The translations under genes and the position numbers were made by a program. The notes under the pieces were generated by a model that searched no databases, was not told the origin of the DNA, and was given only the letters and a program-made list of their open reading frames with translations. Below, one piece after another: positions 1-64,000 of a stretch of DNA of 64,000 nucleotides. This stretch comes from an uncultured Psychroserpens sp. (GTDB lineage Bacteria > Bacteroidota > Bacteroidia > Flavobacteriales > Flavobacteriaceae), in NCBI RefSeq assembly GCF_947501425.1, contig NZ_CANMVN010000001.1, forward strand, positions 434,001-498,000, in the 5' to 3' direction. Numbering within the stretch: position 1 is the stretch's first letter; the number at the start of each line of letters is the position of its first letter.

Positions 1-2240
1 AGTTTTCTGCTGAACAAAAAAAGCACATTCTAAAAAAATTAAATGAAGCGGTATCTTTTGAAAGCTTTCTACACACAAAATATGTTGGTCAGAAACGATT
101 TTCTCTAGAAGGTAATGAGTCGCTTATTCCTGCCTTAGATTCGCTAATTGAAAATGCTGCAAATCATGGTGTTAAAGAATTTGTTATGGGTATGGCGCAT
201 CGTGGTCGTTTAAGTACGCTGACAAATATCTTCGGAAAATCTGCCAAGGATATCTTTAGTGAGTTTGATGGAAAAGATTATGAACAAGAAGTATTTGATG
301 GTGATGTAAAATACCATTTAGGATGGACGAGTAATCGTGTGACAGATGGTGGAAAGAAAATTAACCTTAACATTGCTCCAAACCCATCTCATTTAGAGAC
401 TGTTGGTGCTGTTGTAGAGGGAATAGCAAGAGCAAAACAAGACGAAAAATATAGTGATAATCCATCACAAGTCTTACCAATTGTAGTGCATGGAGATGCA
501 GCAATTTCTGGTCAAGGTTTGGTGTACGAAGTCGTACAAATGGCCAAGCTTGATGGTTATCGAACTAATGGTACCATCCATATTGTAGTTAATAATCAAA
601 TTGGATTTACAACCAATTATCTAGACGGAAGATCAAGCACATACTGTACAGATGTTGGTAAAGTAACCCTATCTCCTGTAATGCACGTTAATGCTGATGA
701 TGCTGAGGCAGTGGTTCATGCGATGTTATTTGCACTTCATTTTAGGATGAAATTTAGACGTGATGTATTTATTGATCTTCTCGGATACAGAAAATATGGG
801 CATAACGAAGGTGATGAGCCACGTTTTACACAACCTAAATTATATAAAGCGATCTCTAAGCACCAAAATCCAAGAGATATATATGCTGAAAAGTTAATTG
901 CTGAAGGTGTAATCAATAAAGACTATGTCTCCGAATTAGAAAAGCAGTATAAGGATAAGCTTGAAGAAAAATTAGAAGATTCTCGTAAAGAGGACAAAAC
1001 AGTGATCACACCATTTATGCAAGATAAATGGGTCGATTTTCAGACGGTTGTGGAGGATAAAATGATGCAGCCTGTTGATACTACTTACTCTAAAGAAGGG
1101 TTAGAAAAAATAACTAAAGTAATTTCAACATTACCTGAGAATAAAAAATTCATCCGTAAAATTGAGCGTTTGGTACAATCACGTCAAAAAATGTTTGATG
1201 AAGATAAACTAGACTGGGCAATGGCAGAGCATCTGGCTTACGGAACTCTATTGGAAGAAGGTTACGATGTTCGTATTTCTGGTCAGGATGTAGAGCGAGG
1301 TACGTTCTCTCATCGACATGCTGTAGTGAAGGTGGAAGATAGTGAAGAGGAAATCTTACTGCTCAATCAAATTAGTGAAAATCAAGGTCAGTTCTATATA
1401 TATAATTCCTTACTATCAGAATATGGTGTTGTAGGTTTTGATTATGGGTATGCTATGGCGAGTCCGAAAACTTTAACTATATGGGAAGCACAATTTGGCG
1501 ACTTCAGTAATGGAGCACAGATTATGCTAGATCAATATATTTCAGCTGCTGAAGATAAATGGAAGCTACAAAACGGATTGGTCATGTTATTACCTCATGG
1601 TTATGAAGGTCAAGGAGCAGAACACTCTTCTGGACGTATGGAGCGTTATTTACAGCTTTGCGCTAAGGACAATATGTTTGTCATGGATTGTACAACACCT
1701 GCAAACATGTATCATTTGTTACGTAAACAAATGAAAGCAGAGTTTAGAAAACCTTTAATTGTATTTACACCTAAGAGTTTGTTGCGCCATCCATTGGTAG
1801 TGTCAACTGTTGATGAGTTTGCTAATGGCAGTTTCCAAATGGTTATTGATGATGCTACTGTAAAAGCAGATAAAGTCAAAACATTAGTTTTCGTTACAGG
1901 TAAGTTTTACTATGATTTGCTTGAACAACGGGAAGAGCTGAAAAGAGATGACGTAGCCTTGGTAAGAGTAGAACAACTATTCCCATTACCAGAAAAACAA
2001 ATGAAAGAAGCTATTGCTAAATATAAAAATGCCAATGATATTGTCTGGGCTCAGGAAGAACCTAGAAATATGGGAGCGTATAGTCACATACTTATGCATT
2101 TAGATGAAGCGAAAACATTTAGAGCAGCATCAAGACGACCTTATGGAGCGCCAGCAGCAGGTAGTAGTGTGAGGTCTAAAAAGCGTCATCAGGAAGTTAT
2201 AGATTATGTTTTTGATAAAACTAAAAACAACCAACGATAG
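1..2240 (+). CDS. odhA/sucA: 2-oxoglutarate dehydrogenase E1 component (5' partial)
   Basis: This is the thiamine-diphosphate-dependent decarboxylase subunit of the TCA-cycle 2-oxoglutarate dehydrogenase complex. The reading frame is open from base 3 with no stop, so the gene starts before the window; the first ATG visible (186) is internal. Visible family signatures are MGMAHRGRL near base 186, the ThDP-binding stretch around HGDAAISGQG (about base 490), GYRKYGHNEGDEPRFTQP (about 783), and the C-terminal transketolase-like region with LLPHGYEGQGAEHSSGR (about 1590). It ends with TAG at 2238-2240, and the next gene begins at the very next base, so it heads an operon that also contains the E2 subunit. 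Confidence 0.97.
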   Translation, partial: FSAEQKKHILKKLNEAVSFESFLHTKYVGQKRFSLEGNESLIPALDSLIENAANHGVKEFVMGMAHRGRLSTLTNIFGKSAKDIFSEFDGKDYEQEVFDGDVKYHLGWTSNRVTDGGKKINLNIAPNPSHLETVGAVVEGIARAKQDEKYSDNPSQVLPIVVHGDAAISGQGLVYEVVQMAKLDGYRTNGTIHIVVNNQIGFTTNYLDGRSSTYCTDVGKVTLSPVMHVNADDAEAVVHAMLFALHFRMKFRRDVFIDLLGYRKYGHNEGDEPRFTQPKLYKAISKHQNPRDIYAEKLIAEGVINKDYVSELEKQYKDKLEEKLEDSRKEDKTVITPFMQDKWVDFQTVVEDKMMQPVDTTYSKEGLEKITKVISTLPENKKFIRKIERLVQSRQKMFDEDKLDWAMAEHLAYGTLLEEGYDVRISGQDVERGTFSHRHAVVKVEDSEEEILLLNQISENQGQFYIYNSLLSEYGVVGFDYGYAMASPKTLTIWEAQFGDFSNGAQIMLDQYISAAEDKWKLQNGLVMLLPHGYEGQGAEHSSGRMERYLQLCAKDNMFVMDCTTPANMYHLLRKQMKAEFRKPLIVFTPKSLLRHPLVVSTVDEFANGSFQMVIDDATVKADKVKTLVFVTGKFYYDLLEQREELKRDDVALVRVEQLFPLPEKQMKEAIAKYKNANDIVWAQEEPRNMGAYSHILMHLDEAKTFRAASRRPYGAPAAGSSVRSKKRHQEVIDYVFDKTKNNQR

Positions 2241-3203
2241 GTGAAAAAAATAGGTTTCATAATTGCTTTTATTTTTACGCTGTTTTCATTTTCTCAGGAA
2301 AAAGAAAACTATAACCTCATTGTATCTCAATTCAAAGACCTTTATAATGCTAGTGATTATAATGGTGTTTTCGAGTTGTTTAATGCCGACATGCAAACGG
2401 CATTACCAATTGATAAGACTGAAGCCTTTTTTACTGATATGAAATCCAGATTAGGAGACATTAAGGCATTTGAATTTAATAGATTAAAACAAGGCGTAGC
2501 ACATATTTACAAAGTTACTTATGAATCTGAGTCTAGAGATATGCTTTTATATTTAGATAATTCTGATAAAATAGGAGGTTTACTCGTCACACCTCATAAG
2601 CCAAATGATCTACCAATCATAGAACGAAACACCACGAAGATGATATTGCCATTTAAAGAAGAATGGTTTGTGTTTTGGGGAGGTACAACTGTTGCGCAAA
2701 ACTATCATGTGGCTTATGAAGATCAACAGTATGCTTACGACATATTAATGGTTAAGGATGGTTCTTCATATAGTGGAGATCCGAAGAAAAACGAAAATTA
2801 TTATGTTTTCGGAAAAGATATTATTGCACCTTGTGATGCAAAAGTGGTAAAAGTGATCACTGGAGTTAAAGATAATATTCCAGGAGAGCTTAATCCAGAG
2901 CAACTCACAGGGAATACAATTGTATTACAAACCGAAGCTGAGGAATATATATTGTTTGCCCACTTGAAAGAGAATTCTATTCTAGTTAAAGAAGGGCAAA
3001 TGATAAAACAAGGAGATGTCATGGGGCAATGTGGAAATTCAGGTAATACCACAGAAGCTCATTTACATTTGAGTCTACAAAACGCTGTTGATATGAACAT
3101 ATCTACAGGAGGAAAGATTTACTTTGATAAGATACTTGTCAATGGAAAAATTAAAGAAGATTATCTTCCGGTAAAAGAAGATTTTATAAAAAATATAAAC
3201 TGA
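2241..3203 (+). CDS. M23-family (LytM-type) peptidoglycan metallopeptidase, exported
   Basis: A 320-aa exported protein. The start is a GTG directly after the odhA stop, followed by a signal peptide (MKKIGFIIAFIFTLFSFSQ). Residues about 20-125 form an N-terminal domain resembling the DUF3887 type that often precedes M23 domains. The C-terminal half carries the zinc-site pattern: YAYDILM around residue 174 and HLHLSL near residue 275. The family cleaves peptidoglycan cross-links. It sits between odhA and odhB, 30 bases before odhB, and is probably co-transcribed, an odd place for a cell-wall enzyme. The M23 assignment is firm. The exact substrate is not known, and it could be a non-catalytic activator, since I placed the metal ligands by eye. 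Confidence 0.85.
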   Translation: MKKIGFIIAFIFTLFSFSQEKENYNLIVSQFKDLYNASDYNGVFELFNADMQTALPIDKTEAFFTDMKSRLGDIKAFEFNRLKQGVAHIYKVTYESESRDMLLYLDNSDKIGGLLVTPHKPNDLPIIERNTTKMILPFKEEWFVFWGGTTVAQNYHVAYEDQQYAYDILMVKDGSSYSGDPKKNENYYVFGKDIIAPCDAKVVKVITGVKDNIPGELNPEQLTGNTIVLQTEAEEYILFAHLKENSILVKEGQMIKQGDVMGQCGNSGNTTEAHLHLSLQNAVDMNISTGGKIYFDKILVNGKIKEDYLPVKEDFIKNIN

Positions 3204-3233
3204 TACAAACGCTTAAAATAAAATTATAGAACG

Positions 3234-4514
3234 ATGATTTTAGAAATGAAAGTTCCTTCACCAGGAGAATCAATCACAGAAGTAGAAATTGCTGAATGGC
3301 TAGTGCAAGATGGAGACTATGTTGAAAAAGATCAAGCTATTGCTGAAGTCGATAGTGATAAAGCTACACTGGAATTACCTGCAGAGGCTAGTGGTACAAT
3401 TACTTTAAAAGCTGAGGAAGGTGATGCTGTTGAGGTTGGAGCTGTTGTCTGTTTAATTGATACATCAGCAGAAAAGCCTTCAGGAGACACATCTGAGGAT
3501 GCGCCTGAAACTTATAAAGGTGGAGGTGACGAAGGAGGTGCTACGAAGCAGGAGACTAAAGAGTTAATGAAAGACCTTAACTCAGGAGAGACAAAAGCAA
3601 ATCACGAAAAAGCACCAAACCCAGCTTCACAAACCTATGCCTCTGGTGTTGCCAGTCCTGCAGCAAAAAAGATATTAGATGAAAAAGGGATTGATGCCTC
3701 ATCTGTAAAAGGTACAGGGAAAGATGGACGTATTACCAAAGACGACGCTGTCAATGCAGTGCCTTCTATGGGAACTCCTACTGGTGGAAACCGAGGATCA
3801 TCTCGTAGTAAAATGTCCATGTTACGTCGTAAAGTAGCAGAGCGTTTGGTTGAAGCAAAGAATACAACAGCAATGTTGACTACATTTAATGAGGTGGATA
3901 TGTCACCTATTTTTGAATTGCGTAAACAATATAAAGAAGACTTTAAAGCGAAACATGGTGTAAGCCTTGGGTTTATGAGTTTCTTTACATTGGCAGTAGT
4001 GAGAGCATTAAAATTATACCCAGCTGTTAATTCTATGATTGACGGTAAAGAAATGATAACTTATGATTTTGTAGATGTATCTATTGCAGTGTCTGGACCA
4101 AAAGGTCTTATGGTACCTGTAATTAGAAATGCTGAAAATTTAAGCTTTAGAGGAGTTGAGTCTGAGGTTAAGCGTCTAGCTATTAGAGCTCGTGACGGAC
4201 AAATAACTGTTGATGAAATGACAGGTGGAACATTTACCATTTCAAATGGAGGTGTATTTGGAAGCATGTTGTCAACGCCTATCATTAATCCTCCTCAAAG
4301 TGGTATTTTAGGAATGCACAATATTGTTGAGCGTCCTGTAGCTATTGATGGTAAGGTAGAGATTAGACCAATTATGTATGTAGCATTATCTTACGATCAT
4401 AGAATTATTGATGGTAAAGAAAGTGTTGGATTCTTAGTAGCTGTTAAAGAAGCTTTAGAAAATCCGGTAGAATTATTAATGAATAATGATGTGAAGAAAG
4501 CCTTAGAGATGTAA
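3234..4514 (+). CDS. odhB/sucB: Dihydrolipoyllysine-residue succinyltransferase (E2 of 2-oxoglutarate dehydrogenase)
   Basis: 426 aa. This subunit moves the succinyl group from E1 to CoA and forms the core of the complex. Domain order: lipoyl domain (1-78) with the lipoylated Lys in DSDKATLE near residue 43; a Gly/Glu/Lys-rich linker; peripheral subunit-binding domain (about 135-175, [16 protein letters not shown]); and the CoA acyltransferase domain (about 195-426) ending with the catalytic DHRIIDG motif. The start ATG at 3234 gives the expected [14 protein letters not shown]-terminus. It follows odhA and the M23 gene on the same strand and is followed by an intrinsic terminator. Confidence 0.97.
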
Positions 4515-4540
4515 TCTTATTCACATAATAACCTTATACA

Positions 4541-4575
4541 AAAAAGCGCAATTCAAAATTTGGATTGCGCTTTTT
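4541..4575 (+). terminator. Intrinsic terminator after odhB
   Basis: Perfect inverted repeat AAAAAGCGCAAT (4541-4552) and ATTGCGCTTTTT (4564-4575) with a short A/T-rich loop, 27 bases past the odhB stop. The U-rich end faces the plus strand, and the mirrored A/T tract lets it also stop minus-strand transcription from the small ORF region. Confidence 0.85.
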
Positions 4576-4604
4576 CTCCCTAATAAAAAATAACTAACTA
4601 ATAA

Positions 4605-4715
4605 CTAAAAAAAATTCACAAGAATATTTATTGATATAATTAAAATGGCACTAAAGATTAAGCCTGCTATAAATAGTTTGTTAGTGAGGCTGTGTTTGTT
4701 TTTCATCGTTTCCAT
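4605..4715 (-). CDS. Small single-membrane-span protein (36 aa)
   Basis: A short frame on the minus strand: ATG at 4715 (METMKNKHSL...), or the second ATG at 4706, with TAG at 4605-4607. The product has a short basic/polar head followed by one hydrophobic span (FIAGLIFSAILIISINILV) and ends ILVNFF. It lies directly downstream of the third palindrome-terminator unit on the same strand, whose hairpin ends about 35 bases before the ATG. I do not recognise a family. Tiny hydrophobic peptides with basic heads include type I toxins and small regulators, but nothing here proves either, and chance coding is possible at this length. Confidence 0.35.
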   Translation of the reverse strand: METMKNKHSLTNKLFIAGLIFSAILIISINILVNFF

Positions 4716-4749
4716 TTTTATATATTTTTAAATTATACTTTTCGATTTC

Positions 4750-4844
4750 AATAAAGCTCTGAGCTTATGAAGACACTCAGAGCCTTATATACCCTAATTA
4801 ATTAATAGAGTTACTATAAATAAATCCCTCTAATATTAATAACT
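4750..4844 (-). ncRNA. Putative small RNA 3 of the response-regulator array
   Basis: Predicted transcript of about 95 nt on the minus strand. A -7-like box GAATTTTA (4858-4851) lies exactly 22 bases after the palindrome at 4881-4898, so initiation is expected near 4844. The RNA would carry TTATTAAT, then GAGGGATT (4830-4823), and end in a hairpin of about 13 bp (GCTCTGAG core, 4776-4788 with 4751-4763) with a weak U tract. Units 1 and 2 have the same order of elements. It also contains a possible 21-codon frame (MANFTPELL...) starting upstream of the predicted start site, so a tiny peptide is an alternative. No experimental support. Confidence 0.5.
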
Positions 4845-4880
4845 CTGGTGTAAAATTCGCCATTAATCCAACATCAAACA

Positions 4881-4898
4881 ATACGTAGTTCTACGTAT
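4881..4898. promoter_or_regulatory. 18-bp palindrome, copy 3 (probable regulator site)
   Basis: Perfect palindrome ATACGTAGTTCTACGTAT with a 2-bp centre, identical to copies at 5063-5080 and 5201-5218. On the minus strand it is followed by TTG and then, 22 bases on, a -7-like box. NarL/FixJ-type regulators bind short inverted repeats in such positions, and a gene for one lies next door; the pairing of protein and site is inference. Confidence 0.7.
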
Positions 4899-4957
4899 AT
4901 TTCATATTTAAAGTGTTAAAATTTGAGATGAGTTAGGATTACGGTGGTTTAAAACAC

Positions 4958-5027
4958 AAAAAAGCTCTAAACCAAAATGATCTAGAGCTTTTATTCCTCT
5001 GTTTTATGAAAGGAAATTGATTAATAG
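4958..5027 (-). ncRNA. Putative small RNA 2 of the response-regulator array
   Basis: Predicted RNA of about 70 nt on the minus strand. Box TAAGTTTG (5040-5033) fits TAnnTTTG exactly and lies 22 bases after the palindrome at 5063-5080. The start is expected near 5027, so the RNA would begin GCTATTAATC. It ends in a hairpin (TAGAGCTTTT 4983-4992 with AAAAGCTCTA 4960-4969) followed by six U residues, a good intrinsic terminator. AGAGGAAT (5000-4993) precedes the terminator stem. No ATG-initiated frame is present, which favours a non-coding RNA. Confidence 0.6.
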
Positions 5028-5062
5028 CGTCACAAACTTAGCTAATAAATTAAAGTCAATCA

Positions 5063-5080
5063 ATACGTAGTTCTACGTAT
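5063..5080. promoter_or_regulatory. 18-bp palindrome, copy 2 (probable regulator site)
   Basis: Same 18 bases as copies 1 and 3 (ATACGTAGTTCTACGTAT). It is centred about 45 bases before the predicted start of small RNA 2 and abuts a -33-like TTG, the geometry of an activator site next to the core promoter. Confidence 0.7.
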
Positions 5081-5096
5081 TTTTTGGCTTTAACAT

Positions 5097-5165
5097 AAAA
5101 AAACTCTGAATCGATAAACAATCCAGAGCTTTAGTTATTAAATCCTCCCTATAAAGATTAATAGC
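5097..5165 (-). ncRNA. Putative small RNA 1 of the response-regulator array
   Basis: Predicted RNA of about 69 nt on the minus strand. The box GATATTTG (5178-5171) is one base off TAnnTTTG and lies 22 bases after palindrome copy 1. The expected start near 5165 gives GCTATTAATCT, then AGGGAGGATT, then a hairpin (GCTCTGGAT with ATTCAGAG) and seven U residues. It also serves as the likely terminator of the response-regulator mRNA, whose stop codon lies inside palindrome copy 1. GCTATTAATCT is an 11-base perfect complement of the regulator's mRNA leader. Confidence 0.6.
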
Positions 5166-5200
5166 TAATACAAATATCAGTATTAAAACAAATAGAGTCA

Positions 5201-5218
5201 ATACGTAGTTCTACGTAT
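5201..5218. promoter_or_regulatory. 18-bp palindrome, copy 1, overlapping the regulator stop codon
   Basis: Third identical copy of ATACGTAGTTCTACGTAT. The last codons of the response regulator (Tyr-Thr-stop) are read from its first half on the minus strand. The site therefore lies at the very 3' end of the gene and upstream of the promoter of small RNA 1. Confidence 0.7.
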
Positions 5219-5846
5219 ATTTTGATAAAAATTCTTCATATTCTTTAGCATACAGAACAATGCTATTAGCCTTTGATTCTAATTTCAACTTAGTTCTGAT
5301 ATTACTTTTATGTTTTTCTACGGTACGATCTGAGATGAATAAAATATTGGCAATTTCTTTAGCTGTCTTGTTTTCTGCAGTTAGCTTAAAGACTTTCATT
5401 TCAGCATCAGTTAAAGTTTTCAATGCCTCTGGTGTTTCTTTTATTTCCAGGTATTCTATCAGCTCAGGACTAAAGTAAGACTTCTCTTGAAGCACAGAAG
5501 CTATGCAGTTTTCTATCTCAGCAATTGCAAATTCTTTTAAGATATATCCGTAAATGCCAAGAGACTTTGCTTTGTTGTAGATGTCTTCGCTTTTTTCGAA
5601 AGTGATGATAATAATCTTTGTGTTTAATTCTTCGGCTTTACATTTTTCAGCAACTTGCAGCCCTGTAAGTATAGGCATTTGTATATCCAAAATAGCTATA
5701 TCAGGTTGATGAGCATTAATTAGTGTGAACGCTTCTTTACCATTCTTGGCACTGGCAATGACATTAAATTCTTTTTCTAAAAGAAAATCGTTAAGACCTT
5801 TAAGAATTAGTGGATGGTCGTCTGCTATTATTATTGACGTGGACAT
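5211..5846 (-). CDS. Orphan NarL/FixJ-type response regulator
   Basis: 211 aa. Residues 1-120 form a receiver domain: acidic Asp9/Asp10, phosphoacceptor Asp54 (ILDIQMP), and the conserved Lys in YILKEFA. Residues about 145-205 are a LuxR-type helix-turn-helix (LTDAEMKVFKL...TAKEIANILFISDRTVEKHKSNI). The protein should bind DNA as a dimer when phosphorylated. No histidine kinase is adjacent; the only kinase in the window is the distant hybrid regulator, which carries its own receiver. Its mRNA leader (AATCCCTC-AG-ATTAATAGC, 5868-5850) is complementary to elements in the three small RNAs downstream. A TATCTTTA box in the 66-base gap upstream could be its promoter. Confidence 0.93.
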   Translation of the reverse strand: MSTSIIIADDHPLILKGLNDFLLEKEFNVIASAKNGKEAFTLINAHQPDIAILDIQMPILTGLQVAEKCKAEELNTKIIIITFEKSEDIYNKAKSLGIYGYILKEFAIAEIENCIASVLQEKSYFSPELIEYLEIKETPEALKTLTDAEMKVFKLTAENKTAKEIANILFISDRTVEKHKSNIRTKLKLESKANSIVLYAKEYEEFLSKYT

Positions 5847-5912
5847 TGGGCTATTAATCTGAGGGATTGTTGTATAAAGATAAAGAGTTTTTGCTAACCT
5901 TTATACATAATT

Positions 5913-6353
5913 TTATAATTTTAAATACAAGTATTTCTTTTCGTAATCTATTATGGCTTTAGATTTTTTTAAAATGTCGGCACCTATAATTCCATCTACA
6001 GGTTTTGCATCATGATTTTTTAACGCAGTATTTACATGTATTAAATTGAATAAGATAAGAGCCACCTTGTCCTTTTTCCATTTTCCAATTTTAATCGTAT
6101 TCTTTTTTGATAATTGGGTCATCATATCAGTAGCACCTGCACCAGCAGCTTTAATTTTAGAGTCTTTGGCATTGAGTTTAAAGGTTTCTATAGCCTCAAA
6201 ACCAACACATGAACTTGAGGCGCCAGTGTCTAAAATAAATAGTCCTTTGACACCATTAATGGATGCTTTCATCTCAAAATGATTGGTTTTAGTGAGCTTT
6301 AATTTTACCTTAGTGTACCCTTTATCCAATAAATACTCCTGTAAAGTTTCCAT
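5913..6353 (-). CDS. Retropepsin-like aspartyl protease family protein
   Basis: 146 aa with the single-lobe aspartic protease motif FILDTGASSSCV (residues about 38-49) and a later hydrophobic-Gly segment, VDGIIGADIL (about 118-127), typical of clan AA proteases that work as dimers. No signal peptide is evident, so a cytoplasmic role is likely. It is divergent from tatD and 66 bases upstream of the response regulator on the same strand, so the two could be co-transcribed. Substrate unknown. Confidence 0.8.
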   Translation of the reverse strand: METLQEYLLDKGYTKVKLKLTKTNHFEMKASINGVKGLFILDTGASSSCVGFEAIETFKLNAKDSKIKAAGAGATDMMTQLSKKNTIKIGKWKKDKVALILFNLIHVNTALKNHDAKPVDGIIGADILKKSKAIIDYEKKYLYLKL

Positions 6354-6390
6354 AACTATTTTTTTTGCAAATATAATTCTATAAAACGAT

Positions 6391-6398
6391 TATTTTTG
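6391..6398 (+). promoter_or_regulatory. -7 box of tatD, implying a leaderless mRNA
   Basis: TATTTTTG matches the Bacteroidota -7 consensus TAnnTTTG and ends four bases before the tatD ATG. Initiation is expected five to seven bases past the box, which places the RNA start at or next to the start codon. Confidence 0.5.
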
Positions 6399-6402
6399 CA
6401 CT

Positions 6403-7170
6403 ATGATTATAACAGATACGCACACACATTTATATAGTGATGCTTTTGACGAAGACAGACATGACATGATTAAGCGAGCGATTGCTGAGAATGTGTCTCG
6501 TTTTTTTATTCCAGCAATAGATTCTGGTTATACAGAAGCTATGTTGAAATTAGAAGCAGATTTTCCTGATCATACTTTTTTAATGATGGGTTTGCATCCT
6601 ACTTCAGTAAAGGAAAATTATCAAGAAGAACTGCAACATGTGGAAGACATGCTGGCCAAACGTCATTTTTATGCTGTTGGAGAAATAGGAATTGATCTCT
6701 ATTGGGATACATCAACTTTAGATATACAAAAGAAAGCATTCAGGCATCAAATTCAGCTTGCAAAACAGTATGAATTACCAATTGTTATTCATTGCAGAAA
6801 CGCTTTTGATGAAATTTTCGAAGTATTAGAAACGGAGAAAGATGATAAACTTTTTGGAATATTTCATTGCTTCACCGGAACTTTAGAACAAGCTCATCGT
6901 GCTATATCCTATAATATGAAGCTAGGAATTGGAGGTGTTGCTACCTTTAAAAATGGAAAGATAGATCAGTTTTTAAAAGAGATTGATCTCAAACACATTG
7001 TGCTTGAGACCGATTCACCATATCTTGCTCCAAAACCTTACAGAGGGAAACGTAATGAAAGTGCTTACATTATTAAGATTTTAGAAAAATTAGCTGAAAT
7101 ATATTCGGTTTCCGAAGAAAAAATTGCCGAAATTACCACCCAGAATTCCAAAGAAATATTTGGCGTATAA
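6403..7170 (+). CDS. tatD: TatD family metal-dependent hydrolase/DNase
   Basis: 255 aa TIM-barrel metalloenzyme. Motifs seen: DTHTHLY at the N-terminus (metal ligands), GEIGIDLYW (Glu ligand), PIVIHCRNAFDE, FHCFTG and the C-terminal ETDSPYLAPKPYRGKRNE. The family has 3'-5' exonuclease activity on DNA and RNA. Length and motifs are normal. The next gene (asparaginase) begins one base after its stop, so the two form an operon. Confidence 0.95.
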   Translation: MIITDTHTHLYSDAFDEDRHDMIKRAIAENVSRFFIPAIDSGYTEAMLKLEADFPDHTFLMMGLHPTSVKENYQEELQHVEDMLAKRHFYAVGEIGIDLYWDTSTLDIQKKAFRHQIQLAKQYELPIVIHCRNAFDEIFEVLETEKDDKLFGIFHCFTGTLEQAHRAISYNMKLGIGGVATFKNGKIDQFLKEIDLKHIVLETDSPYLAPKPYRGKRNESAYIIKILEKLAEIYSVSEEKIAEITTQNSKEIFGV

Positions 7171-7171
7171 A

Positions 7172-8203
7172 ATGTCCAGTTATCAACCCAACATATTATT
7201 AATATATACAGGAGGAACCATTGGTATGATCAAGGATCCTGAAACTGGCGCTTTGAAAGCATTTGACTTCAATAATTTATTGGAACAAATACCTGAGTTG
7301 AATCTTTTAGATTGTAATATCGAGACGGTTTCGTTTGAGGACCCCATAGATTCTAGTAATATGAATCCTGAGTATTGGGTGAAAATGGCCGAAATTATTG
7401 AAAAGCATTATGATGATTTTGACGGTTTTGTGGTACTTCATGGAAGTGATACCATGAGCTATTCTGCTTCGGCATTAAGTTTTATTTTTGAGAATTTAGC
7501 CAAACCTATTATTCTTACGGGATCTCAATTACCTATTGGTGATTTACGAACTGATGCAAAGGAGAATTTGATCACTTCAATTCAAATGGCATCTTTACAA
7601 AAAGGAGGAAAGCCAGTAATTAAAGAAGTAGGATTATACTTTGAATATAAATTATATCGCGGAAATAGAACGACAAAAATTAATGCTGAGCATTTTGAAG
7701 CTTTCGAGTCGTTAAATTATCCCCATTTAGCAGAGTCTGGTGTTCATTTAAAAATTGAATACGATGATTTATATAAGCCTAATACTAGGAAAAAGCTAGT
7801 GGTTCATAAGACCTTTGAAACTAATATTTTATTGATAAAGTTGTTTCCTGGTATTTGTAAATCAATCTTAGAACCAATGTTTGAAATGAGTCATATTAAA
7901 GGTATAGTATTAGAAACGTATGGTGCTGGCAATACCACTTCAGAATCTTGGTTTATTGAATTATTAAAGAAAACCATTAAAAGAGGAGTTCCAGTTATTA
8001 ATGTAACTCAGTGTTCAGGAGGAAGTGTAAATATGGGGCAATATGAAACCAGTACACAATTAAAAACTATAGGAGTTATTTCTGGAAAAGATATTACTAC
8101 AGAAGCAGCTCTTGCGAAATTAATGTTTTTGTTAGGCGCACGAGTGTCTATCAAAACATTTAAAACTATATTTGAAACCTCATTGCGAGGTGAGATGACT
8201 TAA
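7172..8203 (+). CDS. ansA: Type I L-asparaginase
   Basis: 343 aa cytoplasmic-type asparaginase that hydrolyses Asn to Asp and ammonia. Catalytic motifs: IYTGGTIGM near the N-terminus (first Thr) and VVLHGSDTMSYSA (about residue 87), with LTGSQLPIGDLRTDA following. I chose the ATG at 7172 (MSSYQPN), one base after the tatD stop; the frame is open upstream to 7124 but that would overlap tatD by 47 bases and add a non-homologous head. It is followed at once by a tRNA gene. Confidence 0.94.
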   Translation: MSSYQPNILLIYTGGTIGMIKDPETGALKAFDFNNLLEQIPELNLLDCNIETVSFEDPIDSSNMNPEYWVKMAEIIEKHYDDFDGFVVLHGSDTMSYSASALSFIFENLAKPIILTGSQLPIGDLRTDAKENLITSIQMASLQKGGKPVIKEVGLYFEYKLYRGNRTTKINAEHFEAFESLNYPHLAESGVHLKIEYDDLYKPNTRKKLVVHKTFETNILLIKLFPGICKSILEPMFEMSHIKGIVLETYGAGNTTSESWFIELLKKTIKRGVPVINVTQCSGGSVNMGQYETSTQLKTIGVISGKDITTEAALAKLMFLLGARVSIKTFKTIFETSLRGEMT

Positions 8204-8206
8204 ACT

Positions 8207-8294
8207 AGAGAGGTGGCCGAGTGGTCGAAGGCGCACGCCTGGAAAGTGTGTATACTCCAAAAGGGTATCGAGGGTTCGAATCCCTTCCTCTCTG
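8207..8294 (+). tRNA. tRNA-Ser (anticodon GGA)
   Basis: A class II tRNA of 88 nt. Acceptor stem AGAGAGG (8207-8213) pairs with CCTCTCT (8287-8293), with G as the discriminator base. D-arm GGCCGAGTGGTCGAAGGC, anticodon GGA at 8241-8243 in loop CTGGAAA, a long variable arm (TATACTCC...GGGTATC) and T-loop GGTTCGAATCC are all present. The 3' CCA is not encoded. It lies just three bases after the ansA stop and may be processed from that transcript. Confidence 0.97.
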
Positions 8295-8302
8295 CGAATA
8301 CA

Positions 8303-8362
8303 TGAAAACACCCTTAAGAATTTGTCGAAGCTTGCTTCAGTAAATTCTTAAGGGTGTTTTCA
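8303..8362 (+). terminator. Very long perfect hairpin after tRNA-Ser
   Basis: A 21-bp perfect inverted repeat: 8303-8323 (TGAAAACACCCTTAAGAATTT) pairs with 8342-8362 around an 18-base loop that contains its own small palindrome GAAGCTTGCTTC. It starts eight bases past the tRNA and ends in TTTTCA, so it probably terminates the ansA/tRNA transcript. Confidence 0.75.
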
Positions 8363-8534
8363 TCAGCAAACGTAGGTTTGCTGATTTACGATGTATTACC
8401 AGCATAGCTAATTAGGATCAGCGTCTCTGTTCAACGGAGCTTTAGCGAAGTTGAAAGCTAATCCTAATGATGTCGAAGCTTGCTTCAGTAAATTCTTAAG
8501 GGTGTTTTCATCCGCAAACGTAGGTTTGCTGATT
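8323..8534 (+). repeat. 64-bp direct repeat pair with nested hairpins
   Basis: The 64 bases at 8323-8386 recur at 8471-8534 with a single mismatch (CATCAGC versus CATCCGC). Each copy contains the right arm of the terminator hairpin and a second hairpin, ATCAGCAAAC-GTAG-GTTTGCTGAT (8362-8385 in copy 1). Between the copies, ATTAGGAT (8411-8418) and ATCCTAAT (8461-8468) form another inverted repeat. No protein is encoded. It looks like a REP/MITE-like palindromic mosaic inserted behind a tRNA, or a locally duplicated terminator. Confidence 0.7.
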
Positions 8535-8939
8535 GAAGATTTGTTTTATAGAACTATATAATATGAATCTATAATCTCAGCTAAGTGATAACCTAGTTCA
8601 ATAAATTAACCCACTAAAAATTTTAGAAATAAAGGCTGAAGTTATTGATATCTTTTTTGAATTAGATTTAAGTAATTGACGTACAGGGCGTGACTCTTTA
8701 TACACCTTAGTATATAGTATAGCGTTATGGAGAGATGTTTATTTTTTAATTACTTTTTAAAAAAGTTTTTTTCTAATCCGGACAAGAAATCCAAAACATT
8801 TTAATTAAATTCGTCGATATAAAATTCAAATTGAGTTAAACAACGTTAAACCTTGCGCCTCAATGGGGATTTTTATTTTTTAATTACAATTTTTTTATAT
8901 CTTTAACACTTTAACTAATAAAAATTAAGAACAAGAACG
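8535..8939 (+). other. A/T-rich gap upstream of the exb operon
   Basis: About 400 bases without a credible gene on either strand. The only signal I see is a promoter-like box TATCTTTA at 8898-8905, about 35 bases before the exbB ATG, close to the TAnnTTTG form; a matching -33 element is not clear. Confidence 0.4.
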
Positions 8940-9716
8940 ATGAAAAGACTATTTTCTATCTTAGCCATAGCATGTATCATGGCTTTCGGTACTGTTAATG
9001 CAAGTACAAATGCTTACACAGTAGAAGCTGCAACTACAGCAGTTACCACATCATTTCAAGAAGACACAACAACTGCTGAACCAGAGAAGTCTTTTACACA
9101 ACAGGTAAAAGAGCGTTTTATTGAAGGTGGTCCATTTTTTATGGGAATTGTATTGCTATGTTTAATTCTAGGATTAGCTATTGCTATTGAAAGAATTATC
9201 TATTTAAATCTTGCAACTACCAATTCAAAGAAGTTAACTGCAAATGTAGAGGATGCACTTAATTCTGGAGGAATTGAAGCTGCTAAGGAAGTTTGTAGAA
9301 ACACAAAAGGACCTGTTGCATCTATATTCTACCAAGGATTAGATAGAGCAGACGAAGATATTGATGCTGCTGAAAAAGCTGTAGTAGCTTATGGTGGAGT
9401 TCAAATGGGACAATTAGAGAAGAACGTATCTTGGATTTCGTTATTTATTGCATTAGCACCAATGCTTGGTTTCATGGGAACTGTACTTGGTATGATTGAT
9501 GCCTTTGATAAAATTGAAGCTGCAGGTGATATGAACCCTTCATTAGTAGCAGGTGGTATTAAAGTAGCCTTATTAACAACAGTATTTGGTCTGATTGTTG
9601 CTATTATATTACAAATCTTTTACAATTACATTATCTCTAAAATTGATAGCATCGTTAACGATATGGAAGATGCATCTATCTCACTAATGGATTTATTAGT
9701 AAGACACAAGAAATAA
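8940..9716 (+). CDS. exbB: MotA/TolQ/ExbB proton-channel protein
   Basis: 258 aa inner-membrane subunit of a proton-driven energy-transducing complex (TonB or Tol type). It has a long N-terminal extension with a signal-like segment (MKRLFSILAIACIMAFGTVNAS), then a first span FFMGIVLLCLILGLAIAIERIIYL (about 68-90) and the conserved channel spans WISLFIALAPMLGFMGTVLGMIDAF and GGIKVALLTTVFGLIVAIILQIFYNYI. The extended head is usual for the Bacteroidota form. It starts a four-gene operon with a membrane protein and two ExbD proteins. Confidence 0.94.
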   Translation: MKRLFSILAIACIMAFGTVNASTNAYTVEAATTAVTTSFQEDTTTAEPEKSFTQQVKERFIEGGPFFMGIVLLCLILGLAIAIERIIYLNLATTNSKKLTANVEDALNSGGIEAAKEVCRNTKGPVASIFYQGLDRADEDIDAAEKAVVAYGGVQMGQLEKNVSWISLFIALAPMLGFMGTVLGMIDAFDKIEAAGDMNPSLVAGGIKVALLTTVFGLIVAIILQIFYNYIISKIDSIVNDMEDASISLMDLLVRHKK

Positions 9717-9743
9717 TAAACCAATTATTAAATCGAACATCAT

Positions 9744-10187
9744 ATGAATATTCAAAAAATAATCAAAATTGTTGCTTTAGTAATAGGTCTAATTGCAGTA
9801 TTCTTCTTAGTAAGAATAATGATGATTGGTGATGAAGCGATTGAGGCTGATGTAGCTAATCAAGGTGTTTTATCAAACTTTGCGACGCTAGCATATGTAG
9901 TTTTAGCTATTGCTGCTATATCTGCTGTTGCATTTAGCTTAGTTAACTTAGTAAGTAATCCAGATAAATTGAAAAAGGCTTTAATGTCTTTAGGAGTATT
10001 TGCTTTAGTTCTAGTTATAGCTTGGTTTGCATCGTCAGGAGTTGAAAGAACTCTTAGTGATGGTACAACACTTACAGCTGGACAATCTCAACTTATTGAA
10101 GCAGGAATCAAAGCATTCTATATTTTAATTTTGATGGCAGCAGGCTTAATGTTGTTTTTCGGAGTTAAGAAAATGCTTAGTAAATAA
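9744..10187 (+). CDS. Small integral membrane protein of the exb operon
   Basis: 147 aa with four predicted membrane spans (about 7-25, 45-67, 78-97, 121-140). No catalytic motif or recognised domain. It sits 27 bases after exbB and 9 bases before the first exbD, so it is almost certainly co-transcribed. I infer an accessory role in the proton channel, such as assembly, but the sequence itself does not tell. Confidence 0.8.
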   Translation: MNIQKIIKIVALVIGLIAVFFLVRIMMIGDEAIEADVANQGVLSNFATLAYVVLAIAAISAVAFSLVNLVSNPDKLKKALMSLGVFALVLVIAWFASSGVERTLSDGTTLTAGQSQLIEAGIKAFYILILMAAGLMLFFGVKKMLSK

Positions 10188-10196
10188 TTATAAATT

Positions 10197-10805
10197 ATGG
10201 CAAAGCGATCAGCACCAGAAGTTAATGCAGGATCTATGGCAGATATTGCATTCCTACTTCTTATATTTTTCCTAGTAACTACGACGATCCCTAAAGATTC
10301 AGGAATCAACCGTAAGCTACCTCCAATGGAGCCGCCAAACGATGAAGAAGTTGTTATCAAGGAAAAGAATATTTTTACTGTATTATTAAACGGTAAAGAT
10401 CAATTATTAGTTGAAGATGAGCTGATGGAACTCAAAGATTTGAGAGCTGCTGCGATTAAGTTTTTAGATAATGGAGGTGACGGTTCTTGCGATTACTGTA
10501 ATGGTGCGAAAGATCCAAAGTCTTCTGATAATCCTGACAAAGCGATTATATCTCTAAAAAATGAAAGAGAAACATCTTATTCTGCATACATTTCAGTACA
10601 GAATGAGTTGGTAGCTGCTTACAATGATTTACGTAATAAAAGAGCTTTACAAATAGGTCCTAAAAGAGGATTTAGAGATATGGATTTCGTTAAGATGGAG
10701 AAAGAATATAAAGATCCAAAGTTTAACGGAAACAAAGAAAAGCTCAAAGAAGTTATCGATCAAATCAGAAATGAGTATCCAGAAAAACTCTCTGAAGTAC
10801 AATAA
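10197..10805 (+). CDS. exbD: ExbD/TolR family protein, first copy
   Basis: 202 aa: short cytoplasmic head (MAKRSAPEVNAGSMADIAFLLLIFFLVTTTIP) containing the single membrane span with the conserved Asp (MADIAFLLL) that carries protons, then a periplasmic domain. It is longer than typical ExbD (about 140 aa): residues about 95-150 form an insertion with a CDYC pair (GDGSCDYCNGAKDP) that could form a disulfide or bind metal. This is followed by a charged C-terminus. The second exbD lacks this insertion. Confidence 0.92.
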   Translation: MAKRSAPEVNAGSMADIAFLLLIFFLVTTTIPKDSGINRKLPPMEPPNDEEVVIKEKNIFTVLLNGKDQLLVEDELMELKDLRAAAIKFLDNGGDGSCDYCNGAKDPKSSDNPDKAIISLKNERETSYSAYISVQNELVAAYNDLRNKRALQIGPKRGFRDMDFVKMEKEYKDPKFNGNKEKLKEVIDQIRNEYPEKLSEVQ

Positions 10806-10820
10806 AAAAACATTAACAAT

Positions 10821-11294
10821 ATGTCTAAATTTAAGAACAAAAAAGACAATGCATTACCAGCTGTAAATACAGCATCTCTACCAGATATTGTTTTTATGCT
10901 GTTGTTTTTCTTTATGGTTGTTACTGTAATGAGAGAAGATAATTTATTAATTGAGAATAAGTTGCCTCTGGCAGATCAAGTTGAGAAACTGGACAAGAAA
11001 AATCCAATTAGTTATATCTATGCTGGAAAACCTGCAAGAGGTTATGAGAAGTTTGGTACAGAAGCAAGACTACAGCTTAATGATAAATTTGCAGATATTA
11101 AAGAGATTCAAGCTTTCATAAATGCTGAAAGAGCAGCTCTTAGAGAAGAGCTGGTACCATATCTAACGATATCTTTAAAAGTAGATAGAGATGCTAATAT
11201 GGGTATTGTTGGTGATATCAAACAAGAGCTCAGAGAAGCAAATGCATTAAAAATCAATTATACTACTGGAACTGGTAGTGCAATGGATAATTAG
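10821..11294 (+). CDS. exbD: ExbD/TolR family protein, second copy
   Basis: 157 aa. The membrane span with its conserved Asp is seen in ASLPDIVFMLLFFFMVVTVM. The periplasmic part (about 45-157) is shorter than in the neighbour and ends ALKINYTTGTGSAMDN. Two unlike ExbD proteins in one operon suggest a mixed ExbD dimer in the channel, as is common in this phylum. It is followed by an intrinsic terminator. Confidence 0.92.
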   Translation: MSKFKNKKDNALPAVNTASLPDIVFMLLFFFMVVTVMREDNLLIENKLPLADQVEKLDKKNPISYIYAGKPARGYEKFGTEARLQLNDKFADIKEIQAFINAERAALREELVPYLTISLKVDRDANMGIVGDIKQELREANALKINYTTGTGSAMDN

Positions 11295-11314
11295 TCATTC
11301 TCACATATTTTATA

Positions 11315-11345
11315 AAAAAAAGCATCCAATCTGGATGCTTTTTTT
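11315..11345 (+). terminator. Intrinsic terminator of the exb operon
   Basis: AAAAAAAGCATCCA and TGGATGCTTTTTTT form a perfect stem with a very short loop (ATC), 20 bases past the second exbD stop. Confidence 0.88.
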
Positions 11346-11381
11346 ATGATAATATTCAAAATTTTTAAATAAGTATTGAGT

Positions 11382-11389
11382 TATATTTG
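11382..11389 (+). promoter_or_regulatory. -7 box four bases before the PorT-like gene
   Basis: TATATTTG fits TAnnTTTG and ends four bases before the ATG at 11394, so the mRNA probably starts at or close to the start codon. It also argues against the upstream TTG start at 11376, which lies before the box. Confidence 0.5.
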
Positions 11390-11393
11390 TAAG

Positions 11394-12107
11394 ATGAAGC
11401 CTATTTTATATTTAATAATAGTACTGGTTAGTTTTCAAACATTATCTGCTCAGTCTTCACAAGAAGGTGTTAAGAAGACAGATTCAATAGTTGATAGAAA
11501 GTACAGGGAAGATCAGTTTTATGCCTCTGTAACCTACAATTTACTCGGAAATAAGCCGAGTGGTGTATCGCAAAGTGGATTTTCAAGTGGTTTTCATTTT
11601 GGATTTATCAGAGATATGCCAATTAATGAAAGACGAAATGTAGCTATTGGAATTGGACTAGGAATATCAACAAATTCATATAATCAAAATCTATTAATTT
11701 CCGAAGATAATGGCAGTCTTAATTATACGGTTTTAGAGGATGATGTATCTTTTAATAAAAATAAATTTACAACGTACTTAGTTGAAATGCCATTTGAATT
11801 TAGATGGCGTACTTCTACTGCAAAAGATTATGATTTCTGGCGAATCTATACTGGAATTAAAGTAGGATATGTGGTGTATAATTCTTCAAAGTTTAATGGT
11901 AGTCCTGATGACATAAAAATATCTAATATTGACAATTTTAATGCATTCCAGTACGGATTAACTTTAAGCGCAGGCTATTCTAATGTTAATTTTCATCTGT
12001 ATTACGGTTTAAATACCATTTTTGACACTGATGCTAAGTTGAGTGAGAATTCCAATTCGGTTGAAATGAATGCCGTTAAAATTGGTTTGATCTTCTACAT
12101 TCTATAA
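11394..12107 (+). CDS. PorT-family outer-membrane beta-barrel protein
   Basis: 237 aa with signal peptide MKPILYLIIVLVSFQTLSA, then a short charged segment (YREDQFYASVTYNLL) and alternating hydrophobic strands ending in an aromatic C-terminus (VKIGLIFYIL), as expected for a small barrel. The stretch VEMPFEFRWRTSTAKDYDFWRIYTG resembles PorT/SprT and related porin-family proteins found beside exbD genes in this phylum; PorT is a type IX secretion component. Whether it is the true secretion factor or a paralogue I cannot decide. The start at 11394 is supported by the signal peptide and the promoter box. Confidence 0.75.
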   Translation: MKPILYLIIVLVSFQTLSAQSSQEGVKKTDSIVDRKYREDQFYASVTYNLLGNKPSGVSQSGFSSGFHFGFIRDMPINERRNVAIGIGLGISTNSYNQNLLISEDNGSLNYTVLEDDVSFNKNKFTTYLVEMPFEFRWRTSTAKDYDFWRIYTGIKVGYVVYNSSKFNGSPDDIKISNIDNFNAFQYGLTLSAGYSNVNFHLYYGLNTIFDTDAKLSENSNSVEMNAVKIGLIFYIL

Positions 12108-12109
12108 GA

Positions 12110-12712
12110 CTACATCCAATAATTTAGCAAGATAAGTTGAGGTAATAATCCAACAAAAAAACCAACACCTAATTCTATAGGTGTGTGTGCTCTTAAATGT
12201 AATCTCGATGTTGCAATAGCACCTAATATGATACACATTAAAGCAATGGTGCCATTAATATTGATTTTAAAATGAATGGCTAATGCCACAGCAAACATAA
12301 AGAATCCAGCAGAAGCTATCATGTGAATACTGGCTTTGAATTTAGCAACGGCTAAAGCAAAGCAGGTGATGGTTGAAATCAAAATACCAATAAAGAAGAA
12401 ATACAACTCTGGGATCTCATTAGATGGCAATACCCTAATTAAGATTAATATTATAATCAAGCTATTGATGATCAATGGAAGTCTTCGTTCTTCAACAGTT
12501 TCCAGATGAATTGATTTTACTTTTTTTATGGTTTTAAGCAAATAGTACATTAATATTGGTAATATTATCGTAAGTATGGTCACAGAAAAAAGCTTAGCCT
12601 TCATTAACGGATCAGGAATAAACCGAGGTGTCTTATGAAAATAAAAAATGACACCTAATAGTGGCATCAACAATGGATGAAAAATATATGATATGCTTTT
12701 GAGGATATGTTT
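12110..12712 (-). CDS. PAP2-like integral membrane protein
   Basis: About 200 aa with six hydrophobic spans. The end, SRLHLRAHTPIELGVGFFVGLLPQ, resembles the third signature of PAP2 lipid phosphatases (a conserved His in a Gly-rich context), but the first two signatures are not obvious, so activity is uncertain. The start ATG (12713-12715) overlaps the rpoN stop by one base (TAATG), so the gene is translationally coupled to rpoN. Convergent with the PorT-like gene. Confidence 0.7.
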   Translation of the reverse strand, partial: KHILKSISYIFHPLLMPLLGVIFYFHKTPRFIPDPLMKAKLFSVTILTIILPILMYYLLKTIKKVKSIHLETVEERRLPLIINSLIIILILIRVLPSNEIPELYFFFIGILISTITCFALAVAKFKASIHMIASAGFFMFAVALAIHFKININGTIALMCIILGAIATSRLHLRAHTPIELGVGFFVGLLPQLILLNYWM

Positions 12713-12714
12713 CA

Positions 12715-14178
12715 TTATATCTTTTTCCTCAAACGTGCTACAGGGATATCTAATTGCTCTCTATATTTTGCAACCGTTCTACGTGCGATAGGGTAACCCT
12801 TTTCTTTGAGTATTGTCGCCAATTTCTCGTCGGTGAGTGGTTTTTTCTTGTCTTCTTCTTCGATAACGGTTTCCAGAATTTTTTTGATCTCACGAGTAGA
12901 GACTTCTTCACCTTGGTCATTGGTCATAGACTCGCTAAAAAATTCTTTAATCAATTTGGTTCCGTAAGGTGTATCTACATATTTACTATTGGCCACACGC
13001 GATACTGTAGAGACATCCATATCAATTTCATCGGCAATATCTTTTAAGATCATAGGTTTGAGTTTTCTCTCATCGCCTGTAAGAAAGTATTCTTTTTGAT
13101 ATTGCATAATGGCACTCATCGTTACAAAAAGTGTCTGCTGACGCTGTTTAATAGCCTCTATAAACCATTTGGCAGCATCTAACTTCTGTTTGATAAACAT
13201 CACAGCATCTTTTTGAGATTTGCTCTTATCTTTTGTGGCTTTATAACCTTTCATCATATCACTATACTCACGTGATACGTGAAGCTCAGGTGCATTTCGA
13301 CCATTGAGGGTTAATTCTAATTCACCATCTACAATTTTGATCGCAAAATCGGGAACCACATGTTCCACCATTTTATTGTTTCCTGCATAAGAACCGCCTG
13401 GTTTAGGGTTCAAACGCTCAATTTCTTCAATAGCATCTCTTAACTGGACTTCAGTAATATCAAACTTTTGAAGTAATTTTTTGTAGTGCTTCTTTGTAAA
13501 TTGATCAAAAGCCTTGTCAATAATATCAATCGCGAGTTCTACATCAGGATGTTTCTCTTTTCTATGCAATTGGATGCTTAAACATTCCTGAAGATTTCTA
13601 GCACCAACTCCAGCAGGATCTAATTGATGTACTTTGTGTAATACCGCTTCAATTTTATCTTCAGTGGTAAATACATTTTGAGTGAACGCCAAATCATCCA
13701 TAATGTCACTCAATGAACGACGGATATATCCACTTTCATCGACACTACCAACCAGGAATTCAGCAATTTCACGTTCCTCCTCGTTGAGTCTAAAGGTGTT
13801 TAGTTGATTTCTAAGATGTTGTGTAAATGAGGTGCCTGCAGCATATGGAACATTCTTTTCTTCGTCATCAGCACTGTAATTGTTAGCTTGTGTGCGATAC
13901 TCTGGTACATCATCATCACTTAAATATTCATCAATATTGATGTCTTCAGTATTGATGGTTTCATTATCATCATACTCATCAGCTGAATTATCAAACTCGT
14001 CAAACTTGTCTTCATCTTTAGTGTCTTTACCTGTATCCAAAGCAGGATTCTCTTCCAATTCCTGTTTGATACGTTGTTCAAATGCTTGTGTAGGCAACTG
14101 AATCAGCTTCATAAGCTGAATCTGTTGCGGTGACAACTTCTGAGATAGTTTAAACTGTAAGTATTGTTTTAAAGCCAT
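12715..14178 (-). CDS. rpoN: RNA polymerase sigma-54 factor
   Basis: 487 aa. Region I is the Gln-rich activator-interacting head (LSQKLSPQQIQLMKLIQLP). An acidic region II follows (about 60-105, very rich in Asp/Glu). Then come the core-binding domain and a helix-turn-helix, and the RpoN box ARRTVAKYRE at residues 465-474 near the C-terminus. It directs transcription at -24/-12 promoters with AAA+ activators; no such activator lies in this window. Its stop overlaps the next start. Confidence 0.97.
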   Translation of the reverse strand: MALKQYLQFKLSQKLSPQQIQLMKLIQLPTQAFEQRIKQELEENPALDTGKDTKDEDKFDEFDNSADEYDDNETINTEDINIDEYLSDDDVPEYRTQANNYSADDEEKNVPYAAGTSFTQHLRNQLNTFRLNEEEREIAEFLVGSVDESGYIRRSLSDIMDDLAFTQNVFTTEDKIEAVLHKVHQLDPAGVGARNLQECLSIQLHRKEKHPDVELAIDIIDKAFDQFTKKHYKKLLQKFDITEVQLRDAIEEIERLNPKPGGSYAGNNKMVEHVVPDFAIKIVDGELELTLNGRNAPELHVSREYSDMMKGYKATKDKSKSQKDAVMFIKQKLDAAKWFIEAIKQRQQTLFVTMSAIMQYQKEYFLTGDERKLKPMILKDIADEIDMDVSTVSRVANSKYVDTPYGTKLIKEFFSESMTNDQGEEVSTREIKKILETVIEEEDKKKPLTDEKLATILKEKGYPIARRTVAKYREQLDIPVARLRKKI

Positions 14179-14284
14179 ATCGAATGAACCAAATTTGAAT
14201 TCTTATATAATTCACATAAATCTACAAGAATTATTCCAACAAACCTGATGTTTTCTATTTGTAATGATTCTATATATAAAACTA

Positions 14285-14320
14285 AAAAAACCTGTGGGTT
14301 TATTACCTACAGGCTTTTTA
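14285..14320 (-). terminator. Intrinsic terminator downstream of asnS
   Basis: AAAAAACCTGTGGG and CCTACAGGCTTTTT flank a TTTATTA loop, followed on the plus strand by a long T run. It lies just past the asnS stop on the minus strand, where the A run on the plus strand supplies the U tract. Confidence 0.75.
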
Positions 14321-14327
14321 TTTTTTT

Positions 14328-15758
14328 TTAAAATTCTGCATTTTGTGGTGTTCTCGGGTAAGGGATCACATCTCTTATATTACCCATTCCAGTGGCAAAC
14401 ATCACTAAACGTTCAAAACCTAATCCGAAACCAGAGTGAACAGCTGTTCCATATTTACGTAAGTCTAGATACCACCATAATTCCTCTTCAGGAATGTCGA
14501 GGGCTTTCATTTTTTCTTTTAAGACCTCTAAGCGCTCCTCACGTTGTGAACCACCAACCATTTCTCCAATACCCGGAAATAAAATATCCATAGCACGAAC
14601 GGTTTTACCATCTTCATTTAAACGCATGTAAAATGCTTTGATATTGGCAGGATAATCAAATAAGATCACAGGGCACTTAAAGTGCTTTTCTACTAAGAAA
14701 CGTTCATGCTCACTTTGTAGGTCTGCTCCCCATTCTTTAATAATGTACTTGAATTTCTTTTTCTTATTTGGCTTACAATTCTTTAAAATATCTATAGCTT
14801 CGGTATAGCTTACACGTTTGAAGTTGTTATCAATAACAAACTTGATCTTTTCAATCAAACTCATTTCAGAACGCTCTGCCTGAGGTTTTGTTTTTTCTTC
14901 GTCCAGTAATCGCTTTTCTAAAAACTCAAGGTCTTCCCTATTGTGTTCTAAGACATAACTCAATACTGATTTCATAAAGTCTTCAGCCAGATCCATATTT
15001 CCATCAAGATCCATAAAGGCTACTTCAGGTTCTATCATCCAGAATTCTGCTAAGTGACGAGAGGTATTAGAGTTTTCAGCTCTGAATGTTGGTCCAAAGG
15101 TATACACTTTACCTAATGACATCGCATAGGTTTCAGCTTCTAATTGTCCAGATACTGTTAGATTGGTTTCTTTTCCGAAGAAATCTTCCTTGTAATTTAT
15201 AGTTCCGTCATCATCTAATGGCGGATGTTTAGCATCTAAATTGGTAACTCTAAACATTTCACCAGCACCTTCGGCATCACTACCAGTAATGATTGGTGTA
15301 TGCATGTGATAAAATCCATTATCGTTGAAGTATTTATGGATGGCAAATGACAATGCAGAACGCAAACGCATAACAGCACTAAATGTGTTTGTTCGTGTAC
15401 GTAGATGTGCATTTTCGCGTAAAAATTCGAAGGTATGTTTCTTTGGTTGAATAGGATATTCGTCTGGATGAGAATCACCTAAAATCTCTAAAGAATGTAC
15501 TTGAATCTCTACTTTTTGACCTTTTCCTTGACTTTCAACTAATTCTCCTTTTACGTGAATAGCTGCACCAGTTGTAATGCGCTTTAATAAAGCTTCATCT
15601 GTGTTTTCAAAATCAACAACACATTGGATATTATTTATTGTTGAACCATCATTTAAAGCAATAAATCGATTAGCTCTAAAGGTTCTTACCCAACCTTTTA
15701 TTTCTATAGGTTGAAACGTAATGTCTTGTGTTAATAATTGTGAAACTGTGTAGCTCAT
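14328..15758 (-). CDS. asnS: Asparagine--tRNA ligase
   Basis: 476 aa class II aminoacyl-tRNA synthetase. An N-terminal OB fold (1-105, IEIKGWVRTFRANRFIALNDGS) binds the anticodon. Motif 2 lies in FGPTFRAENSNTSRHLAEFWMIEPE and motif 3 in YGTAVHSGFGLGFERLVMFATGM. The last residues DVIPYPRTPQNAEF are typical of AsnRS. The -7 box TATATTTG (15783-15776) lies 18 bases before the ATG, giving a short leader. Confidence 0.97.
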   Translation of the reverse strand: MSYTVSQLLTQDITFQPIEIKGWVRTFRANRFIALNDGSTINNIQCVVDFENTDEALLKRITTGAAIHVKGELVESQGKGQKVEIQVHSLEILGDSHPDEYPIQPKKHTFEFLRENAHLRTRTNTFSAVMRLRSALSFAIHKYFNDNGFYHMHTPIITGSDAEGAGEMFRVTNLDAKHPPLDDDGTINYKEDFFGKETNLTVSGQLEAETYAMSLGKVYTFGPTFRAENSNTSRHLAEFWMIEPEVAFMDLDGNMDLAEDFMKSVLSYVLEHNREDLEFLEKRLLDEEKTKPQAERSEMSLIEKIKFVIDNNFKRVSYTEAIDILKNCKPNKKKKFKYIIKEWGADLQSEHERFLVEKHFKCPVILFDYPANIKAFYMRLNEDGKTVRAMDILFPGIGEMVGGSQREERLEVLKEKMKALDIPEEELWWYLDLRKYGTAVHSGFGLGFERLVMFATGMGNIRDVIPYPRTPQNAEF

Positions 15759-15788
15759 TATTTTGAAATTTTATGCAAATATAAATGT

Positions 15789-18197
15789 TTATGAAATTTT
15801 ATGCTCTTCTGAGTCATCATCTTCTTCAGGAATAATATTTATCGAAGGCTCACGCATAACTTCTTTGTTGGCAATACTGCGTTCTAGCGATAATAAGAGC
15901 GAAGGTAATAGCAATAAATTTGATAGCATGGCGAATAACAATGTAGCCGATACCAAAGCGCCTAATGCCACAGTACCACCAAAACTTGAGGTTGTAAATA
16001 CAATAAAACCAAAGAATAGTACTATAGAGGTGTAGAACATACTCACTCCTGTTTCGCGTAAGGCAGCGTAAACCGATTTACGTATTTTCCAGTGATTTGC
16101 TTGCAATTCTTGACGGTATTTTGCTAGGAAGTGAATAGTATCATCTACAGAAATACCAAAGGCAATACTAAATACCAAAATAGTTGATGGCTTGATCGGA
16201 ACTCCTAAATAACCCATTAACCCTGCTGTTACCACTAGAGGTAATACGTTTGGAATGAGTGACACAATAATCATTCTAACCGATCTAAACATGTAGGCCA
16301 TGAATAAAGAAATTAAAAATATGGCTAGAGATAGCGATATAGCTAAGTTCTTGACAAGGTATTTTGTTCCCTTTTGAAACACTAATGCTTTTCCAGTCAT
16401 GGTAACGTTGTAACGATCTTCGGGCTGGAAAACTTTATCTATTTTATTTTGAAGATCTTCTTCAATACGCTCCATTTTATCTGTACCAATATCTTTCATG
16501 AAGGTTGTAATTCGTGCATACTGACCAGTACTATCCACAAAATTCTGGAGTAGGTCTACGTCTGATGAAGAATTTTTAGCATAGGATAAAATAAAGCTGT
16601 TTTCCTGACTAGTCGGCAACTGATAGTATTTAGGATTTCCATTATAATAAGCCTGTTTACTGTACTTTACTAAGCTTACTACGGAAATGGGACGAGATAG
16701 TTCAGGTGTTTCACTAATGAGGTCTTCAAGCTCTTCCATTCGCTTTAGAGTGCTTAGCTTCATCACACCTTTTTTACGTTTGGTATCTACCATGATCTCA
16801 AGAGGCATAATACCGTTGAACTCCTCTTCAAAAAATCTAATATCTTTAAAAAAGGCTTCCTCTTTGGGCATATCTTCAATAAGACTACCGGAAATTTCTA
16901 TTTTATAAATTCCGATAATACTAGCAATGATAAGTACGAGAGAGGTGACATAAATGGCAATTTTTTTCTCTTTTACCATGCGTTCAATCCAATTAACGAA
17001 ACCACCAATCCAGCGCTTGTTCAAGTGCTCAAGATGACGATCTTTAGGATAAGGTAAAAAGGTGTATATGATTGGAATAACCAACAAACACAACATAAAT
17101 ATAGCTAGAATACTTAAAGATGCTACGATACCAAACTCTTTCAATAGTTTGCTTTCAGTTAAAATGAAGGTTGCAAATCCTGAAGCTGTCGTGACGTTGG
17201 TCATCAATGTGGCATTACCAATTTTGGTAATTACACGTTGTAATGATTTCACTTTATTTCCGTGAAGTTTAACTTCATGTTGGTATTTGTTAATGAGGAA
17301 AATACAATTAGGAATTCCAATAACAATAATCAATGGTGGAATTAAAGCTGTAAGAACAGTAATTTCATAATTGAGTAATCCCAGGATTCCAAAGGTCCAC
17401 ATAACACCAACACATACAACAATGAGAGAAATGAATGTTGCTCTAAATGATCTAAAAAAGAGAAAGAAAATCAATGAGGTAACTCCAAGAGCTAAACCAA
17501 TAAAGAGCCCAATTTCATCAACAATATTTTGCGAGTTCAGTGTTCTAATGTATGGCATTCCAGAAACCCGAACATCTAAACTATTAATAGCTTCAAAGGT
17601 TCTTATCTCATCTTCAAGTGTTTGTAAAATAAAATCTTTTCTAGCTGCTGTATTAACAATATCTTTCTTAAGATATATAGCAGTTCTAATGGTTTTTGTT
17701 TTCGTATTGAACAAGAAATTATCATAAAACGGATACTTCTTAAATAGCTCTTCTTGTAACACATCAATTTGTGCCACCGAAGTAATAGAATCTTTTATAA
17801 ACGGAACGAGATCGAAGCGTTCTTCTTTATTATTTTTAATGAGCTTTTGAAGATCCTGAATACTAACAACAGTCTCTACTTCCTCAAAAGTTTTGAATTT
17901 TTCTGAAAGACGATTCCATGCATTTAGTTTTTCAACAGTAAAAAGTGTTGAATCTTTGACTCCAAGGATAATGAGATTACCTTCTTCACCAAAGACTTTT
18001 AGAAACTCATTGTAGGTAACATTTACCTCGTGATCATCTGGGAGTAAGTTAGCTTCAGTATAGGTAAAACGCATGTTGTCCCATTTTGAGCTAAAGAATA
18101 CAGTTGCCAAAATTATGGCCACTAGTATACCAATTTTGTTACGCAAAATCAATCGCGCAACGACTTCCCAAAAATCCTTAGTAAACAATTTAAACAT
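15789..18197 (-). CDS. RND-superfamily (MMPL-type) membrane transporter
   Basis: 802 aa with twelve predicted spans in two halves: span, large periplasmic loop (about 45-225), five spans, then the same again. GISVDDTIHFLAKYRQEL (about residue 690) carries the paired Asp residues of the proton relay typical of MMPL/HpnN-like proteins. Such exporters move lipids or other hydrophobic compounds. No membrane-fusion partner is adjacent, unlike drug pumps. The last 30 residues are acidic and cytoplasmic. Substrate unknown. Confidence 0.88.
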   Translation of the reverse strand: MFKLFTKDFWEVVARLILRNKIGILVAIILATVFFSSKWDNMRFTYTEANLLPDDHEVNVTYNEFLKVFGEEGNLIILGVKDSTLFTVEKLNAWNRLSEKFKTFEEVETVVSIQDLQKLIKNNKEERFDLVPFIKDSITSVAQIDVLQEELFKKYPFYDNFLFNTKTKTIRTAIYLKKDIVNTAARKDFILQTLEDEIRTFEAINSLDVRVSGMPYIRTLNSQNIVDEIGLFIGLALGVTSLIFFLFFRSFRATFISLIVVCVGVMWTFGILGLLNYEITVLTALIPPLIIVIGIPNCIFLINKYQHEVKLHGNKVKSLQRVITKIGNATLMTNVTTASGFATFILTESKLLKEFGIVASLSILAIFMLCLLVIPIIYTFLPYPKDRHLEHLNKRWIGGFVNWIERMVKEKKIAIYVTSLVLIIASIIGIYKIEISGSLIEDMPKEEAFFKDIRFFEEEFNGIMPLEIMVDTKRKKGVMKLSTLKRMEELEDLISETPELSRPISVVSLVKYSKQAYYNGNPKYYQLPTSQENSFILSYAKNSSSDVDLLQNFVDSTGQYARITTFMKDIGTDKMERIEEDLQNKIDKVFQPEDRYNVTMTGKALVFQKGTKYLVKNLAISLSLAIFLISLFMAYMFRSVRMIIVSLIPNVLPLVVTAGLMGYLGVPIKPSTILVFSIAFGISVDDTIHFLAKYRQELQANHWKIRKSVYAALRETGVSMFYTSIVLFFGFIVFTTSSFGGTVALGALVSATLLFAMLSNLLLLPSLLLSLERSIANKEVMREPSINIIPEEDDDSEEHKIS

Positions 18198-18372
18198 CTG
18201 CTCTGTAAAAGAAGCGCAAAGTTAGAAAAAACCTAGGGATTGTGTGTTAAATTTAAGGTTAATTAATTTCGATTTATGATTTAAACCTTGGTATCATTTT
18301 TGAAGCCTATTTAACATTTCAATAGCACTTTGAAATTGAATTATTCCTTAACTTTAAGTAAAAAGAATCACT

Positions 18373-21105
18373 ATGGCTGTATATTTTAGAAATTTCTCGA
18401 TACTGTTGCTTTATTTTCTAATGGCGCAGCAACCACTTTGTAGTCAACAATCAAAGCAATATGCACACAATTCACTTGCTGAAAAAATATATTTACAACT
18501 CGATAACGAGGTATATACTGCAGATAAAACTATATGGTTTAAGGCTATTTTGGTAAACGCAGTAACACATGAGCCTACGTTTTCAAGTGGTGTTCTATAT
18601 GTAGATCTTATAAATGCAGAGTCTGAGATTGTATATTCTAAGTTGATCAGGATTAATGAAGGGATTGGACACGGTCATTTTGATCTAGATCGTAGCTTTA
18701 AACGAGGAATTTATAAGATTAGAGCCTACACAGAATGGAATAAGAATTTTGATAAAGACTTTGTTTTTGAAAAGTATATTCGTGTTTATCCTCAAATTGA
18801 AAATTTTAATGGCTTAATGCCAATCCAGAATATAACACTTCTTGATTCGACAGCAACTATGCGACGTATATCAGCACGATTGCATCCCGAATATATTGAC
18901 ACATCTCATAAAGGCCCCTTAACTGTATTTGTGCAATCAGGAACACGAGTGGATTCTGTAAAGATTCGAAAGGGAAGGAATGATGAATACCTCCTTGAAT
19001 ATGATCTCGATCAGGAAGGTGATAGAATTTCATTGGGCATGACAACTCACAATGGGATAGCCTATCAATCTGAAGTTTCAATGAATGCTCAGACAGTGGA
19101 TATTCAATTTTTTCCTGAAAGTGGAAAACTGGTTGACGGACTAACGAGTAAAGTGGGTTTCAAAGCAATTGATTCTAATGGTAAAGGACTGTTTGTAGAA
19201 GGTGAAGTCTATACAAATGAAGATGAACTTATCACTACGTTTAAAAGTAACGCATTGGGAATGGGAAGTTTCATTCTGAGTAACGTCAGTTCCAATTCAA
19301 AGTATAAAGTTCAGGTAAGAACTGATAATGGCATTACAGAGCATAATATTCCTTTCCCTAAAGTGCATACTACTGGAACGGTTATGACAGTTGGGGCGGT
19401 TCGGGATAATATCATTGTACAGGTGAATTCTTCACTGTTCAATAACGAGTCTCTTCAATTGAAAGGACAGAGCAGAGGCTATCAGTATTATTCTCAAATT
19501 GGACTGCTGAAAAATGGTCAATACACCTTTGTAATTCCCAATACAACCTTTCCTGAAGGTATAGTTGTATTTACATTGAATGACCCCAATTCAAATCCTG
19601 TTGCAGAACGTTTGGTATTTAATAAGCGACCAGACCAACGCATTAGCTTAGATGCTCGATTGAATAAAAACATTTTAAATACACGAGATAAGGTGCGTGT
19701 TGATGTTTCGGCATCTGACTCAAATGGTGATCCACTGGTAGCAAATCTATCGCTATTGGTTGTTGACACATCAACCTTAAAATCAGAGCAGTCACGTTCA
19801 AATTTACTTTCACATTTATTACTGAGTTCAGATTTAAGGGGAACTATCGAACAACCTGGATTTTATTTTACTTTCGGAAATGATCAGGATTTAGATCATT
19901 TAATGTTGACCCAAGGATGGCGAAATTATAAGTACACAGAACCAACAAGGAAATTGAACCATCAAATAGAATCTCGTTTAAGTGTAACTGGAGTAATAAA
20001 TTCTGCAAAAGGAGATGTGTCTCAAGAACAAATGGACTTGATGTTAATGACTTTTGATGATGAACGTTCTGTATATACCAACTCGGTGAAAGTTCCAGGA
20101 ACATTCAATTTTCAGTTAGATGATATTTATGGAAAAACGGAACGCGTACTTATACAACCTGTTGGACTTTCCGATAAAGACAAGAAAAAATACCGCGTAG
20201 CCGTATATCAAAGAAAACCAGTTCCAATTACATTTGAGTATTCGAAAGTTGAATCTATAATCGACAGTTTAGATACTAAGGTTGTTGATGACAATAGAAG
20301 CTTCAAACAGAAAAAAGATCAATATTATTTCGATACGACAGGAATGACTGAATTAGACGAGGTTATAATTGAAGGATATAAAATGACACCAACACGTAAA
20401 AAAGCAATGCAACGTTATGGAAAACCATATACAGTTATTGAAGGCGATGAGATTCTAGAAGCAAAAGGAGAAACGTCAAGCGGCTTATATAATATATTAC
20501 TATATAGTTTCAGAGATAGAGTATTAATTAAAAGGGATTCCACTAATAATCTTTACGCAGAAACACGACGTGGGGGAAAAGACCACATTAATTTATATAT
20601 CGTTGATGGCGAACCAGTACTCTCTCAGAACATATTTTTATTGCAATATTTAATACCGGAAGAAATTGCGAGCTTTGAAATTATCGATAATCCGAAACAA
20701 TTAAGAAAACTCTATAGTATTATATATTCAGCATTACCACCTCCTGGACCATTTTGGGGCAGTATTGTTAGTATTCACACCAGATCAGGAAACGGCATGT
20801 ATAGTGCACTGCAAGCACCGAGATCTGCATTCGATTTTCATACAATTCCCGTGTATTCGGTTGAAAAAGAATTCTATGCACCACAGCATGACTCCAATAG
20901 TTATTATGACGTTGCAAGTCCTGATTTACGATTACCGATATATTGGGAACCAGAATTACTTGTAAATGATGAAGGAAAAGCCTTTATCAGTTATTATCAT
21001 TCTGATAATACTGGTGATTTTGAGGTAATTATTGAAGGTATTACCAGTTCGGGAGAAATTGGATATCAGAGACTATTCTACTCAGTTAAAGAAGGTAGTA
21101 ATTGA
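18373..21105 (+). CDS. Macroglobulin-like exported protein with a C-terminal TonB-receptor plug-like domain
   Basis: 910 aa. Signal peptide (MAVYFRNFSILLLYFLMAQQPLCSQ), then a large region of beta-sandwich MG2/alpha-2-macroglobulin-like domains. KIYLQLDNEVYTADKTIWFKA (about 35-55) is the typical opening of this family in Bacteroidota. At about 650-810 a stretch beginning MTELDEVIIEGYK and containing YIVDGEP resembles a plug domain but no 22-strand barrel follows. These proteins are thought to sit at the outer membrane, perhaps as adhesins or protease inhibitors. A TAACTTTA box 17 bases before the ATG is a likely promoter. Confidence 0.8.
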   Translation: MAVYFRNFSILLLYFLMAQQPLCSQQSKQYAHNSLAEKIYLQLDNEVYTADKTIWFKAILVNAVTHEPTFSSGVLYVDLINAESEIVYSKLIRINEGIGHGHFDLDRSFKRGIYKIRAYTEWNKNFDKDFVFEKYIRVYPQIENFNGLMPIQNITLLDSTATMRRISARLHPEYIDTSHKGPLTVFVQSGTRVDSVKIRKGRNDEYLLEYDLDQEGDRISLGMTTHNGIAYQSEVSMNAQTVDIQFFPESGKLVDGLTSKVGFKAIDSNGKGLFVEGEVYTNEDELITTFKSNALGMGSFILSNVSSNSKYKVQVRTDNGITEHNIPFPKVHTTGTVMTVGAVRDNIIVQVNSSLFNNESLQLKGQSRGYQYYSQIGLLKNGQYTFVIPNTTFPEGIVVFTLNDPNSNPVAERLVFNKRPDQRISLDARLNKNILNTRDKVRVDVSASDSNGDPLVANLSLLVVDTSTLKSEQSRSNLLSHLLLSSDLRGTIEQPGFYFTFGNDQDLDHLMLTQGWRNYKYTEPTRKLNHQIESRLSVTGVINSAKGDVSQEQMDLMLMTFDDERSVYTNSVKVPGTFNFQLDDIYGKTERVLIQPVGLSDKDKKKYRVAVYQRKPVPITFEYSKVESIIDSLDTKVVDDNRSFKQKKDQYYFDTTGMTELDEVIIEGYKMTPTRKKAMQRYGKPYTVIEGDEILEAKGETSSGLYNILLYSFRDRVLIKRDSTNNLYAETRRGGKDHINLYIVDGEPVLSQNIFLLQYLIPEEIASFEIIDNPKQLRKLYSIIYSALPPPGPFWGSIVSIHTRSGNGMYSALQAPRSAFDFHTIPVYSVEKEFYAPQHDSNSYYDVASPDLRLPIYWEPELLVNDEGKAFISYYHSDNTGDFEVIIEGITSSGEIGYQRLFYSVKEGSN

Positions 21106-21106
21106 T

Positions 21107-22384
21107 CTACAAGGTGACGTTAAATGTAAACTTAGCCGCTAAATTATCGGCAAAGGAAGGTAAATGATAACCACCATAACGATAAGCGAAACTAAGTCCG
21201 AAACCAAAGAGTAGTTTATTAAGCTCAAAACCCGCTTCAGAATAGCCTTTCGACAGCGTGTTAAAATTAATATTTTCATGCCGTTCTATATTACTCATGT
21301 CTCCAATAGCATGCCTGGAAATCAGTACTAATTGTGGTCTGTAACGATTAGTGATTTTAAATGGTCTCACAAAATGTTTGATCTGGAGTGTTGTAAATCG
21401 ATCAGAAAAGAACTCGTTAAAAAACATAGTTTCAAAACTATTGATTCCAGCAACAGAGAAACGTTGAAGTACCGTTTCTTTAGTAATGTTATTTGGATAG
21501 GCATGATAAAGGTGCGTAAGCGGTGTGTTTCCTAAAGCAAGTCCAGAAGTTAATGTGGCTTCTGTAAATACTTTGTCATTAAAGATAAATCGTTGTACCA
21601 TTCTAAAATCTGTCTTAAAGAAATTGAAGTCCCCTTTAATGTTGTTTTTGATACTCTGAGATAATTGTAGCGTAAATTTTGGATACCCTTCATTTACTAA
21701 AGAAATACCTTTTTCATTGACCTCACTAGTATTAAAAGGATTCCATTGCAAGGCTAATTTAGCGCTGGTAATGTCAAAACTCCTAAAAGACATATTATCA
21801 ATATTAAACCTATAGTCGTAAGTTGGTTCAATTTTACTAGTTGCAATCTCAAATTCTGAAATTAGATTTGGTGAAAATTTATGTTCAACAGATATAGATT
21901 TAGTAATGTGTTTATGAAAAAGGTCAATGTTTAATAAGCGAGGCTCAAAAAATGAAAAAAAGCGTTTATCTGTTAAAAAAGTTGAGCTTCCAGTTTCTTG
22001 CAAATCATCTGTGTAAGATAAGTTAATCCATGTATTAGTTGCTTCATTAACTCTAAAACCACCACCAATTTTATATTTAAATCTATGATCTTTAAAACCA
22101 TACACGAGATAGCTGTTGATACGGTATTTTTCTGAAAAGCCATCATTGGTTTCACCACCAAGGCCTGTTCTTAAGCCTTCATACTGATTAAATTTTATCA
22201 AATATTTAAGATCAATATTTAGAACTTTAGTGGGATAAAAACCATTCCCTAGCTGTTTTAGAAATTCTCGTTTTCTTAACGAATCATTTTTAATTTTAGT
22301 AGAATCTTGTTCAGAATTAGGATTCTGTGAATATAATGCACAAGTAATTAGCGTAAATAGGATCAAGCAAAGTGTCTTATGCAT
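21107..22384 (-). CDS. DUF5686-like outer-membrane barrel protein
   Basis: 425 aa with signal peptide (MHKTLCLILFTLITCALYS) and then barrel-like strands to the C-terminus (NLAAKFTFNVTL). The segment RFFSFFEPRLLNIDLFHKHITKSISVEHKFSPN resembles the C-terminal barrel of DUF5686 proteins, which normally also carry an N-terminal carboxypeptidase-regulatory domain; that domain is absent here. The gene converges on the macroglobulin-like gene, with one base between the stops. The family assignment is moderate. Confidence 0.65.
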   Translation of the reverse strand: MHKTLCLILFTLITCALYSQNPNSEQDSTKIKNDSLRKREFLKQLGNGFYPTKVLNIDLKYLIKFNQYEGLRTGLGGETNDGFSEKYRINSYLVYGFKDHRFKYKIGGGFRVNEATNTWINLSYTDDLQETGSSTFLTDKRFFSFFEPRLLNIDLFHKHITKSISVEHKFSPNLISEFEIATSKIEPTYDYRFNIDNMSFRSFDITSAKLALQWNPFNTSEVNEKGISLVNEGYPKFTLQLSQSIKNNIKGDFNFFKTDFRMVQRFIFNDKVFTEATLTSGLALGNTPLTHLYHAYPNNITKETVLQRFSVAGINSFETMFFNEFFSDRFTTLQIKHFVRPFKITNRYRPQLVLISRHAIGDMSNIERHENINFNTLSKGYSEAGFELNKLLFGFGLSFAYRYGGYHLPSFADNLAAKFTFNVTL

Positions 22385-22412
22385 GTATCGTTGGATAAAA
22401 ATGGATTAATAA

Positions 22413-22444
22413 AAAAAAGCGACATTGAGTGTAGTCGCTTTTTT
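22413..22444 (-). terminator. Intrinsic terminator after frr
   Basis: AAAAAAGCGAC and GTCGCTTTTTT form a perfect 11-bp stem with a 10-base loop, just beyond the frr stop on the minus strand and before the DUF5686-like gene. Confidence 0.85.
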
Positions 22445-22449
22445 GAGGT

Positions 22450-23007
22450 TTATACGGTCATGATCTCGTTTTCCTTGACTTCAAAAATCTCGTCTATCCT
22501 TTTAACGTGATTGTCTGTCATTTGTTGTACATCAATTTCGGCATTGCCTTGTAGGTCTTCAGAAACATCGTCAAGATTCTTAATATCATGCATTGCTTCT
22601 TTTCGTGCATTTCTAACACCTACTTTAGCGTCTTCAGCTTCAGCCTTAGCTTGTTTTGACAACTCTTTTCTTCGTTCTTCAGTTAGAGGTGGTACATTTA
22701 TAATGATGGTTTCTCCATTATTCATTGGATTAAATCCAAGATTAGCAACCATGATACCACGCTCAATTTCTTGTAGCATACTTTTTTCCCAAGGCTGAAC
22801 AGTGATAGTTCTACCATCGGGAGTATTGACATTAGCCACCTGATTTAAAGGAGTTTGTGTGCCATAGTAATCTACCATAACACTTCCTAACATTGCAGGA
22901 CTTGCTTTACCTGCTCTAATGTTTACAAATTGTTTTTCGAGATGCTTTATTGCAGCATCCATTGCTTCCTTAGCTGTATCTAATATAAATTTTATGTCTT
23001 CGTTCAT
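22450..23007 (-). CDS. frr: Ribosome recycling factor
   Basis: 185 aa, normal length. It splits the post-termination ribosome with EF-G. Typical segments: VNIRAGKASPAMLGSVMVDYYGTQTPLNQVANV, ITVQPWEKSMLQEIERGI and PPLTEERRKELSKQAK. It lies 50 bases downstream of pyrH on the same strand, the usual pairing. Confidence 0.98.
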   Translation of the reverse strand: MNEDIKFILDTAKEAMDAAIKHLEKQFVNIRAGKASPAMLGSVMVDYYGTQTPLNQVANVNTPDGRTITVQPWEKSMLQEIERGIMVANLGFNPMNNGETIIINVPPLTEERRKELSKQAKAEAEDAKVGVRNARKEAMHDIKNLDDVSEDLQGNAEIDVQQMTDNHVKRIDEIFEVKENEIMTV

Positions 23008-23057
23008 ATTTAAAAAACTTTAATTTGTAAAAAGCTTACCAAAAAATAAGCCAAACT

Positions 23058-23768
23058 TTATAGATTAACCTTTGTACCAATATTTTCTCCGGAAACGACT
23101 TTTAGTAGATTTCCTTTTTTATTCATATCAAATACAATAATTGGTAGTTTGTTTTCCTGACTCAATGTAAAAGCTGTTGTGTCCATAACCTTAAGTCCTT
23201 GTCTTAACACATCATCAAAAGTGATATGATCAAACTTTATCGCATCAGCGTTCTTTTCTGGATCGTCATTATAGATTCCATCTACACGTGTTCCTTTTAA
23301 AATGACATCTGCTTCAATTTCAATAGCTCGTAATACAGCTGCTGAGTCTGTTGTAAAATATGGATTTCCAGTACCTCCACCAAAAATAACGACTCTCCCC
23401 TTATTAAGGTGACTCATCGCTTTACGTCTAATGAAGGGCTCGGCAACTTCATTGATTTTTATAGCAGTTTGTAGTCTGGTTTTGACACCAGCATCTTCTA
23501 AGGCATTTTGTAATGCTAAACCATTAATTACCGTAGCTAGCATTCCCATATGATCTCCTTGAACACGATCCATGCCATGCATTGCACCAGCAACACCTCT
23601 GAAAATATTCCCTCCGCCAATGACAATTGCCACTTCAACACCCAGATCAGTAATTTCCTTGATGTCTTTGGCGTATTCTGCTAAACGTTCTGGATCAATT
23701 CCGTATTGGCGTGAGCCCATAAGTGCTTCACCAGATAATTTTAGGAGGATTCTTTTGTATTTTGTCAT
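23058..23768 (-). CDS. pyrH: UMP kinase
   Basis: 236 aa amino-acid-kinase fold enzyme that phosphorylates UMP to UDP. Seen: [13 protein letters not shown] at the N-terminus, [37 protein letters not shown] and KVMDTTAF. Precedes frr in a conserved translation/nucleotide cluster. Confidence 0.98.
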
Positions 23769-23979
23769 TTGTAGAATGAATATTTATAAAGGTAATTAGA
23801 TTGCGACAAAAATAAACAAAATTATTTTTTACTTGGCAATTGTTTTTATTTATGTCTTATCGTTTACAGTGTACCAGTCAATGTATTTCATTTAGTGTTC
23901 GGGTTGGTGTTTAATTATTGATAATAAGCGATTTAATTTTCATAGAATAAATAATTTTCGTTTTTTTATACTGTTTACA

Positions 23980-25401
23980 ATGCCAACCATGATGAAAAAC
24001 AGTCTGCCTTTTTTACTTTTCGCTTTAATTACCGTTTGTTCTTGTGTCGATCCCAAACCTACACCAAAGGGTTTAGATACCAAGCTTATTGCTTCAGAGT
24101 ATAGTAAAGGTGTTGTAAAGATTATTATGGCTGACCCTGAATTAGAAAAAGAAAAACCTGGAAAAGGTTATTTGAGCCGAGGTTCAGGATTTGTAGTTAC
24201 TAAAGATGGCTATATTTTCACAAATAAGCATGTTGTTGAAACAGCAGTCAAAGGGTATATTTATTATGATTATATCATCGGTAAAGAAAAAAAATCCAAG
24301 ATTGATGTCTATTCAGATGACATTATTAACAATAAAAATCTTTTAAAGGTCCATAGAGTAGGACATACAATTCCCTTGATTCAGGTGTTTAACGGAAAAA
24401 GTGAAAATGATTATACCTTATATAAAGCAGAAGTAGTTGCTATTGGTGCAGGTGCCTTTGATGGTGCATTACTTAAGATTGTTAGTGATATTAACGATCA
24501 AACTGTAAATACAAATTTTACAGCTTTGCCATTAGGCAATTCCGACAATGTTTCACAAGGTGAAAAACTCTGTGTATTTGGTTATCCATCTCAGTTTAAT
24601 GGCTCTTCGGAAATGTTGCTTAAAGACATGAGTACTTTAAGCGTAGGGATTATGAGTGGTAGCGATTTTGTCATGAATACGGATTATGGCTACATAAAAA
24701 CAGATGCAGAAATCCATCCTGGAAATAGTGGAGGACCAGTTTTTGATGAAAACAATAAAGTGATTGGTATTGCAACTGCCAAAGGAAATAAAACTGGAAT
24801 TGGGCTTGTAGGTGGAATTAATGGGATGTACTACATTTCGGCAATCGATAGTAAAGCACATAGGGCGCTGATTAATTTAGGCTTAACCTTGCCTACGCGT
24901 TCTACTTCTATTAATACAATTAAAGGTGACAAGCAGCCTTTAAAAAGTAAAGCACTGATTAATGCAGCAATAGCTTTAAGAGTAAAAAAAGAGAATCAAA
25001 TCAAAAATCCGCCAATTAAGTATGGCAATTATGTAAAATCGAAAATCTTTTTCTCCAATATGTCGGCTGCTTCAAATAACAATTTAATTCCTAATACGAG
25101 TAAGCGATACACAAGTTTTACTATCGATAAGGTTAAAGGAGGTCTTATTTGGACCTATGTTGACAACGGTCTTGGTAACCCGCTTTATACAAATAAACTA
25201 AGGGTTTATGTAGATAAAATGGATGCTAGTGGGATATATAAACAAGTTGAAGTGTTTAATGTGACTCAAGTTAATAGTAATGCTGATATTACCCATTTTT
25301 CTCATGCGTTTTACAAAGCTGGTAAATACAAAATAAGAGTCTATTCGGCAACCAATAATGCTTATATCAACTCGGGTTATATGAGCATAAGCTTTAAATA
25401 A
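23980..25401 (+). CDS. Trypsin-like serine protease, probable lipoprotein
   Basis: 473 aa. The leader ends in a lipobox-like LITVCSC, so the mature protein is probably lipid-anchored. The catalytic triad is visible: His84 (FTNKHVVE), Asp161 (FDGALLKI) and Ser250 (HPGNSGGPVF), as in the HtrA/S1C group. No PDZ domain follows. Instead residues about 345-473 form a beta-rich C-terminal domain of unknown type. ATGs at 23980 and 23989 are both possible starts. It stands alone between pyrH (divergent) and tsf (convergent). Confidence 0.88.
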   Translation: MPTMMKNSLPFLLFALITVCSCVDPKPTPKGLDTKLIASEYSKGVVKIIMADPELEKEKPGKGYLSRGSGFVVTKDGYIFTNKHVVETAVKGYIYYDYIIGKEKKSKIDVYSDDIINNKNLLKVHRVGHTIPLIQVFNGKSENDYTLYKAEVVAIGAGAFDGALLKIVSDINDQTVNTNFTALPLGNSDNVSQGEKLCVFGYPSQFNGSSEMLLKDMSTLSVGIMSGSDFVMNTDYGYIKTDAEIHPGNSGGPVFDENNKVIGIATAKGNKTGIGLVGGINGMYYISAIDSKAHRALINLGLTLPTRSTSINTIKGDKQPLKSKALINAAIALRVKKENQIKNPPIKYGNYVKSKIFFSNMSAASNNNLIPNTSKRYTSFTIDKVKGGLIWTYVDNGLGNPLYTNKLRVYVDKMDASGIYKQVEVFNVTQVNSNADITHFSHAFYKAGKYKIRVYSATNNAYINSGYMSISFK

Positions 25402-25436
25402 AAAACCACTACATCTTAAATAAGAGTAGTGGCTTT
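25402..25436 (+). terminator. Intrinsic terminator between the serine protease and tsf
   Basis: AAAAACCACTAC and GTAGTGGCTTTT form a stem around a 13-base loop right after the protease stop; tsf converges on it. Confidence 0.75.
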
Positions 25437-25471
25437 TCTATAATAAGATTCCTTGTTTCTAAAGGAATTAT

Positions 25472-26446
25472 TTATCCTACTGTAGCACGTTTAAATCCTG
25501 TAACAGTAACGTCACCATAAGATTCTACATACTGAGCAACAGTTTTCTTTTCATCCTTAATAAACTTTTGATCTAATAAACATTGTTCTTGATCTAAAGT
25601 AGTGTTATCAGAAATGAAACGTTCCATTTTTCCTGGTAAGATTCTATCCCAGATTTGTTCTGGTTTACCCTCAGCTTTCAATTCTGCTTTAGCAGCTTCT
25701 TCAGCTTGAGCTAAAACTTCAGGAGTTAATTGCGCCATTGAGATGTACTGTGGTACATTTTTTAAAGTTTTACCTAAACGCGCTAATTCTTCATTATCTT
25801 TTTCAATAACAGCAATTCTAGCTTCAGTTTCTGAAGCAACATATGCTGGGTCAAAATCTTTGTAAGATAATGTTGTTGCTCCCATAGAAGCGACTTGCAT
25901 TGCTAAGTCTTTTACTAAAACTTCTGCATTATCAACTTTTGCTGACAATCCAACCAAAGCAGCAATTTTATTAATGTGAACATATTGTCCAACATAAGGT
26001 GCTTCTAATTTTTCAAAAGCAGTGATGTCTAATTTTTCACCAATTACTCCAGTTTGTTCTGTTAACTTTTCAGCAACAGTCATTCCACCAAAGTCAGCAG
26101 CTAAAAACTCTTCCTTAGTGTTGTAGTTTAAAGCAATCTCTGCAAATTGATTAGCTAATGCTACAAAGTTTTCGTTTTTTCCAACGAAATCAGTCTCACA
26201 TCCTAATACGATAGCGACACCTGACGTGTTATCAGCATTAATTTTTGCAATTGCAGCACCTTCAGAAGAATCTCTGTCAGCTCTTTTTTCTGCAACTTTT
26301 TGTCCTTTTTTACGAAGTACTTCAATGGCTTTGTCAAAATCACCTCCAGCTTCAACTAAGGCTTTTTTACAATCCATCATACCAGCTCCAGTAGCTTGTC
26401 TTAATTTGTTTACTTCTGCGGCTGTAATTTTTACAGTATTTTCCAT
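25472..26446 (-). CDS. tsf: Elongation factor Ts
   Basis: 324 aa nucleotide-exchange factor for EF-Tu. The N-terminal UBA-like domain (ITAAEVNKLRQATGAGMMDCKKALVEAGGD) and the core TDFVGKNENFVALAN are clear. The frame is open upstream to 26482, but the ATG at 26446 (MENTVKITAAEV) matches the family; the upstream part overlaps a hairpin leader. It follows rpsB on the same strand. Confidence 0.97.
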   Translation of the reverse strand: MENTVKITAAEVNKLRQATGAGMMDCKKALVEAGGDFDKAIEVLRKKGQKVAEKRADRDSSEGAAIAKINADNTSGVAIVLGCETDFVGKNENFVALANQFAEIALNYNTKEEFLAADFGGMTVAEKLTEQTGVIGEKLDITAFEKLEAPYVGQYVHINKIAALVGLSAKVDNAEVLVKDLAMQVASMGATTLSYKDFDPAYVASETEARIAVIEKDNEELARLGKTLKNVPQYISMAQLTPEVLAQAEEAAKAELKAEGKPEQIWDRILPGKMERFISDNTTLDQEQCLLDQKFIKDEKKTVAQYVESYGDVTVTGFKRATVG

Positions 26447-26465
26447 AGTGTTATAAAATTTAAAA

Positions 26466-26510
26466 AAGTCGTTTAATTTCATATTTCCGAAGAAAATAAC
26501 TAAACGACTT
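26466..26510 (-). promoter_or_regulatory. Hairpin in the rpsB-tsf gap
   Basis: AAGTCGTTTA (26466-26475) pairs perfectly with TAAACGACTT (26501-26510) across a 25-base loop, about 20 bases before the tsf ATG. It may attenuate or set the ratio of rpsB to tsf expression; there is no strong U tract. Confidence 0.45.
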
Positions 26511-26532
26511 ATTTATATTGTGTAATTGTTAT

Positions 26533-27348
26533 TTATTCTTCTTCGTTAGTGGCAACTGGTGCTACTACTTCAGCTTTTTTCTCAACTTTTGCTTCAGCTT
26601 TCACTTCTTTTTTCGCTGCTGGTGATTTTTCACTTTTAGCGTCTCTTTCCGCTTTGTCTGATTTTCTTTCAGCTAAACCATCGGCTACCGCTGAAGTTAC
26701 TACTGATAAGATCTTGTCAATTGACTTAGATGCATCATCATTAGCAGGTATCAAGTAATCTACTTCACGTGGATCTGAGTTAGTATCTACCATTGCGAAG
26801 ATTGGAATGTTTAATTTCTGTGCTTCTTTGATAGCGATATGCTCACGCTTGATATCTACAACAAATAAGGCTCCTGGTAAACGTGTCATATCAGAAATAG
26901 AACCTAAGTTCTTTTCTAATTTAGCTCTTTGACGATCAACTTGTAAACGCTCTTTTTTAGATAATGAATTGAACGTACCGTCTTTTTTCATACGATCGAT
27001 CATAGCCATTTTCTTAACAGCTTTTCTAATTGTTACGAAGTTTGTCAACATTCCACCAGGCCATCTTTCAGTGATGTAAGGCATGTTTACAGCACCTGCT
27101 TTTTCAGCAACTATGTCTTTAGCTTGTTTTTTTGTAGCAACAAATAAGATCTTCTTTCCTGATGCTGCAATCTTGTGAAGTGCATCTGAAGTTTCCTGAA
27201 TTTTTGCTGCTGTTTTGTAAAGGTTGATGATATGGATACCGTTACGCTCCATATAAATGTAAGGAGCCATGTTTGGATCCCATTTTCTTGTCAAGTGACC
27301 AAAGTGTACACCTGCTTCAAGTAAATCTTTTACTTCTACTTTTTCCAT
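26533..27348 (-). CDS. rpsB: 30S ribosomal protein S2
   Basis: 271 aa. Core S2 features: LLEAGVHFGHLTRKWDPNMAPYIY, ATKKQAKDI, PYITERWPGGMLTNF and PIFAMVDTNSDPREVDYLIPANDDA. The C-terminal 45 residues are a Lys/Ala/Glu-rich tail (KSEKSPAAKKEVKAEAKVEKK), a common lineage extension. Operon with tsf. Confidence 0.98.
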   Translation of the reverse strand: MEKVEVKDLLEAGVHFGHLTRKWDPNMAPYIYMERNGIHIINLYKTAAKIQETSDALHKIAASGKKILFVATKKQAKDIVAEKAGAVNMPYITERWPGGMLTNFVTIRKAVKKMAMIDRMKKDGTFNSLSKKERLQVDRQRAKLEKNLGSISDMTRLPGALFVVDIKREHIAIKEAQKLNIPIFAMVDTNSDPREVDYLIPANDDASKSIDKILSVVTSAVADGLAERKSDKAERDAKSEKSPAAKKEVKAEAKVEKKAEVVAPVATNEEE

Positions 27349-27665
27349 GTTGTAATTGTTTACGTTCTATTAAATTAGCAATGGTTGAGTGGTTGCTCTC
27401 GATAATCGAGGTTTAATTACTTCTTAAATTATTTCAAAACCTTAAGGTTGTTTTTTTTAAACATTCTCAATGTTTTATCTAAAGTAACTCGCTCGCCTTA
27501 ACCATTTAGATGCTAAACTGTACCTGAACTCGTTTCAGGATTTTTTTAATTGTTGCTGAATGCAAATTCAGCGGTTTTAATTTAAAGCTGTTCTGATGGT
27601 TGACCAGAACAGCTTTGAGATTTTTATATTCCGAAGAAAATTCAGAATAATAAAAAAGGATAGGA
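27349..27665 (-). other. rpsI-rpsB intergenic region with several hairpins
   Basis: No gene. Reading the minus strand, AAAGCTGTTCTG (27584-27595) with CAGAACAGCTTT (27605-27616) is a strong 12-bp stem, probably the rplM-rpsI terminator. Smaller stems follow (GCTGAAT with ATTCAGC; CCTGAA with TTCAGG). Nearer rpsB there is CTCGATTATCGAG. Part of this may be the rpsB leader, which in many bacteria binds S2 for autogenous control. Confidence 0.55.
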
Positions 27666-28052
27666 TTAACGTTTCGAGAACTGGAATTTCTTACGCGCTT
27701 TCTTCTGTCCGAATTTCTTACGCTCAACCATTCTAGGGTCTCTTGTTAATAATCCTTCTGGCTTTAATATTAGTCTGTTTTCTGCATCAAGCTCACACAT
27801 AGCGCGAGATAATGCTAAACGGATCGCTTCGGCTTGGCCTGTAATACCTCCACCGTAAACGTTTACTGTAATATCAAAGTTGCCATCATTGTTAGTCATA
27901 GCTAAAGGTTGGTTTACCTTATACTGCAATGTTGCAGTAGGAAAATAAACCGCCATGTCTTTTTTGTTCACCGTGATGTTCCCTTTTCCTTTGGCAACAT
28001 ACACACGAGCAACAGCCGTCTTTCTACGGCCAATTTTGTGAATTACTTCCAT
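27666..28052 (-). CDS. rpsI: 30S ribosomal protein S9
   Basis: 128 aa. IGRRKTAVARVYVAKGKGNITVNKK at the start and the C-terminal basic tail ERKKFGQKKARKKFQFSKR, which reaches the ribosomal P site, are diagnostic. Its ATG overlaps the rplM stop by one base (TAATG), so the two are translationally coupled. Confidence 0.98.
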   Translation of the reverse strand: MEVIHKIGRRKTAVARVYVAKGKGNITVNKKDMAVYFPTATLQYKVNQPLAMTNNDGNFDITVNVYGGGITGQAEAIRLALSRAMCELDAENRLILKPEGLLTRDPRMVERKKFGQKKARKKFQFSKR

Positions 28053-28507
28053 TAGTTAACTTTGTTTAAGTCTATTGCTTTTGGCTTTTGAGCTTCGTGT
28101 TTGTGCTCAGAACCAACAACAACATTTAAATTACGGAATAAATCTGCACCTAATTTGTTTTTAGGGAGCATTCCTTTTACTGATTTTTCTACGATTCTTG
28201 CAGGATCTTTTCCAAACAATTCATTCGCAGTTAAACTTCTTTGACCACCTGGATAACCTGTGTGACGAATGTACGTTTTGTCATTCCACTTGTTTCCTGA
28301 TAAGTTGATCTTCTCTGCGTTGATAACAATAACGTTATCTCCACAATCAACATGTGGTGTGAAGTTAGGCTTGTGTTTACCTCTTAAAAGTATTGCTACT
28401 TTAGAAGCTAAACGACCTAGCGTTTGATTTTCAGCGTCAACTAAAACCCACTCTTTATTAACAGTAGCTTTGTTTGCTGAAATCGTTTTGTAGCTTAATG
28501 TGTCCAC
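28052..28507 (-). CDS. rplM: 50S ribosomal protein L13
   Basis: 151 aa. I chose the GTG at 28507 ([14 protein letters not shown]), since this N-terminus matches L13 of the group; the frame extends to an ATG at 28534 but that would add nine residues lying in the mRNA leader. Diagnostic parts: [32 protein letters not shown] and [16 protein letters not shown]. Confidence 0.96.
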
Positions 28508-28579
28508 ACTTATTAATATTAGTTGTCTGTACACGACAGACGGTTAAACTTTCTCTCTCGAAAAGAGTTTGCAAATTTA
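28508..28579 (-). promoter_or_regulatory. rplM promoter and structured leader
   Basis: A -7 box TAAATTTG (28579-28572) fits TAnnTTTG. The predicted leader of about 58 nt contains two hairpins: CTCT-TTTCG-AGAG and GTCTGT-CGTGT-ACAGAC (28541-28525). The second ends about 17 bases before the GTG start, so it could act in autogenous control by L13; this is inference. Confidence 0.5.
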
Positions 28580-28697
28580 CGATTAAATATTTGATTACCA
28601 AATCCTATTTATGCATAATTTTAAGTATTGTATAAATTAGTTTTGTTTTCCTATTCCCTTGGCGATTAAGGAATTCGTTAAATTTTTCTGAAACATC

Positions 28698-28835
28698 ATG
28701 TTAGACTCTAACAATCTGTCTAATTTGAAGTCTTTACAACACGAACTCATCAATCAAATTAATGGGTATGTTCTTATTAATCAGAAACCTGAAAACACAT
28801 TTTTAATTAAAGCAACCTATCGCTTTGTACTTTAA
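28698..28835 (+). CDS. Possible 45-aa protein, unknown
   Basis: A short plus-strand frame from ATG 28698 to TAA 28835 (MLDSNNLSNLKSLQHELINQI...). A box TAGTTTTG at 28638-28645 fits TAnnTTTG and lies about 50 bases upstream. No signal peptide, membrane span or known motif. It fills the gap between rplM and the FISUMP lipoprotein. It could equally be a decayed gene end or chance. Confidence 0.2.
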   Translation: MLDSNNLSNLKSLQHELINQINGYVLINQKPENTFLIKATYRFVL

Positions 28836-28852
28836 ATTGAGATCAATGGCAA

Positions 28853-29548
28853 TTAATCAAGTACACATCGACAAGGTAGTCCATCGTTTTTAGATGCTGT
28901 ACCAGTAGAAGTTTCAGTACCTGAAGACACTTTTAAATAATTAGCTCGAGTATCATCATTGCTGTCTTCTGTGGAAGTAAAAAACCATACATTTTCTCCC
29001 ATTCCTAAGAACCCACCAAAAATATCTCTATTTCCTGATGGAACAACAGAAAGTCCACTACTATTGGATGCATTGTCAGGGGAATTATTCCAACCCGTTG
29101 TAAATTTCATAGCCTCACCAGCAATAGAAGCTCCTCCAAGATTGTTTACAAGGGTATTCCACTCATTAGAAGATGCTACATGCCATCCTTCAGGGCATAA
29201 TTGTTCTGTTTCTATGGCAAACCAATTGTAGAGTTTTCCATGAGCAACCCCAAGTGTAATATCATTATTGTAATAGGACCAAGCACCTTCAGTAGTATTG
29301 ACCCATTCTGTTTGATCTGTAATGTTTGGTATCATAGAGCCGTCATTATATTTAGAAACGTCTAAATTCTGAACAGTCCAACATTGTCCATCAATATTAA
29401 CAGTGCTATAGGTATTGCCATCTACATCAACAATGGAGTCACCACAAGACCAGGCATTTGTAGTATTATTGTCGTCACTATCACTACATGAAAATAAAGC
29501 TAAAGTAGCCATAAAAATGATTGTGAAATATACGGTTTGAGTTTTCAT
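28853..29548 (-). CDS. FISUMP-domain lipoprotein
   Basis: 231 aa. The leader MKTQTVYFTIIFMATLALFSCSDSDD has a lipobox (LFSC) followed by an acidic linker, so it is surface or periplasmic. The rest is the Fibrobacter succinogenes major paralogous domain: VDVDGNTYSTVNIDGQCWTVQNLDVSKYNDG, then PEGWHVASSNEW and the C-terminal GLPCRCV. The domain is common in Bacteroidota surface proteins; its function is unknown, though it resembles C-type-lectin-like sulfatase-modifying folds. Confidence 0.85.
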   Translation of the reverse strand: MKTQTVYFTIIFMATLALFSCSDSDDNNTTNAWSCGDSIVDVDGNTYSTVNIDGQCWTVQNLDVSKYNDGSMIPNITDQTEWVNTTEGAWSYYNNDITLGVAHGKLYNWFAIETEQLCPEGWHVASSNEWNTLVNNLGGASIAGEAMKFTTGWNNSPDNASNSSGLSVVPSGNRDIFGGFLGMGENVWFFTSTEDSNDDTRANYLKVSSGTETSTGTASKNDGLPCRCVLD

Positions 29549-29723
29549 AGTGTGGGGATTTTAAGTTTTAATATTTGCTAAATATAAAAAAAATGATAAC
29601 TCATGTATTAATAAGCAGGTTATATTTAGGTATTACATCTTTAAATGGTAAGATATAATCACTTAATAGCTGTCTGCACTTCGGCATTTAACCTTTTGTA
29701 GTTAGTTTTTTGAAAGACAAAGA

Positions 29724-30686
29724 CTAACTACTAACAGTAGCACGCTGAAGCCTATCATTAATCGATGTTCCTAATCCAACATCAGGACAACGTTCAGCAA
29801 TGATGATGTCTAAATCTTGCTTGTCTAATTGGTGTAAAGCATCATAAAGTTTTGACGCAGCTTCTGATAAATCGTTAGCTTCAGATAATACAATTTGAAA
29901 TGTAATCGCATCGTGTTTATGAGCGTTCTGAAATGCTAAAACACCAATACGTTTATCTTGATGTAATTCAATAGCTTCGGAAATATCAGTCGTCAAGATG
30001 GTTAAGGTTGAAGGTGCATAATGTCTGTCAAGCATACCAGGTGCATCTGGCGCAATCTCTTTCTTATTTTTAATGTCAACAGGACCAACAATCGCTTCAA
30101 TGGCTTCAATGGAAGTGGATCCTAAACGATAGATAACGGGCTCATCGCCTTCAAAACCAATAATTGTAGATTCAATACCGCGTTGACAAGGGCCACCATC
30201 TAAAACCATTTGAATTTTTTCTTTGAAATAGTCGTCGACGTGTTGTGCAGTCGTCGGACTGATACTTCCAAACGGATTGGCGCTTGGTGCAGCCAACGGA
30301 AAATCTAAAGCTTCCAGTAATTCTAATGTGGTTGGGTGATTTGGCACGCGAACAGCAACCGTATCTTTTCCAGCAGTGATCAAATCAGGGATTCTGGAAT
30401 TCTTCTTTAGAACCAAAGTCAGAGGTCCAGGCCAAAACGCATCAGCAAGTTGTGTTGCTTTTTCAGGAACATAACTCACAATATTTTCTAACGCTTCAAC
30501 AGATGGGATATGTACAATCAACGGATTAAAAAACGGACGTTGTTTCGTCTCAAATATACATTTGATCGCTTTTTCAGAATAGATATTTCCTGCTAATCCA
30601 TAGACCGTTTCGGTTGGAATAGCGACCAATTCTTCCGCAGTTAATAAGTCGGCAGCTTTTGATATGTCTTTTGAAATGATACTCAT
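29724..30686 (-). CDS. sua5: Threonylcarbamoyl-AMP synthase (Sua5/YwlC/YrdC)
   Basis: 320 aa. It makes threonylcarbamoyl-AMP for the t6A modification of ANN-decoding tRNAs. The YrdC domain (1-200) shows VAIPTETVYGLAGNIYSE, KQRPFFNPLIVHI and PSANPFGSISPTTAQHV. The C-terminal Sua5 domain (about 225-320) makes it the long form. Divergent from ygiQ. Confidence 0.95.
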   Translation of the reverse strand: MSIISKDISKAADLLTAEELVAIPTETVYGLAGNIYSEKAIKCIFETKQRPFFNPLIVHIPSVEALENIVSYVPEKATQLADAFWPGPLTLVLKKNSRIPDLITAGKDTVAVRVPNHPTTLELLEALDFPLAAPSANPFGSISPTTAQHVDDYFKEKIQMVLDGGPCQRGIESTIIGFEGDEPVIYRLGSTSIEAIEAIVGPVDIKNKKEIAPDAPGMLDRHYAPSTLTILTTDISEAIELHQDKRIGVLAFQNAHKHDAITFQIVLSEANDLSEAASKLYDALHQLDKQDLDIIIAERCPDVGLGTSINDRLQRATVSS

Positions 30687-30777
30687 ATAAGGTTACAATG
30701 TGCAATATTACTTCAAAAAATTAATATAAGTCATATGTTGATATCTCTGATATTGCTAGAAGCACAGCAATTTTAGT

Positions 30778-30785
30778 TACTTTTG
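30778..30785 (+). promoter_or_regulatory. -7 box of ygiQ, near-leaderless
   Basis: TACTTTTG fits TAnnTTTG and ends seven bases before the ygiQ ATG, so transcription would start at or within two bases of the start codon. Confidence 0.45.
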
Positions 30786-30792
30786 CAAAGGT

Positions 30793-32751
30793 ATGAGTGA
30801 ATTAAGACTTTCAGATTGGTTGCCTACTACGAATAAAGAGGTTAAAATTCGTGGATGGGATGCGCTAGATGTTATTTTGTTTAGTGGTGATGCCTATGTA
30901 GATCATCCAACCTTTGGTCCTGCCGTTATCGGACGACTACTTGAAAGTATGGGATTACGTGTGGCTATTGTTCCGCAACCTAATGTGAATGACAATCTTC
31001 AGGATTTTGTAAAACTTGGTGCACCAAAATTATTTTTCGGTGTGACTGGAGGCTGTATGGATCCTATGATTAGCAATTATAACGCTAATAAAAAGCGTCG
31101 TGATAAAGATGCGTATACACCAAATGGTGATATCGGATTTCGACCTGATTATGCTACTACAGTATATTCCAATATTTTAAAAGACAAATGGCCTGATGTG
31201 CCTGTGCTGCTGGGTGGAATTGAAGCCTCATTACGTCGTGTGACGCATTACGATTATTGGAGTGACAAATTAATGCCTACCATTTTAGAAAGCTCGAAAG
31301 CCGATTTGTTAGTGTATGGTATGGGAGAACAGCCTTTAAGAGAGGTTGTTCGTTTAATGCAGAAAGGGGTACCGTTTTCGAGCATTACTACAGTGAAGCA
31401 AACTGCTGTGCTTTTAGATAGAGATGCTAAAATTCCGAAGAATAGTAATTGGGATGATGTGGAAATTGCATCACATGAAGTGTGCTTAAAAGACAAGAAA
31501 AAATACGCGTCTAACTTTAAAATCATTGAGCAGGAATCTAATAAATTGGCAGCGCGACGTATTTTTCAAAACGTTGGAGATAGAACCTTGATGATTAACC
31601 CGCCGTATCCAACCATGACTGAGAAAGAAATTGATGCCTCTTTCGATTTACCTTACACACGATTACCACATCCAAAATATAACAAGCGTGGACCAATTCC
31701 TGCTTATGAAATGATTAAGACTTCTATCAACATTCATCGTGGATGTTTTGGAGGTTGTAGTTTTTGTACTATTTCGGCACATCAAGGAAAATTTATAGCA
31801 AGTCGTAGTAAAGAATCGATATTAAAAGAAGTTGATAAAGTGGCGAATATGCCAGATTTTAAAGGCTATTTATCTGACATTGGTGGACCAAGTGCTAACA
31901 TGTATCAAATGAAAGGGAAAGTCCAATCTATTTGCGACAAGTGTGTGGCGCCTAGTTGTATTTCGCCAGTGATTTGTAGTAATCTAGATACGTCGCACAA
32001 ACCCTTAACCGAATTGTATCAGGCTGTTGATAGTCATCCGAAAGTCAAGAAATCCTTTATTGGTTCTGGAATTCGTCATGACATGCTCGTGCCCGAATTT
32101 AATAAAAATGCAGATCCAAAAGAATTAGATGATTACACCGAAGAAGTGATGACCAAGCATGTGTCTGGGCGACTCAAAGTAGCGCCAGAACATACGAGTG
32201 ATCCTGTATTGAAACTTATGCGGAAACCATCGTTTTCGTATTTCCATAAATTTAAAGAGCGCTTTGACCGAATTAATATTAAGAAAGGCTTAAAACTACA
32301 ATTGATACCTTATTTTATTTCCAATCATCCAGCCTGTGAAGTGGAAGATATGGCCAATCTCGCTGCCGAAACCAAAGATATGGGCTTTCAGTTAGAGCAG
32401 GTACAAGGGTTTACACCAACACCTATGACGGTTGCGACGGTGATTTATTACAGTGGCTATCATCCATATACTTTAAAAAAGGTCAATACGCCAAAAACAC
32501 GTAAAGAAAAAGATGAGCAACATCGTTTTTTCTTCTGGTATAAAAATGAAAACAAGGCCTGGATTAAAAAGACCTTAAATAAACTCGGTCGTCAAGATCT
32601 GTTGGATGTTTTATTACCTAAGAAAGACGAAAAGTGGCGCAAGAACAAACCGAAAGGTGAAGCTAAAAACACCTTTAATGATGCGGTGCCTTTTAATCAG
32701 CGGAAGACTAAGGTGACGTTTAAGAAGGGGAAGAATAAAAAAAGACGATAA
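30793..32751 (+). CDS. ygiQ: YgiQ-family radical SAM protein
   Basis: 652 aa, full length. N-terminal conserved domain (WLPTTNKEVKIRGWDALDVILFSGDAYVDHP), then the radical SAM barrel with the iron-sulfur motif CxxxCxxC at Cys318, Cys322 and Cys325 (HRGCFGGCSFCTI). A further group of cysteines (about 380-400, CDKCVAPSCISPVIC) may hold a second cluster. The C-terminus is Lys-rich. The biochemical role of the family is unsettled. Confidence 0.94.
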   Translation: MSELRLSDWLPTTNKEVKIRGWDALDVILFSGDAYVDHPTFGPAVIGRLLESMGLRVAIVPQPNVNDNLQDFVKLGAPKLFFGVTGGCMDPMISNYNANKKRRDKDAYTPNGDIGFRPDYATTVYSNILKDKWPDVPVLLGGIEASLRRVTHYDYWSDKLMPTILESSKADLLVYGMGEQPLREVVRLMQKGVPFSSITTVKQTAVLLDRDAKIPKNSNWDDVEIASHEVCLKDKKKYASNFKIIEQESNKLAARRIFQNVGDRTLMINPPYPTMTEKEIDASFDLPYTRLPHPKYNKRGPIPAYEMIKTSINIHRGCFGGCSFCTISAHQGKFIASRSKESILKEVDKVANMPDFKGYLSDIGGPSANMYQMKGKVQSICDKCVAPSCISPVICSNLDTSHKPLTELYQAVDSHPKVKKSFIGSGIRHDMLVPEFNKNADPKELDDYTEEVMTKHVSGRLKVAPEHTSDPVLKLMRKPSFSYFHKFKERFDRINIKKGLKLQLIPYFISNHPACEVEDMANLAAETKDMGFQLEQVQGFTPTPMTVATVIYYSGYHPYTLKKVNTPKTRKEKDEQHRFFFWYKNENKAWIKKTLNKLGRQDLLDVLLPKKDEKWRKNKPKGEAKNTFNDAVPFNQRKTKVTFKKGKNKKRR

Positions 32752-32760
32752 TTATTTTAA

Positions 32761-35700
32761 TTAATTTTCTAAAACTTTTACAAATTCTCCAATGACTCTC
32801 ATTTCTTTACTGTTTTCTTTATCAAGAATTATACTTTCAAAACTTTTATCATAAGAGTTAGGTTTCAACATTATAGAATTATGCTGATAGCCTTCTTCTG
32901 TTACAGTTTTATCACTTACATATGTTTTCACAGTAAATGCTGAATTGAAATCTGGGTCATAAGTATCTCTGTTTTCTATGAGAAGAATTTTACCGCTACG
33001 AGAACCTGCATAATACTTTTTGAATATACAAATTGAATTATTGGGAATTACCTTATTCATTGATTCGCCAATTACTTTACAAGCAAAATAATCGTCATTA
33101 GCATATCTTTCAGGAACATTTATTAGCTCATATTCTTTTTCATCTTGCATTTCACTGAAGCTTCCAGCAGCTGCGTAAAAGTCGTATAAAGGAATTCTGA
33201 ATTTAGTTGTTTCTTCAACATTCTCTGTTAATTGTATTTCAGACTTAAGATTTATTTGAGGTAGTTTTTCTCTATTAACAGCAGTTATATAATTATATAA
33301 ATCATCTTTAACCGGTTGTTCTAATTGAAATTTAAAATGAACGACTGGTTTGCCAGACTCAGGCATTTCTGCTTCTTGGATTGAATTTTTTATTATTGAT
33401 GCGTCACCCATGTAATAAAAGTCTGTACCTTCAGCATCTTCTTTTTTTACAAAAAGTAATATGCGTTTAGAATTAATTACATTTTGAATCTCAGGACTAT
33501 TTAATTTTCTATTAGACCTAGATTCCCAGGCAAAAATTGAAGGTGAAATAAAATGGTCGTTGTATTTAATAGTATCATCAATGTCATCTGACTTATGATA
33601 AGTTACAAAACAGGGAGTTACTTCATTTCTGGTTCTGTAACCGTAAACTGTGCTGCTGATATCATTCTCCCAGTTCAATAATCTACAAACATCTTTTCGA
33701 CTATATTTATTAAAAAGCAATAGGCCGTCTTTATAATTTTTTTTGTTAAAAGTACTGTCGAAGGTATATATTGAATAATTTATTGAATCAAGTAGAAAAT
33801 CTTTGAAGATATCATTTTCAAGTAATTTTATAAATTCATGATGGAATTTGAAAGAATTATTTTCCAAGTAGATAACTTTCTTTTCCTTTCTAATAAAACT
33901 AAAATTAATATTAGAAATACTAGATTCTATAGTTTCTGTACTTGGAGTGTAATTATACTTTTTAAAAATTAATTCATTAAGTTGAGAAATGCTTAATTCA
34001 TTATCGCTTAATAATTCCTTTAAAATTAAACTTTCTTCGATTCTTTTAGAATTGTTTATTTCCATTGAAAAAAGTTCTAATAAACTTGATAAATTTTTAT
34101 CTAAAACTTTATCAAAAGTATTATCAACTTTATTAATAAAATTAAAATAAGACTTTGAATAATCAACGAATGAGAATGGGTCTCTTGCATTATTTTTAAC
34201 AAAATCCATCATCATTGGTATTCGACCAAGTCTACTCTTTAAATTATTATAGTCAATCTTTAGGTCTGTAAGCAATTGCATGTTAGCAGAATCAATTGAA
34301 GTGTATATTCTTTCTTTTGTAATTTCATCAAAGTTAATAGTGGATTCGCCGGGTATCATGCTACTGCCTTCAGAAATTAACTTTCTTATTTTGTCCTTAT
34401 TGAAGGAAGTATCTCCATATAAGGCAATAGGAATCAGATAATTGTTTTTGTAATTACCAATAAAATCAATGACTGTTAAATAGTGTTTTTCATTAGTTTT
34501 TCTCAATCCTCTTCCTAATTGCTGAATGAAAATAATAGCAGATTGTGTTGGACGTATCATTACAACTTGATTAATTTTAGGAATATCTATTCCTTCATTA
34601 AATATATCAACAGTAAATATGTAGTCTAATTTTATTGATAAGTTGTTACTCTCTAATTTTTCAATGGCTAATGCTCTTTCTTCTTCTGAACTGTCTCCAG
34701 TCAAAGCAACAGTATTGTAACCTCTTTGATTAAATTTATCAGATAATTCTTTTGCTTCTGCTTTTTTTGAACAAAAAATCAAACCTCTGGTTATCCCATT
34801 ATCGGAACCATAAAATTCAATTTTTTCAATGATTTTTTTTACTCTTTCGTCAGCAGTTAATAACCTAAAGTCAGATTCATTTTCAAGTATTTCATCATTA
34901 ACAGATAAATCTGTAACACCATAGTAGTGAAAAGGAATAAGCATGTCTTCTTCCATAGCTTTACTTAATCTAATTTCATAAGCTATGTTGTGGTCAAATA
35001 GGCTATAAATATCATTTCCATCAGTTCTGTCAGGTGTTGCAGTCATGCCAAGAAGAAACTTTGGTTGGAAATAATCTATTAATCGAATGTATGATTCAGC
35101 TCCAGAGCGATGAGATTCATCGATAATGATATAGTCAAAACAAGCTCTGTCAAATTGTTTTAAATGAGTTGATTTAGATATTGTTTGAACGGTAGAAAAA
35201 ACAAAGTCACAATCTAATTCTCTTTTGTTACCAGAGTACAAACCCATTGTTTTTGTGTTACCAAAAATTATTTGGAACGTCTCCATTGCTTTTTTTGCAA
35301 TGTTTAATCTATGGACTACAAATAAAAGTTTTTTAGGATTAAATGCTTTTGCATCAAAAGCGGCTAAAAATGTTTTTCCTGTACCTGTTGCAGAAATTAT
35401 TAAAGCTTTGTTATTATTTACCCTTATTACCTCTAAGTTTTTCAATGCTTCACTTTGCATTGAGTTAGGAGTTATTTCTAAAGGAAGCTCTTCAGATAAT
35501 TCTTCCTGACTTTTTCTGTAAACGAGATATTGCTTTTTATAAACTTCTTCATATTTTTTTATGTAAGCTTCATTTACAATTTCTCCAACACTAAAATCAC
35601 TCTCAAATTCATTGATTACTTTATTTACAATCGAACTAGAGTTTCTAGCCGAAACTTTCATGTTCCATTCTTTATTTGTCGATAATGCTGATGAGGTTAA

Positions 35701-36126
35701 ATTACTACTTCCAACAATTAAATTATAATATTCAGAATGTTTAAAAATGTAACCTTTAGAATGTGAATTTTCTTTTGTTATTATTTTTAATTCAATGTTT
35801 TTGAATTGTGATAATCTTTTTAAAGCTTCAGGCTGTGTAAAATTAAGATATTGGGAAACAAGAATTTTACCTTTTATTCCATTTTCGTCAAGACTTTTGA
35901 AAGTATTTATTAAAGTAGCTACACCATTTGTGGTAACAAAAGCAACAGATATGTAAAAGCTTTCACAGGTTTCTAATTCCTTTATAATTGTGGATAGTAC
36001 TTTTTTTCTTGGTATTTTCCTATTAACAAGTAATTCAGGTTGAAATAGAGAATCTGATTCTAATGACTTATCAACGAATCCTGTTAGTATACTATCTTTA
36101 AAATTATCGTTAAACGATTTCTCCAT
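32761..36126 (-). CDS. PLD-nuclease / SF2 helicase / DUF3427 / LexA-like peptidase fusion
   Basis: 1121 aa in four parts. (1) Residues about 30-190: phospholipase-D-like nuclease, His122 and Lys124 (HSKGYIF) with GSSNLTSSA. (2) About 220-560: SF2 helicase, Walker A ATGTGKT with Lys251, DESH from Asp336, GMTATPDRTDG and QQLGRGLRKT. (3) About 590-950: DUF3427. (4) About 980-1121: S24/LexA-like peptidase with Ser1022 (IGESMNKV), Lys1067 (FTVKTY) and an Ala987-Gly988 cleavage-like site. The upstream TTG at 36132 is not needed; the ATG is at 36126. It overlaps the NUDIX gene by 17 bases, so the two form one unit. More A/T-rich than its neighbours, which suggests acquisition. Probably defence or DNA-damage related. 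Confidence 0.9.
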   Translation of the reverse strand: MEKSFNDNFKDSILTGFVDKSLESDSLFQPELLVNRKIPRKKVLSTIIKELETCESFYISVAFVTTNGVATLINTFKSLDENGIKGKILVSQYLNFTQPEALKRLSQFKNIELKIITKENSHSKGYIFKHSEYYNLIVGSSNLTSSALSTNKEWNMKVSARNSSSIVNKVINEFESDFSVGEIVNEAYIKKYEEVYKKQYLVYRKSQEELSEELPLEITPNSMQSEALKNLEVIRVNNNKALIISATGTGKTFLAAFDAKAFNPKKLLFVVHRLNIAKKAMETFQIIFGNTKTMGLYSGNKRELDCDFVFSTVQTISKSTHLKQFDRACFDYIIIDESHRSGAESYIRLIDYFQPKFLLGMTATPDRTDGNDIYSLFDHNIAYEIRLSKAMEEDMLIPFHYYGVTDLSVNDEILENESDFRLLTADERVKKIIEKIEFYGSDNGITRGLIFCSKKAEAKELSDKFNQRGYNTVALTGDSSEEERALAIEKLESNNLSIKLDYIFTVDIFNEGIDIPKINQVVMIRPTQSAIIFIQQLGRGLRKTNEKHYLTVIDFIGNYKNNYLIPIALYGDTSFNKDKIRKLISEGSSMIPGESTINFDEITKERIYTSIDSANMQLLTDLKIDYNNLKSRLGRIPMMMDFVKNNARDPFSFVDYSKSYFNFINKVDNTFDKVLDKNLSSLLELFSMEINNSKRIEESLILKELLSDNELSISQLNELIFKKYNYTPSTETIESSISNINFSFIRKEKKVIYLENNSFKFHHEFIKLLENDIFKDFLLDSINYSIYTFDSTFNKKNYKDGLLLFNKYSRKDVCRLLNWENDISSTVYGYRTRNEVTPCFVTYHKSDDIDDTIKYNDHFISPSIFAWESRSNRKLNSPEIQNVINSKRILLFVKKEDAEGTDFYYMGDASIIKNSIQEAEMPESGKPVVHFKFQLEQPVKDDLYNYITAVNREKLPQINLKSEIQLTENVEETTKFRIPLYDFYAAAGSFSEMQDEKEYELINVPERYANDDYFACKVIGESMNKVIPNNSICIFKKYYAGSRSGKILLIENRDTYDPDFNSAFTVKTYVSDKTVTEEGYQHNSIMLKPNSYDKSFESIILDKENSKEMRVIGEFVKVLEN

Positions 36127-36517
36127 CCTCAATTAATCTATTTACTATTGGAATATCTGCCTCAGCCCAATCAAGTTTACTTAAGTCCTTTATTGTTAGC
36201 CATTCAGACGATATGTGTTCATTTAATTGAATGTCTTTAGTTTTAGCATAACATTTAAAGCAATGCATAGTTAATTCAAAGTCAGGATACCTATGAACAA
36301 CTGTTAGAAATAAATCGCCAATTGCAGTAGGAACAAAATTCAGCTCTTCAATTAATTCTCTTTTTAAAGCATCTTTTTTAGATTCTTCTTTTTCAATCTT
36401 ACCTCCTGGGAATTCGAATTTTTCCGAAATATATGTCAACTTGTTTTTAGGTCTTTGAACACATAAAATTTCATTTCCAAAATATATTATTCCAGCAACA
36501 ACTTCTATTTTTTTCAT
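36110..36517 (-). CDS. NUDIX hydrolase (MutT-like)
   Basis: 135 aa. The NUDIX box is clear: GGKIEKEESKKDALKRELIEEL, with the REL-IEEL core coordinating metal. MKKIEVVAGIIYFGNEILCVQRP is a typical MutT/8-oxo-dGTPase or CTP-pyrophosphohydrolase-like N-terminus. I chose the ATG at 36517, ten bases past the polA stop; the longer frame starts with TTG inside polA. It overlaps the helicase gene at its 3' end, so the pair acts together. It might clean nucleotides or a nucleotide signal; which one is unknown. Confidence 0.9.
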   Translation of the reverse strand: MKKIEVVAGIIYFGNEILCVQRPKNKLTYISEKFEFPGGKIEKEESKKDALKRELIEELNFVPTAIGDLFLTVVHRYPDFELTMHCFKCYAKTKDIQLNEHISSEWLTIKDLSKLDWAEADIPIVNRLIEDGEIV

Positions 36518-36527
36518 AATCGAAATC

Positions 36528-39392
36528 TTAATGCGCCTCCAACCAGTTATCACCAATATCTAAATCGACATCTAGAGGGACTTCTAGTTTATAGGCATTT
36601 TCCATTTCCGTTTTGATAAGCGATTTCATGGTTTCTAGTTCTGGTTTATAGATATCAAATACCAATTCATCATGCACTTGTAACAGCATTTTTGATTTGT
36701 AATTGCCTTCCTGTAGCTTATCATAAATCTTAATCATGGCAATTTTAATGATATCAGCTGCGCTACCTTGTATTGGTGCATTGACCGCATTTCGCTCGGC
36801 AGCGCCTCTAACCACTGCATTACGAGAATTGATATCTTTTAAATAACGTCGTCGTCCTAAAACGGTTTGTACATAACCGTTATCTCTGGCAAAATCGACT
36901 TGCTCATGAATGTAACTGCGCAATTTCGGATAGGTGGCATAATAGGTGTCAATAAGCTCTTTGGATTCAGAACGTGATAAGTTGGTTTGGTTGCTTAATC
37001 CAAATGCAGATACACCATAGATGATTCCGAAGTTAACCGTTTTGGCATTACTACGTTGCTCACGAGTGACTTCAGAAATAGGAACATTAAAGACTTTAGA
37101 AGCAGTAGAGGCGTGAATATCTTCACCATTCTTAAAGGCTTCAATCATGGTTTCTTCTTTACTCAATGCTGCTATAATACGCAGTTCTATTTGTGAATAA
37201 TCGGCAGCGAGTAAAGTGTAGTCGTCGTTTCTCGGCACAAAGGCTTTACGCACTTGTCGTCCACGCTCAGTACGAATTGGAATGTTCTGCAAATTCGGAT
37301 TATTACTACTGAGTCGTCCTGTAGCTGCAACGGTTTGCATATAATCGGTATGCACACGTCCTGTAGATTCATCGACCTGTTGAGGTAAAGCATCTACATA
37401 AGTACTCTTCAGTTTTGCTAGTCCGCGATATTCCAAAATATTACGAATAATCTCATGGTCTTTTGCTAAATAGCTTAAGACATCTTCCGAAGTAGAGTAT
37501 TGACCAGTTTTTGTCTTTTTGGGTTTGTCTACCAATTTCATTTTTTCAAACAAAATGATTCCCATTTGTTTCGGTGAAGCAATATTGAATTCTTCACCTG
37601 CAGCTTCGTAGATTTTTTGTTCAAGACTAGCAATGTCTGAATTGAGCTGTTCAGATAAGGAATTTAAAAAGTCTTTATCCAAATTGATACCTTCTAATTC
37701 CATGGCTGCTAATACACGAAGCAGTGGGATTTCAATCTCGTCAAATAATTTTTTGGTATTGGCTTCTCCGAGTTCCTTTTCGAAATGTTCTTTTAATTGA
37801 AGCGTGATGTCTGCATCTTCAACAGCATATTCAGTTTGTTTCTCGAGTGGAACGTCGCGCATGGAGAGCTGATTCTTTCCTTTTTTACCAATCAATTCCG
37901 TAATAGAAATTGGTGTATAGTTCAAATAGGTTTCTGCCAACACATCCATATTATGTCGCATGTCTGGATTAATCAAATAATGCGCTAACATGGTATCAAA
38001 AAGTTTGCCTTTGACCTCAACATTGTATTTAGCAAGAACTTTAATATCGTATTTTAAATTCTGACCGATTTTTTCAATGGCTTCATTTTCAAAGAATGGA
38101 CGTAAGACTTCAATAAGCTCTTGTGCTTCGTTTTTATCTTGCGGAAATGGGATGTAAAAGCCTTTGCCAGCTTCCCATGAAAACGCTATGCCAACGAGTT
38201 CAGCGGTTAACGGATTTAATCCAGTGGTTTCCGTATCGAAACATACCGACGTTTGATGCATTAGGTTCTTGACAAACAATTTTGTGGCCATTCCGGAAGC
38301 CACACTTTGATAAAAGTGCGATGTGGTTTCGGCCGTTTTTCTAGTATATTCTGAAACGGTTTCAGAAGCATCTGAAGGGTCGCCTCCAAAAAGCGAGAAT
38401 TGTCCAGCTCCAGCTGATTTAGCATCCTTAGCTTTAGCGCTGGATGTTTTTTGTTCTTTTGGTGTCGGTTTATTGTTATTATTAGCTGTCGCTTCAGGTG
38501 TTTCAGTTTCCGAAGGGAATGCTTTTAAGAAGTTATCAGTGAGTCGTCTAAATTCTAATTCCTGAAAGATCTCCTTTACTTTTTCTACATCTGGATGGTT
38601 TAATTCAAAATCGGTGGCATCAAACGTTACAGGCACATCCAACATGATCTTGGCTAACTTTTTAGACAATCGTCCAAGATCGGCATTGGCTTCTACTTTT
38701 TCTTTCATTTTACCTTTGAGCTGGTCTGTATTGGCAAGCAAACCTTCCATACTACCAAATTGCTTAATGAATTTTTTAGCTGTTTTTTCACCTACGCCTG
38801 GAAGTCCTGGAATATTATCTGAAGCATCTCCCATCATGCCTAAAAAGTCAATGACCTGATCAGGTGTTTCGACTTCGAATTTTTTCTGAACTTCAGGAAT
38901 TCCCCAGGTTTCATAGCCACCACCAAAGACAGGTCTGTATATGAAAATATTATCAGTTACCAGTTGTGCAAAATCCTTATCAGGAGTTACCATGTAGGTC
39001 TTGTAACCTTCTTTTTCTGCCTGACGAGACAATGTCCCAATAACATCGTCGGCCTCATAACCTTCCTTTACCATAATAGGAATATGCATGGCTTTTAGAA
39101 TATTGTAGATGTGCGGAATGGCTGTTCTAATCCCTTCAGGAGTTTCATCGCGATTGGCTTTATACGCTTCAAATAGTTCCACACGATCTGCACTTCCGCC
39201 TTTATCAAAACAAACGGCTAAATGATCAGGACGTTCACGTTTTATGACATCCAATAAAGAATTCATAAAGCCCATGATGGCTGAAGTGTCTTCGCCTTTG
39301 GAGTTAATTCTAGGGTTTTTTATAAAGGCATAATATCCACGAAAGATAAGAGCATAAGCATCTACGAGGAATAAACGTTTTTGGTCTGACAT
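36528..39392 (-). CDS. polA: DNA polymerase I
   Basis: 954 aa with all three domains: 5'-nuclease (1-290, LFLVDAYALIFRGYYAF, GYEADDVIGTLS, GLPGVGEKTAKKF), a Ser/Ala/Lys linker, an intact-looking 3'-5' exonuclease (VCFDTETTGLNP) and the polymerase (DYSQIELRI, RRYLKDINSRN, LLQVHDELVFD). The ATG at 39392 (MSDQKRLF) is chosen over an upstream TTG. Confidence 0.97.
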   Translation of the reverse strand: MSDQKRLFLVDAYALIFRGYYAFIKNPRINSKGEDTSAIMGFMNSLLDVIKRERPDHLAVCFDKGGSADRVELFEAYKANRDETPEGIRTAIPHIYNILKAMHIPIMVKEGYEADDVIGTLSRQAEKEGYKTYMVTPDKDFAQLVTDNIFIYRPVFGGGYETWGIPEVQKKFEVETPDQVIDFLGMMGDASDNIPGLPGVGEKTAKKFIKQFGSMEGLLANTDQLKGKMKEKVEANADLGRLSKKLAKIMLDVPVTFDATDFELNHPDVEKVKEIFQELEFRRLTDNFLKAFPSETETPEATANNNNKPTPKEQKTSSAKAKDAKSAGAGQFSLFGGDPSDASETVSEYTRKTAETTSHFYQSVASGMATKLFVKNLMHQTSVCFDTETTGLNPLTAELVGIAFSWEAGKGFYIPFPQDKNEAQELIEVLRPFFENEAIEKIGQNLKYDIKVLAKYNVEVKGKLFDTMLAHYLINPDMRHNMDVLAETYLNYTPISITELIGKKGKNQLSMRDVPLEKQTEYAVEDADITLQLKEHFEKELGEANTKKLFDEIEIPLLRVLAAMELEGINLDKDFLNSLSEQLNSDIASLEQKIYEAAGEEFNIASPKQMGIILFEKMKLVDKPKKTKTGQYSTSEDVLSYLAKDHEIIRNILEYRGLAKLKSTYVDALPQQVDESTGRVHTDYMQTVAATGRLSSNNPNLQNIPIRTERGRQVRKAFVPRNDDYTLLAADYSQIELRIIAALSKEETMIEAFKNGEDIHASTASKVFNVPISEVTREQRSNAKTVNFGIIYGVSAFGLSNQTNLSRSESKELIDTYYATYPKLRSYIHEQVDFARDNGYVQTVLGRRRYLKDINSRNAVVRGAAERNAVNAPIQGSAADIIKIAMIKIYDKLQEGNYKSKMLLQVHDELVFDIYKPELETMKSLIKTEMENAYKLEVPLDVDLDIGDNWLEAH

Positions 39393-39474
39393 TGTTATCA
39401 AATTTTGAAGTTTATAAAACTACAAAACTTAAGACTTCAAACGAAGTATAAGCGCTTTAAAAAATTAACAAAAA

Positions 39475-39505
39475 AGAAAAGCCGCTCCCCACGAACGGCT
39501 TTTCT
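39475..39505 (-). terminator. Bidirectional hairpin between the cupin gene and polA
   Basis: AGAAAAGCCG (39475-39484) and CGGCTTTTCT (39496-39505) form a 10-bp stem. It follows the cupin gene stop on the minus strand and precedes polA. Confidence 0.75.
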
Positions 39506-39538
39506 ACTCAAAAACATAGTTATTACTAAATTTAACTA
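39499..39538. repeat. About 40-bp repeat, copy A (downstream of the cupin gene)
   Basis: CTTTTCTACTCAAAAACATA and the following GTTATTACTAAATTTAACTA recur with few changes at 40155-40193. Each copy lies just past the stop of a minus-strand gene. Confidence 0.6.
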
Positions 39539-40075
39539 TACTATAAATGTGATACCATATTTGCCACATATTTCGGCTACTTTGTTAAAATCTGGAGGGC
39601 CTTGAGGCAATTTGTGAAGCTCATTAAACATAAACTCTATTCCAGCAGGAAAGGCAGTAGTTATCATTTGTGCTTTTTCAACACCTACGACTTTCCATGA
39701 ATGTGGTATGTTTTTAGGAGCAAAGGCTGTGTCGCCAGCTTCTAAAACAGTGATTTTATTATCTATCATTAGTTCAATTTGTCCTTTTATAACTCTAAAA
39801 ATTTCATCCTCTTTCGTATGAACATGAGGTGGTATTCCAACACCTGGTTCTACGTTATCTACCCATTCTACAATTTGATTATTGGTGTCACTTCCAACTA
39901 ACTTATGCGTTTGTATATCACCAATTACATTGAGTAATTTCCCGTCATTTTTTCTAATAATCTTTGGTTTTAAATCTTTTAAAAATGTTGTTATAGTTCT
40001 GGCAAATGTGTTTTGCGGTATTAATGATAAGATCCCTAATCCGGTTAATGATTTAATAAAATGTTGTCTCTTCAT
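39536..40075 (-). CDS. Cupin-domain protein with Tat-like leader
   Basis: 179 aa. The head MKRQHFIKSLTGLGILSLIP has a basic pair and a hydrophobic stretch like a Tat leader of the Bacteroidota KRxxFIK form, but the strict twin Arg is absent (KR). The cupin domain (about 70-150) shows HVHTKEDEIFRVIKGQIELMID and GDTAFAPKNIPHSWKVVG, with the usual His/Glu metal ligands. Function unknown; quercetinase- or isomerase-like enzymes share this fold. It is flanked by copies of a 40-bp repeat. Confidence 0.8.
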   Translation of the reverse strand: MKRQHFIKSLTGLGILSLIPQNTFARTITTFLKDLKPKIIRKNDGKLLNVIGDIQTHKLVGSDTNNQIVEWVDNVEPGVGIPPHVHTKEDEIFRVIKGQIELMIDNKITVLEAGDTAFAPKNIPHSWKVVGVEKAQMITTAFPAGIEFMFNELHKLPQGPPDFNKVAEICGKYGITFIV

Positions 40076-40154
40076 AATTTTAAAATTTTAATGTGCTTAC
40101 AAGGCTAATTTTTGGTTTACTTTTTTCAGTTCTTGAATAGAAAGTCAATACCAA

Positions 40155-40193
40155 CTTTTCTACTCAAAGCATAGTTAGCACTAAATTTGACTA
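40155..40193. repeat. About 40-bp repeat, copy B (downstream of the C1q/hemagglutinin-like gene)
   Basis: CTTTTCTACTCAAAGCATAG and the following TTAGCACTAAATTTGACTA match copy A at roughly 35 of 40 positions. It begins immediately past the stop of the 756-aa gene on the minus strand. The two copies enclose the cupin gene. Confidence 0.6.
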
Positions 40194-40194
40194 G

Positions 40195-42465
40195 TTATCT
40201 AATGCGTTCAACTTCGAAGGACGTTCTTGTATTATTACTAGTTATGGTCATGGCGCCATTGACAAAGACATAAATTTCAACGTAATCATTTGCAGAGAGC
40301 TCTTGGATTGAACTCACTGATAGATTGAGTATTCCAGAGCCACTATGATTTTCTTGAGTAGTTTTAACGATTACTCCATTGACTCGTATTTGAATTCCAA
40401 AAACAGAGGTCGATGTATTTGTTAAATCACATAGGCTTGCATCTATTCTGTAGTATCCTGCTTGAGTTACTTCGAAACGATCAAGTGTTGTATTGAAATT
40501 GGAGTTGGTGTCAAATTCTACAGTATCAAAGTTTACTTTATTACTTGCACCTATTATTGCTGGTACCTGATCTGCCGACATACGTATTTTCGCAAGCGCA
40601 AAATTATTCACATTAAAAGAGAGGTTTGAAAGGTCTACCGTTTGAACAGGTTGACCATCGTCTTCTATTGAAATTCCAATGGTATCACCAATAAGTCCGA
40701 AAGTGTCTACTGTTTGATCGTCAGTTCCTATTCCATCGCCTACACTATTTTGAAACGTTATATTTCCAGCGCCATCGGTTGTCATAACTTGGCCAGACGT
40801 TCCATCTAATATAGGTAAGACATAACCTGATAGTATTGGATTTCCTATTTGAAGTTCGCCATTAACACGTAACATGTTACCAATAGTTGTATTATCGGAA
40901 CCGAAATCGCCATAGATTAATGCATTATCTTCATTTGCATCTGAATTTTCAATAAAAAGCTTGTTATTAACAACAGCTTGATTAAAACCTGAATTTGCTC
41001 CCAAAAACACGTTGCCTGTACCTCTAGCTTGCCAACCAGCATAAAATCCTACAGCTGTATTATTATCTCCTGTATCATTTGCTAACAATGCATTTCTCCC
41101 AATAGCCGTATTATTTATGCCAGTAGTATTGCCACCTGCACTTAGATAACCAATGGCTGTATTGCTATTCGCAATATTTGCTGAAAGACTTCCCCAACCA
41201 ACAGCCACGTTTAAAGTGCCTGAAATATTTGAGGTTAGTGCGTCATAACCAATACCTACATTAAAATTATTAGAGCTGTCATCTGAAGCACCAGCATTCA
41301 AGCCAAAGAAAATTGAAGAACCATCGTCTGTTCCATCACTATCTGATTTAGCATCTATTAAATCGTCAATTTTTTCGACTCCTGTTGGAATAGAAGTAAA
41401 ACTTAGTTGTCCGAAACCATCTGTAGTGATGACTTGATTTGTTGATCCATCTTGTGTTGGCATGACATAGCGATCAATACCTTCGGTTCCAAAAGAGACA
41501 CGGCCTCTGAAGTAAGCAGCAAAACCAGATACGTTTCTTACGTCACTAAATATGCCATAGTGAGTTCCTCCAGCAGTACTACTAATATCTACAAAATAAC
41601 CGTATTTATTACCAGACCCTAAACCTGCGAGTTCGGTTCTAACACCATAATGTTGACTATTTCCATTAGATCTTATATTATTATTAATGCCATGCACTGT
41701 GCCAGTAATACTCCAAGCAGCAGGCATGTTATTATCTAAGCCAAATACAGTGCCATTACCACCTTCAAATCGATTATACACCCCTTTCTTATTACCATTA
41801 GGAGCGCTTAAATCAAATTCATTATATAACCCTACTTTTTCTCCCGTACCATTATTAATAAAGAAATTTTCAAATCCGTAATGTGCTGCGTTATGAGTAC
41901 CACTATTGATATTATAAAAGTTCGAAAAACGAATGGCGTTTGAAATAGTAGATTGGTTATAAATTCCATAGCCTATTTTTCCTGCATCACTTCCTGAATG
42001 TAAAAGCTCAAGACCTGTAAAGTTTGAACTTAAATCACTTGTTACTCTAAGGCTTGAGGTATTTGTAGCACTAACACTCCCAATTTGGACTTGGCCAAGG
42101 GTGTAAATATTGTCGGTAATGTTATTTGCTGGTGCTCCTGTTCCAGATCCTAGCCAATCTGTATCTTGAATTCCTTGAATGTTTACCCAAGATGTCGTTC
42201 CATTATTCCAATAATAAAAGCCTTTTGCAGGAACTCCATTTCCTGTAACAAATACCATCATTCCATCTTGATCTGTTCCAGGATTTGTGCTTGGGAAATT
42301 ATCTATTTTCGGAATCAGTAAACCGTCTGTATTTGAAGGGTTAGTCATATCACTTGAAGCGACATCTAGACTAGCCTTAGGTTCGGTTGTCCCTATACCT
42401 ACTTGAGCTGACACCCAATGTATAGCAAAAGAAAATATAATCACAAATAGTAATTTAGTCTTCAT
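40195..42465 (-). CDS. Secreted stalk-like protein with hemagglutinin-type head repeats and a C1q/TNF-like end
   Basis: 756 aa. Signal peptide MKTKLLFVIIFSFAIHWVSA, then VGIGTTEPKASLDV, the opening found in many Bacteroidota fibre-like proteins. About residues 375-510 hold repeats of the GxNAL/NTAIG kind (NTAIGRNALLANDTGDNNTAVGFYAG) as in trimeric adhesin heads. About 625-756 are a beta-sandwich resembling C1q/TNF (YYRIDASLCDL, ETTQ-like strand). Probably a surface or secreted fibre. Last gene of the group downstream of the hybrid regulator. Confidence 0.7.
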   Translation of the reverse strand: MKTKLLFVIIFSFAIHWVSAQVGIGTTEPKASLDVASSDMTNPSNTDGLLIPKIDNFPSTNPGTDQDGMMVFVTGNGVPAKGFYYWNNGTTSWVNIQGIQDTDWLGSGTGAPANNITDNIYTLGQVQIGSVSATNTSSLRVTSDLSSNFTGLELLHSGSDAGKIGYGIYNQSTISNAIRFSNFYNINSGTHNAAHYGFENFFINNGTGEKVGLYNEFDLSAPNGNKKGVYNRFEGGNGTVFGLDNNMPAAWSITGTVHGINNNIRSNGNSQHYGVRTELAGLGSGNKYGYFVDISSTAGGTHYGIFSDVRNVSGFAAYFRGRVSFGTEGIDRYVMPTQDGSTNQVITTDGFGQLSFTSIPTGVEKIDDLIDAKSDSDGTDDGSSIFFGLNAGASDDSSNNFNVGIGYDALTSNISGTLNVAVGWGSLSANIANSNTAIGYLSAGGNTTGINNTAIGRNALLANDTGDNNTAVGFYAGWQARGTGNVFLGANSGFNQAVVNNKLFIENSDANEDNALIYGDFGSDNTTIGNMLRVNGELQIGNPILSGYVLPILDGTSGQVMTTDGAGNITFQNSVGDGIGTDDQTVDTFGLIGDTIGISIEDDGQPVQTVDLSNLSFNVNNFALAKIRMSADQVPAIIGASNKVNFDTVEFDTNSNFNTTLDRFEVTQAGYYRIDASLCDLTNTSTSVFGIQIRVNGVIVKTTQENHSGSGILNLSVSSIQELSANDYVEIYVFVNGAMTITSNNTRTSFEVERIR

Positions 42466-42521
42466 TTTTATAGTTTTTGAGAGTTTAAATGTTCAGATTC
42501 TTCAAATCATTATGTTAGGGT

Positions 42522-43316
42522 TTAATGTTTAATAATAGTTTTCGTTATTTGAGTATCTTCTGTACTTATCTTTAGGATATACATACCATTAGGTAAATTA
42601 TTAACAGGGATTGTACTTTTCATTGAGAACGAAAGTACTTTCTTCCCCAAGACATCATAGAGGTCGATACTTGTAATCTGTTTTGAAGATTTAATTGAGA
42701 TGTAGTCTTTAGCTGGATTTGGATACACAAGAATAGTATTACTCCCATTTTCAATTTCTGGACTGCTTAGCGTTTCCAAAGAAAAACTGTCTTGACCAGA
42801 AATGAGTCCGCCAAAATAATTTTGTGTTGAGGTATTATCAATATTAGCATTAAAGAAGCCATCAACAACGCCACCTAAACCAATGGCAATAGGATCTGTA
42901 TTACTTAAAATTTCTAAAAGACCAGAATCAGGCATATTTGTTAATTCAAAACTTAGGAGTGTAATGCTCGAACCATCGGCATGTGAGAGTATGGTTTGAC
43001 CTGGAGGTAAATTCATAGCAAATGCATCACGAGAACCATCACCTAATCCAAGACCAGACAATTGGGCTGCAGAGACTTCGGTTAGTGACCATGGACGGCC
43101 ATTAAAGCTTGTAAGGTTGCTAATATTAACGTCACCAGCAGGTAGCATAAGTGCAAAACCTACATCGGAAATATCTACATTGCTTGCATTAAAATTTGGA
43201 ACTGCTATGACAGAAAAACTATATCCGCCATCATGCACCAAACCAAATTGATAGTTCTGAGACCAGGTAAGTGATGAGAACATTAAAAATAAAAGAAAAG
43301 TGTAAATATGTTTCAT
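42522..43316 (-). CDS. T9SS-secreted protein with type A sorting domain
   Basis: 264 aa counted from the ATG at 43316 (MKHIYTFLLFLMFSSLTWSQ signal peptide); an ATG at 43325 is also possible. The body (about 25-170) has no recognised catalytic motif. Residues about 195-264 are the type IX secretion C-terminal signal: VYPNPAKDYISIKSSKQ, DVLGKKV, LPNGMYILKI and TKTIIKH. The protein is exported by the type IX machinery, then anchored or released. Confidence 0.88.
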   Translation of the reverse strand: MKHIYTFLLFLMFSSLTWSQNYQFGLVHDGGYSFSVIAVPNFNASNVDISDVGFALMLPAGDVNISNLTSFNGRPWSLTEVSAAQLSGLGLGDGSRDAFAMNLPPGQTILSHADGSSITLLSFELTNMPDSGLLEILSNTDPIAIGLGGVVDGFFNANIDNTSTQNYFGGLISGQDSFSLETLSSPEIENGSNTILVYPNPAKDYISIKSSKQITSIDLYDVLGKKVLSFSMKSTIPVNNLPNGMYILKISTEDTQITKTIIKH

Positions 43317-43330
43317 AGTATACATGAGAT

Positions 43331-44494
43331 TTAATTATTTGGAAGTTGTTCGGTTATTATAAATGTGGATAAGCCAAGAAAGTTTCCTGGATGACTAAGT
43401 ATGTTGTCTTTAATTGGGTTACTGTCATTTGGAGCTCCTGAAAATCGAGCTGTACCATTAAGGTCAATATCACCATTGAGGTATCCTGAGGAAGAAAAGG
43501 TGATAAAATTTAAAACATTCAGAGGATCAGACAGAATAGAATCTTTAATGGCGTTGGTATCGTTATTAGACCCTGAGAATTTTAAAGATTTATCGCTATT
43601 CACATCACCAGTCCATAGTGCCATTTTACCATTCCCTAAAGACACTCTTGCGTTTGAACCGTAGGTGTTAAAATTACTGCTGATGAAATTGGCGTCTCTG
43701 GTCTCTTGAGATAGAAATGTTGAACTTGCTGTCATGACGCCTAAGTGGTTGCGATGCCTTATCGCAACATAATATTCTCCTGGAGTAAACGGAATCACTA
43801 AATCAGAGACCCCATCGATATCTACCACATCACCATCACGTTGTAATAAAGCTGATTTTGAACTATCAATACTACTTGCGTCACTAAAGTTGCGAAGTTC
43901 TACAAATACCCAATCTACAATATCATCATTACTAAGTCCGTTGCCATTGCTTCCGCCAGTGTTAAAAACATCTGCCTGACAAGTTGTGCCATCACCATAA
44001 GGCGAAGTGGTTGGTAAATAATTGTTGATACGAAGATTATCTCGCATCAGATTGTTTTCTCCAGGGTTAGGATTAAAAGTAGCACCTTGTAAAATGACAT
44101 TAATGGCCAATTTTATTCTTGGGAAGTCATCTAGAATAACTGGGTCTGCAATATTCGTGTCAAATCCATCACCCGCACCTCCTTGATATAGGATAGATAA
44201 ATCTGTATTGTTAAGTGTTGTTTGAGCAAGACTTGAAAATGCAAACCCATCACCAGCACCTCCATTATATGCTACAGATAAATCTGTATTGTTAAGTGTT
44301 GTTTGAGCAAGACTTGAAAATGCAAACCCATCACCACCGCCTCCGTTATAAGCTACGGATAAATCTGTGTTGGTTAAGGTGGTTTGGGCTGTCCCATCAT
44401 AGGCAAATCCATCACCAGCACCTCCATTGTATTGTGCGGTAGCTTTTAAGGAAAAAATAAAAATGAGTATGACTGCAATTTTTTTCATAGACAT
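43331..44494 (-). CDS. Secreted protein with tandem GGxGDGFA repeats
   Basis: 387 aa; start ATG at 44494 (or 44488), signal peptide MKKIAVILIFIFSLKATA. Residues about 22-110 are four units of 27 residues with the pattern YNGGAGDGFA...AQTTLNNTDLS; units two and three are nearly identical in DNA (81 bp period). The rest (about 115-387) has a beta-rich domain (LAINVILQGATFNPNPGENNLMRD) that resembles structural regions of Bacteroidota surface proteins. No enzyme motif. It lies between the SUMF1-like and T9SS genes with gaps of 3 and 5-14 bases, so it belongs to one operon. Confidence 0.75.
   Translation of the reverse strand: MSMKKIAVILIFIFSLKATAQYNGGAGDGFAYDGTAQTTLTNTDLSVAYNGGGGDGFAFSSLAQTTLNNTDLSVAYNGGAGDGFAFSSLAQTTLNNTDLSILYQGGAGDGFDTNIADPVILDDFPRIKLAINVILQGATFNPNPGENNLMRDNLRINNYLPTTSPYGDGTTCQADVFNTGGSNGNGLSNDDIVDWVFVELRNFSDASSIDSSKSALLQRDGDVVDIDGVSDLVIPFTPGEYYVAIRHRNHLGVMTASSTFLSQETRDANFISSNFNTYGSNARVSLGNGKMALWTGDVNSDKSLKFSGSNNDTNAIKDSILSDPLNVLNFITFSSSGYLNGDIDLNGTARFSGAPNDSNPIKDNILSHPGNFLGLSTFIITEQLPNN
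44170..44430 (-). repeat. 81-bp tandem coding repeat
   Basis: Three to four copies of an 81-bp unit inside the 387-aa gene; the block GCAAGACTTGAAAATGCAAA recurs exactly with an 81-base period (about 44229 and 44310), with further, more diverged copies on either side. Such repeats can expand or contract in frame by slippage. Confidence 0.75.
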
Positions 44495-44497
44495 TTT

Positions 44498-45970
44498 TTA
44501 ATCTGCTGTACGAACACCACGTCCTCCAATATAGTTTTGTCTTACATTAACGCCTCCACCAAATCCACCACCTCTAGTTCTATCAGCTATAAGCAATAAA
44601 TTGGCATCATCAATCCAACTCCCTCCTCTAATGGCATAAATCAATAAATTAACAAATGTTCCAGGACCATAATCACCTATAATGCCATTACCGTGGATTC
44701 CTTGATATCCTCTTTCATTTGGTGAGCCCACAGATATAACCCGTTCTGCTAAATTGCCCGACAATTCCATAACTCCATAATAACTTGCTCCTGCTTTTTC
44801 TCTTGTTCCGGTTGTGCCATAAGAGAACATGCCACAGCGAACTGGTCGCGGATACAAAGTGTTGGTTAAATTATAATTTGCTCTTCCTAGATTTGCGGCA
44901 GATCCTGAACTTATGTATTCAAGGCCTGTGTCGGGTGACCAAAGATTGTAAGGGGTATCAAGAATAAACTCTGTTCCCCAGGCATACACTCCTGCTACAG
45001 GCGTACCTGGACCTCTGGCTACTTTTTCATATTCTAATTCTGTCATAGGGCGCAATGCAGCCCAATGCAAGTATCCAGTAACATCAGTGCCTGATAAAAA
45101 ACTACAAGCTCTATCAGGAGTTAAAGTTGTCATTTCGTTACCTGGACCATCCCATGCAATGGTATTGCCATCAACCTCATCGTCGGTATCCTTACCATAA
45201 TTATTTGTAATGTCCCTATCTTCCTGTTGCTCAATGTTTAGTGTGTTAAAAAATGCAGCATATTGTTCTTCGGATATTTCATATTTCATACAATAAAAAG
45301 CATTATAGCCTTTTGGAAAAGCATCAGGAACAGGACCTAGCCCGTCACCTGCATAAGAACTATTGTTATCGTAATTAAGCTGTGAAAAACTGGTATTGCC
45401 AATCGCTATCTCTGCTTCTGATGCAACTAAATATTCACTGTAGGCTGTATTGCCTTTTTTAAAAGCATCTGTTTCAGGTCCTGAGCCACCATTACCTATA
45501 TAAAAAGCGCCTTGTGGCACGTAGACCATTTCTATGGCAAAAACCTTTACCTCTATGACATCGTTTATGGTAACACCATCGGTTTGATAATTCCAGGCTA
45601 ATTGAGCATTGTCTATTATTGTATTACCACTTCCCACGTCAGATTTGTAAAAGAAAGCTCCTTTACCATCACTACTCACATCAAATACGGCTATGGAACT
45701 CCAGACATCGGTATTTGTAGGATCTAAGGTGGCATGTAGCCAGGGTCCTCCATTGGCTCTATATTTTACAAAGACCCAAGCAGCATCCCAATTACTTGGC
45801 CCTGTATCTAAACGCCAGGAATGATTCCAGCTAATATCACACTGAACATGTACCCAACCTTCAGATTCATTAAAGTTTTCAAGGCTTACATCGTTTACGG
45901 ATATACCACTGGCATATATAGTTTCTATAGCTATGAGACTACAAAGCAATAATATTAATTTTCGTGACAT
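44498..45970 (-). CDS. SUMF1/FGE-like exported protein
   Basis: 490 aa, signal peptide MSRKLILLLCSLIAIETIYA. Residues about 25-150 form a beta domain (WVHVQCDISWNHSWRLDTGPSNWDAAWVFVKY). Residues about 155-490 are a formylglycine-generating-enzyme-like domain: FYCMKYEISEEQYAAFFNTL, ALRPMTELEYEKVARGP, GVMELSGNLAERV, RGGSW and GGRGVRT at the end. I do not see the usual active-site Cys pair near the C-terminus, so it is more likely a binding or structural member than a sulfatase activator. First gene after the regulator; its upstream region has spaced repeats. Confidence 0.85.
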   Translation of the reverse strand: MSRKLILLLCSLIAIETIYASGISVNDVSLENFNESEGWVHVQCDISWNHSWRLDTGPSNWDAAWVFVKYRANGGPWLHATLDPTNTDVWSSIAVFDVSSDGKGAFFYKSDVGSGNTIIDNAQLAWNYQTDGVTINDVIEVKVFAIEMVYVPQGAFYIGNGGSGPETDAFKKGNTAYSEYLVASEAEIAIGNTSFSQLNYDNNSSYAGDGLGPVPDAFPKGYNAFYCMKYEISEEQYAAFFNTLNIEQQEDRDITNNYGKDTDDEVDGNTIAWDGPGNEMTTLTPDRACSFLSGTDVTGYLHWAALRPMTELEYEKVARGPGTPVAGVYAWGTEFILDTPYNLWSPDTGLEYISSGSAANLGRANYNLTNTLYPRPVRCGMFSYGTTGTREKAGASYYGVMELSGNLAERVISVGSPNERGYQGIHGNGIIGDYGPGTFVNLLIYAIRGGSWIDDANLLLIADRTRGGGFGGGVNVRQNYIGGRGVRTAD

Positions 45971-46005
45971 AATTATTTTGGGTTTAAAACTGTTTTACAA
46001 GAATT

Positions 46006-46013
46006 CAAAACTA
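46006..46013 (-). promoter_or_regulatory. -7 box of the SUMF1-like operon
   Basis: TAGTTTTG on the minus strand (46013 to 46006) fits TAnnTTTG and lies 36 bases before the ATG at 45970. The nearest operator-like repeat ends 23 bases upstream of it. Confidence 0.55.
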
Positions 46014-46036
46014 TAAACCGGTACTAATATGAAGAG

Positions 46037-46105
46037 GGAGTATTTTGTCAAAAGCAAGGAGTATTTTGTCAAGATGAAGAAAAATGACAAGTAGTATTTG
46101 TTCAA
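46037..46105 (-). promoter_or_regulatory. Three direct repeats, probable operator of the hybrid regulator
   Basis: GGAGTATTTTGTCAA at 46037-46051 and 46058-46072 (identical, 21 bp apart) and GTAGTATTTGTTCAA at 46091-46105 (three mismatches, 33 bp further). The spacing keeps them near one DNA face (two and about three turns). AraC-type domains bind direct repeats of this kind, and the gene just upstream encodes one. Binding is inferred. Confidence 0.6.
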
Positions 46106-46131
46106 AATACAAATAAGAATATGAAAATCAG

Positions 46132-49100
46132 TTAATTACGAAATTCAGAAGGGCTTTGTTCAAATGCTTCTTTAAAAGTCTTACTAAACCAATTAGGATC
46201 GTTAAATCCTATCGCATAAGCAATTTCTGAAATGGATAAATCTGTAGTTTTTAATAATTCTTTTCCTTTTTCGAGACGTACTTTTCGAATAAAAATTGCA
46301 GTACTAGAATTTGATATAGCTTTCAGTTTTCGGTACAATTGCGAATCGCTCATCGCCAAGGTTTTTGCTAATTGTGTTGCATTAAATGACGAGTCTTCAA
46401 TATGTTCGTGGATAATTGCAATGACCTTATTCAAAAATACCATATTCTTATCGGGTACTTCTTGAGCGGTTCTATTTTTAATGTTATCAATTGCGTATGA
46501 TTTTTGTAAACGTTCACGCTTTGAAATTAGCATTTGCATACGCAATAGTAATTCTTGTTTTTCAAATGGTTTGGTCAAATAAGCATCTGCACCACTGAAT
46601 ATGCCTTCCATTTTATCATCATGTGTAGCTTTTGAAGTGAGCATGATAATTGGAATATGATTAGTGGTCAACTGCGATTGGAGTTTTTGAGTCAATTCAA
46701 ATCCGTCCATTACAGGCATCATGACATCAGTTATGATGATATCTGGAATGAGTTGTTGTGCCTTTCCAAAACCCTCTAAGCCATTTTTAGCAAAAGATAC
46801 TGAATACTGAGGCTGAAGGCAGGATGCGATATAGCGAGCCATATCTCTATTATCTTCTACAATAAGTACAGAGTTGGTATCCTCTTGTGTAATGACATCG
46901 TCTGTTTCAGGAACAAAAGCACTACTGGTTTTAATATGGTGTTCTAAAAACTCAAGAGAGGTTTGTTCAGCAGAATTTGTGATAGGAAGCTTAATAGTGA
47001 AGGTGGTTCCTTTATTAACTTTAGATGTTACAGTAATTGTTCCATTTAATACATTTACTAATTCTTTAGTGAGTGCTAAACCAATACCAGTGCCTTGTGA
47101 TACTTTATGACCTTGATTTTCTACCTGAAAAAAGCGATCAAAAATGTGAGGCAACTCTTCCTCAGAAATACCAACACCTTGATCTTCTATACTAATGAAA
47201 GCTGTATCTTTTTCTCTTTTCAGATGAATAGTGATAGTAGAGTTTTCCGAAGAGAATTTAATAGCGTTTGAAATGAGGTTTGAAATGATCTGACGTATTT
47301 TTTCAACATCAAAATCCATGAGCAATGCCTCTTCTTCTGATTCAAATTTTAGAGCTATGGATTTTTCATTTGTGATACCAGAGAAACTATTAATTAAATG
47401 TTTAACATAATTTACTATGTCATTTTGAATCATATTAATTGATAAACTCCCTTGTTCCAGTTTTGTAAGGTCTAACATTTGATTGACCAAATTCAGGAGA
47501 TTATTACTGTTCTGTTCAATGGTTTGAAGCGACGTATTAATATCATCTTTATTAGAAAAACGTTCTTTTAAATTTCCGAGATATCCTAGAATTATAGTAA
47601 GCGGTGTTCTAAATTCGTGAGTGATATTAGTAATTAAACGAGATTTTAAATCATCTAAATCTTTGAGACGTTTTGATTCTTGCCCAGCAATTTGACGCTG
47701 CAAACTAATGGTATAAAACGCATAGACAATAGCAAGAAACAGAAGCAGGTAAATAAAATATGCCAAGTTACTTTTGTACCATGGTGGTATCACATTAATA
47801 TCTAATTCTAAAGGTGGTTTCTGCCATAAGTTGTGTCTTGATTTACCTTGAATTTTTATGGTATGTCTACCTTTAGGTAAATCCAATAATGGAATTTCTC
47901 TTGAATCTGTTAAATTATTCCAATCGGTATTATTTAACGAATACACAAACTGATTATTTTTAGTTGGACGTAAATCTAAATCTGAAAAGGAGATATAGCA
48001 TGGGAAATCTGTGTGATTGAGAGTGATTTCATCAGTTTTGGTAATACTCTGTTTAATTATCTCATAATTTATTGCTGGATTTACGACTCGATCTTTTATC
48101 CTTAACGATGTAAATGTGAGGTTTCCAGCTAAATCGAGTTGCGGTACTTTTCTTGGATTGAAAATATTGAATCCGTTAATTCCACCAACATAAATTTCAT
48201 TGGTGTCTTGATTGTAAAAATGTGCACCAAGGTTAAATTCTGAACTTTGTACTCCATCACTTTGGTTATAGTTGGTAAATTGTTCAGTAATTTTATTAAA
48301 TCTAAAAAGTCCACTGTTTGTTGTGAGCCATAAATCATTATCCTTATCTTCAGTAATGCTATAGACAAAAGTATTTGTAAGTCCGTCTTCTTTGCCATAA
48401 CGGGTAAACGTTTCATCTTTTGAATTAAATTTATTAAAACCATCTTGTGTTGCCACCCATAAGACTTTATTAGCGTCATGCCATGTGTGCAACGTTGTAT
48501 TACTGCTCAAACTTGTTGAATCGTTTTTGTCGTGAAAGTAACTTGTGAACTTGGGTTTTTGGTAATTAGAAGCTTCAAACTGTAGTTTATTTAAACCATC
48601 CTCAGAAGTAATCCAATAATTTAAATCCTTGTCTTGTGACATATTGTATGTGAAATCAGAACTAATGGAATGGGTATTAGTTTTATAGTGTTCAAAAGTT
48701 ATGATGTTGTTCTTTATATCACCTGTAAATCGATTAACACCACCTCCATAAGTCATAATCCAGACAGTTCCTTTATGGTCAATAAATACACCACGAGTTG
48801 CATCAGAACTTAATGATTTAGGATTATTACTATCATGATAAAAGCTTATGACTTTTGGAGACTTAGGGTTAAAGTTATTAAGATCAATTATTGAAGCTCC
48901 TTTTATAGTACCTATCCATAAATAATTATTTTTGTCAACACTCATGCTTCTAATAACATTAAATGCTAAGGCCTGCTTAGTATTTTCTTTGGTAATGTAT
49001 GTAACTTCACCATTAGGTTCAATACAATTGATGCCTTTTCGTGTACCAACAAAAAGGTAATCATCTTTTTTAGCGAATGATAAAATAAAGGCATTATTAA

Positions 49101-50145
49101 GTGCAATAGAGGACGTAGTATTAATATTTTTAAAAACAGGTTCGGTCAAGGTTACAACATCAAGATTATTGGTGCCAATCCAAAGTAAATTTCCATCAGT
49201 AAAGGTGTCATAAACACGATTAGAAGTTATAGAATTACTGTCGCTTTGTTCACCTTTATAGCTAACGATTTTCTGGAATTCAAGGTTGTCTTCATTAAAA
49301 TAGTTTGCAACAAAAAGGCCATCATAGGTGCCAATGTAAAACGTATCATTGTGGATATTGATGGACGAAATATATAAACTTTCATATCTCTCATTTTTTT
49401 CTTCTAATAGTATTTTAGAAAGTTGTTTTTTGTTAGTGTTAAAGACAAATAAACCATTTGAAGTGCCTAACCAAATATTATCATTATACACAAAAAGCGT
49501 GTTAATACTCCGAACGGAATTATCTAGTTCAATTTCAGTGAATGTTATGTGATCGCTCAAAACACTTCTAGAGATAAATAGGCGTCCATCTTGTGTGCTT
49601 ACGTACAAAATATCATTTTGAACAAAAGTCTTGTTAAACTTCAACTTTTCACCATTGATTTCAGTAATTTTTCGATAAGAATAATTCTCTCCTTTCTTAT
49701 CAAAAACAACAATGCTTTCGTTTAATATAGTTGCTATGATAGTTCCCGTTGAAGTCTTGAATAAGCTGCTGCAATTTCCTGTCCTAATGGCTGTTGATTT
49801 AAAGCTATTAATCTGAGAATCATAAATAGAAATGCCATTGTCATTGGTGCCAATCCAAATGTTACCATCATTATCTTCTGTAAGTGTATTTATAAAATTA
49901 CCAGAGATGGTTAAGCTGTCTTTTTTTTGATTTTTGTATACTGTAAATGAAGTGCCATCAAATCTGTTTAAACCATCTTGTGTACCCAGCCATAGAAAAC
50001 CGTTGGAATCTTTTAATATGGTTCTTACAGTTTCTTGAGACAATCCATCATCCAGTCCATAATGATAAAAGGTGAAGTTTTGGGCCTCAATAAATGCAAG
50101 TCTTAAAACTATAACTAAAATTAAAAGAAAATAGTTACGCCTCAT
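46132..50145 (-). CDS. Hybrid two-component system regulator (HTCS)
   Basis: 1337 aa. Signal peptide, then periplasmic beta-propeller repeats (about 25-690; repeated LWIGTxxG... blades), a Y_Y_Y domain (about 700-785), one membrane span (about 792-815, LAYFIYLLLFLAIVYAFYTI), histidine kinase with phospho-His near 843 (ITHEFRTP) and ATP site (GTGIGLALTKELV), receiver with phosphoacceptor near 1137 (DIIITDVMMPVMDG), and AraC-type HTH at the C-terminus (SISEIAYAIGFNDPNWFSKTFKEAF). Such proteins sense a ligand outside and switch nearby genes. No SusC/SusD pair or glycosidase is near; the likely targets are the four exported-protein genes downstream. Confidence 0.95.
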   Translation of the reverse strand: MRRNYFLLILVIVLRLAFIEAQNFTFYHYGLDDGLSQETVRTILKDSNGFLWLGTQDGLNRFDGTSFTVYKNQKKDSLTISGNFINTLTEDNDGNIWIGTNDNGISIYDSQINSFKSTAIRTGNCSSLFKTSTGTIIATILNESIVVFDKKGENYSYRKITEINGEKLKFNKTFVQNDILYVSTQDGRLFISRSVLSDHITFTEIELDNSVRSINTLFVYNDNIWLGTSNGLFVFNTNKKQLSKILLEEKNERYESLYISSINIHNDTFYIGTYDGLFVANYFNEDNLEFQKIVSYKGEQSDSNSITSNRVYDTFTDGNLLWIGTNNLDVVTLTEPVFKNINTTSSIALNNAFILSFAKKDDYLFVGTRKGINCIEPNGEVTYITKENTKQALAFNVIRSMSVDKNNYLWIGTIKGASIIDLNNFNPKSPKVISFYHDSNNPKSLSSDATRGVFIDHKGTVWIMTYGGGVNRFTGDIKNNIITFEHYKTNTHSISSDFTYNMSQDKDLNYWITSEDGLNKLQFEASNYQKPKFTSYFHDKNDSTSLSSNTTLHTWHDANKVLWVATQDGFNKFNSKDETFTRYGKEDGLTNTFVYSITEDKDNDLWLTTNSGLFRFNKITEQFTNYNQSDGVQSSEFNLGAHFYNQDTNEIYVGGINGFNIFNPRKVPQLDLAGNLTFTSLRIKDRVVNPAINYEIIKQSITKTDEITLNHTDFPCYISFSDLDLRPTKNNQFVYSLNNTDWNNLTDSREIPLLDLPKGRHTIKIQGKSRHNLWQKPPLELDINVIPPWYKSNLAYFIYLLLFLAIVYAFYTISLQRQIAGQESKRLKDLDDLKSRLITNITHEFRTPLTIILGYLGNLKERFSNKDDINTSLQTIEQNSNNLLNLVNQMLDLTKLEQGSLSINMIQNDIVNYVKHLINSFSGITNEKSIALKFESEEEALLMDFDVEKIRQIISNLISNAIKFSSENSTITIHLKREKDTAFISIEDQGVGISEEELPHIFDRFFQVENQGHKVSQGTGIGLALTKELVNVLNGTITVTSKVNKGTTFTIKLPITNSAEQTSLEFLEHHIKTSSAFVPETDDVITQEDTNSVLIVEDNRDMARYIASCLQPQYSVSFAKNGLEGFGKAQQLIPDIIITDVMMPVMDGFELTQKLQSQLTTNHIPIIMLTSKATHDDKMEGIFSGADAYLTKPFEKQELLLRMQMLISKRERLQKSYAIDNIKNRTAQEVPDKNMVFLNKVIAIIHEHIEDSSFNATQLAKTLAMSDSQLYRKLKAISNSSTAIFIRKVRLEKGKELLKTTDLSISEIAYAIGFNDPNWFSKTFKEAFEQSPSEFRN

Positions 50146-50270
50146 GAAATGATTTGATGGTTAGTTTTAATTAAAAATACAATATAATTCTTTTCTGTAA
50201 AAGAAAGACTTTGTGCTTAAGTCATAACTTTTATTAATTGTAACGGCTTTCCAATGAAAATTCAAAAATG

Positions 50271-50278
50271 TATTTTTG
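50271..50278 (+). promoter_or_regulatory. -7 box of the isoaspartyl peptidase gene inside a palindrome
   Basis: TATTTTTG fits TAnnTTTG and lies 20 bases before the ATG. It is part of the palindrome TTCAAAAATGTATTTTTGAA (50261-50280), which could be a repressor site or a chance A/T-rich repeat. Confidence 0.4.
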
Positions 50279-50298
50279 AATTTTAAAAATCAAGAATA

Positions 50299-51228
50299 AT
50301 GAAAAAATTCTCAATTGCCATTCATGGAGGTGCAGGAACCTTAGTTAAAGGTTTGATGACTTCAGAATTAGAAGCACAGTATAAAAACGCATTAAAACAA
50401 GCGTTACATTTAGGATATGAGCTTTTAAGAACAGGTGGAAGTGCTGTAGATGCTGTAGAAATAGCGGTAAAATCTCTGGAAGATACTCCTTTGTTCAATG
50501 CAGGAAAAGGTTCTGTATTCACTGCTGAAGGCACTCATGAAATGGATGCCAGTATTATGGACGGACAAACATTAAATGCAGGATCTGTCTCGCTGGTTAC
50601 TGGAATTAAAAATCCAATAGCTCTGGCAAGAGATGTGATGGATAAAAGTTATCATGTGTTCTTAGCTGGTGAAGGTGCTATGCAATTTGCTAAAGGGCAA
50701 GGTTATACGATTGAATCTCCTGAGTATTTTTATGATGAGGTGCGTTATCAGCAATGGCAAGGGATAAAAGACAGCGAAACGTTTCAGTTAGACCATAGTG
50801 TGAAAAAAGATGGGAAGTTTGGAACTGTAGGTGCTGTAGCTTGTGATCAGGATGGAAATGTTGCTGCAGCGACATCCACAGGAGGCATGACCAATAAAAA
50901 ATGGGGTCGCGTAGGTGATAGTCCTATGGTAGGTGCTGGAAATTATGCGAATAATAAAACCTGTGCTGTAAGTTGCACTGGAAGTGGAGAGTTTTTCATT
51001 CGAGGTGTAGTAGCTTACGATGTGTCGTGTTTAATAGAGCATAAAGGGATGACTTTACAAGAGGCTTCAGAAGAAGTCATCCACAAACGTATTCTCGATA
51101 TTAAAGGTGATGGAGGGCTAATTGCTGTTGATGCTCAAGGTCATATTGCGATGCCTTTTAATACGGAAGGGATGTATCGTGCTTGTAAAACTTCAGAAGG
51201 TGAAGAAATCATTGCGATTTATAAATAG
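50299..51228 (+). CDS. iaaA: Isoaspartyl peptidase / L-asparaginase (Ntn-hydrolase)
   Basis: 309 aa precursor that cleaves itself before Thr176 (GTVGAVACD), the nucleophile of the mature beta chain. Other signatures: IHGGAGT at the N-terminus and ATSTGGMTNKKWGRVGDSP, GAGNYAN and SCTGSGEFFIR in the beta part. The enzyme splits beta-Asp-X dipeptides, the form (beta-Asp-Arg) released from cyanophycin by cyanophycinase. The cyanophycin genes start 1.5 kb downstream on both strands, which supports this use. No signal peptide. Confidence 0.95.
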   Translation: MKKFSIAIHGGAGTLVKGLMTSELEAQYKNALKQALHLGYELLRTGGSAVDAVEIAVKSLEDTPLFNAGKGSVFTAEGTHEMDASIMDGQTLNAGSVSLVTGIKNPIALARDVMDKSYHVFLAGEGAMQFAKGQGYTIESPEYFYDEVRYQQWQGIKDSETFQLDHSVKKDGKFGTVGAVACDQDGNVAAATSTGGMTNKKWGRVGDSPMVGAGNYANNKTCAVSCTGSGEFFIRGVVAYDVSCLIEHKGMTLQEASEEVIHKRILDIKGDGGLIAVDAQGHIAMPFNTEGMYRACKTSEGEEIIAIYK

Positions 51229-52326
51229 TTATTTAGTCTTCAATTTAGACCATCTAACACGAAAAAAATAAAAGATCATACTCCAAATGAAAATGGCATT
51301 AACTACAAATAGTGCTGTTCTATGATTGTAAAGAATGATATAGATCACGATATCTATAAACATTAAAAGCATAAAGAAATTAGGCGTGTAGAGTAAAATA
51401 TCTTTTAAGGCATTGTGATTATACAAGGTTTTATCTTCAGTTTTTAAACTAAGCCAGTGAGGGTTTTTAGCTGGCATCTGAGTCCAGATTTGTTTTTTGT
51501 CAAAATCTAATAGATTAAAAAAACGTTTTAATGTATTTGAACGTTTTGCGTTGTAATGAATATGTAATTTTGTCTTCGGAATGCTTAAAAAAGCCAATAG
51601 AATTATGGCAAGTGATTCTATAAAATGTCCAAACCTAAAAGCAGTAAGTGTGAATAATGTGGTATGGAATATAATAATGAACCAAAGCGTTAAATTTCGT
51701 GTTCTTTTAAATAAAATTAAAACAGCAATTGCAAACTCGGTAAGCATAGCGATATAGGACAATAATTTTGCTAAGACCAAATCTGGTAAAAATTGAGCCA
51801 CATATAGATAGACAGGGTTCTCTCTGGCATCTCCAAGCCAGGTATCCATAAATGCACCAGACCACCAATCGGGTTCTAGAAATTTGTTGATTGAAGCACC
51901 AAGATAGACCAGACTTATTTGTAAAAACAAAAGATAAGGCGGTTCTCTATCATTGGTTAATCCTGCCAGAAATAATGCACATGCACAAATAACCACATGA
52001 TTAAAGAATAAAGGGATGGAAGCCAATACGCTCAACAAGACCACACTACCAGTAACAATACTTGCGGTTCTTACTTTAATGTTAAAAAGCAAAGCAAACG
52101 CACCTAGCACATATAAAGATCTCAAAATGTATTTAAAGACATTTGGATACTCGTTGAAGATATCCAAAGCAGGAATAAATGGAATAAATGGATCGTCTAT
52201 TTTGAAAAAGATATGGTGTACTGTGAGTAAAATGACAGTTAATTTGCACATCAATAAAACATTAGGATGCATTTTAGTGCCTTCAAACTGAAACAATCGC
52301 GATATGAATTTTATACTGTTATTCAT
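51229..52326 (-). CDS. Polytopic membrane protein (HTTM-like)
   Basis: 365 aa from the ATG at 52326, which overlaps the upstream stop in ATGA. About eight spans; WWSGAFMDTWLGDARENPV sits in a loop. The layout recalls HTTM/DoxX-like proteins related to vitamin K-dependent carboxylase membrane domains, but I cannot confirm the family by eye. The last part (about 300-365) has two more spans. Coupled to the 113-aa gene before it. Confidence 0.65.
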   Translation of the reverse strand: MNNSIKFISRLFQFEGTKMHPNVLLMCKLTVILLTVHHIFFKIDDPFIPFIPALDIFNEYPNVFKYILRSLYVLGAFALLFNIKVRTASIVTGSVVLLSVLASIPLFFNHVVICACALFLAGLTNDREPPYLLFLQISLVYLGASINKFLEPDWWSGAFMDTWLGDARENPVYLYVAQFLPDLVLAKLLSYIAMLTEFAIAVLILFKRTRNLTLWFIIIFHTTLFTLTAFRFGHFIESLAIILLAFLSIPKTKLHIHYNAKRSNTLKRFFNLLDFDKKQIWTQMPAKNPHWLSLKTEDKTLYNHNALKDILLYTPNFFMLLMFIDIVIYIILYNHRTALFVVNAIFIWSMIFYFFRVRWSKLKTK

Positions 52327-52664
52327 CGCTGATATGTCCATTCTTTTTCTTCATGACCATTGGTAGCATATTTTACAACAACAGTTGCGTTATCATCTTT
52401 ACCATAAGTACTTTCATACTGAGATATGATTAAGAAAATATTGTCAATAGAGCGTTGTTCCCAGCCTCTCATTTTATAGTTGTAACGTGCTTCAGCTTCT
52501 TGTTGAGATAATGTTTTTCCGTCTATAGTAACAAAAGTTTCAAATAGAGTATGACTGTCATAAGGCGCCCAACAAAAAAAGCGTTCAGGAATAAAACGAG
52601 CATAGATAATAGATCCTACTTGGAGCAAGAGAAATAATATTCCTATGTAAAACCTAGTCTTCAT
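52323..52664 (-). CDS. 113-aa single-span exported or membrane protein
   Basis: N-terminal hydrophobic segment (FYIGILFLLLQVGSIIYARF), then a soluble domain (about 25-113) with many aromatic and charged residues (WAPYDSHTLFETFVTIDGK). The stop overlaps the start of the membrane-protein gene downstream by four bases, so the two products probably act together. Family unknown to me. Confidence 0.7.
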   Translation of the reverse strand: MKTRFYIGILFLLLQVGSIIYARFIPERFFCWAPYDSHTLFETFVTIDGKTLSQQEAEARYNYKMRGWEQRSIDNIFLIISQYESTYGKDDNATVVVKYATNGHEEKEWTYQR

Positions 52665-52706
52665 AAGATTGAAATCTAAAAGAAATTGACTTGGTTGTCA
52701 AAAAAA

Positions 52707-53564
52707 TTAGATAAAAGGAGCTTCAATAGGAAGAACAGTAACTTTTCTGTTTTTGATGTCGTATTGATCACCATTAGACAACACATGAACTGTTAGATTA
52801 GCCATGGTCATTGGTGTGCCTTCTGGCAAAACCTTTTCGTTATTATGTGTGAGTTTACTTCCGTCGAAAACAATAATCATTCCTGAGCCAATTACAGTAC
52901 AATCATTACCATTTTTAATGATAATACCTGTGTCTTCTGCAAGACCAAATCCGATTAAATTAGGATGTTTCGCAATCGCTTCACTTTGTCTTCCAAAACG
53001 TCCTCTTCTGATAAAATGAGTATCGATAACTAAGTTTGGAATTAGACCAAGTCCTTTATACATCACAACGGCACCTTTTACAAATGCTTCCGATGCACTT
53101 CCTCCAGCAATCATTTCGTCAGACATGGCCATAGCACCAGCGCTAGTTCCGGCAATCACAAATCCTTCTTCGTTCTGGTAGCGATCCTTTAGTATGTTAT
53201 GAATGGTAGTGCCTCCAATCTTATCAGTGATTTTTGATTGATCTCCTCCGGAAAACATGATACAATTTGCAGATTTAACCGTAGCAATAGCCTCTTCTTT
53301 TTCAGAATCTTCTTTGGTCTTTATATCAAGAATAGTCACATTTTTACAGCCTAAAGTAGAAAAAGCTTCTAAATAATTTTCACCAACTTCTTCAGGAATA
53401 CTCGATGCAGTAGGTATAACTACAATTTTTGCATTGGTACCTCCCGCTTCTTTTACAACATGATATAAAATGCCTTCTTCAATAAACTCTAGGGTGTATT
53501 GCTCATGATCTTCTATACCTTTATCTTCATTTCCACCAATAGGGATTAATGTGCCTTTTGCCAT
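52707..53564 (-). CDS. cphB: Cyanophycinase
   Basis: 285 aa (ATG at 53564; 53570 is possible). Serine peptidase of the class-I-glutamine-amidotransferase fold (S51 family) that releases beta-Asp-Arg dipeptides from cyanophycin. Signatures: GTLIPIGGNEDKG at the start, the nucleophile Ser in VIAGTSAGAMAMSDEMI, MFSGGDQSKI and the stretch DTHFIRRGRFGR. No signal peptide, so it is the intracellular form. Divergent from cphA across a 103-base gap. Confidence 0.94.
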   Translation of the reverse strand: MAKGTLIPIGGNEDKGIEDHEQYTLEFIEEGILYHVVKEAGGTNAKIVVIPTASSIPEEVGENYLEAFSTLGCKNVTILDIKTKEDSEKEEAIATVKSANCIMFSGGDQSKITDKIGGTTIHNILKDRYQNEEGFVIAGTSAGAMAMSDEMIAGGSASEAFVKGAVVMYKGLGLIPNLVIDTHFIRRGRFGRQSEAIAKHPNLIGFGLAEDTGIIIKNGNDCTVIGSGMIIVFDGSKLTHNNEKVLPEGTPMTMANLTVHVLSNGDQYDIKNRKVTVLPIEAPFI

Positions 53565-53667
53565 CTGCATAAATTTCAATCTAAATTTTGAATCTTGGGC
53601 AAAAATAAGCTAAATTTTCTATTGAAAATGTCTATATTTATAATCTTTCACCTAAAAAATCAACCAA

Positions 53668-56307
53668 ATGGAAATACGCAGTATAAATGCAATGCGAGGG
53701 CCTAACTACTGGTCTGTTAGACGACACAAATTAATTGTAATGGTTTTGGATCTTCAGGAGATGGAAGAACGACCATCAAACAAAGTAGATGGGTTTTATG
53801 ATCGCCTCAAAACTATGTTTCCTGGAATGTATGAACATCGCTGTTCTGTAGGTGAGCCTGGCGGATTTTTTCAACGTGTTGATGAAGGTACATGGATGGG
53901 ACATATCATTGAACATATTGCTTTAGAGATACAAACACTCGCTGGAATGGATGTAGGTTTTGGAAGAACCAGAGGTTATGGAGAAGAAGGGGTTTACAAT
54001 GTGGTTTTTGCTTACATGGAGGAATCTGTTGGACGCTATGCTGCAAAAGCCTCAGTGAGAATATGTGAAGCCTTAATTAGCGGTGAAGATTATGATTTGT
54101 CTGATGATATTCAGGAAATGCGGGAACTTCGTGAAGCTGACCGTTTAGGTCCAAGTACTGGATCTATTGTTGCTGAAGCTGAAGCACGAGGAATTCCTTG
54201 GATTAGATTAAATAAATACTCGCTGTGTCAATTGGGTTATGGTGCAAATCAAAAACGAATTCAAGCTACGGTTACAAGTGAAACGAGTAGTATAGGTGTT
54301 GAATTGGCTTGTGATAAAGAAGATACCAAATACCTATTAGAACAAGCTGAAGTAGAAGTTCCTAAAGGGGATATTATTCGTCGGGAACGCAGCTTGGAAG
54401 AGGCCTGTCGCTATGTTGGCTATCCGTTGGTGATAAAACCAATTGATGGTAATCATGGTCGCGGCATCACTGTAGATATACAAAATTACGATGATGCGCT
54501 TGTGGCTTTCAAACATGCTAAAGACAGTTCTCGCAGTGGTGCTATTATCGTAGAAAAATTTATCACTGGCGATGATTACAGATTATTGGTCATCAATAAT
54601 AAATTGGTCGCTGCTGCTATCAGAACACCTGCTCATGTTATTGGTGATGGTACATCAACAGTACAAGAATTGATTGATGAGGTCAATAAGGATCCGAGAC
54701 GTGGTTATGGTCATGAAAAAGTACTGACTCAAATCACCACTAATGAACTTACAAAAACGATCATAAAAGATGCAGGCTATACGTTAGATTCAGTACTTCC
54801 TGATGGAGAACGACTCGTTTTAAAAGATACAGCTAATCTAAGTACTGGAGGAACTGCTGAGGATGTTACAGATATTGTCCATCCTGCAAATGTATCCATG
54901 GCTGAACGAATTTCAAAGATCATCGATCTAGATATCTGCGGAATAGATATTATGACCACTGATATTACCAAACCTCTATCAGAAACAGGAGGTGCAGTTT
55001 TAGAGGTTAATGCTGGTCCTGGTTTTAGAATGCACTTGGCACCAACTACAGGATTACCCCGAAATGTTGCAGCACCAGTAATAGATAAATTATTTCCACA
55101 AAAAGGTGACACAGGACGAATTCCTATTGTTGCCATTACTGGAACGAACGGAAAAACAACAACGTCAAGACTCGTATCACACATTGCAAAAATGAAAGGT
55201 TATCGTGTAGGTTATACGACTAGTGATGGTGTGTATATTCAGAATAGATTATTGATGACAGGCGATTGTACTGGTCCTTCCAGTGCAGAATTTGTACTTA
55301 AAGATCCAACGGTCAACTTTGCAGTTTTAGAATGTGCCAGAGGAGGTTTACTTCGAGCAGGTTTAGGATTTAAAAAGTGTGATGTGGCTATTGTTACTAA
55401 TGTTGCAGCAGATCATTTAGGTCTAAAAGGCATTCATACGGTTGAACAATTAGCTAAAGTGAAAGGTGTTGTTCCTGAAACGGTACTACCAGATGGATAC
55501 GCCATCTTAAATGCAGATGATGATCTTGTGTATGATATGCGTAGAAGTGTAGACTGTAATGTTGCCCTATTTTCTATGGATGAAAATAACCCAAGGGTTA
55601 AAGCGCTCCAGCGACTTCATGGAATTACTGCTGTTTACGAAAATGGTTATGTCACTATTTGCAGAGGGGAATGGAAAATGAGAATCATGAGAGCTGAGGA
55701 GATTCCATTAACTTACGGTGGAAAAGCAAAATTCATGATTCAAAATGTACTGGCAGCTGTATTAGCAACCCATGTTCAAGGCATTAGTATTGAAGATATG
55801 AAAGCTGGTTTAGAAACCTTTATTCCATCTGCATCACAAACACCTGGACGATTGAACTTATTTGAATTTAATGACTTCAATATCCTATTGGATTATGCGC
55901 ATAATCCAGCTGGAATGCGTGCTTTACAGAAATTTACAGATGAGTTAGAAGCGACAGTTAAAGTTGGAATTATTGCAGGAATAGGTGATAGACGAGTAGA
56001 GGATAACAACGAAATGGGAGCTATTGCTGCAGAGATGTTTGATGAGATTATCATTCGTCAGGATAAACGTCTGAGAGGAAAAACTGAAGAAGAATTGATA
56101 AAGATGTTAGATGATGGTATTAAGATGAAAGACCCTAACAAGAAAACAACAATTATTCCTTCGGAAAAAGAAGCCATCACTTACGCTGTGAAAAATGCTG
56201 TAAAAGGATCTCTGATTATATTGTGTAGTGATGTGATACCAGATGCACTTGATCTTGTAAAGCAATTTAAAGAACAGGAAGCTAGAGGTGAATTAAGTTT
56301 ATCGTAG
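53668..56307 (+). CDS. cphA: Cyanophycin synthetase
   Basis: 879 aa, full length. N-terminal domain (1-160), ATP-grasp domain (about 220-480; YPLVIKPIDGNHGRGITVD, AIIVEKFITGDDYRLLVINNKLVAA) that adds Asp, and Mur-ligase domain (about 485-879; P-loop ITGTNGKTTTSRL near residue 490, LDYAHNPAGM) that adds Arg. Together they build multi-L-arginyl-poly-L-aspartate granules. It faces cphB head to head, giving a storage and mobilisation pair. Confidence 0.96.
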   Translation: MEIRSINAMRGPNYWSVRRHKLIVMVLDLQEMEERPSNKVDGFYDRLKTMFPGMYEHRCSVGEPGGFFQRVDEGTWMGHIIEHIALEIQTLAGMDVGFGRTRGYGEEGVYNVVFAYMEESVGRYAAKASVRICEALISGEDYDLSDDIQEMRELREADRLGPSTGSIVAEAEARGIPWIRLNKYSLCQLGYGANQKRIQATVTSETSSIGVELACDKEDTKYLLEQAEVEVPKGDIIRRERSLEEACRYVGYPLVIKPIDGNHGRGITVDIQNYDDALVAFKHAKDSSRSGAIIVEKFITGDDYRLLVINNKLVAAAIRTPAHVIGDGTSTVQELIDEVNKDPRRGYGHEKVLTQITTNELTKTIIKDAGYTLDSVLPDGERLVLKDTANLSTGGTAEDVTDIVHPANVSMAERISKIIDLDICGIDIMTTDITKPLSETGGAVLEVNAGPGFRMHLAPTTGLPRNVAAPVIDKLFPQKGDTGRIPIVAITGTNGKTTTSRLVSHIAKMKGYRVGYTTSDGVYIQNRLLMTGDCTGPSSAEFVLKDPTVNFAVLECARGGLLRAGLGFKKCDVAIVTNVAADHLGLKGIHTVEQLAKVKGVVPETVLPDGYAILNADDDLVYDMRRSVDCNVALFSMDENNPRVKALQRLHGITAVYENGYVTICRGEWKMRIMRAEEIPLTYGGKAKFMIQNVLAAVLATHVQGISIEDMKAGLETFIPSASQTPGRLNLFEFNDFNILLDYAHNPAGMRALQKFTDELEATVKVGIIAGIGDRRVEDNNEMGAIAAEMFDEIIIRQDKRLRGKTEEELIKMLDDGIKMKDPNKKTTIIPSEKEAITYAVKNAVKGSLIILCSDVIPDALDLVKQFKEQEARGELSLS

Positions 56308-56322
56308 TTTGATTGAGATATA

Positions 56323-56352
56323 AAAAATCCGAAACGTTAGTTTCGGATTTTT
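56323..56352 (+). terminator. Intrinsic terminator after cphA
   Basis: AAAAATCCGAAAC and GTTTCGGATTTTT form a perfect 13-bp stem with a four-base loop, 16 bases past the cphA stop; it may also serve the small minus-strand gene. Confidence 0.88.
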
Positions 56353-56368
56353 ATTTATGTGTTGTCGA

Positions 56369-56641
56369 TTAACAAAGTTTAATCGTTTTTACTTTAATCT
56401 GTAAACTTTTTCTGTAAGCTTTAATGCTAATGATCTCAGAACTTTTCTTTCTGTTGATCTTTAATAATTGAGCTTTTGCTGCAGAATTAGAAGTAGTTTC
56501 CTTTTTAATGTTTTGAGTTTCTGTTGTCTTTTCGATTACAGTTTCAACAGTATCATTATTTTTGATATCCACATTGGTGTCCTGACCTACTGATAGTAGA
56601 GGTAACATTGTAAAGGCTAATATTGTTAATACTTTTTTCAT
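56369..56641 (-). CDS. 90-aa small exported protein
   Basis: Start ATG at 56641 with a signal peptide (MKKVLTILAFTMLPLLSVGQ), then a Thr/Asn/Glu-rich middle and a basic end (INRKKSSEIISIKAYRKSLQIKVKTIKLC) with a C-terminal Cys. The upstream extension of the frame to 56686 has no homology-like look and would precede the signal peptide. Function unknown. The leader has AAATCCCTC eight bases before the ATG, like the leader of the response regulator. Confidence 0.65.
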   Translation of the reverse strand: MKKVLTILAFTMLPLLSVGQDTNVDIKNNDTVETVIEKTTETQNIKKETTSNSAAKAQLLKINRKKSSEIISIKAYRKSLQIKVKTIKLC

Positions 56642-56813
56642 AATCGTCGAGGGATTTTGTTTTAAACTCAGTTCAAAGAAACACAACTTATAAAGTGATT
56701 ATGAATATATTAGACAAAACGGATGATTATTAGATAAGATGAAGTTGTTCGTAAAAAACATCGATGAAATGCACAAAATCGGCTCGCAGCCCAATAAAAA
56801 CGTTAAGGATTAA

Positions 56814-58226
56814 ATGATAAATTATTCAGATAACAGGTATTCGAAATTGTTTGATAAGCAAAAAGCGAATCAATTTCACATTGGAAATACAACTTATAAA
56901 GCACGTCTTAAAAAATTGAAAGCGCTAAAGTTAGCTTTAGAGAAAACTTACAAGAATAAATTGAGAGAGGCGCTTTATAAAGACTTTAAGAAGCCTAAAT
57001 TAGAAGTCGACCTCACTGAGATTTATCCTGTTATTGACGAGATCAACTTTGTGTCAAAGCATTTAAGGTCTTGGTTAAAGAAGCAAAGGGTCGACACACC
57101 AATAGCTTTGATAGGAAGTTCATCTTGGATAAAAAACGAAGCTAAAGGCGTGTGTTTGATTATTTCGCCATGGAATTTTCCGGTCAATCTCACATTTGGT
57201 CCAATGGTGTCTGCAATTGCTGCTGGAAATACAGTGATTTTAAAACCTAGCGAAATGACACCTCACACGTCTAAAGTGATGAAAGATATTGTCAATGATC
57301 TCTTTGATGATAATGAAGTTTCGCTTGTAGAAGGCGAAGTTGAGGTTGCACAAGAGCTCTTAAAGCTTCCTTTTAACCATATCTTTTTTACAGGATCTCC
57401 ACAAGTGGGAAAAATAGTGATGAAAGCAGCGTCAGAGCATTTGACTTCAGTAACTTTGGAGTTAGGCGGAAAGTCGCCAGTCATTATCGATGACACATCT
57501 AATTTGGATAAAGCGGTAAAGAAGGTGGTCTTCGGAAAGTTTTTAAATGCAGGCCAAACCTGTATTGCTCCAGATTATGTATTTGTTAACGAAAAGATCA
57601 AATCTGAGTTTACCTCTGCTTTCAAAAAGTATATTACTGAATTCTATTCTGAAGACCCCAAAACTTCAGATTCATTTTCAAGGGTTGTAAATCAGAAACA
57701 TTTCAAGCGTTTAAAAACCTATTTGGAAGATGCTGCTGAAAGGAATTCGAATATTGTGCTGGGAGGAGTAACTGACGATACCGACAACTTTATTTCGCCA
57801 ACTCTGGTGTTTGATATTTCCGAAGAAAGTGAACTCATGCAAAATGAAATTTTTGGACCAATACTTCCTGTAAAAACATATCAATCGACTGATGAGGTTA
57901 TCGATTATATCAATTCAAGAGAGAAACCCTTGGCACTTTACATATTCAGTAAGAATAAAAAACGCATCAATGAGATTTTAAATAACACAAGGGCTGGAAG
58001 TACTTGTATCAACCATAATCTGCTACAGTTTTTAAACCATAATTTACCTTTTGGAGGTTCTAATAATAGTGGGATAGGAAAATCTCATGGGTATTTTGGA
58101 TTTCTAGAATTTGCCAATCAGCGCTCTGTACTAAAGCAACATACCTTCGGTGCAGTAGATCTGTTAATGCCGCCTTACAATAACTTTAAGCAGAAGATTG
58201 TTAACGCGACGATTAAGTGGTTTTAG
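56814..58226 (+). CDS. Aldehyde dehydrogenase (NAD(P)-dependent)
   Basis: 470 aa. Catalytic Cys250 (NAGQTCIAPDYVFV) and general-base Glu216 (LELGGKSP) are both present; ISPWNFPVNLTFGPMVSAIAAGN and EIFGPILPV are also typical. It resembles the class 3 group acting on medium or long-chain aldehydes; the last ten residues carry a hydrophobic tail element. It overlaps the glycosylasparaginase gene tail to tail by 14 bases. Substrate not known. Confidence 0.93.
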   Translation: MINYSDNRYSKLFDKQKANQFHIGNTTYKARLKKLKALKLALEKTYKNKLREALYKDFKKPKLEVDLTEIYPVIDEINFVSKHLRSWLKKQRVDTPIALIGSSSWIKNEAKGVCLIISPWNFPVNLTFGPMVSAIAAGNTVILKPSEMTPHTSKVMKDIVNDLFDDNEVSLVEGEVEVAQELLKLPFNHIFFTGSPQVGKIVMKAASEHLTSVTLELGGKSPVIIDDTSNLDKAVKKVVFGKFLNAGQTCIAPDYVFVNEKIKSEFTSAFKKYITEFYSEDPKTSDSFSRVVNQKHFKRLKTYLEDAAERNSNIVLGGVTDDTDNFISPTLVFDISEESELMQNEIFGPILPVKTYQSTDEVIDYINSREKPLALYIFSKNKKRINEILNNTRAGSTCINHNLLQFLNHNLPFGGSNNSGIGKSHGYFGFLEFANQRSVLKQHTFGAVDLLMPPYNNFKQKIVNATIKWF

Positions 58227-59235
58227 TCTTATTGAAATAATCCGACTGGATTTGCTCATTAACTCCATTCTGGAATTTAGTCATACTAAACCATTGATGA
58301 ATGGAATAACTACCCGTTTCTCCTTTTTTATTCACAGCAATATAACCAACCTGAAAATCTTTATAGTTGCTATTGGGTTTGTTGACAATTCTACTTATTG
58401 CTTCTTCACAAGCGTCTTGAGGTGACTTTCCTTGACGCATCAATTCTACAACTAAAAAACTACCAACAGTTTTGACGACTTCTTCTCCCAAGCCAGTTGC
58501 AACACAAGCGCCTATTTCATTATCTACAAAAAGACCAGAGCCAATAATAGGAGAATCACCTACACGTCCACCCATTTTATAAGCCAGTCCACTTGTGGTA
58601 CACGCACCTGAGATATCACCATTTTTATCTATGGCCAGCATGCCAATGGTATCATGGTTTTCGATATTGATAATAGGTTTATATTTTGCTTCGATTTTCC
58701 ATTTTTCCCAGGCCTCTTTTGAAGCTTCAGTAAGCAAATCTTCTGGTTTAAAACCTTTGGATACAGCAAATTGTTTAGCACCTTCACCAGCAAGCATAAC
58801 GTGTGGCGTGTCTTCCATCACTTTACGCGCTACAGAAACAGCATGTGTAATATTCTGAAGATATACCACAGAACCACAATTTCCATGCTTATCCATTATA
58901 CAAGCATCTAAAGTAACATTACCATCACGATCTGGTAATCCGCCTTTACCAACAGATTGCCCTTTTTCATTAGCCTCTTCTACCATGCAACCTTGTTCTA
59001 CAGCATCTAGAGCATTACCTCCAGCTTGTAAAATCTCCATGGCTTTTGCTGTAGCATCTTTAACATGCCAAGTGGCAATAACCAAAGGTAGTGTTGCCTT
59101 TTTATCATCACTTGATGCTATTGTGGTGGATGAAGTTTTCTCTGACGTGTTCTCTGCACAGCCCACAAGGGTGCTTCCTACAGCTAAACCAACACCAGTT
59201 AAAGAAGCGTTTTTAATAAAGTGTCTTCGTTTCAT
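58213..59235 (-). CDS. N4-(beta-N-acetylglucosaminyl)-L-asparaginase
   Basis: 340 aa Ntn-hydrolase that cuts the GlcNAc-Asn bond of N-glycans. The nucleophile is Thr196 (ENHDTIGMLAID), where the precursor self-cleaves. The leader MKRRHFIKNASLTGVGLAVGSTLVGCAENT has twin Arg and a lipobox (LVGC), suggesting Tat export and lipidation. GRVGDSPIIGSGLFVDNEIGACVATGLGEE is characteristic. The start overlaps the stop of the MFS gene in ATGA fashion, so both are in one operon with the GH92 gene. Confidence 0.92.
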   Translation of the reverse strand: MKRRHFIKNASLTGVGLAVGSTLVGCAENTSEKTSSTTIASSDDKKATLPLVIATWHVKDATAKAMEILQAGGNALDAVEQGCMVEEANEKGQSVGKGGLPDRDGNVTLDACIMDKHGNCGSVVYLQNITHAVSVARKVMEDTPHVMLAGEGAKQFAVSKGFKPEDLLTEASKEAWEKWKIEAKYKPIINIENHDTIGMLAIDKNGDISGACTTSGLAYKMGGRVGDSPIIGSGLFVDNEIGACVATGLGEEVVKTVGSFLVVELMRQGKSPQDACEEAISRIVNKPNSNYKDFQVGYIAVNKKGETGSYSIHQWFSMTKFQNGVNEQIQSDYFNKTKTT

Positions 59236-60539
59236 GAGATAATTTTTTTAGAGTTGTTATAACCATACCATAATATATAGGCATAGCAAATTATGATAAA
59301 AAACAGTGCTGATTTAAAACCTATTTGGTCAGTAAAATAACCATAAAGAGGAGGGATTAGCGCACCACCAACAATAGCAGTACATAATAATCCAGAGCCT
59401 TTAGGTTTAAGATCACCTATGCCATCTATTGCTAGAGTAAAAATAGTTGGGAACATGATGGAGTTAAACAAACCAACCGCAAGAATACTCCACATACTCA
59501 CTAATCCTGAGGTACTAATTGAAATCACAATTAAGGCAATAGCTATAGTTGCAAAAACACCTAAGACTTTCCCTGGCTTCATGATTTTAGTGAGATAAGA
59601 ACCAACAAAACGGCCAATCATAGCACCAGACCAATAAAAAGTTACAAATACACCTACTATAGCTTTATTATCGTTATCTGTAAGTCCGGAGTTAAGAATC
59701 CCTTCGGCAATAGTAGTCATAATCCCATTTTCTTTAATGACTTCCACGAGATTCATGTCTAAAAAGTAGTTGACTAAGTAACTACCTATAGCTACTTCGG
59801 CACCAACATAAAAGAAAATGCCAAGGACTCCTAGCATTAGATTTTTTTGTTTAAAGGCTTCTGAATATGAGCCTTCTGATGTTTCACTTATTAATTTAGG
59901 AAGTTTTGCAAATAAGAAGACACCAGCAATAAACATGATAAATAAAGCCAATCCAATGAACGGTTTTTGTACTGCGGAAGCTTCGCTAGCTAAATAAGAT
60001 GCTTTGGCTGTTTCGGATAGTGCTGCAATTTCATCAGTGGTTTTTATTTTATCACTAAGAATGAATAAAGCGCCTACAGCAGGTGCAATTGCAGTTCCTA
60101 GAGAGTTAAAAGCTTGAGAGAGGTTTAATCGGCTTGAGGCTCCATCTTCTGAACCTAAAACTGCTACATAAGGGTTGGCAGCCACCTGTAAAATGGTCAT
60201 GCCTCCTGCTAAAATAAAATAGGCCAACATAAACACCCCAAAAACTCTATAGGATGCAGCTGGATAAAACAATAAGCAACCTAAAGCCATGGTAAATAGA
60301 CCTAATATGATACCGCGTTTGTATCCTATTTTAGACAGAATATAGCTTGCTGGTATAGATAGTAAAAAGTAAGCGCCAAAAAACGCAAACTGAACCATTC
60401 CAGCCTGAAAATAAGAGAGTGTAAACAATTCACGTAAACGCGGAATTAAAGAGTCTACCAAAACGGTAATAAATCCCCAAAGAAAGAATAAAGTTGTGAG
60501 TAGAATAAAGGAGGAGCGATAAGATTTTTGTTGCGTCAT
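59232..60539 (-). CDS. Sugar MFS transporter (FucP/GluP-like)
   Basis: 435 aa with twelve spans. The start SFILLTTLFFLWGFITVLVDSLIPRLRELFTLSYFQAGMVQFAFFGAYF (read in parts) is typical of the FHS sugar/H+ symporters that include FucP, with QVAANPYVAVLG in the middle. It lies between the GH92 mannosidase and the glycosylasparaginase, so it probably imports mannose or another sugar freed from N-glycans. The exact sugar is an inference. Confidence 0.92.
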   Translation of the reverse strand: MTQQKSYRSSFILLTTLFFLWGFITVLVDSLIPRLRELFTLSYFQAGMVQFAFFGAYFLLSIPASYILSKIGYKRGIILGLFTMALGCLLFYPAASYRVFGVFMLAYFILAGGMTILQVAANPYVAVLGSEDGASSRLNLSQAFNSLGTAIAPAVGALFILSDKIKTTDEIAALSETAKASYLASEASAVQKPFIGLALFIMFIAGVFLFAKLPKLISETSEGSYSEAFKQKNLMLGVLGIFFYVGAEVAIGSYLVNYFLDMNLVEVIKENGIMTTIAEGILNSGLTDNDNKAIVGVFVTFYWSGAMIGRFVGSYLTKIMKPGKVLGVFATIAIALIVISISTSGLVSMWSILAVGLFNSIMFPTIFTLAIDGIGDLKPKGSGLLCTAIVGGALIPPLYGYFTDQIGFKSALFFIIICYAYILWYGYNNSKKIIS

Positions 60540-60554
60540 AAGTTTAGTTAGTAT

Positions 60555-63506
60555 TTATTTAATCGAAATTTCATCCACAAAGATCCAGCTTCTTCCATCA
60601 TGTGCATGGCCTAAATGCCATTCAGGTAACTCTCCCATTTTTTTGGCGATGATTTTAATATATCTAATTTTATGATTAGATGGAATATTGAATGCTATCG
60701 TTTTAATTTTGGAATTTTCAGAAGGAATAGTGTTCTCCATTGTGACGTTTTCAATAGTCTTAAAATCTTTACCGTTTACAGAGTACAAGCACTCTACACT
60801 ATTTGGCAAGAAAATCCAACTTCTTTGATCTTCTAGAAAGTTAATCTTGACTTGCGAGAATGGTTTTATGTTTCCAAGGTCAACTGTTGCAATGACATCT
60901 TCGTTCCAATAGCCTTGCCAGGTGCCTGTTCTGAAATCCTGAGTGCCAAAAATACCATCTATGAGTGCATCATTTCCGCCAGCATTGTATTGATTGGCAT
61001 ATTCTGTATCGAGTTTAATAGAAAGATTAGGATCGATTTTATAAAAGATAGTTTCTACAGTAGCACTTTTGCGACCATTTTTTTCAGCATAAACAGATAA
61101 CGCAATGGCCTTATCTATGTTAAAAGGTTGATCATATTTTTTAAAACCGCCTTTGTAGCCAAGTCTGTAGTAAATCTCAGCATCATTATCAACATTGGCT
61201 AATACCACTTCAGTTTCTGATTTAAATGCGACATCACCTTTGGCTATAAAAGGCACAGGAACAATCACATGTTCATTAATCTCAGTTTTAGGTTCTTGTC
61301 CTTCACGACTACCCCAAACCGCAGGATTATCAGTCATCGTAAATTCCAGAGATCCGCCTCTCATGATGTCTTCATGAGTAATATAGGTCTTATCTAGTGA
61401 TATTCCGTTAAGGTAGGCAGATTTAATATAGATGTTTTTATCACTTAAATTATGAGCTATAATAGTAAATTGATTTCCGTTTTCCAGATGTATTGTAGCT
61501 TTATCAAATAAAGGTGTACCAATTATATATTGATTTGAAGCAGGTGTTACAGGGTAGAATCCCATAGATGAAAAGACATACCACGCACTCATTTGACCAC
61601 AATCTTCATTGCCAGAAATACCATCTGGTGCATTAGTATACAATTCAGTGAGTATCTGGTGTACTTTTTCCTGTGTTTTATGTGGCGCATTGACAAAGTT
61701 GTAGAGGTAAGCCATGTGATGACTTGGCTCATTTCCGTGTGCATATTGTCCTATAAGTCCTGTGATATCCGCTTGATTTCGTCCAGAAGTTTCAGCATTG
61801 GCAGTAAATAATTCATCTAATTGTGCTTCGAGTTTATCTTTTCCGCCAAGAAGCGACATAAAACCAGAGATGTCCTGAGGGACATAAAAGCTATATTGCC
61901 ATGAGTTAGCTTCGGTGTAATTAAAATTGACTTCGTAAGGATCAAAAGGCGCAAACCATGTATTTCTAAAGCGACCTCGCATGAACTTGGTTTCAGGATC
62001 GTAGATGTTTTTATAGTATTGCGCTCTTTCCGAATACAATTTAAAATCATCCTCCTTTCCCATAGCTTTCGCCATTTGTGCAATGGTCCAATCGTCATAT
62101 GCATACTCTAAAGTTTTAGATACTGACTCACTTTCTTCTTCCACTGGGATAAAGCCAAATTGTTTATAGGATTTAAGTCCTAATTTATCTCTTGTAGCTG
62201 AATGCTTCATGGCCTCAAAAGCTTTTTCAACATCGTAGTCTTTAATGCCTTTCATATAAGCGTCAGATATTACAGGAACAGCGTGATAACCAATCATACA
62301 TCCTGTATAACAAGCGGAAAGATCCCAAATTGGCATAATGCCACCTTCAGCATATTTGGCTAGAAACGTATTGATAAAGTCGTTAGTTCTGTCTTGTTCA
62401 ATTATGGTGTAAAGCGGATGTGCAGCCCGATAGGTGTCCCAAAGTGAAAAGACCGTGTAATAGTCAAAATCTTTGGTCTGATGAACCTCCAAGTCCATAC
62501 CACGATAGCGACCATCAACATCCTGATAAAGATTAGGAGCAATCATGCTATGATATAATGAAGTGTAGAAGTTTGTTTTGTAATCTTCATTTGATGATTC
62601 TATGACTATTTTTTCGAGTTGCGTTTCCCAAAGGTTTTGGGCTTTCGATTTTATATCTTCAAATGAACTGTTACCAATCTCCTGATGTAAGTTGTTTTTA
62701 GCACCTTCATTATCAACTGCTGAAATTCCAACTCTAATATAAATCGGCTCATTGTTTGGGTTATCAAATTCTACAGCCGCTTTTTTGCTTTGGTATTTGT
62801 AGTTTTTAGAGATTGCAGTACCCTTTTCCTCGTAAGTCATATTTTTAATGGGCTTTGAAAACTCAATATGATAAAATAAGCGTTGATCGGTAGCCCATGC
62901 TTTAGAATGTCTAAAACCTGAAATGGTAGAGTCGTTAATTTTTTGGATTTTGTAATCTAAAACTTCATCACGATGCTCCAGATCTAAAATTACGTATTGA
63001 TTTTTAGCCGAAGGAAATTGATATTTATGAATACCACTTCTATTAGACACTGTAAGTTCTACATCAATATTGGTTGAGTCTAGATGTACTTTGTAGTAAC
63101 CAGGTTCTGCTGTTTCGTTATTGTGAGAGAAATGATCTCGATAGCCTTTACTGTTATCACTACCGTTGTTAAAATAAACGCCATTAGTTGGCATGAGTAG
63201 TATGTCTCCATAATCGCTTACGCCAGTTCCACTAAGGTGTGTATGAGAAAAGCCATAAATGTATTCATCACTGTAATGATAACCAGAGCAACCATCCCAA
63301 CCGTCTAGTCTTGTGTCTGGACTTAGTTGCATCATTCCAAATGGCATAGTTGCCCCAGGATAGGTATGTCCATGTCCACCAGTACCAATAAACGGATTTA
63401 CATGTGTAATAAGAGGCTTATCTTTTTTAGCAATTTCTATTGATGGGTCGGGTTTGCAGCTAGTTAGAATTAGAGCTATCAAAACAATAGAACATAGATA
63501 TTTCAT
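60555..63506 (-). CDS. GH92-family alpha-mannosidase, lipoprotein
   Basis: 983 aa from the ATG at 63506; the leader MKYLCSIVLIALILTSCKPDPS has a lipobox (LTSC). The body follows the GH92 pattern: VNPFIGTGGHGHTYPGATMPFGM near the N-terminus, SPDTRLDGWDGCSGYHYSD, and GISGNEDCGQMSAWYVFSSMGFYPV with conserved acids. The final about 150 residues look like a discoidin-type (F5/8) carbohydrate-binding domain (DFRTGTWQGYWNEDVIATVDLG). GH92 enzymes are calcium-dependent exo-alpha-mannosidases, mostly on alpha-1,2 links of high-mannose N-glycans. The frame extends upstream only through a TTG. Confidence 0.95.
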   Translation of the reverse strand: MKYLCSIVLIALILTSCKPDPSIEIAKKDKPLITHVNPFIGTGGHGHTYPGATMPFGMMQLSPDTRLDGWDGCSGYHYSDEYIYGFSHTHLSGTGVSDYGDILLMPTNGVYFNNGSDNSKGYRDHFSHNNETAEPGYYKVHLDSTNIDVELTVSNRSGIHKYQFPSAKNQYVILDLEHRDEVLDYKIQKINDSTISGFRHSKAWATDQRLFYHIEFSKPIKNMTYEEKGTAISKNYKYQSKKAAVEFDNPNNEPIYIRVGISAVDNEGAKNNLHQEIGNSSFEDIKSKAQNLWETQLEKIVIESSNEDYKTNFYTSLYHSMIAPNLYQDVDGRYRGMDLEVHQTKDFDYYTVFSLWDTYRAAHPLYTIIEQDRTNDFINTFLAKYAEGGIMPIWDLSACYTGCMIGYHAVPVISDAYMKGIKDYDVEKAFEAMKHSATRDKLGLKSYKQFGFIPVEEESESVSKTLEYAYDDWTIAQMAKAMGKEDDFKLYSERAQYYKNIYDPETKFMRGRFRNTWFAPFDPYEVNFNYTEANSWQYSFYVPQDISGFMSLLGGKDKLEAQLDELFTANAETSGRNQADITGLIGQYAHGNEPSHHMAYLYNFVNAPHKTQEKVHQILTELYTNAPDGISGNEDCGQMSAWYVFSSMGFYPVTPASNQYIIGTPLFDKATIHLENGNQFTIIAHNLSDKNIYIKSAYLNGISLDKTYITHEDIMRGGSLEFTMTDNPAVWGSREGQEPKTEINEHVIVPVPFIAKGDVAFKSETEVVLANVDNDAEIYYRLGYKGGFKKYDQPFNIDKAIALSVYAEKNGRKSATVETIFYKIDPNLSIKLDTEYANQYNAGGNDALIDGIFGTQDFRTGTWQGYWNEDVIATVDLGNIKPFSQVKINFLEDQRSWIFLPNSVECLYSVNGKDFKTIENVTMENTIPSENSKIKTIAFNIPSNHKIRYIKIIAKKMGELPEWHLGHAHDGRSWIFVDEISIK

Positions 63507-63595
63507 AGAGGATGTCTTTATTCGATCCAAAAGATACTAAATCTTAACGTATCGTTAAATATATTTCAACGAGTTACTTCCTTTTCAAAATGCCG

Positions 63596-63603
63596 TATCT
63601 TTG
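63596..63603 (+). promoter_or_regulatory. -7 box of the last gene
   Basis: TATCTTTG fits TAnnTTTG and lies 14 bases before the ATG at 63618; initiation is expected near 63609. Confidence 0.5.
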
Positions 63604-63617
63604 GAAAAACTTCACCT

Positions 63618-64000
63618 ATGCTTCGTTGGATTATATTTATTTTAATCTATAGTTTTTTTTCATTTTACGGATTTCAAGCTGTTAAGACGGTTACTAAAGC
63701 CACATGGTTACATTATCTATTCATTACAGTTGCTGTTATTATTGCAGGAAACTTCATCTATCAAATATCGTCTGGTACAGAGGGTCGTGTTCTTAATCCA
63801 GCTAAAAGTTATGCTTTTGGATTTCTGTTAGCATTTATGTCCTTGAATTTGATTACAGTACCTGTATTACTTGGTGAAGATATTATTAGAAGTGTTTTAG
63901 GCTTATATGATAAATTGGTGACCAAAGAAGAATTCTATCTGCCATCAAGACGAAAGTTTATAAGTCAAATAGCACTTGGCTTGGCTGCTATTCCGTTTAC
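63618..64000 (+). CDS. Membrane-anchored protein, probably metallophosphoesterase (3' partial)
   Basis: The frame is open from ATG 63618 to the window end (127 codons). Three or four hydrophobic spans are seen, followed by a basic linker (YLPSRRKFISQIALGLAAIPF) like an internal Tat-type segment. This N-terminal layout is typical of the YkuE/YaeI-like metallophosphoesterases in this phylum, whose metal-binding domain would follow beyond the window. The catalytic part is not visible, so the call is tentative. Confidence 0.6.
   Translation, partial: MLRWIIFILIYSFFSFYGFQAVKTVTKATWLHYLFITVAVIIAGNFIYQISSGTEGRVLNPAKSYAFGFLLAFMSLNLITVPVLLGEDIIRSVLGLYDKLVTKEEFYLPSRRKFISQIALGLAAIPF

Follow-up and report, generated by a model that had tools for sequence, protein, structure and literature searches.

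A tandem array of predicted small RNAs behind a LuxR-type response regulator in Flavobacteriaceae, and its proposed circuit

Closest described systems and the array in the window

The NarL/FixJ-family regulators GacA and UvrY activate the RsmY, RsmZ and CsrB RNAs through an upstream palindrome, and the Rsm/Csr RNAs titrate CsrA through many GGA loops. Bacteroidota have pairs of a TPR histidine kinase and a LuxR-type response regulator. In Vibrio, LuxO is an NtrC-type, sigma-54-dependent regulator, and the Qrr RNAs require Hfq. Several related short Qrr RNAs are reported to repress the regulator mRNA of their own circuit (PMC2680268). In Flavobacterium psychrophilum, structured RNAs including Rfp18, which is reported to be needed for precise protease expression, and TAnnTTTG promoters are described in a study in which the sigma-A -7 box TAnnTTTG is placed at positions -12 to -5 (PMC9723704).

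The locus described here lies in a window of 64 kb (the whole stretch of DNA that was analysed; contig C1, 434001-498000, within a 3.7-Mb assembly that is 99.98% complete). No description of its circuit was found in the open-licence literature. The regulator combines a receiver domain with a GerE helix-turn-helix, as in NarL/FixJ (LuxR-type) proteins, and its nearest named relatives belong to Psychroserpens. By prediction, the locus would resemble LuxO/Qrr as a response-regulator circuit in which multiple related RNAs under one regulator repress the mRNA of the circuit's regulator. In contrast to LuxO/Qrr, the regulator is of the GerE type with no AAA+ domain among its Pfam matches, the promoters have a sigma-A-type -7 box, and no match to Hfq (PF17209) was found in the genome itself, the same search being positive in 5 of 14 control genomes including E. 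coli and B. subtilis. To our knowledge, many relatives likewise lack Hfq. The Qrr covariance model was absent both at the gathering score and among 16 permissive Rfam matches. The circuit departs from the Vibrio family in the class of its regulator, in sigma type and in Hfq and so is not a member of it, yet it would resemble the Vibrio multi-copy sRNA circuits in its action. With the GacA-Rsm/Csr systems the locus has in common a NarL/FixJ-family regulator and an upstream palindrome before small RNAs, but here type A RNAs (see below) have a single GGG block together with a 5' tail, and match mRNA in antisense, and neither gathering nor permissive Rfam matches to CsrB/RsmY were found. The F. 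psychrophilum sRNAs come from the same bacterial family, and Rfp18 was set beside the present RNAs by description only.

The likeness to TPR kinase/LuxR pairs is seen in RNA-less loci (n = 16), where the regulator start overlaps or closely trails an upstream frame resembling a histidine kinase (TPR-like repeats and a kinase end in three, the rest judged by eye). This frame was written out in three of the eight loci scanned by text pattern, and was repeat-rich with a DLHDG(L/I)GQ motif and the C-terminal half of a kinase; we take the motif to be HisKA_3-like, accompanied by TPR repeats. Most RNA-bearing loci, in contrast, have an RNA array and no kinase, G169 being an apparent exception. The regulator had been called an orphan in the first-pass annotation. 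This stands for the window, where an aspartyl-protease-like gene occupies the upstream position of the kinase frame, but not for the 16 RNA-less loci.

The same annotation had described three palindrome, promoter and hairpin units on the minus strand, with the stop codon of the regulator inside the first palindrome, and this anatomy was confirmed (Table 1). The 18-mer ATACGTAGAACTACGTAT has three perfect minus-strand copies in the window; with up to three mismatches allowed, six matches were found, corresponding to all three sites on both strands (0.02 expected; six or more in 0 of 100 shuffles), and none elsewhere in the 64 kb. Each palindrome is separated from its -7 box by 22 nt, as had been noted, and the TATTAAT reported downstream of each box is present at 7, 6 and 9 nt in units 1, 2 and 3, respectively. 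RNA 5' ends are predicted near 5166/5165, 5028 and 4846, respectively, and folding z-scores of the units were -4.7, -4.1 and -4.4 compared to shuffles. A hairpin with a U tail had been claimed for every unit; strong stems were found in all three, but the terminator scan returned a U-tailed terminator in units 1 and 2 only, the U tract of unit 3 (UUUAUUGA) being weak.

Table 1. Features of the regulator locus; positions are those of the window
Feature	Position	Strand	Description	Basis
LuxR/GerE-type response regulator, 211 aa	5211..5846	-	receiver domain; presumed activator	Pfam Response_reg 1.5e-25, GerE 6e-15
Predicted -7 box TATCTTTA of the regulator's own promoter	5875..5882	-	predicted start ~5870	box position rule from PMC9723704
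Predicted sRNA-binding site AATCCCTCAGATTAATAGC in regulator leader	5850..5868	-	end 3 nt 5' of start codon	
Palindrome 1	5201..5218	-	presumed regulator-binding site; regulator stop codon inside	pattern search
-7 box of unit 1, GATATTTG	5178-5171	-	22 nt 3' of palindrome 1	
Unit 1, type A RNA, ~70 nt (predicted)	5097..5166	-	AGCUAUUAAU tail, AGGGAG block, U-tailed terminator	
Palindrome 2	5063..5080	-		pattern search
-7 box of unit 2, TAAGTTTG	5040-5033	-	exact consensus; 22 nt 3' of palindrome 2	
Unit 2, type B RNA, ~71 nt (predicted)	4958..5028	-	GCUAUUAAUCAAUUUCCUUU hairpin, U-tailed terminator	
Palindrome 3	4881..4898	-		pattern search
-7 box of unit 3, GAATTTTA	4858-4851	-	22 nt 3' of palindrome 3	
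Unit 3, type C RNA, ~97 nt (predicted)	4750..4846	-	weak U tract; probably doubles as peptide mRNA leader	
36-aa peptide, METMKNKHSLTNKLFIAGLIFSAILIISINILVNFF	4605..4715	-	one predicted membrane span; similar ORFs at same place family-wide	

Conservation of the palindrome and its presumed activator

The pattern TACGTANNNNTACGTATTG was present in 23 of 23 genomes sampled from the genus, and its reversed control in none of them. The array adjoins the regulator in 22 of the 23, the exception being G011, and the same proportion of genus arrays hold two to four TACGTA-class units, G011 having one. Among 249 Flavobacteriaceae genomes, the palindrome pattern with TTG was found in 57 (reversed control, 0 of 249) and a regulator match at E<=1e-42 in 111. 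The family set consisted of 40 regulator loci ranked by similarity after two own-genus ones, without the palindrome as a criterion. In these the palindrome was present in 40 of 40, lay within 40 nt of the stop codon in 38, and the first palindrome had a -7 box at 22 nt in all 40; relatives keeping the regulator yet lacking the palindrome at the 22-base spacing were sought and amounted to 0 of 40 loci. With 22 genus loci added, which were found through the palindrome, the palindrome was present in 62 of 62 loci and within 40 nt of the stop codon in 56, compared to a mean of 1.75 of 62 over 20 shuffles and 0 of 62 for the regulator coding sequence. The box NAnnTTT(A/G/T) stood exactly 22 nt away in 118 of 123 sites, one of which is an obvious terminator stem, and every other offset reached at most 7. 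The loci are akin and not independent, and P values are guides only.

A mobile or REP-like repeat was rejected, because the array holds its position downstream of the regulator and keeps a constant spacing over diverged filler. Six exact copies of the 16-mer palindrome occur in the genome itself, in the array and on C4, C5 and C7; those on C4 and C5 have no adjacent TTG and no proper box at 22. As judged by comparison of these loci, the arrangement is old, widespread and real.

When the F. psychrophilum box rule was applied, the 18-mer fell at -52 to -35, with its centre at approximately -43.5, and the predicted +1 was the G of GCTATTAAT, or one to two bases earlier, in most units. The palindrome thus lies where a class II activator, which touches polymerase from a site immediately 5' of the core promoter, would sit at a sigma-A-type promoter.

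In aligned DNA-binding domains, QN(S/N)L followed by IW was found in nine of nine proteins from loci with an ANGT palindrome core, and QN(S/N)L in only one of 55 non-ANGT loci (G098, by eye a chance match further along). Cores of the type GNN(C/T) went with (L/I)(Y/F) without IW in 31 of 33 proteins, and TACGTG arms with EKHRSN in 16 of 16, most others having EKHKS. On a tree built on the receiver domain, outside the DNA-binding part, the ANGT label requires eight changes, at least five of them being forced by well-supported branches (18 of the 60 inner branches are left open). Both partners have recently been swapped between Winogradskyella arenosi and W. eckloniae and, within the genus, in G019, where all three palindromes have switched jointly and the counterpart of the array palindrome TACGTAGAACTACGTA, presumed to be bound by the regulator, has an ANGT core. 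Since palindrome core and C-terminal helix have co-switched repeatedly, the adjacent regulator very probably binds the palindrome, and among the comparative results this co-switching is the strongest evidence for the neighbouring regulator as the binder. The earlier proposal, that the regulator would switch on the three RNAs, is supported by comparison, with the palindrome and box at 22 in 40 of 40 loci. The co-switching provides a natural experiment for decoding LuxR-type regulators.

In G011 the array still has its three RNA units and the peptide but not the regulator, no relative of which was found at E<=1e-25 in this 99% complete genome. Its palindromes are AGGTAAATATACCT, CACGTAGATATACCT and TACGTATTTCTACGTA, two of the three being other-class or hybrid. 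The RNAs have outlived their regulator there, which makes G011 a natural experiment on rewiring. Units kept without the regulator gene could also be read as a sign that a different regulator of the same kind binds the palindromes and that the neighbourhood is coincidental, as could a second palindrome class, AGGTAnnnnTACCT, which has an identical spacing of 22 nt and in some genomes precedes extra units, so that related regulators seem to share the architecture. This reading is very improbable: it is this protein's C-terminal helix that has co-switched several times with the palindrome core, this gene is followed by the site in all 40 family loci, and the genome lacking the gene is the one in which two of three palindromes are of the other class or hybrid. 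Binding by the neighbouring regulator is the reading retained below.

The RNAs, the membrane peptide and predicted pairing with the regulator leader

The RNAs have a common 5' end, GCUAUUAAU or a close variant, at the predicted start. Type A consists of GCUAUUAAU(UA)GUUCUUAGGGAGAAUU and a terminator, type B of GCUAUUAAUCAAUUUCCUUU...AAAGGAU and a terminator, and type C, a longer form also present in the genus, is located before the peptide. When 21 type A units were aligned, 9 of 14 predicted pairs were changed on both sides with pairing kept, all of them in the terminator stem; the small first hairpin was not called by RNAalifold in these 21 units. A covariance model of type A had matches at E<=0.01 in 96 of the 249 Flavobacteriaceae genomes, with the match to unit 1 at 439094-439165 in genome coordinates. 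At E<=1e-6, 73 of the 86 matches listed lay within 1.2 kb downstream of the regulator on the same strand and 13 elsewhere. The RNA is carried just behind the regulator in 62 of the 67 genomes with a match at this level, most of the 62 being unused in training; the model was trained on regulator-adjacent units of 20 genomes, 16 of which are in the sample, and the regulator-adjacent matches of these 16 are therefore built in. The covariance modelling proposed in the first-pass annotation yielded covariation in the terminator stem and a model that places an RNA behind the regulator, in keeping with the claim of three paralogous RNAs, to which it must be added that unit 3 is probably also a peptide leader.

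RNA copies away from the regulator were seen in G027 (C3), G039 (C1), G145 (C120), G267 (C3), G083 (C78) and G261 (C1), and RNAs without a regulator match close by in G062, G072, G142, G174 and G218. At the gathering score, the only Rfam match in the window was a tRNA elsewhere, and the array units were unmatched. Assignment to a known RNA family was rejected, the 16 permissive matches belonging to mutually unrelated families and all falling far below their gathering scores; the best was Atu_C9 (E 0.00077, 22.8 bits against a gathering score of 40), which fell on the hairpin next to odhB, followed by rli40 (E 0.0015, 23.2 of 100) at unit 2.

In 60 of 62 loci the 1.1 kb that follow the regulator contain an ORF of 25-76 aa with one strongly hydrophobic span (G261 is cut by a contig end, G061 has none, and the ORF caught in G169 looks spurious by eye), the typical peptide ends being NILVNFF or NYFVS. 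The antisense arrangement of type I toxin-antitoxin systems was not found, as the units lie on the peptide's strand and before it. In the window, a near-perfect hairpin (4541-4575, arms 94% complementary) lies 3' of the peptide gene, preceded by TTATTAGGGAG, which resembles the type A block; it is probably a terminator common to the peptide gene and an odhB-like gene, the latter named by eye.

In the 16 kinase-type loci, the triplet at the predicted +1 is ATG in 10 and GTG in 2, which would put the start codon at the very 5' end of the peptide mRNA. To judge from the sequences, the peptide seems there to be expressed straight from the palindrome promoter, without any RNA unit in between. In RNA-bearing loci the peptide follows a unit, and in several genera more than one unit is followed by a peptide. 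From the direct arrangement in the former and the trailing position in the latter, we infer that the RNA array arose as the leader of the peptide mRNA and then multiplied. The same arrangement could mean that the units are still no more than duplicated 5' leaders, or attenuators, of the peptide mRNA and that the short RNAs are by-products of premature termination. Consistent with this are the direct drive in kinase-type loci, the peptide after the single unit of single-unit loci and after more than one unit in several genera, and the weak U tract of the last unit, missed by the terminator scan, but units 1 and 2 are U-tailed and are followed by the next palindrome instead of an ORF, and the 5' tail and AGGG block are conserved beyond the needs of attenuation. 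Moreover, a site complementary to the RNA is present in the regulator leader and in some other leaders, and G011 keeps three units, though the peptide too. On balance the attenuator reading is unlikely, and short RNAs with targets of their own are preferred.

The predicted regulator mRNA starts near 5870 with ACAAUCCCUCAGAUUAAUAGCCCA, 24 nt 5' of the AUG, and by eye a similar -7 box is found at the equivalent position in most regulator leaders of the genus. Within this leader, AUUAAUAGC is perfectly complementary to GCUAUUAAU at the RNA 5' end, and (A)UCCCU(C) to the AGGGA block found in types A and C, with the two blocks in the correct order. Because GCUAUUAAU and the AGGGA block are complementary to the 24-nt leader, negative feedback on the regulator is predicted, and this prediction is new relative to the earlier reading. 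The duplex energy of unit 1 was lowest with the regulator leader among 41 leaders of long ORFs in the window (-22.6 kcal/mol, compared to -20.6 for the next and a mean of -11.6). For units 2 and 3, four and one of the 41 background leaders, respectively, were equally strong (the background including the regulator's own), and the regulator leader was not clearly the best.

Of the 45 RNA-bearing loci, 18 have the exact 9-mer ATTAATAGC in the regulator leader (9 of 22 in the genus and 9 of 23 in other genera; 0.06 expected from shuffles) compared to 0 of 17 others, and TCCCT occurs in 31 of 45 compared to 1 of 17, the single match being G178, which is counted in the RNA-less class of 17 and carries divergent units, hence the 16 kinase-type loci. 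The leaders of G143, G230, G104 and G192, whose downstream DNA is absent from the set, were left out; the exact 9-mer occurs in one of these four. Neither exact block was present in the RNA-bearing G130, G060, G109, G087, G128, G253, G169 and G016, and the blocks or their remnants were in reversed order in G221, G230 and G080. With approximately eight RNA-bearing loci without blocks and three reversed, the feedback may not extend to every locus. The tail that would pair hardly varies, and therefore offers no compensatory change with which to test the pairing. As G011 keeps three units without a regulator match, feedback cannot be the sole role of the RNAs.

In the genome itself, the two-block motif has eight matches with a block spacing of 1-6 nt: the RNA gene read backwards, the regulator leader, L313 (2 nt 5' of the AUG of a 129-aa gene), L312 and L315 (just before intrinsic terminators), L316 (an upstream region) and two inside genes on the other strand. 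Across the 23 genus genomes, CCCTN{1,8}TTAATAGC gave 154 matches compared to 44 for the reversed control, part of the 154 being RNA genes read backwards and regulator leaders, with no second target established. These distributions bear on whether AUCCCU..AUUAAUAGC might instead be an element that does not act through RNA, for example the site of a second regulator near transcription starts, in which case the RNAs would have other targets and there would be no feedback. Such an element would accord with the exact 9-mer being missing from 27 of 45 RNA-bearing leaders and the order reversed in a few, with motif copies that precede terminators instead of start codons, and with two of the eight own-genome matches lying inside genes; however, the motif reads as the reverse complement of the 5' part of the RNA, mostly in order, a block spacing of 1-6 nt suits bulged RNA pairing over a protein site, and the exact 9-mer is in 0 of 17 other leaders. 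We regard it as improbable and retain pairing between RNA and leader as the working explanation.

A counterpart of the L315 copy, likewise provided with a TAnnTTTG box and a terminator, is present in both G005 and G011. In these three genomes (L315, L308 and L291) a TAnnTTTG box, ATCCCTAATTAATAGC and a terminator lie downstream of a gene that is Crp-like by eye. We conjecture that the L315-type transcript is a candidate sponge RNA.

The proposed circuit and lone palindrome promoters

Taken as a whole, sequence comparison makes a compact, self-limiting circuit of a regulator and tandem RNAs likely. Across this large and mainly aquatic family, the regulator appears to control between one and four such RNAs. 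First, a dimer of the regulator on the palindrome, just upstream of polymerase, would activate sigma-A-type promoters; we hold this step with high confidence from comparison across loci. Second, the three promoters would yield RNAs of approximately 70, 71 and 97 nt starting with (A)GCUAUUAAU or a close variant, for which the comparison gives good, slightly lower confidence. Third, Hfq-free pairing of the 5' tail and AGGGA block with AUCCCU..AUUAAUAGC, which makes up most of the regulator leader, would block translation of the regulator and so exert negative feedback, and other mRNAs with this site would be co-targets, candidates being the 129-aa gene of L313 and the genes that follow L312 and L316; complementarity and distribution of the site tilt the balance only slightly in favour of this step. 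Fourth, read-through of the weak last terminator would express the membrane peptide as the older target of the promoter, a step that the anatomy makes moderately probable.

Outside the arrays, 61 sites in 57 stretches were collected, namely the 25 non-array sites listed for the genus, and 32 stretches taken from seven genomes of other genera in which sites are numerous (part of their sites), and NAnnTT stood at 22 in 55 of the 61. The proteins downstream of lone sites include Septu-like PtuA/B, TIR, SEFIR, SIR2, AbiH, FRG, DUF4062, phage-tail-sheath, lipoprotein-like and uncharacterised ones, Pfam having been run on 40 of 59. Lone promoters lie directly before anti-phage-type genes at L083, L089, L099, L167, L168, L174 and L186. 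At L092, one lies before a phage-tail-sheath-like gene (Pfam), which is perhaps part of a contractile injection system. The two further TTG sites of the genome itself, besides the array, are L105 (C6:222054), before a ParA-like ATPase, and L106 (C7:69398), before a 97-aa protein and with a good TAGGTTTA box at 22.

At E<=1e-35, PADLOC matches were found for at least 7 of 59 downstream proteins compared to 0 of 59 control proteins (P 0.013), at a cut-off chosen after inspection of the data; at E<=1e-20, the values were at least 8 of 59 compared to at most 4 of 59 (P 0.36). The counts are minima, with 25 of 97 matching families covered and 20 of the 59 proteins scanned singly, and one strong match, PDC-M64A, was left unassigned to a downstream protein. 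The controls were the largest ORFs of stretches some tens of kb distant within each genome, with a greater median length (374 compared to 294 aa). The enrichment depends on the cut-off, and so a defence regulon at lone palindromes is only suggestive, as is their position before genes of secreted proteins.

The second class, AGGTAnnnnTACCT followed by ATTG, had the 22-nt spacing in nine of nine non-array sites and occurs in 12 of 23 genus genomes, at times before an extra RNA unit of the array (L152-L159 and L107; within arrays L060, L062, L064, L070, L076, L077, L079 and L080). At L156 and L159 it precedes a gene that by eye resembles a tail-tube protein.

Regulatory RNA in Bacteroidota is poorly understood, partly because Hfq is lacking, as in this genome. 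The sRNA class described here has model matches at E<=1e-6 in 67 of the 249 Flavobacteriaceae genomes sampled and no Rfam match in the window, and its likely activator, promoter grammar, start site and first predicted target are all legible from the sequence. It is a tentative and rather doubtful extension that a Hfq-independent circuit may operate throughout the Flavobacteriaceae, in which a self-limiting RNA array would be joined by independent sponge RNAs and by strain-specific anti-phage and surface genes recruited through the palindrome promoter.
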